A DNA stretch of 45,853 nucleotides from Bacteroidota bacterium (GTDB taxonomy: Bacteria; Bacteroidota; Bacteroidia; Bacteroidales; B18-G4), in the NCBI GenBank assembly GCA_018831055.1, contig JAHJRE010000103.1:1-45853 (forward strand), given 5' to 3'. Positions 1-45,853 of this stretch are shown in pieces. The notes below the pieces were generated by a model that did no database searches, had not been told where the DNA came from, and saw nothing but the letters and a program-made list of their open reading frames with translations. Both the position numbers and the translations under genes were made by a program. Positions within the stretch are counted from its first letter, which is position 1. Every line of letters starts with the position of its first letter.

Positions 1-126
1 ATAATAATATCTTTTTTAATTAATCTGGTTTATAATTTAAATTCAATCTATTTAACAAGAGAGATTTTGTTTTGTTCAATGGATTTGATTTTTTCGATCC
101 GAAGAAGGGGAGTTAGCAAAATTTCA

Positions 127-2664
127 TTAGAAATCTGCTACAATTTTCAGATTTATCTGCCGTGGGGTTAGGTAATTCGGGACGGCATACTGTCTACCGC
201 TCACATCTTTTACCCACAAATAGGATATAGTATTCCTGATCTGGAAGAGATTGAACACTTCCAGGCTAACCCATAAGGATTTGAAAAAGCGGAAAGGATT
301 TTTGGGATTGAATTTGGTGTTTTCTCCGATGATTTGTTTGGCAAACCCAATATCTACTCTTTTGTAGGACGGGTATCTAAGCGTGTCGGAATATTTGTTA
401 TTGTTTGGAGGACCAAAGGGCAGGCCGGTTCCGAACAATAATTTGATATACATTGACCAGGAGGGATTTCTGGGCAGGTAATCCTGAAAAAACAATGCGA
501 AATTCAGGCGTTGGTCTGTTGGTCTGGGAATATATCCTGGTTCGGTTCTCACGCTGTCGGTCACGACCTGGTCGGCAGTATAGCCCGGGATAATTTTAAT
601 TCCTTTCGCGTTGTAATATTCATAGTAGTAATCGTCTTCGATATCTTCCATAGTTTTCAGCAGGGAAAGGCTGGCCCAGGATTCCACTCCCTTGATGAAT
701 TCGCCGTTGATCTTGAAATCCAGACCATAGGCATAGCCATGGGCGTTATTTTTTGCGCTGTACCGTATTCTTACGTTATCCACTTCATAGGGGATAAGAT
801 CGTCGAGATATTTATAATATGCTTCGGCAGTGAACTTAAAAGGTCTCTGCCAGGCCAGGAAGTTTATATCCATACCTCCGACGAAGTGGATGGATTTTTG
901 TGCTTTGATGTTGCGGTTTATATTCCCACCGGGATCGCGGAGTTCGCGATAAAAGGGCGGTTGATAGTAATAACCGCTAGCAAAGCGGAAAACGAAATCC
1001 CTTTTCCAGAATGGTTTATAAGCTATAGAGACCCTGGGGCTTGCAAGGAACTGGCGGTTCAAGTCCCAGTAATTAAAACGTAAACCTGCGGTGATAAAAA
1101 GGTTAGACTCATTGTTCAGGATGAAGTTCCAGGTATTTTGTGCAAAGCCCATATAGCGGTTTGAGGATAAGTTGATATCGTCTGACCGCAGGGCATAAAA
1201 GAGGTTAAGTTCCGGATTATAAGGATCAGGCGAGCCCACTGAAGGTGAGGGGGTAGGGATGGAGAACCCTGCCGAATCAACCATTTCCCATTCGTTAAGT
1301 TGATCGCTAACCATTTCACGCTGATATTTCAGCCCCCATTGCAGATATTTATTGTTGATTGTATAGTTCCCTTTATGTTCCAGATTAAAAACAGATGCTT
1401 CCAGATAATTTCTGGCATGATCAAGGTAGGAGCCTACTCCCTGGGCTTCAACAACATCTCCGAACTGTTCGCTCCCTGCATCGGTTTCAAGTCTTCCTAT
1501 CCAGTATTGCCCTAGGATATCGTATGTTTCGCTTTCCCAGGTCTGGAAAAAGGATGTGATAAACTTTAGCTGCAGGTTTTCATTGGCTTGATAATCAGCG
1601 GCAAGGGCTCCCATCATGGTTTCAAAGCGGTCAATTTCCTGGCCCTCGAAATAGATATTCAGTCTGTAAGCTTCGTTAATAGTACCGAAGTTGGTTTCAC
1701 GGTTACTGGGTACAACCTGGTAAGAGTTAATGGAATAGTTACCGAGGAGCGATAATTCCCATTTAGGGTTCAGTTTATAGCTGATCAGTGCCTGCACATC
1801 ACCAAAGCGGGGTTTGTAATCGCCTTCTGTTTGCAGTCCTTTCAGGAAGTACTGGTTGGTTTGGTATCTGGCTCCGATAAGGAATCCGAGCTTTCCTCCG
1901 GCGGGAGCACCTTCGGCATGGACCTGGGCTCCCAGCATGCTTAATTGGACAGATCCGGCGTAGGACGTTGGTTTTTTATACTGTATATCTAGGACAGACG
2001 ACATTTTGTCGCCATATTTAGCTTCAAAGCCACCGGCCGAAAAAAGTATGGAAGACACCAGGGCAGAATTGACAAAACTCAGGCCTTCCTGCTGTCCGGC
2101 CCGGATGAGGAATGGCCTGTAGATCTCAATGCCATTGACATAGACCAGGTTTTCATCGTAATTGCCTCCCCTCACAGAATACTGTGAGCTTAGTTCATTG
2201 GTGGAAGAAACACCGGGTAATGTTTTGATCATTTCTTCGATGCCTCCCGTCATGGTTGGGATCTTGGTGGCTATTCTCGGATCCAGCCGGATGAGGTTGG
2301 TATTCCGGATCTGCTTATCGACCACCTCCACATCGGGTAATTCCGTGGCTGTTTGTTGCATGATCACGTTGATTTCCTCGGTATGGCCTGAAGGCAGCTC
2401 AATATTGTATGAAACAGTTTTATAACCGATAAAAGAAATTACGAGGGTAAGTTTGGTGTTGGCCGGGACTGCCAGCTTAAACCTTCCTTTGGAGTCTGTT
2501 GTAGTTCCCCCTGGAAATCCCATCAGGGATATATTTGCGAATTCAACGGGATTACCCTTTTCATTGGAGATCCTGCCGGTAAGGATGGCATTTTCCTGGG
2601 AAAACAAGCTCAATCCTATTGTCATTAACAAAACCAGTGAAACAATGTATTTTCCCATCATCAT
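127..2664 (-). CDS. TonB-dependent outer-membrane receptor with carboxypeptidase-like N-terminal domain
   Basis: Outer-membrane beta-barrel receptor, probably for TonB-driven uptake of an unknown ligand. The start is placed at 2664 because a run of three ATG codons (2664, 2661, 2658) begins one base after the stop of the upstream gene, preceded by AGGAAG, and opens a clean signal peptide (MMMGKYIVSLVLLMTIGLSLFSQ region). An in-frame ATG at 2724 would give a 20-residue extension with no signal-peptide logic. After the signal peptide come a carboxypeptidase-regulatory-like beta-sandwich (about residues 25-110), a plug domain (TLPGVSSTNELSSQYSVRGG) and a long barrel ending in aromatic F, as is usual for outer-membrane barrels. 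Length is 845 residues, normal for the family. No SusD partner lies next to it, so a polysaccharide-utilisation role is not supported. It is coupled to the small secreted protein upstream. Confidence 0.9.
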   Translation of the reverse strand: MMMGKYIVSLVLLMTIGLSLFSQENAILTGRISNEKGNPVEFANISLMGFPGGTTTDSKGRFKLAVPANTKLTLVISFIGYKTVSYNIELPSGHTEEINVIMQQTATELPDVEVVDKQIRNTNLIRLDPRIATKIPTMTGGIEEMIKTLPGVSSTNELSSQYSVRGGNYDENLVYVNGIEIYRPFLIRAGQQEGLSFVNSALVSSILFSAGGFEAKYGDKMSSVLDIQYKKPTSYAGSVQLSMLGAQVHAEGAPAGGKLGFLIGARYQTNQYFLKGLQTEGDYKPRFGDVQALISYKLNPKWELSLLGNYSINSYQVVPSNRETNFGTINEAYRLNIYFEGQEIDRFETMMGALAADYQANENLQLKFITSFFQTWESETYDILGQYWIGRLETDAGSEQFGDVVEAQGVGSYLDHARNYLEASVFNLEHKGNYTINNKYLQWGLKYQREMVSDQLNEWEMVDSAGFSIPTPSPSVGSPDPYNPELNLFYALRSDDINLSSNRYMGFAQNTWNFILNNESNLFITAGLRFNYWDLNRQFLASPRVSIAYKPFWKRDFVFRFASGYYYQPPFYRELRDPGGNINRNIKAQKSIHFVGGMDINFLAWQRPFKFTAEAYYKYLDDLIPYEVDNVRIRYSAKNNAHGYAYGLDFKINGEFIKGVESWASLSLLKTMEDIEDDYYYEYYNAKGIKIIPGYTADQVVTDSVRTEPGYIPRPTDQRLNFALFFQDYLPRNPSWSMYIKLLFGTGLPFGPPNNNKYSDTLRYPSYKRVDIGFAKQIIGENTKFNPKNPFRFFKSLWVSLEVFNLFQIRNTISYLWVKDVSGRQYAVPNYLTPRQINLKIVADF

Positions 2665-2665
2665 C

Positions 2666-3310
2666 CTAATTCTTCCTTTTGAATTTCCCATCTTTCCAAG
2701 CCTTGATAAATTCCGCCCAAGCAAAGGGGTTCAGGATGGTAATGGGTTGGGTTTGACCGTTATAATAAAGCTTATCCACGTAATTGTTCAGTGTATATTT
2801 ATAGGTAACACTGCCGTCGGTTCTCATATTATCCAGACGGATGTAAATATTATCTTTATCCAGGTTTTGCCTGGCTATTTCGAGGTCGTCATCCGGAATT
2901 TCGAGCGACAGGAAGGCCTCTTTGAATGCTTCCTTGGTTGGCCAGGGATAAATCACTGTTTCTGATAGGTATATAGTATCGGTGGCCATAACCTGGATAA
3001 TAGAATAACGATGGTCGCTGATGGTATCCGGGATGACAAAGAACTCATCTTTAAATCCGATGGCTGAAAACTCGATGGTATCGTTTTTCCTGGCAACAAA
3101 CGAGAAATATCCGTTATAATCGCTTACAGTACCCCGATAGCCACGGGTAACAATAACATGAGCAAAAGGAATGGGGTGAAGGCTGTCGGCAGTGAGGATG
3201 ACCCCGGTAAATTGCACGAGATCGTGGTTTCGTTTGACTTCCTGTGAAAATGCTTCGGAAAACAAAAGGATAAAAAGTAGTAGCAAATTTATTTTTCTGA
3301 TGTACGGCAT
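2666..3310 (-). CDS. secreted protein with carboxypeptidase-like regulatory domain
   Basis: A 214-residue protein with a signal peptide (MPYIRKINLLLLFILLFSEAFSQ region), then a carboxypeptidase-regulatory-like domain (FTGVILTADSLHPIPFAHV, then GTVSDYNGYFSFVA). The remaining residues, about 115-214, are charged and fit no family I recognise. The domain pattern matches the N-terminal extension of TonB receptors, here as a free periplasmic protein. Its stop is one base from the preferred start of the receptor downstream, so the two are probably translationally coupled and act together. The ligand and molecular role are unknown. Confidence 0.8.
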   Translation of the reverse strand: MPYIRKINLLLLFILLFSEAFSQEVKRNHDLVQFTGVILTADSLHPIPFAHVIVTRGYRGTVSDYNGYFSFVARKNDTIEFSAIGFKDEFFVIPDTISDHRYSIIQVMATDTIYLSETVIYPWPTKEAFKEAFLSLEIPDDDLEIARQNLDKDNIYIRLDNMRTDGSVTYKYTLNNYVDKLYYNGQTQPITILNPFAWAEFIKAWKDGKFKRKN

Positions 3311-3402
3311 CCGCAGGTAATGATTGAAACGGTAAAGTTATCCAAAGATTTTAAACGAACTCATCCCGTAATTATTTTTGGTTAATAACAGCGGTTTGCA
3401 GA

Positions 3403-3436
3403 TAAAAAAAATGCTGTTACTTTTTGGGTAACAGCA
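3403..3436 (-). terminator. Rho-independent terminator of rpmB
   Basis: On the minus strand, a perfect 9-bp stem TGCTGTTAC / GTAACAGCA (3412-3420 with 3428-3436) closes a 7-nt loop and is followed by eight T residues (3411-3404). It lies 25 bp beyond the rpmB stop codon and before the secreted-protein gene, so it should end the L28 transcript. Confidence 0.88.
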
Positions 3437-3460
3437 CTGAGATTATCATTAAGTACCTTA

Positions 3461-3700
3461 TTATCTTGTAAGAAATCCTTTTTCCCTTGCTTCCTTAAGA
3501 GCGGAAGTAATCCCGACTTTATTGATGAAACGGATACCGGCAGCAGAAACTTTCAGGGTGATCCATCTGTCTTCTTCGGGGATATAAAACTTCTTTACCT
3601 GGAGATTAGGGTTGAACCTTCTCTTGGTTTTAATATTGGAATGTGAAACCTTGTTTCCTACAATGGCTTTCTTACCTGTTATTTCGCAAATCCGTGACAT
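3461..3700 (-). CDS. rpmB: 50S ribosomal protein L28
   Basis: Large-subunit ribosomal protein of 79 residues, the normal length. It opens with the family signature [12 protein letters not shown], followed by [17 protein letters not shown] and the C-terminal [13 protein letters not shown]. The start is at 3700; an in-frame ATG at 3742 would add 14 residues that do not belong to L28. As I recall, Bacteroidota usually place rpmG (L33) and a small DUF4295 gene directly after rpmB. Here a strong terminator follows instead and neither gene is nearby. Confidence 0.96.
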
Positions 3701-3842
3701 TTTCTTAGCTTTAAATAATTCGTCGTGAAAAATGGAGTGCAAAGAACGGTATTTTTTTTCAATTATTCAAGCACATTTCGTAATTAAATTATCATAAGAC
3801 GGAGTATTATTCTTATTTTTACAAATCAACACATTTAACACA

Positions 3843-5768
3843 ATGGCCATGTTCCCTAAATTAACTTTTCCCGGGGAACTACGATTTCAAAAAGAAAAAT
3901 CATGGTTCCTTTCTAAAAAATGGCGTTACGGTTTTTTTCTGTTGGGTATTTTATCAACTATCTGGTATATTATCCGGGTAGTTCCCAAGCCCAGCCGTGC
4001 CTCCTATCCTTGTGTGCAGGCGGCTGCTCCATTTGCAGCGGCTTTCGTGACCTATGTCTCAGGGTTTCTGGCTTCCATAGGTTTGCTGGTTTCGTTCAGA
4101 AGGGGTATTCAGGAAGGGTATCCAGTGAGAAAGAACCTTTTGGTACTGGGTTTCATTTTTGCATCTTTTATATGGATTTTTCAACCATTTAACCAGATCA
4201 GTGCCGGAAAATCATATATCCGAGGGATTGAAAATCCTAATATTCCTATGGGCATTGCCCGTGGATATTATCCGGGCAGGGTAGTATGGGTATGGAATCC
4301 CATGGCTACGAATGAGAACTGCACCAATGGGCCAGGGGATTATTGGTGGCAGGACGAAAATACCAACCAGGAGGAAGTGGATATCATGCTTTCCGATGCC
4401 ATACAAAAACTATCGGGAGCCCAGGATGATGGAGCGGCATTGGATTCGCTTTTCCGCTTTCACAACCGCCGGTTGGGCATCGGGGACCATGGATATACTG
4501 CCGGTGAGAAGATCATGGTAAAGGTAAATATATGCAGCGGAGGCTGGGGTTGTGTGAACACACAGTCCTATGAAAAGATAAGCGAGATCGGGATGATCGA
4601 CACCTCTCCTCATTTGATCCTGAGTCTTTTGGATTTGTTGGTCAATGTAGCAGGTGTTGAGCAATCGGACATATATGTAGGAGATCCTATCCGGCTTTTC
4701 TTTGATCATTACTGGGATATGTGTCACACTGCCTTTCCTGATGTACACTATGTAGACTGGCAGGGGACGCTTGGGCGGGAGTTGATCCAGCCCACACCGG
4801 AACCGGCTATGTTTTACAGTGATGGCACTCAAACGGATATGTTGCCTCAATGCTATATTAATGCCTCATACATGATAAATATCGGTTGTTTGAAGCAGCA
4901 CGATTGTGCAGGGGTGACTTTTTGTGCCAAGAACCATTTCGGATCGATTTGCCGCGACATGGCCATGCATCTGCATTACTCGTTACCCAGCCCGACTGTT
5001 AATGGTTTTGAAAACCTGGGGTACGGGAAATACAGGAACCTGGTGGACCTCATGCAGCATAAGGACTTGGGGGAGAAGACAATGTTGTTTGTGGTTGACG
5101 GTTTATGGGGTGGAGAATTTCCGGTGAGTGATCCTGCACCCTGGGAGATGGATCCTTTTCTGGGGGATTATCCCTCGTCACTGTTTGTTTCGCAGGATCA
5201 TGTTGCCATAGAAAGTGTATGTCTTGATTTTGTGCAGGCGGAGTTTGATCTGTATGCCCACATGGAAGGAACGGATGATTATCTGCACCAGGCTGCCGAT
5301 TCGGCCAACTGGGCAGAAGGGATACTTTACGACCCCGATGGCGATGGGATTTACATTGCAAGTATGGGCGTACATGAACATTGGAATAATCATATAGATA
5401 AGCTGTATTCAAGAAACCTGGGAACCGGAGAAGGTATCGAGCTAATAAAAAGCATATTGACATCATTGCCGGCGGCAGATGATTTAAATACTTTGATGCC
5501 CTATCCCAATCCTTTCCGTGACAAGATTTGTTTAAGAATCGAGGTAAACCATGAGCAAAACACTGAGTTATGTCTGCATGATCTCCAGGGTAAAATCATT
5601 GCATCCAAATCATCAATAAAGCTAATTCCGGGGATCCATGATATTTATTTTCAGCAAGGAAGGGATTATCCGTGTGACCTGGCAGCGGGCATTTACCTTC
5701 TAAGGATGGTGAGTGATGATGGTGACAGGAAGGAGGAAACTACCATCAGGCTTGTTCATAGTCGATAA
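3843..5768 (+). CDS. membrane-anchored DUF362 protein with C-terminal T9SS type A-like sorting domain
   Basis: A 641-residue protein. The N-terminus has three predicted hydrophobic segments (about residues 28-46, 61-84 and 98-116) with basic residues between them. Residues about 130-530 resemble DUF362 proteins (KIMVKVNICSGGWGC, then CLKQHDCAGVTFCAKNHFG, with several Cys). The last 90 residues begin PYPNPF (553-558) and end LAAGIYLLRM with a basic tail, the pattern of type A T9SS sorting domains. Some DUF362 relatives carry iron-sulfur clusters, but no ferredoxin motif is visible here. The combination of several membrane helices with a T9SS tail is odd, because T9SS cargo normally has one cleaved signal peptide. 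Start ATG is at 3843; a second ATG at 3849 is equally possible. It converges on cinA with 2 bp between the stop codons. Confidence 0.8.
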   Translation: MAMFPKLTFPGELRFQKEKSWFLSKKWRYGFFLLGILSTIWYIIRVVPKPSRASYPCVQAAAPFAAAFVTYVSGFLASIGLLVSFRRGIQEGYPVRKNLLVLGFIFASFIWIFQPFNQISAGKSYIRGIENPNIPMGIARGYYPGRVVWVWNPMATNENCTNGPGDYWWQDENTNQEEVDIMLSDAIQKLSGAQDDGAALDSLFRFHNRRLGIGDHGYTAGEKIMVKVNICSGGWGCVNTQSYEKISEIGMIDTSPHLILSLLDLLVNVAGVEQSDIYVGDPIRLFFDHYWDMCHTAFPDVHYVDWQGTLGRELIQPTPEPAMFYSDGTQTDMLPQCYINASYMINIGCLKQHDCAGVTFCAKNHFGSICRDMAMHLHYSLPSPTVNGFENLGYGKYRNLVDLMQHKDLGEKTMLFVVDGLWGGEFPVSDPAPWEMDPFLGDYPSSLFVSQDHVAIESVCLDFVQAEFDLYAHMEGTDDYLHQAADSANWAEGILYDPDGDGIYIASMGVHEHWNNHIDKLYSRNLGTGEGIELIKSILTSLPAADDLNTLMPYPNPFRDKICLRIEVNHEQNTELCLHDLQGKIIASKSSIKLIPGIHDIYFQQGRDYPCDLAAGIYLLRMVSDDGDRKEETTIRLVHSR

Positions 5769-5770
5769 CA

Positions 5771-7015
5771 TCAGGATTTCAGTATCTCTTTTCTCAGCAT
5801 ATCGAGGGCTGCCAGAGCAGCTTTTCGGATATTTCGTTCTCGGTTTTCTCCCATCAGGAAATGCCGGGATGTTTCTCCTGCAGGACCTGCCACGGCGATC
5901 CAGGTTGTCCCTACCGGTTTGGATGGGGTTCCCCCATCGGGACCTGCAATACCTGATACAGCAATGGCAAAGTCGGTGCGTAACTTTTTCCTGATATTAG
6001 AAGCCATAATTAACACTGTTTCCTGACTTACAGCTCCATAATTCAATAACACATCTTCAGGAACCCCGAGTTCTGAGGTTTTGATCTCATTGGAATAGGC
6101 TATGATTGATCCTTTAAAGTAGGCAGAGCTGCCGGGGACGCTGGTGATCAGATGGGCAATATATCCACCTGTGCAGCTTTCAGCGGATGATAGGGTGAAA
6201 CCTTTCTCCTTCAATAGGTTTCCGGTAACCGATTCAAGTGTATCCTGTCCGTACCCAAAGATTATATCCGGAATAAAATGTTTAAGTTTTTCTACCTGTT
6301 CTTCAACTTCTTTTTCCAGGATGACTTTATCATCTCCGGCTGCAGATATCCTCAATCTCACTATTCCAGGCTGGGGGAGGTAGGCCAGCTTCATATGTTC
6401 CGGCAACCTGTCTTCCCAGGATACAATCTTTTCCGCGATCATTGATTCTCCCATACCCTGGGTCAGGATCGTCTTGTGGATGATCACCGAGATACCCGGT
6501 CTTTCAGCCAGGCGGGGAATAACCTGTTCGAGGACGATGGGTTTCATTTCGAAAGGAACGCCGGGCATGGAAACAAATATTTTACCATCTTTTTCGAACC
6601 ACATTCCCGGTGCGGTACCATTATAATTGGGCAGAGGTATGCAATTTTCAGGGATTTCAGCCTGCTGCCTGTTACTTTCCCTGATTTTCAGGAACCTTCC
6701 GGCAAACAGGTTGACGATGTTTTGCATGGTATCTTCATGATAAACCAGACGTGTATCAAAAAACTCACAAAGCACCTTTTTGGTAATGTCGTCACGGGTA
6801 GGGCCCAATCCACCTGTGATCAGGATAATTTCGGCATTGCCGGCGGCTGCATCTTTGAGTGATTGCATGATAGCCTGATGGTTATCGGCCACAACGGTCA
6901 TTTTTTCCACACGTATACCTGCCAGATTAAGTTGTTCACCCAACCAGGAAGCATTGGTATTGATCACCTGACCAATCAGGAGTTCATCACCGATGTTGAT
7001 GATTTCCGAAATCAT
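5771..7015 (-). CDS. cinA: CinA-family protein (nicotinamide-nucleotide amidase type)
   Basis: Cytosolic two-domain protein of 414 residues, standard length. The N-terminal half is the MoaB/MogA-like (COG1058) domain, with INIGDELLIGQVINTN near the start and TGGLGPTRDD at 67-76. The C-terminal half is the CinA amidohydrolase domain with SSAESCTGG (catalytic Ser 280) and VSGIAGPDGGTPSKPVGT. The C-terminal domain of this family deamidates nicotinamide mononucleotide in pyridine-nucleotide recycling, and the N-terminal domain has been linked to ADP-ribose hydrolysis. Its ATG overlaps the stop of the upstream universal stress gene (TAATG), so the pair is co-translated. Confidence 0.93.
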   Translation of the reverse strand: MISEIINIGDELLIGQVINTNASWLGEQLNLAGIRVEKMTVVADNHQAIMQSLKDAAAGNAEIILITGGLGPTRDDITKKVLCEFFDTRLVYHEDTMQNIVNLFAGRFLKIRESNRQQAEIPENCIPLPNYNGTAPGMWFEKDGKIFVSMPGVPFEMKPIVLEQVIPRLAERPGISVIIHKTILTQGMGESMIAEKIVSWEDRLPEHMKLAYLPQPGIVRLRISAAGDDKVILEKEVEEQVEKLKHFIPDIIFGYGQDTLESVTGNLLKEKGFTLSSAESCTGGYIAHLITSVPGSSAYFKGSIIAYSNEIKTSELGVPEDVLLNYGAVSQETVLIMASNIRKKLRTDFAIAVSGIAGPDGGTPSKPVGTTWIAVAGPAGETSRHFLMGENRERNIRKAALAALDMLRKEILKS

Positions 7016-7914
7016 TATGAAAAGATGGAAATAAACCCGAGTTGTTGAGGGATTATCGACATAACCGGTACCTTAGAGCGGGAAATGATATCCTGGGCGG
7101 AGGAACCAATAAAATACTCGATCAAACCGGATTCCTTCTGGGTCATGATCATGATCAGGTCTATATCTCCCTGTTCTTCCGCATATTTAAGAATAACGGG
7201 TGCGGGTGAATTGGCATCGGGGGATTTTTCAACCAGTTCGGCTGTGACCGGGATATTACTATCTTCAATAAATCTTTTCACCTGGTTCATCTGAATCTCC
7301 AGGCGGTTGGTTTCTTCTTTATCGTGAGGAGATGTAAGTACTGACATTACTTTGATCCTGGAACCAAAGAGTTTAGCGAGTTCGATCGCGTTTGTCACTT
7401 TTTGTCTTGTTTCCTGGGTCAGGTCGAGGGGCAACAGGATGCTGCGGCAACCATCGAAAGTATGTTTGTTGTTAACGGTGATCACGGGGCAGGTTGCGTT
7501 CCGGATCACTTTGGAGGTGATGCTGCCGATATAATCTTTGTTGACTGCAAAAGGCTCGGCATTTAATCCCATCACGATGAATTTTGATTCGAGGAGTTTT
7601 GCGGATTTCAGTATCTTATCGTATTCTTTGCCTCTTGAGATAACCGCATTAACCGGGACTCCGCTTTTTTTTGAGGCATCTTCCGCAACCCGGATGAGTT
7701 CTGCTCTGATCTGATCTTCGTATTCCTTTTGCAGTTTCCTGGAATTATCGGATTCGAAAACAGAAAGCAATGACTGGCCGGAATCTCTTATCACATGGAT
7801 CAAGGTGATCTTCAACCGGGTCAGTTTGGCCAGGTTATATGATTCTTCGAGAGCTGCCAGCGATTTTTCCGAGAAATCGGTTGCTACCAGGATGGAGTTA
7901 AAATTACGCTTCAT
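7015..7914 (-). CDS. tandem-domain universal stress protein (UspA family)
   Basis: A 299-residue protein made of two Usp folds. The first begins FNSILVATDFSEKSLAALEES and has VMGLNA with GSITSKVIRNATCPVITV near residues 117-150. The second begins CRSILLPLDLTQETRQ and ends with GSSAQDIISRSKVPVMSI. The G-2x-G-9x-G(S/T) nucleotide-binding motif is only partly kept in either half, so ATP binding is uncertain. It is the first gene of a pair with cinA (1-bp overlap) and is divergent from the nucleoside phosphorylase across a 37-bp gap holding two promoter-like boxes. Confidence 0.9.
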   Translation of the reverse strand: MKRNFNSILVATDFSEKSLAALEESYNLAKLTRLKITLIHVIRDSGQSLLSVFESDNSRKLQKEYEDQIRAELIRVAEDASKKSGVPVNAVISRGKEYDKILKSAKLLESKFIVMGLNAEPFAVNKDYIGSITSKVIRNATCPVITVNNKHTFDGCRSILLPLDLTQETRQKVTNAIELAKLFGSRIKVMSVLTSPHDKEETNRLEIQMNQVKRFIEDSNIPVTAELVEKSPDANSPAPVILKYAEEQGDIDLIMIMTQKESGLIEYFIGSSAQDIISRSKVPVMSIIPQQLGFISIFS

Positions 7915-7920
7915 AATGTG

Positions 7921-7928
7921 TAAATTTG
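7921..7928 (+). promoter_or_regulatory. candidate -7 box for the nucleoside phosphorylase gene
   Basis: TAAATTTG matches the Bacteroidetes -7 consensus TAnnTTTG at every fixed position and lies 23 bp upstream of the ATG at 7952. No good TTTG -33 element is present at the usual spacing (the site reads GTTA), so this is a moderate call. Confidence 0.45.
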
Positions 7929-7936
7929 CCTGTTTG

Positions 7937-7944
7937 CAAAGATA
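7937..7944 (-). promoter_or_regulatory. candidate -7 box for the usp-cinA pair
   Basis: On the minus strand the sequence is TATCTTTG, a full match to TAnnTTTG, 22 bp upstream of the usp ATG. It points the opposite way to the box at 7921-7928, and each box sits just downstream of the other. A -33 element is not evident. Confidence 0.45.
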
Positions 7945-7951
7945 TTATTTT

Positions 7952-8818
7952 ATGCCGAAAAATTATACTGCTTCGGAATTGATTCTTAATCCTGATGGAA
8001 GTGTTTATCATTTGGGTCTTGTAAGAGATCAGGCCGCCGAAACCATTCTGCTGGTTGGTGATCCGGGACGCGTTGCCGTGGTGTCCTCTATGTTTGACAG
8101 GGTTGAAACCATAGTGGAGAAGCGTGAATTCCTGACTCATACAGGATGGATTGGAGATAAAAGGATTTCGGTAATCTCAACGGGTATAGGTACCGATAAT
8201 ATTGATATTGTTGTCAATGAACTGGATATTTTATTCAATGCTGACCTTTCCTCGGGTAAGAGGAGGCAGGATCCGGTTTCGCTGAAGCTGATACGTCTGG
8301 GAACCTCAGGTGGGATAGTTCCTTCAATCCCTTTAGGTACAGCTGTGATCAGCCGTTATTCCATTGGTCTCGACAATCTGATATTCTTCTATCGTGAGAA
8401 TGTATCCTTAAAAGATCCTGAACTGGACAGGCTTTTTGAACATTCATTACCCAGCGTGCATCCTTATCTGGTTGAAGGTTCAGAAACCTTGATTTCATTG
8501 TTAAAACCAGCTGGAATTTTGGGTACTACAATTACTGCACCGGGTTTTTATGCTCCCCAGGGAAGAAACCTGATGATTGAACCCTACTGTAAAAATCTTC
8601 TCGAAATTCTCGGTTCCTATAGCTACAAAGGAATAAATGTTCTGAACATGGAGATGGAATCATCCGCCCTATATGCTCTGGCCGGGTTGATGGGACACGA
8701 AGCGGTGACTGTCTGCTCCGTACTGGCGAACCGAAATACAGGGGTTTATATTGAAGATCCGGAGAAAGTTATTAAACGCATGATTGAAAGCTGTCTGGGA
8801 TTGTTAGAAGGATTGTAG
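7952..8818 (+). CDS. nucleoside phosphorylase (uridine/purine phosphorylase family)
   Basis: Cytosolic enzyme that cleaves a nucleoside with phosphate to give base and ribose-1-phosphate. The 288-residue product has the PNP/UDP family landmarks: LVGDPGR near residue 30 (phosphate binding), STGIGTDNIDIVVNEL, RLGTSGGI, and NMEMESSALYALAG near the C-terminus (ribose-binding Glu in MEME-type motif). The MEMES segment suggests uridine phosphorylase-like proteins rather than trimeric purine enzymes, but substrate cannot be fixed. The start at 7952 (MPKNYTASELILN) is chosen because longer in-frame starts run back into the divergent usp gene. Confidence 0.88.
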   Translation: MPKNYTASELILNPDGSVYHLGLVRDQAAETILLVGDPGRVAVVSSMFDRVETIVEKREFLTHTGWIGDKRISVISTGIGTDNIDIVVNELDILFNADLSSGKRRQDPVSLKLIRLGTSGGIVPSIPLGTAVISRYSIGLDNLIFFYRENVSLKDPELDRLFEHSLPSVHPYLVEGSETLISLLKPAGILGTTITAPGFYAPQGRNLMIEPYCKNLLEILGSYSYKGINVLNMEMESSALYALAGLMGHEAVTVCSVLANRNTGVYIEDPEKVIKRMIESCLGLLEGL

Positions 8819-8823
8819 TGGCA

Positions 8824-9603
8824 TTAGTCGATAGGTTCAAGTAGCGAAGGTATATCCTGCGGCAGGTAATCCTGAATAATTTTGGTAATAAGACGATCGT
8901 AACTATCCCCGATTTGGGAATAACTATCCAACCCCGTCATCAGCAGGAAGGGATCCGGATTTTTGCCTTCCTTTCTCAGGTTTGCCCGGATTTTTCGCAA
9001 TCCTTCATAAGCGTAACCGGTATTTAATGTACGGAAGTAGTACTGTATTGAAGCTGTTCTGGAGGGGAAAGTCATAACTTCAAACCGGTTTCCTGAGTGA
9101 TTTCCGGGTTTCATACCACATCCCGGTGAGAAGCAATGGATTCCGAAATAATTATTCCCATCTTTGGCAAACCGTGAATTTCCCCAGCCCGATTCGATAA
9201 TGGCCTGAGCCATTGTCAACCGGACAGGTATAATATCCACCCGGTACATCAGGCTGTCGATACGCTTAATTATTCTGGAAGTGTCGGTCAATGTATCCCA
9301 GGGAATTCTTTTCATTCTGTAATCCAGCAAGATCCTGTTAAGGTTATGTTTTTCTTTTCCTTTTAATCTTTTATTCTTTCTGATTTTTAAAAGGTAGTTT
9401 TCCACATCTTTTCTATCGAGGAGGATGAGTTCATTTTCGTAATAAATTTCCGGGAGGAAATCTGCCAGGAATGTTTTCTGGGTTTCTGTCAGGTTTTTCC
9501 TGGTAACAATTTTGGCAGGATTTATGCGGTAGCGGACAGGTTGTTTTTCAGAGTTCCAACAGGAAAACAACAAAGCCACCAGAATTATAATTGCTATAAA
9601 CAC
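8824..9603 (-). CDS. glucosaminidase-domain lipoprotein (Bax-like)
   Basis: Probable peptidoglycan hydrolase of the glucosaminidase (Bax/FlgJ-C-like) family. A short hydrophobic leader ends in a lipobox-like LLFSC with Cys 15, so it is likely a lipoprotein. The catalytic segment is QAIIESGWGNSRFAKDGNNY, with Glu 137 the expected acid, followed by YFGIHCFSPGCG and the repeated Tyr region YYFRTLNTGYAYEGLR. The start is a GTG (V at 9603). The open frame continues upstream with basic residues (RIKP) that would suit a signal peptide n-region, but no ATG is present there, so the true start may be a rare codon further up. It converges with the nucleoside phosphorylase (5 bp between stops). Confidence 0.83.
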   Translation of the reverse strand: MFIAIIILVALLFSCWNSEKQPVRYRINPAKIVTRKNLTETQKTFLADFLPEIYYENELILLDRKDVENYLLKIRKNKRLKGKEKHNLNRILLDYRMKRIPWDTLTDTSRIIKRIDSLMYRVDIIPVRLTMAQAIIESGWGNSRFAKDGNNYFGIHCFSPGCGMKPGNHSGNRFEVMTFPSRTASIQYYFRTLNTGYAYEGLRKIRANLRKEGKNPDPFLLMTGLDSYSQIGDSYDRLITKIIQDYLPQDIPSLLEPID

Positions 9604-9719
9604 TGGTTTTATGCGGCAAACAAAAGGGAGTACCCATGTGTTTATAACTTGTCCTGGTATGTTTTGAAAATAATTTTTCAGGCTGATTGTTTTATTAATT
9701 TTAGGTCATCAATCCATGC

Positions 9720-10598
9720 ATGGTTCACGAAGATAATAAAAATAAGGAATTAATGGCTTTAATCCGTTTACTGGATGAGCCGGACACGGATATTTATTCA
9801 CGTATCCGCGACAAGATATTCTGTTACGGTCTTGATGCCATTCCATTGCTTGAGGGAGCGTGGGAAAGCTCATTTGATGGTCTGATCCAGGAGAGGATTG
9901 AAGGCATCATACACACGATACAGCTTGATAATCTTTATGCAGAATTGGGTATATGGGCGCAGCAGGGAGGAAATGATCTTTTAAAGGGATATATACTTAT
10001 ATCAAAATTTCAGTATCCGGACCTGAATGCCGAAAACATCATGCGGCATATAGGTCGTATCAGCCAGGATGTCTGGCTGGAGTTGAACCAGAACCTTACC
10101 GCTTTGGAGAAGGTGAAAGTTATGAACCATATTCTTTACGATATCTGTGGTTTTACAGGAAACAAGCTGAACATCAATGCTCCGGAGAACTATTATCTTA
10201 ATGTCATGCTGGAGTCAAAAAAAGGCAATCCGATATCTCTTGGCGCGCTTTATATTATTATTGCCCAGAGTCTTGGGATGCCTGTTTACGGAGTAGACCT
10301 GCCGCGTCATTTTGTCCTGGCATACCTTGAGGGCAACCTGAGAGAAAATAGTTTGGAAGAAGACCGTAAAGTGATATTTTATATAAATCCGTTTAACAAG
10401 GGAGCATTATTTACCAGGAATGAAATAGAGTTGTATATAAAGCAAATGACATTAAAAGACCAGGTAAGATATTATGTTGGTTGCCGCAATAAAGTAATTA
10501 TCCGCCGGATGATGGAAGAATTGGCCAATCAGTATAAAAATAGCGGTAATCCTGAAAAAGCTTTAGAGCTTACAAGGTTGCTAATGGCTTTGGATTAG
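9720..10598 (+). CDS. SirB1/transglutaminase-like family protein
   Basis: A 292-residue cytosolic protein of the SirB1 N-terminal (transglutaminase-like) family. Key segments are LNALEK-type ALEKVKVMNHILYD, then NYYLNVMLESKKGNPISLG and GMPVYGVDLPRHFVLAY, the usual SirB1 core. The C-terminus (ANQYKNSGNPEKALELTRLL) looks like a single TPR-type helix pair. The N-terminal 100 residues are helical and HEAT-like. The catalytic triad of true transglutaminases is not complete, and no biochemical role is established for this group. It ends convergently, overlapping the sugar transferase stop by 4 bp. Confidence 0.83.
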   Translation: MVHEDNKNKELMALIRLLDEPDTDIYSRIRDKIFCYGLDAIPLLEGAWESSFDGLIQERIEGIIHTIQLDNLYAELGIWAQQGGNDLLKGYILISKFQYPDLNAENIMRHIGRISQDVWLELNQNLTALEKVKVMNHILYDICGFTGNKLNINAPENYYLNVMLESKKGNPISLGALYIIIAQSLGMPVYGVDLPRHFVLAYLEGNLRENSLEEDRKVIFYINPFNKGALFTRNEIELYIKQMTLKDQVRYYVGCRNKVIIRRMMEELANQYKNSGNPEKALELTRLLMALD

Positions 10599-11197
10599 TC
10601 TGGTTTTGAAGATATTATTCCCCGAATGGTCTTTATAATAATTCTCAGGTCGGTTGTGAAGCTTTTTTCCCGGATATATTTCAGGTTGAGTTCAAGTTTG
10701 GCAGGCATGATTTCGTGGATATAAGCATATTCGGGGTCAGGACTGCTTCCCAGGATTTCATTTTCATTCATATACATCAACGAGGCGTAATCGGTAAGTC
10801 CGGGCCTGACTTCAAGGACTTTTTTCTGATCATCGTTATACAATTCAACATATTTTCTGACTTCCGGTCTTGGTCCAACGATGCTCATCTGACCGGCAAT
10901 CACGTTTAAAAGTTGGGGGAGTTCATCCATCTTATATTTTCTGAGAATCTTCCCGGGTTTTGTGATGCGTGGATCTTCCATTCCTACGGTAAGCAATCCT
11001 TTGCTGTCGGAACCAGTATACATGGTCCTGAACTTAAGGAGTCCGAAATCCTTTCCTGATTTGCCAACCCGTTTTTGCACATAAAAGAAACCGCCATGGG
11101 AGTCGATGATAATCCATATGATAAGGAAGAGAAAAAGCGGAATAAGTAAAATAAGAGCAAGCAGGGATATTATGGTATCGAAAATCCTTTTCATCAT
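10595..11197 (-). CDS. undecaprenyl-phosphate sugar phosphotransferase (PglC-like)
   Basis: Monotopic phosphoglycosyl transferase of 200 residues, the size of the minimal PglC type. It would move a sugar-1-phosphate from a UDP-sugar to undecaprenyl phosphate at the inner membrane, starting a glycan. One hydrophobic re-entrant segment (residues about 8-33) is followed by FFYVQKRVGKSGKDFGLLKFRTM, the catalytic Asp-Glu pair in KMDELPQLLNV, and MSIVGPRPEV. Its ATG overlaps the stop of the aminotransferase by 4 bp, fitting a shared amino-sugar pathway. Confidence 0.92.
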   Translation of the reverse strand: MMKRIFDTIISLLALILLIPLFLFLIIWIIIDSHGGFFYVQKRVGKSGKDFGLLKFRTMYTGSDSKGLLTVGMEDPRITKPGKILRKYKMDELPQLLNVIAGQMSIVGPRPEVRKYVELYNDDQKKVLEVRPGLTDYASLMYMNENEILGSSPDPEYAYIHEIMPAKLELNLKYIREKSFTTDLRIIIKTIRGIISSKPD

Positions 11198-12429
11198 CCA
11201 TGAACGTTTTCTTCCACCGATGCGATCACTGCGTTCAGCACGGTATTAACCTGTTGGTCGTTGAGGTCATAATAAACCGGGAGGCTGATTTCGCGTGAAA
11301 AGGAATCGTAAGAGACAGGATAATCATTGATTCTATATCCGTTATTCCTGTAAAAGCTGAGCAATGGAAGGGGTATGAAATGCACATTGACAGAGACATT
11401 ACGGGAGAAGATTGCCTGAATGATCTTATCTCTGGTTTCTTCTGTTATGTTTTTTATCCGCAGAAGAAAGACGTGATAAGACGATTGCCTTTCCGGGGTT
11501 TCATAGACAGGGATTTCCGCCCAGGGATACTTTGAGAGGCGGTCACGATATGCATCGAATATTTGTTTACGCCGAGGCAGCATATCGTTATCGTACCTTT
11601 CCAGTTCCACCAAACCCATGGATGCCTGGATGTCGGTCATGTTGTATTTATAGCCGGCTTCAATGATATCATACTTCCAGTTTCCTATCTGAGCTTTGGC
11701 TAATGCATCCTTTGTTTGGCCATGAAGACTTTTGATGCACAAATACTTGTATTCCTCCTCGTTATTAAAGGGTTCGGGAAGGTTCAGGCATACGGCCCCA
11801 CCTTCAGCGGTGGTAAGATTTTTGACGGCATGGAAGGAATAAACGCTGATATCAGTCAGGCTTCCGGTTTTCTTTCCTTTATAAACAGCCCCAACGGAAT
11901 GGGCGGCATCGGAGAGGACCAGTATTCTTCCGAGTTTTTCCTGGACCGTGTTGACCGGTGTGAAAAGTTTCCTGATAGAATTTTCCTGAACCAGGGCATT
12001 GATACCGTCGTAGTCGCATGGGAATCCTGCCAGGTCGACGGGCATAACAACCTTGGTTTGTGGGGTAATGGCCTTGCGAATATTTCCTAAGGTAATGTTA
12101 AAATCGCTTCCAATATCTGCCATCACCGGTTTTGCGCCACAATGTACCACCACGTTGGCGGTTGCGGAGTAGGTGTATGCAGGAATGATAACTTCATCCC
12201 CAGGTCCTACTCCAAACCAACGGAGCATAAGTTCCAGGCCTGCAGAAGCAGAGCTGGTACAAAGAGTGGCTTTGTGCCCTCCGTATTCTGTTAATTTTTT
12301 TTCAAAAAGCTTGGTTTTCGGACCGGTTGTGATCCATCCTGAATGAAGGGTGTCAATGATCTCATCTATGGTTTTCTGGTCAACCCTGGGTGGGCTGAAG
12401 GGGATAAACGCAGCTTGCTTGTCTGTCAT
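11194..12429 (-). CDS. DegT/DnrJ/EryC1/StrS aminotransferase (nucleotide-sugar)
   Basis: PLP-dependent aminotransferase of 411 residues that would add an amino group to a keto-sugar nucleotide. Landmarks are [47 protein letters not shown]174AAH (pyridine-ring aspartate) and [14 protein letters not shown] with the PLP lysine at K203. With the downstream PglC-like transferase it resembles the PglE/PglC pairing that makes and loads diacetamido-type sugars, though no acetyltransferase or dehydratase lies beside it. It overlaps purC by 4 bp (ATGA). Confidence 0.9.
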
Positions 12430-13376
12430 GAAAAGTATTGTTTCAGGAATTCCCTTATGTTGTGTTCAACGCGTTCCGCCACATGGTTGATATCGGCCCT
12501 TACAAATGGTTCGCCGGTAATATGCTCGAACAGTTCGATATAGCGTTCTGAAACCGATTCCACGAAATCATCGGGCATAAAAGGAACCTCCATGCCTGTC
12601 TGGCCCTGGAAGCCTCTTTCCATAAGCCATTCCCTGACGAATTCCTTGGAAAGCTGTCTTTGATTTTCTCCTTTTTCAAATCTTTCCTGGTAGCCGTCTT
12701 TATAAAAATACCGGGAAGAATCGGGAGTATGGATTTCATCTATCAGGTATATTGTATTCCCGACTTTTCCGAACTCGTATTTGGTATCAACAAGGATGAG
12801 GCCATGTTTATCGGCTATTTCATTACCTTTATCAAACAGTTTCCTGGTATAGCCTTCGAGAAGAGCATATTCGCCTGGTTTTACAAGTCCCTGGCTGATA
12901 ATTTCTTCCTTTGAAATATCTTCATCATGACCTTCCTTTGCTTTGGTGGTTGGCGTAACGATGGGATGATCAAAACGCTGGTGCTCTTTCATTCCATCGG
13001 GGATTGGAACGCCACATATTTCCCTGCTGCCTTTATTATAGGTTCTCCAGGAGCTACCGGTAAGATAGCCCCTTATGATCATTTCCACCGGGTAAGGTTC
13101 GCAGAAGTGTCCTGCCATAACCATTGGATCGGGAGTGGCGAGCATCCAGTTTGGTACTATGGATGAAGTAGCATCCAGGAATTTTGCTGCTATCTGGTTG
13201 AGGACTTGCCCCTTGTATGGGATACCTTTGGGCAGAACGACATCGAATGCCGAAATCCTGTCGGTGACGACCATGATGAGCAGTTCATCGTTGATGTTAT
13301 ATACATCCCTGACCTTTCCTTTATAAACGTTTTTTTGTTTGGGAAAGCGAAAATCTGTTCCTGTGAGTGATTTCAT
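12426..13376 (-). CDS. purC: phosphoribosylaminoimidazole-succinocarboxamide synthase
   Basis: De novo purine synthesis enzyme joining CAIR and aspartate with ATP to form SAICAR. The 316-residue product fits the longer SAICAR synthase type. Landmarks are [12 protein letters not shown] (nucleotide binding), [51 protein letters not shown] and [11 protein letters not shown]. Start ATG at 13376 gives the expected N-terminus. It lies 38 bp after phoH and overlaps the sugar aminotransferase start by 4 bp. Confidence 0.96.
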
Positions 13377-13401
13377 TTACCTATCATTTTTAAAGAAGGA
13401 A

Positions 13402-13409
13402 CAAAAATA
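13402..13409 (-). promoter_or_regulatory. candidate internal -7 box before purC
   Basis: On the minus strand the sequence is TATTTTTG, a full TAnnTTTG match in the 38-bp phoH-purC gap, 25 bp upstream of the purC ATG. It would allow purC and the two sugar genes to be transcribed apart from phoH. No -33 element is obvious, and the region is AT-rich. Confidence 0.3.
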
Positions 13410-13414
13410 ATGAA

Positions 13415-14386
13415 TTATTGTTTTTCGGGATCAGCTTGTTCGAACTCATACGCTTTTATAATCAGACTTACAAGTTTATGACGAATAACATCCGATTCAT
13501 CCAGGAAAATGAAGTCGATTCCGGGTTTGTTTTTCAGGATGTTTGTAGCGTGGACGAGTCCGGATTTTTGATTTCTGGGCAGGTCGACCTGAGTTACATC
13601 ACCGGTGACGATGAATTTTGCAGAGCGACCCATTCGGGTGAGGAACATTTTAAGTTGCGGGACGGTGGAGTTTTGGGCTTCATCGAGGATAGCAAACGCA
13701 TGATCGAGGGTTCTTCCTCTCATAAATGCGAGGGGAGCTACTTCGATGGTACCGTCTTCGAGATAGGTGAGGAGTCTTTGTGTAGGAAGCATATCGCGCA
13801 GGGCATCGTAAAGAGGTTGCAGGTAAGGGTCGAGTTTATCTTTCAGGTCTCCGGGCAAAAAGCCGAGGTTTTCTCCGGCTTCAACAGCAGGCCGGGTGAG
13901 GATGATCCTTTTTACCTGTTTGTTTTTCAGTGCTCTGACAGCGAGGGCAACGGCCGTATAGGTTTTACCGGTGCCGGCAGGGCCGATGGCAAATATAAGG
14001 TCATTTTTATCGGAGGAAACTGCCATTTTCTTTTGGTTGCGGGTTCTGGCCCTGACCAGGAGTCCGTCGCGCCCGTGGACCAGAATGTCATTATCACCGG
14101 TTTCTTCCATTGAAAATGCTTTTTCATCGTTTTCTCTGCTGTCCATGATCTGATAAAGCTCGTTTTCGGTAATCCTGCCGAATTTTTCGTAGTTCAGCAA
14201 TAACCACGAGAATTTACGGGCAAACTCGTTCAACTCATTTTCATCACCCATGATTTTCAAAACATCTCCCCTGGCAATGATTTTCAGTTTGGGAAATAGT
14301 TTTTTCAGGATATTCAGATTAGAATCATTCACACCGTAAATATCCAGGGGATTATAAGCTTCCAGTGAAATGGTTTTTTCGCTCAT
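13415..14386 (-). CDS. phoH: PhoH-family ATPase
   Basis: Cytosolic P-loop protein of 323 residues, the usual PhoH length. Walker A is GPAGTGKT (135-142), followed by RIILTRPAVEAGENLGFLPGDL, Walker B in HAFAILDEAQNS, and MFLTRMGRSAKFIVTGDVTQVDLP. The N-terminal 75 residues look KH-like. PhoH proteins are linked to RNA metabolism in several bacteria but the exact role is unsettled. It is the first gene of the minus-strand operon with purC and two sugar genes. Confidence 0.95.
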   Translation of the reverse strand: MSEKTISLEAYNPLDIYGVNDSNLNILKKLFPKLKIIARGDVLKIMGDENELNEFARKFSWLLLNYEKFGRITENELYQIMDSRENDEKAFSMEETGDNDILVHGRDGLLVRARTRNQKKMAVSSDKNDLIFAIGPAGTGKTYTAVALAVRALKNKQVKRIILTRPAVEAGENLGFLPGDLKDKLDPYLQPLYDALRDMLPTQRLLTYLEDGTIEVAPLAFMRGRTLDHAFAILDEAQNSTVPQLKMFLTRMGRSAKFIVTGDVTQVDLPRNQKSGLVHATNILKNKPGIDFIFLDESDVIRHKLVSLIIKAYEFEQADPEKQ

Positions 14387-14510
14387 GATTTTCTATGAAT
14401 CATAGATAGTTTTGATGATTGTAAAATTATAAAAAACATGAAAGCCGGAGGCTAAAATAAATTATATGAATATCGGGAATGATTAATATCAAGTTACCTG
14501 CTCTATGTTT

Positions 14511-14590
14511 ACAGGCTGCAGGTAGCAGGTTACAGGCTGCAGGTATCAGGTTACAGGCTGCAGGTATCAGGTTACAGGCTACAGGTAGTG
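14511..14590. repeat. tandem 21-bp repeat built from three heptads
   Basis: Three complete 21-bp units, 14511-14531, 14532-14552 and 14553-14573, plus a partial fourth to 14590. Units 2 and 3 are identical and unit 1 differs by one base (AGC for ATC). Each unit divides into three 7-mers of the form NCAGGYW (ACAGGCT, GCAGGTA, KCAGGTT). Related heptads recur at 14632-14665 inverted and at 45647-45682. Confidence 0.92.
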
Positions 14591-14660
14591 TTGGTGCGGG
14601 TGATGAGGAGTGATGAGTGATGAGTTGTCGCTTGCAACCTGTAGCCTGTAGCCTGTAACC
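14570..14660. repeat. 16-bp perfect inverted repeat spanning the heptad array
   Basis: GGTTACAGGCTACAGG (14570-14585) is perfectly complementary to CCTGTAGCCTGTAACC (14645-14660), with 59 nt between. Further heptads on each side allow alternative pairings in other registers, so the transcript could form a long hairpin. The right arm (about 14632-14665) is itself four heptads in the reverse orientation. Confidence 0.85.
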
Positions 14661-14706
14661 TGCAACTATTTGTTAATCTTTCCCAATACGCATATTAAAA
14701 TATTAC

Positions 14707-14714
14707 TACCTTTG
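14707..14714 (+). promoter_or_regulatory. candidate -7 box for the SAM hydroxide adenosyltransferase-gld transcript
   Basis: TACCTTTG matches TAnnTTTG fully and lies 88 bp before the ATG at 14803. A weak TTTC is found 24 bp upstream (14679-14682), slightly farther than the usual spacing. If used, the leader would be about 80 nt. Confidence 0.4.
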
Positions 14715-14802
14715 AAACTCTAATTGTTCCGGTTAATACGGTTGGAGCAAGATCAGGTATAACAAATTATAAGGTCCGCAAAGGTCCGGAGAGTGGAAAT
14801 AT

Positions 14803-15576
14803 ATGCCGGTTATAACTTTAACAAGCGACTGGGGGATGAAGGATCATTACCTTGCAAGCGTCAAGGGGGCGATCCTGAGGCTTTTGCCTGAGGTTAACGT
14901 GGTAGATATCTCACATGAGGTATCTCCATTTAACATAAAGGAAGCGGCGTATATTTTCCGTAATGCATGGCAATATTTTCCGGAAGGGACCGTACATATC
15001 CTGGGTGTGGATACAGAAGAATCGGATAATCAGGCTCATGTAGTGATTAAGAACAAGGGGCATTTTTTTATTGGGGCTGATAACGGGATCTTCAGTCTTA
15101 TTTTCAATGAAGTCCCGGATGAATGCAGGGAGTTGCAGGTGATGCAGGATTCCGATTATTTCACTTTTCCAACCCGTGATCGTTTTGTTAAGACCGCCGT
15201 TCATCTTGTCAAAGGAGAGAGTATGGATGAACTGGGGCCTATACATGGCCGGCTTCTGGAGAGAAGCCTCTTTAATCCGGTGATTGAAACGGATGCAATC
15301 AAGGGAGTGGCAATTTATATTGACCGATACGAAAATGTTATAACCAATATAACCAGGGAAGTGTTTGAAAAGGTCAGGAAAGGCAGGAAATGCAAAATAG
15401 TGATACGCGGAGAGGTTATTCCCCAGATCAGCGAATCCTATTCCGACGTGAATTTCAGTTTCCCTGTAGCCCTTTTCGGTTCTAATGGCCATCTGGAAAT
15501 TGCGCTCAACCGTGGTAATGCCGGTGGGCTCCTGGGATTGAATATAGATTCATCCGTAAGGGTGGAATTTTTCTGA
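14803..15576 (+). CDS. SAM hydrolase/SAM-dependent halogenase family protein (DUF62)
   Basis: A 257-residue protein of the S-adenosyl-L-methionine hydroxide adenosyltransferase family (duf62). Characterised non-halogenating members split SAM into adenosine and methionine using water. The N-terminal MPVITLTSDWGMKDHYLASVKGAI is the family hallmark (Asp in TSDWG). Other landmarks are VVDISHEVSPFNIKEAAYIFRNAW, GVDTEESD and FIGADNGIFSLIF. The C-terminal half (residues 165-257) fits the family's second domain. It probably leads the gldF operon, 25 bp upstream of gldF. Confidence 0.9.
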   Translation: MPVITLTSDWGMKDHYLASVKGAILRLLPEVNVVDISHEVSPFNIKEAAYIFRNAWQYFPEGTVHILGVDTEESDNQAHVVIKNKGHFFIGADNGIFSLIFNEVPDECRELQVMQDSDYFTFPTRDRFVKTAVHLVKGESMDELGPIHGRLLERSLFNPVIETDAIKGVAIYIDRYENVITNITREVFEKVRKGRKCKIVIRGEVIPQISESYSDVNFSFPVALFGSNGHLEIALNRGNAGGLLGLNIDSSVRVEFF

Positions 15577-15601
15577 TCCATTAAGATTTAAGTAATAAAA
15601 C

Positions 15602-16336
15602 ATGTGGACATTATTTAAGAAAGAAGTAAGCAGTTTTTTAAGTTCGTTGACCGGCTATATAGTCATTGTAGTTTTTCTTCTGGTGAATGGATTATTTCTT
15701 TGGGTGTTCCCTCTCGACTCGAATATCCTGGTATATGGATATGCAAATATTGATGGATTATTTACCATTGCTCCCTATGTATTTCTTTTTCTAATTCCGG
15801 CTATAACGATGAGAATGATAGCAGAGGAGAAAAAAACCGGGACTATTGAGCAATTGTTTACACAACCCCTTACCGATCTTCAGATCATTTTAGCGAAGTA
15901 TCTGGCCGCATTATTTCTTGTGGTGATTGCGTTGCTTCCCACTCTGATTTATTTTTTCTCGGTTTATCATCTGGGTTTTCCTCCGGGAAACCTCGACCAG
16001 GGAGGAATGTGGGGGTCATATCTTGGGCTTCTCTTTTTAGGCGCGTCATTTACAGCCATCGGACTTTTTGCTTCATCACTTACGGATAATCAAATCACAG
16101 CTTTCATAATTGCAGTTGTAATCAGTAGCTTTATCTATATTGGTTTTGAGCTTATCTGGTCACTGGATTTGTTTGGAGGTTTCGGTCTGCTTATCCGTTC
16201 GCTGGGAATGAGTTTGCACTATTCTTCCATCAGCAGGGGTGTGGTGGATTCCCGTGATGTGATTTATTTTTTAAGCATAGTGACGTTGTTTATTTTACTT
16301 ACCAGATACATCCTGGCAAGCAGAAAATGGAAATAA
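15602..16336 (+). CDS. gldF: gliding-motility ABC transporter permease GldF
   Basis: Inner-membrane permease of 244 residues with about six helices, the usual GldF size. The N-terminus MWTLFKKEVSSFLSSLTGYIV is characteristic, followed by AITMRMIAEEKKTGTIEQLFTQPL of ABC-2 permeases. With GldG and the ATPase GldA (not in this window) it forms a transporter needed for gliding in some Bacteroidota. The pair is also found in non-gliding members, so motility is not proven here. gldG follows after 27 bp. Confidence 0.93.
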   Translation: MWTLFKKEVSSFLSSLTGYIVIVVFLLVNGLFLWVFPLDSNILVYGYANIDGLFTIAPYVFLFLIPAITMRMIAEEKKTGTIEQLFTQPLTDLQIILAKYLAALFLVVIALLPTLIYFFSVYHLGFPPGNLDQGGMWGSYLGLLFLGASFTAIGLFASSLTDNQITAFIIAVVISSFIYIGFELIWSLDLFGGFGLLIRSLGMSLHYSSISRGVVDSRDVIYFLSIVTLFILLTRYILASRKWK

Positions 16337-16363
16337 TGTGAAATTAGAAGGTAAAAAGAAACT

Positions 16364-18100
16364 ATGCAGGATAAAAGGAAAAGTATAAGAAAAACCCATG
16401 TTTTTGAGCTTATCTCCGGTATTTTGATCATACTGATGATGAATATTGCCGGTAGTTATATTTTTTTCCGGCTTGATCTCACTTCTGAGAAAAGGTATTC
16501 TTTGTCGACAGCCACGAAGGAATTGCTCAGAGAACTTGATGATATTGTTTATTTCCAGGTTTATCTGGAGGGTGATTTCCCGGCAGGTTTTAAGCGTTTA
16601 CGAAACTCGACCAAAGAGATGCTGGATGAGTTCAGGGCATACAGCGACTTTATTGAATACGATTTCATCAATCCTTCGGCCAGTGATGATCCATCAGAGC
16701 GAAATAGCACATATAACCTTTTAGTAGAAAGGGGATTGAATCCAACCGACCTGCAGGTGAGTACCGGTGACGGTATGTCGAAGCAGATCATTTTCCCCGG
16801 TGCCATTGTTTCATACCGAGGAGATGAAATGCCTGTTGAGCTTTTGAGATCCCAGTTAGGCATACCGCCGGTGGAGGTTTTAAATAATTCTATCCAGGAG
16901 CTCGAATTCAATCTTGCCAACGCGGTAAAAAATATCACTGCCACCATGAAGCCTAAGGTTGCCTTTATCACCGGCCATGGGGAACTTGGAGAACTGGAGA
17001 CTGCCGATATTACGCGTGCTCTTTCCGACCAATATCAGGTGGAAAGGGTCGAGATCGATGGAAAAATCAGTGCTTTGACCGAAAGAAATTATTCTGATAC
17101 AGCTGCCACAGGGTTCTACAATAAGTTCAAAGCCATAATTATTGCCCAGCCCGATTCGGCTTTCAGTGAAAAGGATAAGTTTATCATCGATCAGTATATA
17201 ATGCGGGGAGGTAAAGTGTTGTGGCTTATCGATCCTATGCTTGGTTCCATGGATAGTCTGCAGAAATCCGGTGCTACGGTTTCCATTTCCAAGGACCTGA
17301 ACCTTGAAGATATGCTGTTTAACTATGGAGTCAGACTGAATTATGATCTGGTGATGGATCTCAATGCCCTTCCCATTCCCCTTACTGTAGGTTCCGTGGC
17401 CGGTCAGCCCCAGATCGATTTCTTTGATTGGTATTACCTTCCTGTTATAACTCCGATGTCAGAGCATCCTGTAGTTAAAAACCTGAATGCAATAAAAACA
17501 GAATTTGTCAGCAGTATGGATACCATTGCTATTCCGGGAATCAGGAAAACAGTTTTGTTGACGACCTCACCGTATTCCAGGATAGTGAATGCGCCGGTAT
17601 ATATCAATCTTAATATCCTGCAGCAGGAACCTGACCCGGCGATATACAGCCATCCGCCCGTACCCCTGGCAATTTTGCTTGAGGGGAGTTTTTCATCGGT
17701 TTATGAAAACAGGATGCCTCCAACCATTCTGAACAGTAAAGAAATCGGATTCCGGGAAAAGAGTCAGCCAACCGGTATGATCGTGATCTCGGATGGAGAT
17801 GTGATCAGGAACCAGTTTCATTTTTCACAGGGATATCCTCTGCCATTGGGTTATGATCAGTATACACGCCAAACATTCGGAAATAAGGAGTTGATCCTTA
17901 ATGCATTAAATTACCTGACGGATGGGCCGGGGCTCATATCTATTCGTTCAAGAGAGCTTAAGTTAAGATTGCTGGATATAACCCGTGCCAACCAGAATAA
18001 ACTTTTCTGGCAGTTATTTAATGTTCTGACACCTGTAGTGGTGATCGTGCTTGCCGGGATTGTATTTTATGTGGTGAGGAGGAGGAGGTATGCTGGATAA
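16364..18100 (+). CDS. gldG: gliding-motility ABC transporter auxiliary protein GldG
   Basis: A 578-residue membrane-anchored protein with one helix near the N-terminus (about residues 14-36) and one at the C-terminus (VVVIVLAGIVFYVV). The region between is periplasmic. LTSEKRYSLSTATKELL, IAQPDSAFSEKDKFIIDQYIMRGGKVLWLIDPM and the late RNQFHFSQGYPLPLGYDQYTRQTFGNKELILNALNY are typical of GldG. It works with GldF and GldA. The length is close to known GldG proteins. Confidence 0.93.
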   Translation: MQDKRKSIRKTHVFELISGILIILMMNIAGSYIFFRLDLTSEKRYSLSTATKELLRELDDIVYFQVYLEGDFPAGFKRLRNSTKEMLDEFRAYSDFIEYDFINPSASDDPSERNSTYNLLVERGLNPTDLQVSTGDGMSKQIIFPGAIVSYRGDEMPVELLRSQLGIPPVEVLNNSIQELEFNLANAVKNITATMKPKVAFITGHGELGELETADITRALSDQYQVERVEIDGKISALTERNYSDTAATGFYNKFKAIIIAQPDSAFSEKDKFIIDQYIMRGGKVLWLIDPMLGSMDSLQKSGATVSISKDLNLEDMLFNYGVRLNYDLVMDLNALPIPLTVGSVAGQPQIDFFDWYYLPVITPMSEHPVVKNLNAIKTEFVSSMDTIAIPGIRKTVLLTTSPYSRIVNAPVYINLNILQQEPDPAIYSHPPVPLAILLEGSFSSVYENRMPPTILNSKEIGFREKSQPTGMIVISDGDVIRNQFHFSQGYPLPLGYDQYTRQTFGNKELILNALNYLTDGPGLISIRSRELKLRLLDITRANQNKLFWQLFNVLTPVVVIVLAGIVFYVVRRRRYAG

Positions 18101-18162
18101 TATATGGTTATATTGTTATATTGTTATTGAGTTTGTTGTGAAGTGAGTAGGGGGAGTAAGTT

Positions 18163-18184
18163 CCCGGCTTGCGCCGGGGCAAGC
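18163..18184. repeat. GC-rich element with two alternative hairpins
   Basis: In the 112-bp gldG-DUF4340 gap, CCCGGC (18163-18168) can pair with GCCGGG (18173-18178) over a TTGC loop. Alternatively GCTTGC (18167-18172) can pair with GCAAGC (18179-18184) over a GCCGGG loop. The two pairings exclude each other. GC content is far above the surrounding AT-rich sequence. No T-run follows, so it is not a typical terminator. It resembles a short REP-like unit. Confidence 0.5.
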
Positions 18185-18212
18185 GGGAGTATTTATTAAT
18201 TAATAAAATGTT

Positions 18213-19298
18213 ATGCGTAAGGGAAAATGGATTTTTATTGTAGTTATTGTTTTAGCTGTTATTGTATTAATTCTGGTATTATCGGATAGGAACAGCACGC
18301 TTGACAGCGGTTCTGCTGTTTTTGCCGTTGAGGATACGGCAAGCGTTACCCGTATTTTCCTGGCTGATATGGAAAACAACACTGTTTTACTGGAAAGAAA
18401 AGAAAATGGGATGTGGATGTTGAATGGAAAATACAAGGCACATTCTTTTCAGGTGAACGATATGCTTCGCACCATGCGGGAATTGAAGGTCAGGACTCCG
18501 GTTCCTCGTGCAGCGCGCAACAACGTGATTTCACGTTTATCGGCGTCAGCTATTAAGGTAGAGATATACCAGATCAAGCCACTTATTGGAATCCTGGATC
18601 TTTTCCCCCGTGAAAGGCTTACCAAGGTTTATTATGTTGGGGATGCAACTCAGGATAACCTGGGGACATTCATGAATATGGAGGGTTATGACGATCCTTA
18701 TGTTGTCTTCATCCCGAGTTTCCGTGGTTTTGTTGCACCCAGGTACTCGACCAATGAAGACGATTGGAGGGATCATACGGTTTTTAATACCCCTCTCAGG
18801 AGACTGCAGTCTGTTTCTCTTGAATTTATGGAAAACCCTGAAGAGTCATTTACAGTAAACCGGACCCAGGATAATGAGTTTAATCTGCATCTGTCTGATA
18901 AAGGCTTATCAGTTCCTTACGACACTCTCCGTATGCTGAATTTTCTGTCTTCATTCGGGGATTTACGTTTCGAGGCAGTACTCACGAACTCTTTAAGCGA
19001 AGATTATATCGACTCCATCCGCAATACAAGGCCTGCACATATCCTTACCATAGTAGATATTGACAATGATACCAACAGTATAATAACATACCGGAAAAAG
19101 GGATTCAGTGAAGTTTATGATGACACAGAAGGATTACAACTCGTGCCTTTCGATCTCGACAGGCTTTATGCTGTTATGAATGAGGGTCAGGATTTTGTGT
19201 TGTTGCAATATTTTGTTTTTGACAAAGCTTTAAGGTCGGCATCGTATTTACGTGGGCTTACTGACCGTAATCCCATTCCGGTCACAGAACCAAGGTAG
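18213..19298 (+). CDS. DUF4340 domain-containing protein
   Basis: A 361-residue protein with one N-terminal transmembrane or signal-anchor segment (WIFIVVIVLAVIVLILVLS) and a periplasmic remainder. VTRIFLADMENNTVLLERKENGMWMLNG and KVYYVGDATQDNLGTFM match DUF4340 proteins, which in Bacteroidota and other groups lie next to GldG-like ABC genes. This supports a role in the same transport system. The function is not known. The following flippase gene starts directly after its stop codon (0 bp). Confidence 0.82.
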   Translation: MRKGKWIFIVVIVLAVIVLILVLSDRNSTLDSGSAVFAVEDTASVTRIFLADMENNTVLLERKENGMWMLNGKYKAHSFQVNDMLRTMRELKVRTPVPRAARNNVISRLSASAIKVEIYQIKPLIGILDLFPRERLTKVYYVGDATQDNLGTFMNMEGYDDPYVVFIPSFRGFVAPRYSTNEDDWRDHTVFNTPLRRLQSVSLEFMENPEESFTVNRTQDNEFNLHLSDKGLSVPYDTLRMLNFLSSFGDLRFEAVLTNSLSEDYIDSIRNTRPAHILTIVDIDNDTNSIITYRKKGFSEVYDDTEGLQLVPFDLDRLYAVMNEGQDFVLLQYFVFDKALRSASYLRGLTDRNPIPVTEPR

Positions 19299-20576
19299 AT
19301 GGAATTGCGCCAGCTCAGATCAGAGTTTTTCAGGAATGTAATGACCCTGATGACGGGAACGGCCATAGCTCAGGCCATTCCGCTTCTTCTTTCACCCGTC
19401 CTGAGTCGCTTATATGATCCCGAAGACTTTGCCACTCTGGCCCTTTTTATGTCGGTTGCTTCGATGTTAGGTGTTGTGTCCACAGCACGTTATGAGCTGG
19501 CCATTATGTTACCGAAATCTCAGCGGGATGCAATGAACGTGTTGATGCTTTCTATCGGGATCGCTGTTTTGGTTTCGGTTTTTAGTTTGGTTCTGATTCT
19601 GATTTTCCATGATGACATACTTCGTTTGTTTAGTGCTCCGGAGTTGTCGGTATGGTTATACTTTGTTCCGTTGATGGTACTTTTTATGGGTGTTTATCAA
19701 AGTTTTAACTATTGGTCGACGCGCAATAAGACTTTTACCCGAAATTCGGTCAGCCGGATTTCACAATCCGTTGGTATGTCGGCAGTTAATCTGTCATTAG
19801 GCGCAGTCGGTGCCGGTCCTGCAGGATTGGTCAGCGGATCTTTTACAGGTCAGTTTATAGCTGCATTGGTACTTTCCTGGAATGCCATACTTCATCCCCG
19901 CGACTGGAGGAAGAATTTTTCATACGATTCCATCAGGCTCAATGCGGTTAAATATTCCAGTTTTGCCAGGATCAATACACCACATGCTTTTGTTGACACT
20001 TTGCAGGACCATGGGATAGTATTCATCATCATTTACTACTTTTCGAAGGTAGTATTGGGTTCCTATAGTTTTGCCTACAGGGTTTTAAAAGCTCCTGTAG
20101 GGCTAATAGGCAGTTCCATGTATCAGGTATTTTATCAGAAAGCCTCATCCACTTATCATGAAGGCGGGGATATAAGGCCGATGCTGGTTCGCATCTATCG
20201 CAACCTTTTCCTGTTGGGATTACCTGTTTTCCTGGTATTGTTCCTGTTTTCACCGGAGATATTCTCCTTTGTTTTTTCAGAAAAGTACCGGACAGCCGGT
20301 GAAATTGCCCAATTGCTGATGCCCTGGCTGTTCCTGAACTTCATGGTAATGCCGGTAACCTGTATTGCTATTGTGGTAAACCGTCAGCGCGGAGCATTCC
20401 TGATCTCCGTTACAGATGTAGTTTTAAAGGTTGTTGCTTTAGTTGTAGGAGGTATCACAGGCGATTATGAACTTGCTTTCGGACTGATGAGCATACTATG
20501 CAGTCTTCTGCTTATTTTTGCTATGTTTTGGTATTACAGGATTTCTGGAGTTAAATTTGTAAAATCTTATGAGTAG
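19299..20576 (+). CDS. lipopolysaccharide/O-antigen flippase (Wzx-like)
   Basis: Integral membrane protein of 425 residues with about 12 predicted helices, of the polysaccharide biosynthesis (MATE/MVF superfamily) group. It would move lipid-linked glycan units across the inner membrane. The N-terminus (LTMTGTAIAQAIPLLLSPVLSRLYDPEDFA-type region, residues 17-47) is characteristic. The ATG follows the DUF4340 stop with no gap, and its last 8 bases overlap the acyltransferase start. It is the first gene of the surface-polysaccharide cluster. Confidence 0.9.
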   Translation: MELRQLRSEFFRNVMTLMTGTAIAQAIPLLLSPVLSRLYDPEDFATLALFMSVASMLGVVSTARYELAIMLPKSQRDAMNVLMLSIGIAVLVSVFSLVLILIFHDDILRLFSAPELSVWLYFVPLMVLFMGVYQSFNYWSTRNKTFTRNSVSRISQSVGMSAVNLSLGAVGAGPAGLVSGSFTGQFIAALVLSWNAILHPRDWRKNFSYDSIRLNAVKYSSFARINTPHAFVDTLQDHGIVFIIIYYFSKVVLGSYSFAYRVLKAPVGLIGSSMYQVFYQKASSTYHEGGDIRPMLVRIYRNLFLLGLPVFLVLFLFSPEIFSFVFSEKYRTAGEIAQLLMPWLFLNFMVMPVTCIAIVVNRQRGAFLISVTDVVLKVVALVVGGITGDYELAFGLMSILCSLLLIFAMFWYYRISGVKFVKSYE

Positions 20577-21111
20577 GAATATGCCGGATATCCTTTCGCG
20601 AATATGCACCCGCCTTTACACCCTCATTCTCCGATGCAGGGGAGCTAAGACCGGAAGAGGAAGTGTTTTACATCATAGCACCGATGTGATGAACGCATCC
20701 CGGATCATGCTGGGAGAGGATTCGACGATCTACAAGAATGTTTCCATCTATCCTGATAAATCGGGTTATTTTATTATGGGAAACCGGTCTCATGCCGCCC
20801 CGTATTGTTATTTTCTGATTGCTGACAACAGGATTGAAATTGGGAATGATGTGGCAATAGGACCATTCTGTGCATTTTTCTGTCATTCCAACAGTCCTGA
20901 AGGAGCAGGAAAAGTGTTTTCTGAAAACTATGTTGATTCCGATATCATTATAGGTTCCAATGTTTTCATAGGAGCACATTGTACTGTTTTACCGGGGACG
21001 ATTATTCCGGATCGTGTTGTAATAGGCGCAAATTCACTGGTATCCGGTGAACTGGAAAGCGGATTTATATATGCAGGATCTCCGGCAAAAAAAATAAAAT
21101 CCTTAAACTGA
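20569..21111 (+). CDS. left-handed beta-helix acyltransferase
   Basis: A 180-residue cytosolic acetyltransferase-like protein with hexapeptide repeats (IMLGEDSTIYKNVSIYPD, IEIGNDVAIGPFCAFFCHS, IIIGSNVFIGAHCTVLPGTIIPDRVVIGANSLVSG). This fold uses acetyl-CoA or another acyl-CoA to modify sugars. The His in FFCHSNSPE is a plausible catalytic base. It starts inside the flippase gene (8-bp overlap) and ends 4 bp before the aminotransferase, so it likely acts on an intermediate of this polysaccharide. Confidence 0.87.
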   Translation: MSRNMPDILSRICTRLYTLILRCRGAKTGRGSVLHHSTDVMNASRIMLGEDSTIYKNVSIYPDKSGYFIMGNRSHAAPYCYFLIADNRIEIGNDVAIGPFCAFFCHSNSPEGAGKVFSENYVDSDIIIGSNVFIGAHCTVLPGTIIPDRVVIGANSLVSGELESGFIYAGSPAKKIKSLN

Positions 21112-21115
21112 AGCC

Positions 21116-22363
21116 ATGCAGAAGACATCCTTCGTGTGCAACTCATTAACATGGAGACATTTCGTGATGTTTTGCCTGCATATGCTTTCATTCCCCGGAT
21201 CTGAGAAAAGCCGGGAAAAATTCCGGAACAGAATTGCAGAAGTATTTGGTATACAAGGGAAACAGGTTTTTCTTTTTGGTGCTGCCCGTATGGGATTGTA
21301 TTCAATTCTTAAAGCCATGCGATATAATCCCGGAGATGAGGTTATTGTTGCAGGATATACTTGTGTTGTTGTAACCAATGCTATAAAATATGCCGGATTG
21401 AAAGCTGTTTATGCCGATATAGAAGTAAGCCACCTCAATATCAGTACGCAGGAAATCCTTGATAGGGTTACGGACAGGACAAGAGCCGTCATTATCACAC
21501 ATAACTTTGGCATTACTTATGAAGATACCGGCATAATACGGAAGGAGTTCCCTCACCTTCTTATCATAGAGGATGCAGCGCATACTATGTCATCAGTTAC
21601 CCGTGAGGGTGAAAGGGTAGGGCTACTGGGGGATGCGGCTTTTTTCAGCCTGGAATATTCCAAACCCATGACCACCGGCATGGGAGGTTATATCATTGTG
21701 CAAAATGATGAGGTCCGGGATAAACTCGAAGAATTTTACAACCATGATGTATTTGATTATTCGCCTTTGGATGTGTTCAGGATTTTCATTACACTCAAGA
21801 TACACTTTCTGACCTCTTACAGATTAACTCTTCGTTATAAGTGGGGTTTATTCAGGATTGCCGGATGGATGGGGCTGATATTCAGTACTCCCGAAGAAGA
21901 ATTGCAGGGTGAAAGACCGGGAAAATATCCGGTTCGACTGGCCGGTTGCCTGTCGTACCTGGGTTATTTACAACTAAAAGATTTGGAACAGACCACCCGG
22001 ATTAAAAGGGAGATATGCACGTCTTATGAAGCTTCGTTCGGCCAAATAGCGGGTATACAGACTTTTTACAAACCGGAATACGATTTTGTGCGTTATCCGA
22101 TAGTTTTACCGGAAGACATATCGGCGGATGCCAGGCAAACTCTGCGGGAAAAACTCCGGAAAGCAGGTTATGTAATGGGAGAGTGGTTTAATGATGTTGT
22201 GCACCCTGCGGGGAGTTACCGTTACTGCTATTCTGAGGGTGTGTGTCCGACAGGGGAAGCTATTTCGAAAAGAATATTAAATTTGCCTGTGAATATTCAT
22301 GCAAAGCTTAATAACCGGGATTTAACTAGGATCAGACAAATTTTCCGGGAAATTTCGGATTAA
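21116..22363 (+). CDS. DegT/DnrJ/EryC1/StrS aminotransferase, divergent
   Basis: A 415-residue protein of the sugar aminotransferase family. It keeps FGAARMGLYSILKAM, DEVIVAGYTCVVVTNAIKY, the ring-binding aspartate in IEDAAH (D153) and a lysine in SLEYSKPMTTGMGG (K183). The usual SF-x-x-x-K-x-(L/T)TT pattern is partly altered. The N-terminal 25 residues are atypical, with alternative starts at M18 and M23, so the first ATG is uncertain. It is clearly distinct from the aminotransferase at 11194-12429 and probably makes a different amino sugar for this cluster. Confidence 0.86.
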   Translation: MQKTSFVCNSLTWRHFVMFCLHMLSFPGSEKSREKFRNRIAEVFGIQGKQVFLFGAARMGLYSILKAMRYNPGDEVIVAGYTCVVVTNAIKYAGLKAVYADIEVSHLNISTQEILDRVTDRTRAVIITHNFGITYEDTGIIRKEFPHLLIIEDAAHTMSSVTREGERVGLLGDAAFFSLEYSKPMTTGMGGYIIVQNDEVRDKLEEFYNHDVFDYSPLDVFRIFITLKIHFLTSYRLTLRYKWGLFRIAGWMGLIFSTPEEELQGERPGKYPVRLAGCLSYLGYLQLKDLEQTTRIKREICTSYEASFGQIAGIQTFYKPEYDFVRYPIVLPEDISADARQTLREKLRKAGYVMGEWFNDVVHPAGSYRYCYSEGVCPTGEAISKRILNLPVNIHAKLNNRDLTRIRQIFREISD

Positions 22364-22365
22364 AT

Positions 22366-23703
22366 ATGCAACAATCTGTTCATGAGCTTTCCGGAGATCA
22401 GTATTTAAAAATGGATACTTACCTGTTGGGTACAGTATTGTTTTCTATTTTCCTGTTGCCATCTGCCAATCCTATTCCCGGATGGTTCGCCTTTCGACTT
22501 GAAGATCTGCTCCTGCCGCTTATCGCTTTATATTTATTTATCCGGAGAGGATTCCGTTTTCATGCATATGCCTTTTATATCCTGGCTTTTGCTGCTTATA
22601 TCTTTCTTACTATTGCTATTAACGGTCGTTTGGCAGAATACCGTGATTATTTTGAGATTTTCAAGCTTATAAAATATCTTTTGTATTTCTGGTTTTTTAG
22701 TTTAGTGGCAGGTAGTCCGGGAACTATCCGAATATTACGCTGGATTTTTCCGCTTATATTTCTTTTCAACCTCTTGCATTATTTTAATTTGTTTGATTTC
22801 AACAGGATCATTGAGCCTTTTTATGCCAGCGAGGTCCGTTTGCTTTTCTTCGGGAAAAACAGCCTTGGGGAGCCGGCCACGAAAAGGATGCTTGGAACCA
22901 TGGATAATCCAAACAATAATGCTATTGTATTTTTATTTTTTGCAGCCATTTTTGCCCCGGGCAACCAAATCCGGAAATATGATTATCTGGTCTTTTTATT
23001 GTCTTTCATAGGGTTGCTGCTCACACAAAGCCGGACCGGTATGCTGGCATTCGTTGCGATCATGATTGCGGACATTTACATCCGGCGCTTGAATTACAAA
23101 CGGGTATTCTTTCTTTTATCCATGTTCATTATAGGTTTTGTATTGATAAACGCAATTGAATACTTCGATATTCAGAGCAAGGCATTGCCAACTATTGAAG
23201 AAAAGAATGCTTTTATTGACAAAAAGCAAAACCTCAAATTCGACGAGTTGCTCCCGGCAACGGAATACCTTACCAATGTGATAGAGAGCGACGTTTCGGA
23301 GCGTTCTGTAACAGGAAGGCTGGAAGCCTGGCAACATCTCTGGGGCATGATCAAACTAAAGCCGGTATTTGGACATGCACCTTATAAAGAGTATTTTTAC
23401 AATAATTGTGTATATTCAGAAAGCGAGTACATTCTTATGACGTGGAGGTATGGTTTTATCGGTTTGCTTTTATACCTGGGATTTATCGTATTACCTGCCA
23501 TTCTGCATTTCGGAAAAGGCAGTTTACTGAAATATTGTCCGGCAGTTTTATTTATTCTGGTGATTCTGATCACTGCATTTATGAACACTCCGGTTTGTGA
23601 GCCCAGAATACTGTTGTTACTTGCTTTTGCCATTGCATATTTTTATTTTTCCAGGAACCAAATATCAATAGAACATGAGGAAGTTGCTGATAGTGGGAGG
23701 TAG
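22366..23703 (+). CDS. O-antigen polymerase/ligase-like membrane protein
   Basis: A 445-residue protein with roughly 10-12 transmembrane helices and a large periplasmic loop at about residues 270-340 (contains ESDVSERSVTGRLEAWQHLWGMIKLKPVFGHAP). That loop motif (GRxxxW then P-x-x-G-x-G-type) is typical of Wzy/WaaL proteins, which polymerise or transfer lipid-linked glycans. Sequence alone does not decide between polymerase and ligase. A second such protein lies at the end of the cluster. Its end overlaps the next gene by 29 bp. Confidence 0.85.
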   Translation: MQQSVHELSGDQYLKMDTYLLGTVLFSIFLLPSANPIPGWFAFRLEDLLLPLIALYLFIRRGFRFHAYAFYILAFAAYIFLTIAINGRLAEYRDYFEIFKLIKYLLYFWFFSLVAGSPGTIRILRWIFPLIFLFNLLHYFNLFDFNRIIEPFYASEVRLLFFGKNSLGEPATKRMLGTMDNPNNNAIVFLFFAAIFAPGNQIRKYDYLVFLLSFIGLLLTQSRTGMLAFVAIMIADIYIRRLNYKRVFFLLSMFIIGFVLINAIEYFDIQSKALPTIEEKNAFIDKKQNLKFDELLPATEYLTNVIESDVSERSVTGRLEAWQHLWGMIKLKPVFGHAPYKEYFYNNCVYSESEYILMTWRYGFIGLLLYLGFIVLPAILHFGKGSLLKYCPAVLFILVILITAFMNTPVCEPRILLLLAFAIAYFYFSRNQISIEHEEVADSGR

Positions 23704-24718
23704 CACTGTGCACACTGGTAATTTCTGCCACCTGGTATCGAAGGGTTTCGATGAGATCCTTCTTATAACCGATGGTGATCACGCAACATTGGAAGATATT
23801 CCTCGTAAGCATGCCGGCTTTTCTTTACGCAATCCGCTGAGAATAGGTAAAAACATAAAAAGAATACGATCGCTTGTTGAAAGTTTCCGGCCAGACATCA
23901 TTCATGTGCAGCAAGCCGGCACAGAGGCCTGGTTAGTTTTAAGGGCAGTACATGGCTTAAAAATTCCCGTCATTGTTACAGCCTGGGGCAGCGATGTGCT
24001 TGTTAGTCCGGGAAGAGGAATATTTTATCGCAGGATGTTGAACTATATCCTGGGTCATGCGGATGCTTTAACCTGTGATTCTTATCATGTAGCCGCAAAA
24101 ATGCAGGAATTTGCCGGGAATCAATCCCTCGATATTACCCTGGCAAACTTCGGGATCAACATTGAGCGGATGGGTTTGCCCAAAGAGAAGCTCATTTATT
24201 CGAATCGTTTGCATAAGCCACTTTACAATCTTGATCTGATCCTGAAAGCATTTAAATCATCTCTCGACCGGGGTTATTTTTCAGGATGGAAGCTGGTAAT
24301 GGCCGGGGAAGGGGAGGAAACAGGTAGTTTGAAAAGTCTGGCAAAAGAACTTGGGATAGAGGAATTGGTGGATTTTCCAGGATGGCTCAACCGGGAGACG
24401 AACTCGGCCTTCTATGAAAAAGCGAGCATTTTTGTATCCATTCCCTCATCGGATGCAACGGCCATCAGCTTATTGGAGGCCATGGCATCGGGGTGTATTC
24501 CTGTGTTGTCGAATCTTCCGGCAAATCATGAATGGGTGATCGATGGATACAATGGCATAATTGCAACAGATTTGCATAGCAATTTCCTGGAAAAGTCGCT
24601 TATGATGGACCCACAAAAGACGGCTGCAATTAATAAGGAGATTATTGAAGATAAAGGAACCCGTGATGCCAACCGAAGGAAGTTTATTGATTTGTATGAA
24701 AGGATACTCTCCCGGTGA
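23675..24718 (+). CDS. GT4-family glycosyltransferase
   Basis: A 347-residue GT-B fold enzyme of glycosyltransferase family 4. The N-terminus MRKLLIVGGSTVHTGNFCHL is a nucleotide-binding start, IIHVQQAGTEAW is central, and the C-terminal donor-binding motif is SDATAISLLEAMASGCIPVLSNLPANHEWV (split here at residues about 265-294, with the E-x7-E type Glu pair). It is probably cytosolic and adds one sugar to the lipid-linked repeat. It overlaps the gene before by 29 bp and the next by 4 bp. Confidence 0.88.
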   Translation: MRKLLIVGGSTVHTGNFCHLVSKGFDEILLITDGDHATLEDIPRKHAGFSLRNPLRIGKNIKRIRSLVESFRPDIIHVQQAGTEAWLVLRAVHGLKIPVIVTAWGSDVLVSPGRGIFYRRMLNYILGHADALTCDSYHVAAKMQEFAGNQSLDITLANFGINIERMGLPKEKLIYSNRLHKPLYNLDLILKAFKSSLDRGYFSGWKLVMAGEGEETGSLKSLAKELGIEELVDFPGWLNRETNSAFYEKASIFVSIPSSDATAISLLEAMASGCIPVLSNLPANHEWVIDGYNGIIATDLHSNFLEKSLMMDPQKTAAINKEIIEDKGTRDANRRKFIDLYERILSR

Positions 24719-25833
24719 AGAAGATATGCCATATAACCACGGTTCACAGGGCAAGTGATGAACGCATTTTCTATAAGGAATGCCTTTCGCTGGTACGGCA
24801 TGGCTATGAGGTCGTTTTGATCGCCCCGGAGGGGATGCTGCCTGGCAACAATGCGTTAACCCATATCAGCCTTCCTCATTTTAATACCAGAATACGCCGG
24901 TTTTTCTCCGGTCAGAGGATGGTTTTCAGGGAAGCAATGAAACTGCATGCGGATCTGTATCATTTCCATGATCCTGAACTTATGCCTGTCGGAGTGCTTT
25001 TAAGCCTATTCGGGAAAAAGGTTGTTTACGATGTTCATGAGGATCTGCCCAAACAGGTATTGTATAAAAACTGGATCCGTGGAAGACTTTGGCGATGGAT
25101 TGCATCCCGCCTCATTTTTGTTGCAGAACGTTTCAGCTCACTCTTTTTCAATGGAATTGCGGCAGCAACGGAAGATATTGCCGTGCATTTCCCGTCACGT
25201 AAAACCATAATACTACGGAATTTTCCCTCTCTTCAACTGATGGAGAGTGCCGCCAGGGTTTCATGGTTAAAAAATGGATTTACCCTGGTTTATGCCGGAG
25301 GTATTTCCAGGATCAGGGGGATATTAGAAATAATAAAAGCCCTGGAAGTCATAGGAGGGAAAGTGAAACTGCTTCTTTTGGGAGATTTTGATGATGAGAC
25401 GTACCGTAAAGAATGTATGGCCGAAACAGGCTGGCAGCATGTGGATTTTCGCGGCTGGATTTCTATAAGTGAGGTATATGGGTTGATGCAGCAGGCAGAT
25501 GTGGGTATAGCCACTTTGTATCCTGCACAGAACTTTTTACGAAGCCTTCCTGTAAAAGCATTTGAATATATGGCATGCGGATTGCCGATGATTATGTCGG
25601 ATTTTCCATACTGGAAAGAGATTTTTGGATCCTGTGCCCTTTTTGCTGATCCCCAATCGCCCGGTGATGTTGCAGAAAAGATTGCCAGGCTTGCAGGAGA
25701 TCCCGGATTGACCAGACAATTGGGTGAAGCCGGCAGAAAAGCCGTATCAGATAGTTACTCCTGGGAAAAAGAACAGGATAAACTGATGGAATTATATGGA
25801 AAAATACTGAGAGATGGAAATCAGATTACTTGA
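24715..25833 (+). CDS. GT4-family glycosyltransferase
   Basis: A 372-residue GT-B glycosyltransferase. It starts with GTG at 24715 inside the stop of the previous gene (GTGA overlap). Landmarks are KICHITTVHRASDERIF, LYHFHDPELMPVG, VVYDVHEDLPKQVL and the donor-binding PVKAFEYMACGLPMIMSDFPYW. The HDPEL and DVHED segments recall family 4 enzymes of capsule clusters. It overlaps the FemAB-like gene by 20 bp. Acceptor and donor cannot be named. Confidence 0.88.
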   Translation: MKKICHITTVHRASDERIFYKECLSLVRHGYEVVLIAPEGMLPGNNALTHISLPHFNTRIRRFFSGQRMVFREAMKLHADLYHFHDPELMPVGVLLSLFGKKVVYDVHEDLPKQVLYKNWIRGRLWRWIASRLIFVAERFSSLFFNGIAAATEDIAVHFPSRKTIILRNFPSLQLMESAARVSWLKNGFTLVYAGGISRIRGILEIIKALEVIGGKVKLLLLGDFDDETYRKECMAETGWQHVDFRGWISISEVYGLMQQADVGIATLYPAQNFLRSLPVKAFEYMACGLPMIMSDFPYWKEIFGSCALFADPQSPGDVAEKIARLAGDPGLTRQLGEAGRKAVSDSYSWEKEQDKLMELYGKILRDGNQIT

Positions 25834-26782
25834 TAGTCGAGGCATGGAGGATTATTTCCGCCTTGCAGAGGAACATGGCTCGGTGTTCAATACCAGGGCC
25901 TGGCTGGAAATTTATGATCAACGAAATTTAAAAGTTTTCGGCATCTTCGACAAAGGAGGTTTGTTGACAGGCGGTTTTCAGATTTATCAAGCACGACGGG
26001 CCGCTTTGAGTTTTTACCGTAACCCTCCTTTCAGTCCCCATATTGGATTATTTTATGAAAACAGGTCCGTCAATCCTGCCAAAGCGCAATCTGCAGAAAA
26101 GAACATGTTGACCGCGGTAGCTGCATTCCTGAAAAGGCTACCCTGGCAGGTGTTGTCGGTTGCTTTGCCGGTTGGTTTTATTGATGCACAGCCATTCACA
26201 TGGGACAAGTTTAAGGTTGTCCCAGGATACACTTACAGGCTGGATCTCACTGTTCCGGTGGAAGAGACTTACCGTGAAATGATGCCGGAAAGGCGCAACG
26301 ATATCAGCAAGGCAGTGAAAGACGGAATTGAGGTCACGGAAGTCTCCGATATGGCTGTTGTGGAAGCGTTGGTTCAGAATACTTTCGAAAGGCAGAGCAA
26401 ATCGCTGGATAAGCTGCATTTGGGAAGGATTCTCCGGAATTTTCCCGGACAAGGCAACAGTTTTGCCATGGTTGCCTTCCAGGATGGAAAGCCCCTGGCT
26501 ACATGCTTTTGTATCTTTGATGGTAAGACGGTGTATTACCTTTTGGGTGGGTACGATAGTCAAAACCGGCACAAAGGGGCAGGTGCCCTGGCTATCTGGA
26601 AATCCGTGGAAAAGGCGGAATCCATAAACAGACTTGTCTTCGACTTCGAGGGGTCGATGGTGCCCTGGATTGAGCGCTATTTCAGGGGTTTTGGAGGCAG
26701 GCTTACACCGTATCTCACGATCAACCGTGCCAGCATGCCGCTTGAAATCTTTTTAAAGTTTATTAAAAGGGATATCTTCTGA
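25814..26782 (+). CDS. FemAB/GNAT-like acyltransferase
   Basis: A 322-residue protein of the FemAB-like GNAT superfamily, which uses aminoacyl-tRNA or acyl-CoA donors. SVFNTRAWLEIYDQ near the N-terminus, PERRNDISKAVKDGIEV in the middle and VYYLLGGYDSQNRHKGAGALAIWKSVEKA near the end are typical. In polysaccharide clusters such proteins are often next to deacetylases, as here, and may acylate the glycan or a lipid-linked intermediate. The exact reaction is unknown. Its stop overlaps the next start by one base (TGATG). Confidence 0.82.
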   Translation: MEIRLLDSRGMEDYFRLAEEHGSVFNTRAWLEIYDQRNLKVFGIFDKGGLLTGGFQIYQARRAALSFYRNPPFSPHIGLFYENRSVNPAKAQSAEKNMLTAVAAFLKRLPWQVLSVALPVGFIDAQPFTWDKFKVVPGYTYRLDLTVPVEETYREMMPERRNDISKAVKDGIEVTEVSDMAVVEALVQNTFERQSKSLDKLHLGRILRNFPGQGNSFAMVAFQDGKPLATCFCIFDGKTVYYLLGGYDSQNRHKGAGALAIWKSVEKAESINRLVFDFEGSMVPWIERYFRGFGGRLTPYLTINRASMPLEIFLKFIKRDIF

Positions 26783-27597
26783 TGCACGTTATTGTTTCAC
26801 ACGATATTGACCATCTTACCGTTGCAGAGCATTGCAGGGATATGATTCTTCCCAAGTTTCTGATTCGTTCGAAAGTGGAGTTGTTAAGCGGAAAGATCTC
26901 ATTGGCAGAGTTTTTTTCCAGGATGGGCTATGTTTTCAGGAATAAGTGGCAGAATCTTGAGGAACTCATGGATTTCAATGGTATTCATGGTATACCCTCA
27001 ACTTTCTTTGTCGGGGTGAACCAGGGCAAAGGCTTGGTTTATCCACGGGTTAAGGCTGCATACTGGATAAACCGGATCCGGGAAAGGGGGTTTCAGGCAG
27101 GTGTTCATGGAATCCGCTTTGAATCGCTTGCCGGGATACAGGAAGAATATGACGTTTTTCATGAGTTGTCGGGAATGGAGTCTTTTGGGATACGAATGCA
27201 CTATCTGAGAAGAAATGAAGACACTTTATCAAATCTGGAAGCGGTGGGTTATGATTTCGACTCCTCCGAATATGCCGTTTCTGATCCATATATGATAGGC
27301 CGAATGTGGGAGTTTCCCTTGCATATTATGGACGGGTACATCATCCAGCACAACAGCCGGTTCCAGAATACAAATCTCAGAAAGGCCAAAGAGTTGACCA
27401 TCAAACGGGTTGAAGAAGTAAACGCTTCCGGATGCAGGTATCTAACTGTGTTATTTCACGACAGGTATTTCAACAAAGGATTCAGTACCTGGATGGAATG
27501 GTATGTATGGTTTATGGAATGGATCATATCGCAGGGGATGGTATTCACTGATTATCCGAAGGCAATATCATCCTTAGGCATAGAAACGGGAGGGTAG
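26782..27597 (+). CDS. polysaccharide deacetylase-like protein
   Basis: A 271-residue protein with features of the polysaccharide deacetylase (NodB-like) fold: VIVSHDIDHL near the N-terminus (candidate metal or base Asp), PSTFFVGVN, GFQAGVHGIRFESL, GIRMHYLRRN and a late LFHDRYF. The family usually removes N-acetyl groups from glycans. The NodB motif order is kept only loosely, so activity is not certain. It follows the FemAB-like gene by a 1-bp overlap, and the pair is common in exopolysaccharide clusters. Confidence 0.75.
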   Translation: MHVIVSHDIDHLTVAEHCRDMILPKFLIRSKVELLSGKISLAEFFSRMGYVFRNKWQNLEELMDFNGIHGIPSTFFVGVNQGKGLVYPRVKAAYWINRIRERGFQAGVHGIRFESLAGIQEEYDVFHELSGMESFGIRMHYLRRNEDTLSNLEAVGYDFDSSEYAVSDPYMIGRMWEFPLHIMDGYIIQHNSRFQNTNLRKAKELTIKRVEEVNASGCRYLTVLFHDRYFNKGFSTWMEWYVWFMEWIISQGMVFTDYPKAISSLGIETGG

Positions 27598-27601
27598 GTT
27601 T

Positions 27602-28837
27602 ATGAAATTGCTTATACTTACCCAGTATTACCCGCCCGAGGTTGGAGCCCCTCAGAACCGGCTGTCTGACCTGGCAAAACGATTGACAGCTCTGGGTGTG
27701 GAGGTTACCGTTTTAACAGCTTTGCCGAATTATCCCCAGATGAAGATTCATTCCGCCTACCGCGGGAAATGGACATTCCGTGAAAAAAATGATGGGATTG
27801 CAATTTTACGTTCCTGGATTTATGTAAGTCCGCGGCGTAATGTGTTCCACAGGCTTTTAAATTACTTCTCATTTGTGTTTTCCTCAGTGTTAACAGGGAT
27901 TTTCAGGTTAGGCAGGCAAGATTATATACTTGTTGAGTCACCCCCATTATTTTTAGGGATAAGTGGTTATCTGTTGAAAGTATTCAAACGTTCGCGTCTG
28001 ATCTTCAATGTGTCGGACCTATGGCCGGAGAGTGCAGAAAAGCTAAATATAGTGCGTTCCAGATTTTTCCTGGGAATATCATACCGGCTGGAGGCGTTTT
28101 TATACCGGCATTCATTTATTGTGAGCGGGCAGACTATGGGCATATGTGATAATATATCTGCACGGTTTCCTGAAGTCACTACTTATTGGCTTCCCAACGG
28201 AGTTGATCCGGAAGGTTTTGATCCCGTTTTGGATGGTTCGGATCGTCGTAAAATGCTTGGGCTGGGTAATGATGATTTTGTGGTGATGTATGCAGGGATA
28301 CTGGGTTATGCCCAGGGACTGTCAACCATGATTTCTGCAGCAGCGATGCTTCAGGATGAAAAGAATATCCGGTTCCTGATCCTGGGCAGCGGGCCTGAAA
28401 AAGGAAAACTGATAGCAGAGGCATCGGAGAAGTCCCCGGTGAATGTTATTTTCCCCCCTTCCGTATCCAAAAGTGAGATCCCGGAAATGCTTGCTGCCGT
28501 TGATGCAGTGTACGTACCCCTGAAGAAACTGGACATTTTTCTTGGAGCAATACCCTCAAAAATATTCGAGGGCCTGGCGATGGCAAGACCTTTGATCCTG
28601 GGTGTTGAAGGGGAGGCAAAGCGTCTTTTTATCGATGAGGGCAAAGCGGGGATATTTGTTGAGCCGGAAAATTCTGCTCAACTTGCTATTGCAGTAAAGA
28701 CATTGCTTGATAACAGAGAACTGGGCAGGCAGATGGGCAGGAACGGAAGGAAATTTGTACTTGAAAAATTCGACCGCCGTATCATAGCCGAACAATTTTT
28801 CAAGTTTATTAAAGAAAAGGAAGGCAGTCTTCTTTGA
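27602..28837 (+). CDS. GT4-family glycosyltransferase (WbuB-like)
   Basis: A 411-residue GT-B glycosyltransferase like WbuB, which acts on N-acetyl-fucosamine-type sugars in some O-antigens. Landmarks are QYYPPEVGAPQNR, VTVLTALPNYP, YILVESPPLFLGISGYLLK, NVSDLWPESAEKL, YAGILGYAQGLSTMI and PSKIFEGLAMARPLIL. The donor sugar is only inferred from family resemblance. It starts 4 bp after the deacetylase-like gene and is the last transferase of the cluster. Confidence 0.9.
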   Translation: MKLLILTQYYPPEVGAPQNRLSDLAKRLTALGVEVTVLTALPNYPQMKIHSAYRGKWTFREKNDGIAILRSWIYVSPRRNVFHRLLNYFSFVFSSVLTGIFRLGRQDYILVESPPLFLGISGYLLKVFKRSRLIFNVSDLWPESAEKLNIVRSRFFLGISYRLEAFLYRHSFIVSGQTMGICDNISARFPEVTTYWLPNGVDPEGFDPVLDGSDRRKMLGLGNDDFVVMYAGILGYAQGLSTMISAAAMLQDEKNIRFLILGSGPEKGKLIAEASEKSPVNVIFPPSVSKSEIPEMLAAVDAVYVPLKKLDIFLGAIPSKIFEGLAMARPLILGVEGEAKRLFIDEGKAGIFVEPENSAQLAIAVKTLLDNRELGRQMGRNGRKFVLEKFDRRIIAEQFFKFIKEKEGSLL

Positions 28838-28886
28838 ATCTTTGTTGAATAGGATTACTTTTGATAGACGAGTTAAATAAGTTTCA

Positions 28887-30140
28887 TTGTTTAAGCAGGA
28901 ATTACACAACCGGATCTATCTTATACTATTTTCAGTGCTTGCATTCAGCTTGCCACTGAACCGGATCATTTCCTCATATCTGATAGGTCTTATCATCCTG
29001 AACTGGTTTCTGGAGGGAAGGTTCAACAAAAAGTTCAGATCTGTATTCGTCTCACATCACCGATTGGATACTTTGCTTTTTGCCGGGCTGTTTCTGGCTT
29101 ATCTCGCGGGCATGATTTATACTTCCGATACCCGGGAAGGGTGGACATCCGTTCAGGTTAAGTTATCCATGTTCGTGTTCCCGATGGTTTTTGCCACCCT
29201 GGATGACAGGGCACTGGAAGGGAAGAAGCGTTTGATTCCTCTTGTTTCCATGATAGCTGGCACGTTTATATCTGGATTAATTTGCCTCGGAAGGGCATTG
29301 CTGAAATATGCAGATACGGGTGACCCGGGAAGTTATTATTACATCGACCTGTCCTATTTTCATCATCCCGGATATATGGCCATGTTCATGGTTTTTTCCG
29401 TGGCATTGCTGAATTATTTTCTTCAGGTTCCGCCAGACAGAAGGAGGTATAAAATATGGGAAAAAGCAGTGATGATCACTCTGATCCTGTTTTACAGCGG
29501 ATTTGTAATACTGCTCAGTTCCAAAGCAGGCATAATCACTCTAATACTGATATTTTTTCTGCACATAAGCTATGTAATATTCATTCGAAGGAAATACCTA
29601 TATGGTTTAGGCCTGATCTTTGTTATTTCATTGATGTTTGCAGTCCTTTTAAAGTTGTTTCCATTTTCCATTACCCGTTTTGGAGTTACAGGGGATGCGA
29701 TAGCGACGGAACAAATGACGGGTGAGGGCACAAGTGACGGAACAGAGGAGCGTATTTTGATCTGGCGTCACTCCATGGAACTTGCCAATGAGCATTTTTT
29801 CTTCGGATTAGGTACCGGAGATGTTACGGAAGCACTGGTATCATTGTATGATTCGATCGATTTTCATGACGCCCGGGATAGGAAACTGAATGCACATAAT
29901 GAATATTTACAGACATTTCTTGCATTGGGGATAGGCGGGTTTCTTATATTATTATTATCATTGCTGTTACCTGGGATATACAGCATAAGGAAGAAGCAAT
30001 ACGTTTATTTCTCATTTCTGTTGATCATCGGGTTTAACATTCTGGTTGAATCCATGTTTCTTAGGCAGGCAGGGGTAGTATTTTATGCATTTTTCAATGC
30101 TTTTCTGTTTATGATCCCGCTGGATCCGGGGGAGAAATAA
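28887..30140 (+). CDS. O-antigen ligase/polymerase-like membrane protein
   Basis: A 417-residue protein with about 11 hydrophobic helices and an O-antigen ligase loop: TEERILIWRHSMELANEHFFFGLGTGD followed by NAHNEYLQTFLALGIGGF. The HNEYL segment is the hallmark of WaaL/Wzy proteins. The start is a TTG at 28887; an in-frame stop lies 9 bp before it and no ATG is nearby, so this is the earliest possible start. With the protein at 22366-23703 it gives two candidates for the polymerase and ligase roles. Confidence 0.86.
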   Translation: MFKQELHNRIYLILFSVLAFSLPLNRIISSYLIGLIILNWFLEGRFNKKFRSVFVSHHRLDTLLFAGLFLAYLAGMIYTSDTREGWTSVQVKLSMFVFPMVFATLDDRALEGKKRLIPLVSMIAGTFISGLICLGRALLKYADTGDPGSYYYIDLSYFHHPGYMAMFMVFSVALLNYFLQVPPDRRRYKIWEKAVMITLILFYSGFVILLSSKAGIITLILIFFLHISYVIFIRRKYLYGLGLIFVISLMFAVLLKLFPFSITRFGVTGDAIATEQMTGEGTSDGTEERILIWRHSMELANEHFFFGLGTGDVTEALVSLYDSIDFHDARDRKLNAHNEYLQTFLALGIGGFLILLLSLLLPGIYSIRKKQYVYFSFLLIIGFNILVESMFLRQAGVVFYAFFNAFLFMIPLDPGEK

Positions 30141-30167
30141 AAAAAGGCTGCCCCAACGGGGCAGCCT
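30138..30167 (-). terminator. Rho-independent terminator of gdhA
   Basis: Read on the minus strand, a perfect 10-bp stem AGGCTGCCCC / GGGGCAGCCT (30145-30154 with 30158-30167) closes a 3-nt loop and is followed by seven T residues (30145-30139, the first shared with the stem). It lies 26 bp beyond the gdhA stop. On the plus strand the same hairpin directly follows the upstream ligase-like stop, but no T-run follows, so it is mainly a minus-strand terminator. Confidence 0.92.
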
Positions 30168-30192
30168 GTGAGTATTCCAATAGTTTTTCTGT

Positions 30193-31560
<1,368 letters not shown>

Positions 31561-31740
31561 TTAAATAATTAATTAATAAATGAATAGCCAAAACGTCGAC
31601 AATATTAGCTAAAATATTTTGAAAGATGTTATATCGTTTACACTTTTTATCTGAAAAAATGTCAGAAGGAATAAATTCCGGCCTGAAATATTTATAGTAA
31701 TTTTATAAATTGAATTTCAAACATTGAAAACACTGCCCGG

Positions 31741-34700
31741 ATGAAAGAAACTAATGAACCTAACCACGCCTATCAGCGACTAAGGGCCGAGAACATTGAA
31801 AGGTTGAAGGAACTGGCTGCCATCAACCAGACAACCCAGATTTTAAAAGAAAAAAAGCCTGTTGAAGAAACGCTCCAGCAGGTATGCCAGTTACTGCCAC
31901 CGGCCTGGCAGTATCCTGAGTATACTGTCGCAAGAATCCGGTTTGATGGGAAGGAATACAAGTCCAATGGTTTCCTTGAAACATCCTGGGTTATGCAGCA
32001 GATGTTCGAAACAATAGAGGGGAAAAAAGGGACTCTGGAAATCTTTTACACCAAGAAATTCCAGGATCTGGATGAAGGTCCTTTCCTGAAGGAGGAGAGA
32101 CATCTGATCGATAACCTGGCAGGGCTGATAACCGGTTATTTGAACAGTGAAGCCGGATCGAGGTATATTGGTCAACGGAAGCGAAAGGATTTTTACACGG
32201 AGTTTGAGGAATCCCTTTCAGAGCAAAGTCATAGCCGCCGGTTGCTGCAACGCTTCCTGAACAAAAGCAATTACGACCGCGATATTTATCACGACCTTAT
32301 GCCTTTCAAGGTAAGAGAGATACTTCTGGTGGCAAATCTTTATGATGCATACAGCATAGAAAAAGAAGGAAGGTTCTCAGAACATGTACTGGGAGAATAC
32401 CATTCGCTCAATCTAACCTCCATCCCCAGGATCACCGGAGTGTCATCGATGGAAGAAGCCATGGTACACCTTAGAAACCGTCATTTCGATATGGTAATAC
32501 TTATGATGGGAGCCGATAAACACACGCCCATTGGATTAAGTTGTACCATAAAAAAAGAATTTCCTTATATCCCTGTTTTTCTGCTTCTTAATAATAACAG
32601 CGACCTGGAGTATGTCAGCAATACAAAAGCCGCTACAAAACATATAGATAAGGTTTTTGTCTGGAATGGAGAATCCCAGGTGTTTTTTGCCATGATAAAA
32701 CTGGTTGAAGACAAGATCAATGTGGAGAATGACACGGAAATTGGGCTTGTAAGGGTGATCTTATTGGTTGAGGATTCACCCAAATATTATTCCCGGTATC
32801 TTCCCATGCTGTATAACATCGTCCTGGAACAAACCAAAAGGATCATAGACGATGTGAGTACGGATGAATTGTATAAGGTACTTAAGCTGCGGGCAAGGCC
32901 AAAGATACTGCTTGCATCAAGTTATGAGGAGGCTGTAAGGATCATCGAAAAATATAAGGAGTATCTTCTTTGCCTCATTACCGATGTTAAGTTTGAAAAA
33001 GACGGGAAGCAATTGGAAACTGCGGGATTTGAACTGGTAAATTATGCCAGGGTAAATACCAAGGAACTACCCACGATAATCCAATCCTCCGATGAAAGTA
33101 ATGCGGAAAAAGCATTCGAACTCAAGGCAACTTTCATTAACAAGAATTCCGATAATCTTTCCCAGGATTTCCGGAGTTTTATCACTCATTACCTGGGGTT
33201 TGGGAATTTTGTTTACAGGAACACACAGGGAAAACAGATAGCCATAGCCAAATCTCTGAAAGAATTTGAGAAGCAGTTACAAACCATTCCTGACGAATCA
33301 CTTCTTTACCATGCCAGGAAAAACCATTTCTCTCTCTGGTTAATGGCTCGTGGGGAAATCCAGGCAGCAAAGATTCTGAATCCGCATAAGGTGACGGATT
33401 TTCCCAGTCCTCAGGAAATCCGTAACTATATGCTACAAATCATCACGAAATTCAGGAATGAACAGGATAAAGGGAAGATCGTGCCTTTCGATGCGCAGGA
33501 GATTTCTGATGAAAGCAATGTAGTGAGTTTATCGGAGGGGTTGCTTGGCGGGAAAGGCCGGGGAGTAGCATTTATAAATTCCCTGATCTACAATTATGAT
33601 TTCAGCAAGTATGTTCCGGGCATTCATATCCGGTCACCAAAAACTTCTTTGATAGGGACAGAAGAGTTTGAATATTTTCTTTTCAGGAATAAATTACTGG
33701 ATTTCGTGATCAACGAAAAGGATTACGATGAGATCAAGAGGGTATTCCTGAAAGCGGAGTTGACCGATACCCTGATGAAGCGTCTGAGGGTGCTTACGGA
33801 AAAAATCCGCAAACCGCTTGCAATCAGGTCATCCGGGTTGTTTGAAGACTCACTGATGCAACCCTTTGCCGGGATTTTTGAGACCTATCTTTTGCCGAAC
33901 AACCATCCGGATGCCAGAGTAAGGCTGGAGCAAATTGCCAATGCCATCAAGTTGGTATATGCATCCACTTATTCCAATGTTGCAAGGGGATATGTAGAGG
34001 CCATAGATTACAGGATTGAGGAGGAGAAGATGGCGGTAGTAATTCAGGAAGTTGTGGGTTCGCAATACGGGGATTATTTTTATCCGCACATCAGCGGGGT
34101 CGCTCAATCCTTTAATTATTATCCGGTTTCTCACATGAAGCCGGAAGAAGGATTTGGTATTCTGGCCCTGGGTCTTGGGAAATATGTTGTTGAAGGGGAA
34201 AAGGCATATCGTTTTTCGCCCAAATACCCTGATCTAGAGATTAATTCACCAAAGGATACATATAAAAATTCGCAGGTTGAGTTCTTTGCTGTTGATATGA
34301 AGAAGAAAAATCCGGATTTGATGGAAGGGGATACGGCAGGATTAGCGCGAATTGATATTGATGTTGCAGAGAGGCATGGAACGCTTAAGCATTGTGCATC
34401 CGTTTACGATCCTGAGAGCAACCGCATTGTACCCGGATTGAATGCCACCGGCCCCAGAATTGTTAATTTCGCCGATGTATTAAAATATAAATACATTCCC
34501 CTGGCTGAGACCCTGGAAGTAGTATTGGATGTAGTGAAAGAAGCAATGGGCTGTCCTGTTGAAATAGAATTTGCCGTTGACCTGAACAAAGACCGGCAAT
34601 ACAAAGCCTCTTTCTATCTTTTACAGATAAAGCCTTTACTGGGGAATGCGCTGGATTACAACGTGAATCTTGATAAGATCCATGATGACGATATTTTGCT

Positions 34701-35196
34701 TTTTTCTGAAAAAGGAATGGGCAATGGAATAATTGAAGATATATCGGATGTGATCTACATTGACAGGAACCGTTTTGACAAAACCAAAACGATGGAAATG
34801 GTTGAGGAAATCAACCGCCTTAATACCAAGATGCACGCTGAAAAGAGGAAATATATCCTGATAGGACCTGGCCGCTGGGGTACGCGGGATCGCTGGATCG
34901 GAATCCCGGTTGCCTGGCCACAGATATCCTCTGCAAAAGTGATCGTGGAAACCAGCCTGGAAGACTTTCCGTTGGATGCATCCTCCGGCTCACATTTCTT
35001 TCACAATGTTACATCAATGAACGTAGGTTACTTTTCCGTTCAGCCGGAAGTGTCGAAGAGCTATGTACGTTACGAACTATTAGATAATCAGGAGCTTATT
35101 GAAGAAACAAGGTATTTTCGGCATGTTCGTTTCCGGAATCCATTGGTTGTAAGAATGGATGGAAGAAAAAGGATTTCGGTGATCACACTGAAATAA
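31741..35196 (+). CDS. PEP/pyruvate-binding ATP-grasp protein with receiver-like domains
   Basis: A 1151-residue cytosolic protein. The N-terminal 140 residues look GAF-like. Two receiver-like regions follow, one at about 190-320 and one beginning VILLVEDSPKYYSR (339 onward), with an aspartate in ITDVKFEKDG (D415) at the phospho-acceptor-like position. Residues about 600-1000 are the PPDK/PEP-synthase N-terminal ATP-grasp domain: LLGGKGRGVAF near 603 and RSSGLFEDSLMQPFAGIFETY near 696. The C-terminus has a conserved GPGRWGTRD (1042-1050) and GSHFFHNVTS. The phosphohistidine swivel (GG-x-T-SH) and TIM-barrel PEP domain of true PEP synthase are missing, so normal PEP synthesis is unlikely. It may use ATP for a regulatory or different phosphotransfer. 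It is divergent from gdhA across 195 bp. Confidence 0.85.
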   Translation: MKETNEPNHAYQRLRAENIERLKELAAINQTTQILKEKKPVEETLQQVCQLLPPAWQYPEYTVARIRFDGKEYKSNGFLETSWVMQQMFETIEGKKGTLEIFYTKKFQDLDEGPFLKEERHLIDNLAGLITGYLNSEAGSRYIGQRKRKDFYTEFEESLSEQSHSRRLLQRFLNKSNYDRDIYHDLMPFKVREILLVANLYDAYSIEKEGRFSEHVLGEYHSLNLTSIPRITGVSSMEEAMVHLRNRHFDMVILMMGADKHTPIGLSCTIKKEFPYIPVFLLLNNNSDLEYVSNTKAATKHIDKVFVWNGESQVFFAMIKLVEDKINVENDTEIGLVRVILLVEDSPKYYSRYLPMLYNIVLEQTKRIIDDVSTDELYKVLKLRARPKILLASSYEEAVRIIEKYKEYLLCLITDVKFEKDGKQLETAGFELVNYARVNTKELPTIIQSSDESNAEKAFELKATFINKNSDNLSQDFRSFITHYLGFGNFVYRNTQGKQIAIAKSLKEFEKQLQTIPDESLLYHARKNHFSLWLMARGEIQAAKILNPHKVTDFPSPQEIRNYMLQIITKFRNEQDKGKIVPFDAQEISDESNVVSLSEGLLGGKGRGVAFINSLIYNYDFSKYVPGIHIRSPKTSLIGTEEFEYFLFRNKLLDFVINEKDYDEIKRVFLKAELTDTLMKRLRVLTEKIRKPLAIRSSGLFEDSLMQPFAGIFETYLLPNNHPDARVRLEQIANAIKLVYASTYSNVARGYVEAIDYRIEEEKMAVVIQEVVGSQYGDYFYPHISGVAQSFNYYPVSHMKPEEGFGILALGLGKYVVEGEKAYRFSPKYPDLEINSPKDTYKNSQVEFFAVDMKKKNPDLMEGDTAGLARIDIDVAERHGTLKHCASVYDPESNRIVPGLNATGPRIVNFADVLKYKYIPLAETLEVVLDVVKEAMGCPVEIEFAVDLNKDRQYKASFYLLQIKPLLGNALDYNVNLDKIHDDDILLFSEKGMGNGIIEDISDVIYIDRNRFDKTKTMEMVEEINRLNTKMHAEKRKYILIGPGRWGTRDRWIGIPVAWPQISSAKVIVETSLEDFPLDASSGSHFFHNVTSMNVGYFSVQPEVSKSYVRYELLDNQELIEETRYFRHVRFRNPLVVRMDGRKRISVITLK

Positions 35197-35336
35197 TTTA
35201 AACTCACTATAAATTATTTTGTAATTCCTGTGCTATTGAATTGAATCACAAAACAATAGTATTCAGGTTGATGGCAATCGGTAAATGTGATGTTCCGGGC
35301 ATATGTTTGCCTTGTTTATCCCTGTATTTTTTTTAT

Positions 35337-35344
35337 TATTATTG
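35337..35344 (+). promoter_or_regulatory. weak candidate -7 box before the Cys-rich gene
   Basis: TATTATTG differs from TAnnTTTG at one position and lies 28 bp before the preferred ATG at 35372. A CTTG occurs 22 bp upstream (35311-35314). Its position supports treating the upstream in-frame ATG at 35303 as promoter sequence, not coding. Confidence 0.25.
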
Positions 35345-35371
35345 TGTAATAAACTAAAAAACGACAGTACG

Positions 35372-36235
35372 ATGTATGATTTCATTTCACTAAAACTGAA
35401 ATGTCCCTTGTGTGGAACTTCCCTGATGGATTATGACCACATGGTAGACAATGAGCCCAGCATTTTTATGCATATCGATATTGGGGAAAAAAAGGGTAAT
35501 ATATGGCTTAGTTCTATTTATGGGAGTTATAATTATGATACGGATATTGAGATGCCCCGTGGTGAAATTGCCCGCTTCAATTGTCCGCATTGCAGTAAAC
35601 ACATCACATCAAAAACTGAATGCCTCACATGCGGTGCCGATATGGTTCCTCTTTACCTTGATATGGGAGGTAAGGTTTCTTTTTGCTCCAGAAGCGGGTG
35701 TAAGAATCACTTCGTTGAGTTTGAAGACCTTTCCGTAGCCATGAAACGTTTATACCAGGAGTATGGATATGCAGGGAAGCATTTCCTGGAACATTCCTAT
35801 AGCGCCCCTGAGAAAAAGCCGGAAAAGCGGGATGAAGTAAAGGAAATCATAGAATCAGGAACATTTTTACATGGGTATTGTCCGATTTGCAAGAAAAGTC
35901 TCATTGAAGACGAAATGCTTAAACTAAAGATCACCAATGGAGAGGAAGGGATTTTAATGCTGAGCCCATACCTGAACGTATTTACGTCAAAATCAACGAT
36001 ATTTCTGCCTGAAGACAAGGTTGTTAATGACCTGAGTTGTTTCCATTGCAACACAAGCTTGATCGACACGGGGCATCGTTGTCAGAAATGTGGTTCGCCT
36101 GTTGCAAAGATATCCGTTACCGCGCGTACCAAGCTGATCGATTTTTTCATTTGTACCAAGAAAGGATGCCGGTGGCACGGGTTAAGCAAGGATGACCTAT
36201 ATGATATCCGGCTGGGAGACAGTATGGAATGGTAA
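35372..36235 (+). CDS. Cys-rich protein with two zinc-ribbon-like modules
   Basis: A 287-residue protein that I cannot match to a named family. It contains two copies of one Cys/His module. Module A has C11/C14, C71/C74, C84/C87 and C105/C110/H113. Module B has C170/C173, C223/C226, C237/C240 and C261/C266/H269. A third copy is the N-terminus of NfnB at 37088. The four paired motifs (CPxC, CxHC, CxxCG, Cx4Cx2H) suggest two metal sites per module, zinc or iron-sulfur. The start at 35372 is chosen because it opens directly into module A; an ATG at 35303 would add a hydrophobic stretch over AT-rich promoter-like DNA. nfnA starts 16 bp after its stop, so it probably belongs to the Nfn system. Confidence 0.8.
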   Translation: MYDFISLKLKCPLCGTSLMDYDHMVDNEPSIFMHIDIGEKKGNIWLSSIYGSYNYDTDIEMPRGEIARFNCPHCSKHITSKTECLTCGADMVPLYLDMGGKVSFCSRSGCKNHFVEFEDLSVAMKRLYQEYGYAGKHFLEHSYSAPEKKPEKRDEVKEIIESGTFLHGYCPICKKSLIEDEMLKLKITNGEEGILMLSPYLNVFTSKSTIFLPEDKVVNDLSCFHCNTSLIDTGHRCQKCGSPVAKISVTARTKLIDFFICTKKGCRWHGLSKDDLYDIRLGDSMEW

Positions 36236-36251
36236 AACTAAATCCAACATT

Positions 36252-37076
36252 ATGTTTCAGATTGTAAGAAAACAAGAAATGGCCATGGGAACGATCATCC
36301 GTTTCGATATCATGGCCCCGAAAATAGCGGCAAAGATCAAATCCGGCCAGTTTGTCATTATAAGAGTCAATGAAACCGGTGAGCGAATCCCCCTTACAGT
36401 TGCAGATAAAGATTCCTTTGCCGGGATAATCACCATCATTTTTCAGGTCGTTGGTAAGACAACGGCCTTAATGCGTTCTCTGAAGGAAGGTGATTTTATA
36501 AAAGACGTAGTAGGACCGCTTGGAAAACCTGCAGAAGTGGAAAATGTTGGTACAGTAATAATGGTGGGCGGAGGTACCGGGGTGGCTATCCTCCATCATG
36601 TAGCCAAAGCCTTCAAGGAAGCGGGTAATTATGTAATTGGAATCATGGGTTCACGCTCAAAGGATATGCTTATCCTGGAGAATGAGATGACACAGATTTG
36701 CGATGAACTGGTTATTACAACCGATGATGGCTCCTACGGGCAGATGGGTTTTGTAACCGATCCTTTGAAGAAGTACCTCGATGAAAGATATGATATAAAG
36801 CTTGTATATGCAATCGGGCCGATTATCATGATGAAAAACGTGGTAAACCTTACCAAAAAATATACTATTCCGATAATGGTCAGCCTGAATCCTATCATGA
36901 TCGATGGGACGGGCATGTGTGGGGGATGCAGGGTAAAAGTGGATGACCAGACCATGTTTTGTTGTGTCGACGGGCCTGATTTCGATGGTTATAAAGTTGA
37001 TTTCGACGAACTGATGAAAAGGAATTCGCTCTACCTGAAAGATGAAAAAGATTCATTGCTTTTCTCAATCCGATAA
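36252..37076 (+). CDS. NfnA-like ferredoxin-NADP reductase alpha subunit
   Basis: A 274-residue FAD/NAD-binding protein of the PyrK/NfnA type (sulfide dehydrogenase or ferredoxin-NADP reductase alpha subunit). The FAD-binding ERIPLTVAD is near residue 40, VIMVGGGTGVAILHHVAKA is the NAD-binding loop, and the C-terminus carries a [2Fe-2S]-type GTGMCGGCRVKV with FCC nearby. NfnA pairs with NfnB to couple NADH, NADPH and ferredoxin. nfnB follows 11 bp later. The start at 36252 (MFQIVRKQ) is chosen over one at 36192, which lies inside the previous gene. Confidence 0.9.
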   Translation: MFQIVRKQEMAMGTIIRFDIMAPKIAAKIKSGQFVIIRVNETGERIPLTVADKDSFAGIITIIFQVVGKTTALMRSLKEGDFIKDVVGPLGKPAEVENVGTVIMVGGGTGVAILHHVAKAFKEAGNYVIGIMGSRSKDMLILENEMTQICDELVITTDDGSYGQMGFVTDPLKKYLDERYDIKLVYAIGPIIMMKNVVNLTKKYTIPIMVSLNPIMIDGTGMCGGCRVKVDDQTMFCCVDGPDFDGYKVDFDELMKRNSLYLKDEKDSLLFSIR

Positions 37077-37087
37077 TCCAAATTTCT

Positions 37088-38902
37088 ATGCTCGATCCGA
37101 ATGTTAAATACCTGAAGTTTAAAACCTACCTTCAGACTTATTGCCCACATTGCAAAAATTCATTGAATTTTGAGAATAAGGACAAGAAGCAGATCCATTT
37201 CAAATCCATCTACAAAGGTGAACCTTTTGATTTGTATCTCAGCCCCTATCTTGATGTGTTTGAAATAGAAACCACACTCCCTATCCAGGCAGGGGAAAAC
37301 GTGGATGATTTTCTTTGTCCGCATTGTGGTAAGAGCCTGATCCATACCGATATCAATTGTGCAGAATGTGGCTCTCCTGTGGCCGAAGTAACGGTTTCCG
37401 CCCTGTCAAGGTTGATCACATTTTTCCTTTGTACAAAATATGGTTGTGAATGGCATGGATTAACGAAAAGGGATGAAAGGAATATTAAATTAAAGATTCC
37501 CCGCCAGGATATGCCGGAACAGGATCAGACACTGAGGGTACATAATTTCCAGGAAGTCCCGTATGGTTATACTACAGAATTAGCTTTGCTGGAAGCAGGC
37601 CGTTGCCTTCAATGTAAAAATCCGGGATGTGTGGACGGTTGCCCCGTGAATGTGAAAATTCCTGAGTTTATTGCGCTGGTTGCCGAGGAAAAATTCGATG
37701 AAGCCGCCAAGAAAATCAAAGAAAGGAATGTGTTCCCGGCAATATGCGGAAGGGTTTGTCCGCAGGAAAGCCAGTGTGAATCAAAGTGCATTTTAGGTTA
37801 TAAAGACAAACCTGTTGCTATTGGAAGGCTGGAAAGATTTGTCGCTGATTTTGAACGAAAGATGGATCTGGTAAGAGTCCCGATAGTCAAGGATAATATA
37901 GGCATGAGCATTGCGGTGATAGGATCTGGTCCGGGTGGGCTCACCGTAGCTTCGGATATGCGCCAACTGGGCTATAATGTTACTGTTTACGAGGCTCTCC
38001 ATGAAACCGGAGGTGTATTGACATACGGCATCCCGGAGTTTCGTCTTCCAAAATCCATTGTGCAGTTCGAGATTAATTACCTGAAGGAAATGGGTGTTCG
38101 CTTTGAACTGAATCACGTTATCGGAAATATTCTTACCATTGAAGAACTGCTCGAGCATTTCAACGCAGTTTTCATTGGCGTTGGGGCCGGCCTTCCAAGA
38201 TTTATGAATATTGAAGGGGAAAGCCTGGGGAATGTTTTTTCGGCAAATGAGTATCTTACCAGGATGAATCTGATGAAAGCCTATAAATTCCCGGAATACG
38301 ATACACCCAAACCACGAGGTAATAAGGTCGTAGTTGTTGGTGGAGGTAATGTTGCCATGGATTGTGCCAGGACGGCCAAAAGGACGGGCGCCAATGAAGT
38401 GACCGTTGTTTATCGCCGGTCAAGGCATGAACTTCCTGCCCGAGCCGAAGAAGTCCATCATGCCGAAGAAGAAGGGATCCGGTTCAAACTGCTTAGCAAT
38501 CCGGTCAGGTATTTAGGAACAGATAACAATGCCGTTAAAGCCATCGAATGTATCCGGATGGAACTTGGAGAACCCGATGCAACCGGAAGAAGAAGACCCG
38601 TTCCTGTGAAAGACTCCAACTTTGTGGTTGAATGCGATATGGCCGTCGTAGCTATTGGTACCGGCCCCAATCCCATTATTTTTCAATCAACTCCCAACCT
38701 TGAAGTAAATAAATGGGGTTATATCAATGTAAATCCTGAAACCAATGAAACAAGTATCCCTTATGTTTATGCAGGAGGAGATATCGTTACGGGATCTGCA
38801 ACCGTGATTGAAGCTATGGGGGCCGGAAGGATTGCTGCCCGAGCTATGCACGAAAAACTGACTCAGAAAACACAGAAGAAAAAAAGTGTTAAAGCCGGGT
38901 AA
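37088..38902 (+). CDS. NfnB/GltD-type flavoprotein with N-terminal Cys-rich module
   Basis: A 604-residue protein. Residues 1-140 are the third copy of the Cys-rich module (C19/C22, C77/C80, C91/C94, C115/C120/H123). From about 160 it is the NfnB/glutamate-synthase small subunit family: a two-cluster [4Fe-4S] domain with C173LQC, GCVDGCPVNVKIP and ICGRVCPQESQCESKC, then FAD-binding VIGSGPGGLTVAS, YGIPEFRLPK, and NADP-binding VVGGGNVAMDCARTAKR with VVYRRSRHELPAR. In family members this binds FAD and NADPH and exchanges electrons with NfnA. The usual length is about 460-470, so the extra 140 residues are a fusion. It probably forms NfnAB with the upstream gene, but the annotation glutamate synthase small subunit cannot be excluded; no large GltB subunit is present. 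Confidence 0.9.
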   Translation: MLDPNVKYLKFKTYLQTYCPHCKNSLNFENKDKKQIHFKSIYKGEPFDLYLSPYLDVFEIETTLPIQAGENVDDFLCPHCGKSLIHTDINCAECGSPVAEVTVSALSRLITFFLCTKYGCEWHGLTKRDERNIKLKIPRQDMPEQDQTLRVHNFQEVPYGYTTELALLEAGRCLQCKNPGCVDGCPVNVKIPEFIALVAEEKFDEAAKKIKERNVFPAICGRVCPQESQCESKCILGYKDKPVAIGRLERFVADFERKMDLVRVPIVKDNIGMSIAVIGSGPGGLTVASDMRQLGYNVTVYEALHETGGVLTYGIPEFRLPKSIVQFEINYLKEMGVRFELNHVIGNILTIEELLEHFNAVFIGVGAGLPRFMNIEGESLGNVFSANEYLTRMNLMKAYKFPEYDTPKPRGNKVVVVGGGNVAMDCARTAKRTGANEVTVVYRRSRHELPARAEEVHHAEEEGIRFKLLSNPVRYLGTDNNAVKAIECIRMELGEPDATGRRRPVPVKDSNFVVECDMAVVAIGTGPNPIIFQSTPNLEVNKWGYINVNPETNETSIPYVYAGGDIVTGSATVIEAMGAGRIAARAMHEKLTQKTQKKKSVKAG

Positions 38903-38996
38903 ACTCTTGTTTTTTAATTAACAAGTAAGTTTCAGTGAATCAGGGAGTAAACTATTTCTATTTGTTCCTGGTCTTTCTAGTTATCTCGCTCTTATT

Positions 38997-39015
38997 TAGT
39001 CTTTTATAAAGACTA
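38997..39015. promoter_or_regulatory. AT-rich palindrome upstream of the nuoE-like gene
   Basis: TAGTCTTT (38997-39004) and AAAGACTA (39008-39015) form a perfect 8-bp inverted repeat with a 3-nt centre. It lies 54 bp upstream of the candidate -7 box of the next operon. It could be an operator or the hairpin of a weak terminator after nfnB, although no T-run follows. Confidence 0.35.
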
Positions 39016-39068
39016 TTTAGATCATATATAAATTGATTTGCTTCATTTTTAAAGGAAGAAAGTTTATA

Positions 39069-39076
39069 TAATTTTG
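39069..39076 (+). promoter_or_regulatory. candidate -7 box for the nuoE/nuoF/fusion operon
   Basis: TAATTTTG is a full TAnnTTTG match, 24 bp before the ATG at 39101. A TTTT stretch lies about 19 bp upstream in place of TTTG. The 198-bp gap after nfnB and this box suggest a separate transcription start for the downstream complex. Confidence 0.45.
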
Positions 39077-39100
39077 TCCATCCTATAAAAACCAATAAAG

Positions 39101-39619
39101 ATGCGAATTACACGAATCAATCCGGAACTGGAAATAAGGAAAAACGGTTCGGAGGACTTATCTCTCATGGATGATCTTATTGCGAAATACAAGGGCAAAA
39201 AGGGGAATATGATTCCTCTTCTCCAGGGGACACAGAGTATATACGGATATATACCCAGGGAAGCTTTTGAAAAGCTCGCGGCAGAAACGGGCCTTGAGTT
39301 GAGCGATATGTATGGAGTAGCCACTTTTTACGCGCAGTTTCGTCTGAATCCGGTGGGCAAACACATCATCAAGGTATGCCACGGCACTGCATGCCATGTT
39401 CAGAATGCCAAGGCTGTCACTGATTCACTCAAGGAGGCATTGAAGGTCAGTGATGGTGAGACAACGGAAGACGGATTATTTACGCTTGAATCGGTTGCCT
39501 GTCTGGGTTGTTGTTCGCTTGCACCGGTTATGATGATAGGGGAAGAAACTTACGGCAAGCTTACCGGCACCGAGGCTGTCAAGATTATCAAGAATATAAA
39601 AATCCGGGAAAGTAATTAG
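39101..39619 (+). CDS. NuoE-like [2Fe-2S] subunit (HydC/HndA type)
   Basis: A 172-residue thioredoxin-like iron-sulfur protein of the NADH dehydrogenase 24-kDa family. After a helical N-terminus (LLQGTQSIYGYIPREAFEKLA), the [2Fe-2S] ligands are C93 and C98 in KVCHGTACHV and C134 and C138 in CLGCCSLAPVMM. Such subunits partner NuoF-like flavoproteins in respiratory complex I, hydrogenases and bifurcating enzymes. It is the first gene of the three-subunit operon; the nuoF-like gene begins 35 bp later. Confidence 0.92.
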   Translation: MRITRINPELEIRKNGSEDLSLMDDLIAKYKGKKGNMIPLLQGTQSIYGYIPREAFEKLAAETGLELSDMYGVATFYAQFRLNPVGKHIIKVCHGTACHVQNAKAVTDSLKEALKVSDGETTEDGLFTLESVACLGCCSLAPVMMIGEETYGKLTGTEAVKIIKNIKIRESN

Positions 39620-39654
39620 GATCCATGTAACCATAATCACGAAAAAATCACAGA

Positions 39655-41439
39655 ATGTCAATGGAAAAGACTAAAGTAATCGTAGGATTGGGGAGTTGTG
39701 GGATCGCTGCAGGAGCTGCCAAGGTTTACAATAAGATCAAGGCTTTGCAGGAAGCAGAGAATCTCGACTTCGAGCTTAAAAAAACCAGTTGCATCGGGAT
39801 GTGTTACAGGGAGCCCCTGGTGGAGATCCTGGATGAATCGGGGTCATATCTTTATGGTGATCTTGATGAGGAGAAGATCATAGAGGTTATTGATAAGCAT
39901 ATCGGGCAACATAGTCCTGTGAAGGAATACGTTGTGCATACGGATCTGTATGAGACTGTTGACACAACCTTCACCAAGGATCAGGTAAAGATTGCGTTAC
40001 GTAATTGCGGATACATCGACCCGGAGAGTATTGAGGAATATGAAGCTCGCGACGGGTACCGTGCGTTGAAAAAGATTGCAGGTCAGCGCATGTCGAGGCT
40101 TGATGTGATACAATCGGTACTGTCTTCAGGATTGCGTGGCCGCGGCGGTGGCGGTTTCCCGACAGGTTTAAAATGGAAATTTGCCAACAACAATAAAGCT
40201 AACGAAAAGTATATCATTTGCAATGCTGATGAAGGAGACCCGGGAGCCTTCATGGATCGTTCCCTTCTTGAAGGTGATCCTCATGCAGTGCTGGAAGGTA
40301 TGATCATTGGTGCATACGCCATTGAAGCTACCGGAGGCGTCATTTATTGCAGGGCCGAATATCCTCTGGCCATCAAGCGTTTGAATATTGCTATTGAACA
40401 GGCCAGGAAAAAAGGTTATCTCGGCAAGGGCATCCTGGGGATGGACGATTTTGATTTCGATATCTATATCAAGGAAGGAGCAGGAGCTTTTGTATGCGGT
40501 GAAGAAACCGCTCTCATTGCTTCAGTGGAAGGACAACGCGGAATGCCTCGCAAAAGGCCGCCTTTTCCGGCTGCATCCGGCTTATGGAAAAAGCCTACCA
40601 ATATCAACAATGTTGAGACTTTTGCCAATATTCCCTGGATCATCCTGAACGGCGCCGAAGAATACGCCAAATACGGAACCGAAAAAAGTAAAGGCACAAA
40701 AGTGTTTGCCCTTGCCGGAAAAATCAAACGTTCAGGACTTGTGGAAGTTCCAATGGGCATGAGTATCCGCGATGTTATCTTTAAACTGGGCGGTGGGATC
40801 AAAAATGATAAGAAATTCAAGGCCGTCCAGATGGGTGGTCCTTCCGGAGGCTGTATCCCTGAGTATCTTGCCGATACTATCGTTGATTATGATTCTGTTA
40901 ATGCTACCGGGGCCATCATGGGTTCGGGAGGTATGGTTGTGATGGATGAAACCACCTGCATGGTTGATGTTGCCAAGTTTTTCCTGGAATTTACCCAAAA
41001 AGAATCCTGTGGCAAATGTACTTTTTGCAGAGTAGGTACGAAAAGGATGCTGGAGATTCTGCAAAGGATCACCGAAGGCAAAGGAGAAGAAGGAGATTTA
41101 GATAAACTGGAAGAACTGTCGTACCAGATCAAAGACAATTCGCTTTGTGGATTGGGACAAACGGCGCCAAATCCGGTTCTTACCACTATCCGGTATTTCC
41201 GGGATGAATATGAAGCTCATATCCGTGATAAAAAATGCCCGGCTCTGGTTTGTACAGCATTGTTGACCTATACGGTTGATCCGGATAAATGCACCGGATG
41301 TACGGTTTGTGCAAAGAATTGTCCGGTGGATGCCATTGAAGGAGACCGGAAACAACCTCATTTTATAAAACAGGATGTTTGTATTAAATGCGGCATGTGC
41401 TACTCGAAATGTAAGTTTGATGCCATCATACTATCATAA
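39655..41439 (+). CDS. NuoF-like FMN/NADH subunit (HydB/HndC type)
   Basis: A 594-residue flavoprotein. The N-terminus is an additional thioredoxin-like [2Fe-2S] domain (C15, then C46 and C50). The middle is the FMN/NADH module: GLRGRGGGGFPTGLKW, NADEGDPGAFMDRSLLEGDPH and AGAFVCGEETALIASVEG. A [4Fe-4S] site follows with C452/C455/C458 and C498. The C-terminus is a two-cluster ferredoxin (C546/C549/C552/C556 and C576/C579/C582/C586). This arrangement is that of bifurcating or NAD-linked hydrogenase HydB rather than respiratory NuoF, which lacks the extra N- and C-terminal domains. ATG 39655 is used; 39661 is an alternative. Confidence 0.94.
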   Translation: MSMEKTKVIVGLGSCGIAAGAAKVYNKIKALQEAENLDFELKKTSCIGMCYREPLVEILDESGSYLYGDLDEEKIIEVIDKHIGQHSPVKEYVVHTDLYETVDTTFTKDQVKIALRNCGYIDPESIEEYEARDGYRALKKIAGQRMSRLDVIQSVLSSGLRGRGGGGFPTGLKWKFANNNKANEKYIICNADEGDPGAFMDRSLLEGDPHAVLEGMIIGAYAIEATGGVIYCRAEYPLAIKRLNIAIEQARKKGYLGKGILGMDDFDFDIYIKEGAGAFVCGEETALIASVEGQRGMPRKRPPFPAASGLWKKPTNINNVETFANIPWIILNGAEEYAKYGTEKSKGTKVFALAGKIKRSGLVEVPMGMSIRDVIFKLGGGIKNDKKFKAVQMGGPSGGCIPEYLADTIVDYDSVNATGAIMGSGGMVVMDETTCMVDVAKFFLEFTQKESCGKCTFCRVGTKRMLEILQRITEGKGEEGDLDKLEELSYQIKDNSLCGLGQTAPNPVLTTIRYFRDEYEAHIRDKKCPALVCTALLTYTVDPDKCTGCTVCAKNCPVDAIEGDRKQPHFIKQDVCIKCGMCYSKCKFDAIILS

Positions 41440-41464
41440 ACCAAAACAATAAGACTCTTCAAAA

Positions 41465-44400
41465 ATGAGTGAACAAGTAAATGTCATTTTAAACGGAAAG
41501 ATCATCACGGGATACAGGGGAGAATCGATTCTTGACCTGGCAGCAAGATATGGTATTGAAATACCGACACTATGCCATGATCCCCGTCTCGAACCGTATA
41601 CTTCCTGTTATGTTTGTGTGGTGGAAATCGAAGGCTTAAGGGGGCTTCAACCCTCATGCTCAACAAAGATTTCCGAAGGGATGCGCATAGAGACCGATAA
41701 CGACCGTATCCATAAGGCCAGAAAGACTGCCCTGGAACTGCTCTTGAGTAATCACTACGCTGATTGCCTTGGCCCCTGCACTCAGGCTTGTCCCGCCGGA
41801 GTTGATGTTCAGGGATATATATCCCATATTGAAAAAGGGCAGTATCATGAAGCAGTAGCCCTGATAAAGGAAACCAATCCTCTTCCAGCCATTTGCGGAA
41901 GGGTTTGCGTAAGGCCATGTGAGGTTGCCTGTCGCAGGAATCTTCTAAATGAAGGTGCCCCGGTTGGGATAGATTACCTCAAGAGGTTTGTTTCGGATTA
42001 TGACCTTGAATCTCCCGACAAGTGGAAACCTGATGTAAAACCATCAACGGGGAAAAAAGTTGCTGTGATTGGTGCCGGTCCCGGCGGTTTGTCCTGTGGA
42101 TTCTTCCTGCAGAAAGAAGGCCATCAGGTAGATATCTTCGAGGCCGGTCCAAAAGCCGGAGGCTGGCTCCGTTATGGTATTCCCGAGTACAGGTTGCCCA
42201 ATGATCTGCTTCAGAAAGAAGTTGATAACATCACTGAGATGGGAGTGAAAATCTCCTATAAAAAAAGGCTTGGAGATAACCTGAAATTTAAGGATATCAA
42301 GGATAAATACGATGCATATATTCTTGCCATCGGTTCTCAGAAAGGAACCCTGATCGGTTGCGAAGGTGATGATGCCGAAAATGTATTCTCAGGGATAGAC
42401 TTCCTGAAAAGCATGGAACTGAATGGTACAAAATATGATTTTTCAGGAAAAAATGTTGCTGTTGTAGGAGGCGGGAATACTGCCATGGACTGTTGCCGTA
42501 CATCCCTGCGTTGCGGTGCCGGTAAAGTTTACGTTATTTACCGTCGTACGGAAAAGGAAATGCCGGCCAATCCGATCGAGATTCACGAATCGAAGCTGGA
42601 AGGTGTGGAATATCTGTTTCTTACTAACCCTACACGGGTTAACAAGGATAAGGAAGGGAAGGTAAAATCGATAACTTGTCTTAAGATGGAACTCGGCGAA
42701 CCCGATGCTTCCGGAAGACGCCGTCCTGTTCCAATTCCGGATTCAGATTTTGATCTGGAGGTGGATGTCATCCTGGCTGCCATTGGTCAAAAAACTGAGA
42801 TAAACTTTCTTGATGACGTAAACAGCTGTTATAAGAATGGAAGTGAGCTGAAGGCAAATCGTTGGGGAGATATTGAGGCGGATCACCATACATTACAAAC
42901 GGGAATTAAAAATATGTTTGCGGCAGGTGACGGTGTAACAGGTCCTGCCACCCTTATCCAGGCCATCGGGCAGGCAAGGGTAGCATCACACAGTTGTAAC
43001 CTTTATCTGAATGGGATGGAAGTTGTTCCCATGAAGAAGGAATTTATCAGTCGTAAAGAACATTTCAAGAAACAGGTTTCCGAAGACTATATCGGTCACT
43101 TTCCTGAACAAAGCAGGGAGGAAATGCCTACTTTGCCACCTGAAGACCGGAATAATTTCAAGGAGGTGGAACTGGGTTATGCCGGCGAGGATGTGGCTAA
43201 GCACGAAGCGGCACGATGTCTGGAATGTGGTTGTACCGAGATTTACACATGTGATCTTAAAAAGTATTCCACGCATTATGAAGCGAATCAGAATCATTTT
43301 GCCGGGGAATTTAAGGAGTATCGGGTGGATTTCCGGCATCCATATATAGAGATTGATAACAATAAGTGCATACTTTGTTCCCGTTGTATCAGGATTTGCC
43401 GCGATGTAGTAGGAGCCGATGCTTTAGGCCTCATCAACAGGGGATATGAAACCTATGTTGCTCCTGCCCTTGGAGATTCCCTGCAGGATACATCCTGTGA
43501 GAGCTGTGGGATGTGTATCAGCACCTGCCCTACCGGAGCCATTTCCGAAAATGTATTGTTTAAGCCAGGTCCGGTTAAAACGACTGAAGCTGATACTATT
43601 TGTAATTATTGTTCAATAGGATGCAGCATTACATATCATCACAAAAACCAGTTCGTGATGAGGGTAACAGGAAACGATGGGCTTGTCAATACGGACGGGA
43701 ACATCTGCCGTTTTCCAAAATTCGGTTATCATTTCATGAACGACCGGAACCGGATTAAGAAACCTCTTTATAAGATCAACGGACGTTTCGAAGAGATAGA
43801 AATGGACGAGGCGGTGAGAATAATCCGCGAAAGGACCAGTAGCTGCCTGCCGGGAGAGAATGCCTTCTTTGCAGGCGCCAGGCTTACCAATGAGGAATTG
43901 TATCTTATTCAAAAACTTGCCCGTGCAGGTTTGAAAACCAACAATATTTCAAGTTTCCATTACCTGAACCGCGGGGATGGATATCAGATGAATTCCACGG
44001 CTAACGTTCCTTTTGATCAGATCAGGGGTGCAAGCAAGATATACCTTATTGGATCCGAAATAAATATGGATAACGCGGTTCCTGGTTTTATCATCAATAA
44101 TGCCCGGATCCGGAAAGGGATACCGGTCGACCTTGTGACCATACATCCGGAAAGCCGCATGAAACATAAGGTGGATAAGGTTGTTGAGATTAAGTCCTAC
44201 TATCACTTCATCAAAGCACTGAATTATTACCTCGTTGCCAACCACTTCGAAAACGGCATGTTTTTAAAAGATAACTGTACCGGCTTTGAAGAGTATAAGG
44301 AAGCCCTTCTCCAGGAGAATTTTGTTGAGCTTGTGGAAAAGTCGGGTGTTCCCTATATGGATCTTGTTGTGGAGTTTGCCAAGGAGATCAATAACCAGAT

Positions 44401-45169
44401 GAATGCTGTTGTGGTATTCTCCGAGAAGGAATTGTCGGCCAATGCCTGCCGGGAACTGTTCAATCTTTCGCTCATCACCGGTAAACTGGGCAAGACTTCC
44501 TGCGGTATCATTTCATTAAAGGAGAAGAACAATGCCGAAGGTTTGTTCAACATGGGTATCCGGCCTTCCATCGGGATTGGCGGTGTATCTGTTACGGATG
44601 CCGATCAGCAAGCCAGAATGATGAAAAAATGGGGTGTTGATTCCTTCCCGGAAAACGGACAAAGTACTTTATTTACTTCACTTGAATCAGGAAAACTGAA
44701 GAATGTATTCATTTTTGGGGAAGACCCACTCGGATGTGCTATAAACAAAGTACAGGTTGCCGGTTGGTTATCGGTTTCGGAATTTGTAGTAGTACAGGAT
44801 TATTTCATGACCGAAACGGCCCGTCATGCGGACCTCATACTACCCGCTTCGTTCCCGGTAGAGATTGGAGGCAGCTTCACGAATACTCAAAGGAGCATAC
44901 AGGATTTCGAGGCAGTATTTGTTCCTCAAACTGAGGTAACCTCATTAGAGCAATTGGTTCGTTTGCTTAATGAATATGGTATCAAGCAGGAACCAGACGC
45001 GAAGGATATTTTCCAGGAAGCTGTAAGCCTGTTGCCGGTAAAGCAGGAAATGAGCTATCCCCTCATTTATACTGCAAAAGATAACGATTTCCGCATCTTT
45101 AACTACGGTTGCGATTATGTTGTAAAACGATTCGAAGAAGATTTCAATAAAGCATTTCTTGTTAAGTAA
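41465..45169 (+). CDS. NfnB/NuoG-like fusion subunit with molybdopterin-oxidoreductase-like C-terminus
   Basis: A 1234-residue iron-sulfur flavoprotein. Order: [2Fe-2S] domain (C37, C48, C51, C65); NfnB/GltD-type [4Fe-4S] region (C101, C105, C109 and C144, C148, C152, C156); FAD motif VIGAGPGGLSCG at about 201 and NAD(P) motif VVGGGNTAMDCCRT; Cys cluster C585/C588/C590; two ferredoxin clusters (C635/C638/C641/C645 and C678/C681/C684/C688); then a molybdopterin-oxidoreductase fold starting CNYCSIGC (C713). The last region, close to formate dehydrogenase/NuoG, has at about 826-835 ISSFHYLNRG where catalytic Cys or selenocysteine is expected. No H-cluster domain exists. Formate dehydrogenase and hydrogenase activity are thus unlikely; a transhydrogenase or bifurcating role with the two upstream subunits is inferred. 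Confidence 0.88.
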   Translation: MSEQVNVILNGKIITGYRGESILDLAARYGIEIPTLCHDPRLEPYTSCYVCVVEIEGLRGLQPSCSTKISEGMRIETDNDRIHKARKTALELLLSNHYADCLGPCTQACPAGVDVQGYISHIEKGQYHEAVALIKETNPLPAICGRVCVRPCEVACRRNLLNEGAPVGIDYLKRFVSDYDLESPDKWKPDVKPSTGKKVAVIGAGPGGLSCGFFLQKEGHQVDIFEAGPKAGGWLRYGIPEYRLPNDLLQKEVDNITEMGVKISYKKRLGDNLKFKDIKDKYDAYILAIGSQKGTLIGCEGDDAENVFSGIDFLKSMELNGTKYDFSGKNVAVVGGGNTAMDCCRTSLRCGAGKVYVIYRRTEKEMPANPIEIHESKLEGVEYLFLTNPTRVNKDKEGKVKSITCLKMELGEPDASGRRRPVPIPDSDFDLEVDVILAAIGQKTEINFLDDVNSCYKNGSELKANRWGDIEADHHTLQTGIKNMFAAGDGVTGPATLIQAIGQARVASHSCNLYLNGMEVVPMKKEFISRKEHFKKQVSEDYIGHFPEQSREEMPTLPPEDRNNFKEVELGYAGEDVAKHEAARCLECGCTEIYTCDLKKYSTHYEANQNHFAGEFKEYRVDFRHPYIEIDNNKCILCSRCIRICRDVVGADALGLINRGYETYVAPALGDSLQDTSCESCGMCISTCPTGAISENVLFKPGPVKTTEADTICNYCSIGCSITYHHKNQFVMRVTGNDGLVNTDGNICRFPKFGYHFMNDRNRIKKPLYKINGRFEEIEMDEAVRIIRERTSSCLPGENAFFAGARLTNEELYLIQKLARAGLKTNNISSFHYLNRGDGYQMNSTANVPFDQIRGASKIYLIGSEINMDNAVPGFIINNARIRKGIPVDLVTIHPESRMKHKVDKVVEIKSYYHFIKALNYYLVANHFENGMFLKDNCTGFEEYKEALLQENFVELVEKSGVPYMDLVVEFAKEINNQMNAVVVFSEKELSANACRELFNLSLITGKLGKTSCGIISLKEKNNAEGLFNMGIRPSIGIGGVSVTDADQQARMMKKWGVDSFPENGQSTLFTSLESGKLKNVFIFGEDPLGCAINKVQVAGWLSVSEFVVVQDYFMTETARHADLILPASFPVEIGGSFTNTQRSIQDFEAVFVPQTEVTSLEQLVRLLNEYGIKQEPDAKDIFQEAVSLLPVKQEMSYPLIYTAKDNDFRIFNYGCDYVVKRFEEDFNKAFLVK

Positions 45170-45181
45170 AAATTATTGACC

Positions 45182-45637
45182 ATGAGAGAATTCAAATCAA
45201 TTGACGATATTCTGGATTTTGCCATCGATGAAGAACAAAAGGCTGTCGATTTTTACACCAGCCTTGCTTCTAAAGCTACTTCCGATGATATGAGAAAAGT
45301 GTTTGAGGAGTTTGCCGGAGAAGAGGTAACACATAAGATGCGACTTGTCAAAGTCAAGGAAGAAGGTTTGTATGAGATGAAACCCGAAAAGGTAGCCGAT
45401 CTTCGGATCGTAGATTTCCTGGTTAATGTAAAACCTACACCCGACATGACTTACCAGGACGCCCTGATAGTTGCCATGAACAAAGAAAAAGCAGCTTTTA
45501 AACTTTATATGACACTTTCCGATAGGGCTGAAAGTTCCCAGATGAAAGAATTATTTCTTGGACTGGCCCAGGAAGAATCTAAGCACAAACTTCGTTTTGA
45601 GCTCGAATACGACGAGTATGTTTACCGGGAAAACTGA
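45182..45637 (+). CDS. rubrerythrin-like ferritin-family protein
   Basis: A 151-residue four-helix protein of the rubrerythrin/ferritin superfamily. Paired iron-ligand motifs are seen: DEEQKAVDFY then EEVTHK in the first half, and MNKEKAAFKLY then EESKHK in the second. The C-terminal rubredoxin domain (CxxC pair) of classical rubrerythrins is missing. Such proteins often remove peroxide or store iron in anaerobes. The start is the ATG at 45182; a TTG two codons upstream (45176) is possible. It follows the fusion gene by 12 bp, so it is probably in the same operon and may protect the iron-sulfur complex. Confidence 0.87.
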   Translation: MREFKSIDDILDFAIDEEQKAVDFYTSLASKATSDDMRKVFEEFAGEEVTHKMRLVKVKEEGLYEMKPEKVADLRIVDFLVNVKPTPDMTYQDALIVAMNKEKAAFKLYMTLSDRAESSQMKELFLGLAQEESKHKLRFELEYDEYVYREN

Positions 45638-45646
45638 AAAATGAAA

Positions 45647-45682
45647 CCTGTTGCAGGTTGCAGGTTACAGGTTTCAGGTTGC
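45647..45682. repeat. heptad repeat GTTNCAG
   Basis: Just after the rubrerythrin-like gene, the 7-mer GTTNCAG recurs in tandem (GTTGCAG, GTTGCAG, GTTACAG, GTTTCAG, then a partial GTTGCA). The same heptad family forms the 14511-14590 array 31 kb away. AACCTG and CAGGTT at its left edge also form a short hairpin. Confidence 0.85.
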
Positions 45683-45730
45683 ATTATTTTGATTCCACCA
45701 ACCGTTGCCCACATTGTCAGTGCCTGAAAT

Positions 45731-45853
45731 ATGTTGACCACTTTTTGACCATCAAAAAGTTAAGAAATGGCAACAACATCATCTTTTAAAAAGCAATTTG
45801 ACCAAAGGAGACAACGTACTTTTTCAGAATCAATCAGAAAAGAAGTTGTACGC
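45731..45853 (+). mobile_element. probable left end of an insertion sequence (runs off the window)
   Basis: A perfect 9-bp palindrome ACTTTTTGA / TCAAAAAGT (45740-45748 with 45752-45760) lies 7 bp before a transposase-like ORF start, and TTGACCA occurs at 45734, 45745 and 45798. Terminal inverted repeats cannot be checked because the other end lies outside. The exact left boundary is not defined; it may begin around 45720-45731. Confidence 0.4.
45767..45853 (+). CDS. N-terminus of a probable transposase (partial)
   Basis: An ATG at 45767 opens a frame to the window edge (29 codons). The peptide is basic and polar with RRQRTFSESIRKEVVR at the end, similar to N-terminal helix-turn-helix regions of IS3-type transposase OrfA proteins, which often contain a (R/K)RTFS-x-E-x-(R/K)-x-x-VV pattern. 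Too little sequence is present for a family assignment. Confidence 0.5.
   Translation, partial: MATTSSFKKQFDQRRQRTFSESIRKEVVR

Follow-up and report, generated by a model that had tools for sequence, protein, structure and literature searches.

A predicted StnABC/Nfn-Bfu-type electron-bifurcating transhydrogenase encoded next to a zinc-ribbon-bearing NfnAB in a Bacteroidota bacterium

The window, a 45,853-nucleotide stretch of DNA from a Bacteroidota bacterium, encodes at positions 39101–45169 what we read, with a probability of roughly 0.87, as a complete electron-bifurcating transhydrogenase of the StnABC/Nfn-Bfu type, its activity being predicted from homologues (Table 1). The architecture of its large subunit StnC, the conserved ligands, the replaced active-site residues, and the fold are established here. 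A preliminary description of the same DNA had presented this subunit as a fusion protein devoid of both an H-cluster and the expected Mo/W ligand; such a state is the normal, characterised one of StnC, and the label 'formate dehydrogenase' and the like, given in databases to StnC-type proteins, are misleading.

Table 1. Genes and parts of the Nfn-Stn locus (positions are those of the window)
Feature	Position	Strand	Basis or remark
Two-copy zinc-ribbon protein	35372..36235	+	likely start ATG 35372; listed ORF from 35303
NfnA (FAD/NAD + [2Fe-2S] subunit, classical Nfn)	36192..37076	+	NF004862, 387 bits, cut-off 220
NfnB of classical NfnAB, with 135-residue zinc-ribbon N-terminal extension	37088..38902	+	
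StnA (BfuC/NuoE-like), thioredoxin-like [2Fe-2S] subunit	39101..39619	+	2Fe-2S_thioredx and NuoE matches
StnB (BfuB/HydB-like), FMN-NAD(H) subunit that has the additional Fe-S clusters seen in bifurcating members	39655..41439	+	
StnC (BfuA of the Nfn-Bfu enzyme), 1234 aa	41465..45169	+	Pfam, NCBIfam, PDB matches 9bov_A, 8oh5_C, 9n5u_A
FdhF-like half, StnC residues 700–1234	43562..45166	+	FDH alignments, Pfam, conservation, AlphaFold2 model
Rubrerythrin/ferritin-like protein	45182..45637	+	conserved diiron ligands; TTG 45176 is the listed ORF start

Architecture and affinities of the subunits

The StnC reading frame is open across 1234 residues and is no chance frame, because full-length orthologues, mostly 55–74% identical, occur in many genomes. 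The protein combines a [2Fe-2S] domain, a GltD/NfnB-like FAD-NADPH module, a dicluster ferredoxin, and a degenerate FdhF-like half, and the single-protein fusion originally described is thus real, as judged from the orthologues and from Pfam domains in both the N-terminal (Fer2_4, 3–79; Fer4_20, 103–182; Pyr_redox_2, 197–504) and C-terminal parts (Fer4_Nqo3, 626–693; Molybdop_Fe4S4, 708–759; Molybdopterin, 763–1157). The same Pfam search found no Fe-hydrogenase (H-cluster) domain in StnC, in agreement with the reported lack of an H-cluster, and the best stretch against the NCBIfam family FeFe_hydrog_A6 spans only the N-terminal Fe-S part of that family. The best PDB relatives are 9bov_A (810 bits; titled 'electron bifurcating Nfn-ABC complexed with NAD from Caldicellulosiruptor saccharolyticus'), 8oh5_C (742 bits; the 1172-aa StnC of Sporomusa ovata), and 9n5u_A (637 bits). 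The best matches are thus characterised Stn/Nfn-ABC complexes, and the kinship with Sporomusa StnABC that had been suggested in the preliminary description holds. The fusion of [2Fe-2S], GltD-like, and NuoG/FdhF-like parts in a protein of about 1170 aa, which marks the StnABC/Nfn-Bfu enzymes, is found in StnC, and Kumar et al. 2023 (PMC10482914) likewise describe the S. ovata protein as a NuoG domain with a GltD fold fused into it. Stn-like enzymes are classed as Type 1 Nfn-Bfu, and BfuB proteins of this kind have been reported from Bacteroidetes among other phyla (Schut et al. 2022, PMC9304861).

The small subunits agree with this assignment. The NuoE-like and NuoF/HydB-like genes lie adjacent to StnC, as had been noted, and StnB finds its best PDB match in the StnB chain 8oh5_B (877 bits across residues 7–593), with the Cys residues of the N-terminal [2Fe-2S] domain, of B1, B3, and B4, and of the HxC..C site conserved; its Cys motifs are likewise conserved in an alignment to 8oh5_B, 9bov_B, and 9n5u_B. 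The extra clusters B2–B5 of BfuB and the [2Fe-2S] cluster of BfuC, by which the Bfu family is recognised (Schut 2022), are present. Judged from these sequences, the sites predicted earlier for NAD(H) in the HydB-type subunit, for NADP(H) in the GltD part, and for ferredoxin are supported.

Residues of S. ovata StnC were mapped onto the present protein from the alignment to solved structures, and conservation was scored over 32 sequences for the mapped residues and over 17 for the Fe-S motif set. K170, close to the FAD-proximal cluster C7, has been reported as essential and strictly conserved in StnC, NfnB having a Glu there (PMC10482914); it corresponds to K173 here, while R239 (near the FAD) and Y117 correspond to R243 and Y118, each of the three being invariant in 32/32 sequences. 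The Lys and Arg are those of StnABC/Nfn-Bfu enzymes; conversely, StnC departs from classical NfnAB in having Lys, not Glu, at the proximal cluster and a Stn core in place of NfnA. The motif HxxxCxxxCxxxCP (97–110), C144/C148/C152/C156, and C585/C588/C590/C596 (CxxCxCxxxxxC, 585–596) are invariant in 17/17 sequences, and the eight dicluster cysteines (635–688) in all 32. The ferredoxin clusters of the preliminary description are therefore present, but its count of two was too low, more Fe-S motifs having been found.

One mapped residue is changed: C114 is V115 here, with Val in 28 and Ile in 4 of the 32 sequences of the clade. In S. ovata, Cys114 is an alternate ligand of cluster C7 and the C114A mutant loses half its activity, and Val or Ile occupies this position in two homologues according to Kumar et al. 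(PMC10482914). We counted the substitution against the Stn reading, though Cys114 is a non-defining residue.

Set beside the characterised systems, the locus resembles StnABC of S. ovata (PDB 8oh5/8oh9; Kremp 2020, Kumar 2023) in its NuoE-like, NuoF/HydB-like, and GltD+NuoG fusion genes and in a large subunit with an inactive FdhF-like half and the K170, R239, Y117, and Fe-S motif residues; it differs in a StnC about 60 residues longer, in the C114 to V115 change, and in the classical NfnAB encoded immediately upstream of the Stn genes, S. ovata being without Nfn. Nfn-ABC of C. saccharolyticus (9bov/9bp5), the best overall PDB match, is alike in domain order and length (1178 aa), but it keeps the Cys at the C114 position and comes from another phylum (Firmicutes). 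The Nfn-Bfu/Nso of Thermococcus (9n5u; Schut 2022), a Type 1 Bfu with an NADP(H)-binding BfuA, shares the Val at the C114 position, whereas its BfuA has only 963 aa with a truncated C-terminal half and an incomplete set of the cluster C2 cysteines that the present protein keeps. Classical NfnAB (4ylf, 5jca) shares the GltD-like FAD/NADPH module and the net reaction but differs from Stn in its bifurcation site, in its subunits, and in having Glu where Stn has Lys at the proximal cluster.

The FdhF-like half of StnC

FdhH residues K44, U140, H141, and R333, which we take to be the catalytic residues of formate dehydrogenase, fall on F750, N835, R836, and K1019 of StnC in alignments to solved formate dehydrogenases, so that all four are replaced. 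The motif SFHYLNRG, previously placed near residues 826–835, is present at 830–837, and the claim that Cys or Sec is missing from the Mo/W ligand site stands, the position being N835. Across the 32 sequences this residue can be N, G, K, D, E, Q, or F, so that no ligand is conserved there; a Sec/Cys ligand at another place in the active site was rejected on the alignment. Molydop_binding (PF01568) gave no Pfam match in StnC at E 0.001. StnC accordingly has none of the features that define FdhF, viz., the Sec/Cys-His pair, Lys44, Arg333, and the C-terminal Molydop_binding domain.

The fold was modelled with AlphaFold2 for residues 590–1234 only, from 19 input sequences (mean pLDDT 79, pTM 0.82); pLDDT is mostly above 85–90 in the FdhF-like part and below 50 in the first 114 residues, which hold the dicluster part, here modelled out of its context. 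The model matches formate dehydrogenases with Z 36–38, 9bov_A with Z 36.2 (2.6 Å, 504 residues), and 8oh5_C with Z 31.5 (2.7 Å, 461 residues), and it aligns to FdhH only as far as residue 608/715, in keeping with a predicted absence of the C-terminal cofactor domain. As the C-terminal model superposes on the same domain of StnC and of 9bov_A, and as StnC is itself a GltD+NuoG fusion whose inactive FdhF-like half is already present in 8oh5_C (PMC10482914), the 'extra NuoG-like half' of the preliminary description is no difference from StnC. A new three-site enzyme was also rejected on alignment. In sequence, the C-terminal half alone scores higher against the active formate dehydrogenase 8rqz_C (178 bits) than against StnC (140 bits), an observation that we counted against the Stn reading.

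These data bear on whether StnC might instead be a Mo/W oxidoreductase, such as a formate dehydrogenase, whose metal has an unusual ligand and which feeds electrons to the Bfu core, the NADPH module serving as a second port. The FdhF-like fold lacks only its last domain and can be superposed on active enzymes, and the NCBIfam model TIGR01591 (Fdh-alpha) gives a weak match (254 bits against a cut-off of 666). Moreover, the genome makes molybdopterin (MoaC is present), so that a Mo/W site cannot be dismissed for want of cofactor alone, and an absence of molybdopterin synthesis, considered as an argument against one, fails. However, a shared fold says nothing on function; the argument rests on the active-site replacements, with the ligand position varying freely and Molydop_binding unmatched. 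It is joined by the state of the cluster that would feed the site (C713, C716, C720, C748; the name C1 is deduced from the text of PMC10482914), all four Cys of which are lost in 3/32 relatives and one in another. Further, formate oxidation was assayed in S. ovata Stn and none was found (Kremp et al. 2020, PMC7483475). We accordingly hold a Mo/W enzyme to be extremely improbable.

For the StnABC reading, the natural variants are of interest in their own right: the lineages without C1 bear on the role of clusters C1 and C2 in StnC, their sequences suggesting that some lineages can do without C1, whereas alanine substitution in S. ovata broke assembly.

Predicted reaction and redox context

From the characterised homologues we infer the reaction, its direction, the bifurcation site, and the structural role of the FdhF-like half. 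The enzyme would catalyse NADH + 2 Fd(red) + 2 NADP+ + H+ <-> NAD+ + 2 Fd(ox) + 2 NADPH. In StnC, the FAD of the GltD-like module would be the site where NADPH is oxidised or formed, the StnC Fe-S clusters would pass single electrons to the FMN in StnB, and NAD(H)/ferredoxin bifurcation would take place at that FMN together with StnA. The FdhF-like half, without a catalytic Mo/W site, would be a structural remnant aiding assembly; in S. ovata this part (683–1172) is catalytically inactive and required for tetramer assembly (Kumar et al. 2023, PMC10482914).

RnfC, another HydB-type subunit, and a HoxF/NuoF-type subunit are also encoded in the genome, which yielded no PntA above the cut-off; this complement fits carrier balancing by ferredoxin-linked enzymes in an anaerobe. 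TonB plug and CarboxypepD_reg domains and a sub-threshold Por_Secre_tail match are also found in the genome and point to a probable member of the Bacteroidota.

Linkage of Stn to a modified Nfn

The less expected point is that Stn has beside it the genes of a second, unrelated enzyme that catalyses the same reaction. The gene order is zinc-ribbon protein, NfnA, NfnB with its zinc-ribbon extension, StnA, StnB, StnC, and rubrerythrin. NfnB matches 4ylf_B best (550 bits) and keeps the NfnB-type Glu (LERF), which, along with the NfnA match, identifies the pair as classical NfnAB. The domain in the NfnB extension is the same as that found twice in the upstream protein, for which no known fold was recovered (best Foldseek E 0.011; model pTM 0.44). 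A terminator was not found in the 198-bp gap between nfnB and stnA, nor was a match to the Bacteroidota-type promoter pattern, the terminator and promoter scans performing no better than shuffles.

The rubrerythrin-like protein has its diiron ligands conserved in 18 sequences, and its gene comes next after StnC in 11 loci of the first inspected set and next after NfnB where Nfn is downstream, a pattern spanning many families. Such a partner, along with the status of Nso as the closest archaeal relative (PMC7483475), would suit a Stn that, instead of working as a transhydrogenase, uses NADPH to reduce an external acceptor (sulfur, polysulfide, O2, or peroxide via the rubrerythrin), a role that has been claimed for the Nso of Thermococcus. 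Against this, the bifurcating core of StnB is fully conserved together with its ferredoxin clusters, Kremp et al. argue that Nso could be a transhydrogenase too (PMC7483475), and the enzyme of Thermococcus sibiricus has been described as a genuine Nfn-Bfu (PMC9304861). We therefore regard this alternative as very unlikely, and a transhydrogenase remains the preferred reading.

Across 295 genomes of the same order, StnC relatives (E ≤ 1e-180, nearly all of similar length) occur in 100 and NfnA in 192, with both in 36 and neither in 39. The odds ratio for co-occurrence is 0.14 (p ~1e-13, uncorrected for phylogeny), i.e., Stn and classical NfnAB tend to avoid sharing a genome, in agreement with their almost mutually exclusive distribution in acetogens (Kremp et al. 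2020, PMC7483475) and Thermococcaceae (Schut et al. 2022, PMC9304861). Nevertheless, in 17 of the 36 genomes with both, Stn and Nfn lie on one contig and strand within about 15 kb (Nfn upstream in 13, downstream in 4), against about 0.4% per genome expected from random placement, an approximate value that takes no account of relatedness. The zinc-ribbon form of NfnB was seen in 26/30 inspected Stn-bearing genomes versus 1/13 Stn-less ones. In the open-access subset of the literature searched, no paper was found on a Stn-Nfn linkage with zinc ribbons or rubrerythrin.

This tight linkage against a background of general mutual exclusion suggests that Stn and the modified Nfn are not simply redundant, and the gene linkage indicates that Stn is probably used together with the dedicated adjoining NfnAB and the rubrerythrin-like protein. 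Both the linkage and the manner in which the NfnB extension tracks Stn, with the two-copy version adjoining, could be accommodated if Stn and Nfn were subunits of one larger physical complex joined by the zinc-ribbon domains rather than separate enzymes. However, Nfn is absent from the vicinity of many orthologous StnABC operons, StnABC of S. ovata works alone, and the zinc ribbons may serve stability or regulation instead; a single complex of this kind thus appears unlikely.

We tentatively raise the possibility, somewhat doubtful at present, that Stn and the specialised, zinc-ribbon-tagged NfnAB, with a rubrerythrin output, form one coupled redox module in the order, co-encoded and co-regulated or physically joined, that balances NADPH, NADH, and ferredoxin both ways. 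What is still of interest at the locus is this linkage of Stn, Nfn, zinc ribbons, and rubrerythrin, together with the loss of cluster C1 in natural variants. If the module were real, two mechanistically different bifurcating transhydrogenases that catalyse the same reaction, and that otherwise avoid each other, would be coupled in it.

FdhF-like domains and the C1 cysteines

At three loci of other genomes (L049, L050, and L065), the StnC-type C-terminal FdhF-like domain is encoded apart from the remaining StnC parts, and no StnC was found in either of the two genomes with a solo version (L049, L050). The L050 protein also lacks the C1 cysteines, i.e., those of the FdhF-half [4Fe-4S] cluster. 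The StnC relatives of L020, L024, and L026 are full-length, yet all four of these cysteines (equivalents of 713, 716, 720, and 748) are gone. Whereas these versions naturally lack the entire set, alanine replacement of the C1 or C2 cysteines breaks tetramer formation in S. ovata StnC.

Features in the window and in loci of other genomes
Locus	Position	Strand	Feature
L049	7642-9273		Solo FdhF-like protein, 543 aa; homologous to StnC C-terminal half
L050	4322-5887		Solo FdhF-like protein, 521 aa; homologous to StnC C-terminal half
L065	1446-3275		Further FdhF-like copy, adjoining rubrerythrin; homologous to StnC C-terminal half
L044	5883-12790	-	NuoE, NuoF, NuoG-like, NfnA, NfnB (five genes)
Window	30193-31545		Glutamate dehydrogenase, adjoining PPDK_N protein
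Window	31741-35196		1151-aa protein with PPDK_N ATP-binding domain
Window	35372-36235		Stand-alone two-copy zinc-ribbon protein
Window	37088-37492		Single-copy zinc-ribbon domain, N-terminus of NfnB
Window	45182-45637		Rubrerythrin/ferritin-like gene, after StnC

Unfused Bfu and Nfn subunits

The NuoG-like protein of the L044 cluster (785 aa) has a degenerate FdhF half, with the ligand site reading NNIDLSPTYNDR. In this cluster, the Bfu and Nfn subunits are not fused to one another; it adjoins a zinc-ribbon gene and occurs in a genome that also possesses StnABC.

Neighboring genes

The zinc-ribbon domain of the window spans ~135 residues in both its contexts; its Pfam matches are to zinc ribbons, mostly below threshold, and Foldseek recovered no clear PDB relative. 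One-domain forms adjoin StnC in L036 and L042. The rubrerythrin/ferritin-like gene, with all diiron ligands present, is kept in many families of the order. The PPDK_N protein, a second paralog of which lies downstream of StnC/Rbr in L029 and L032, and the glutamate dehydrogenase both occur near StnABC in several other families as well.
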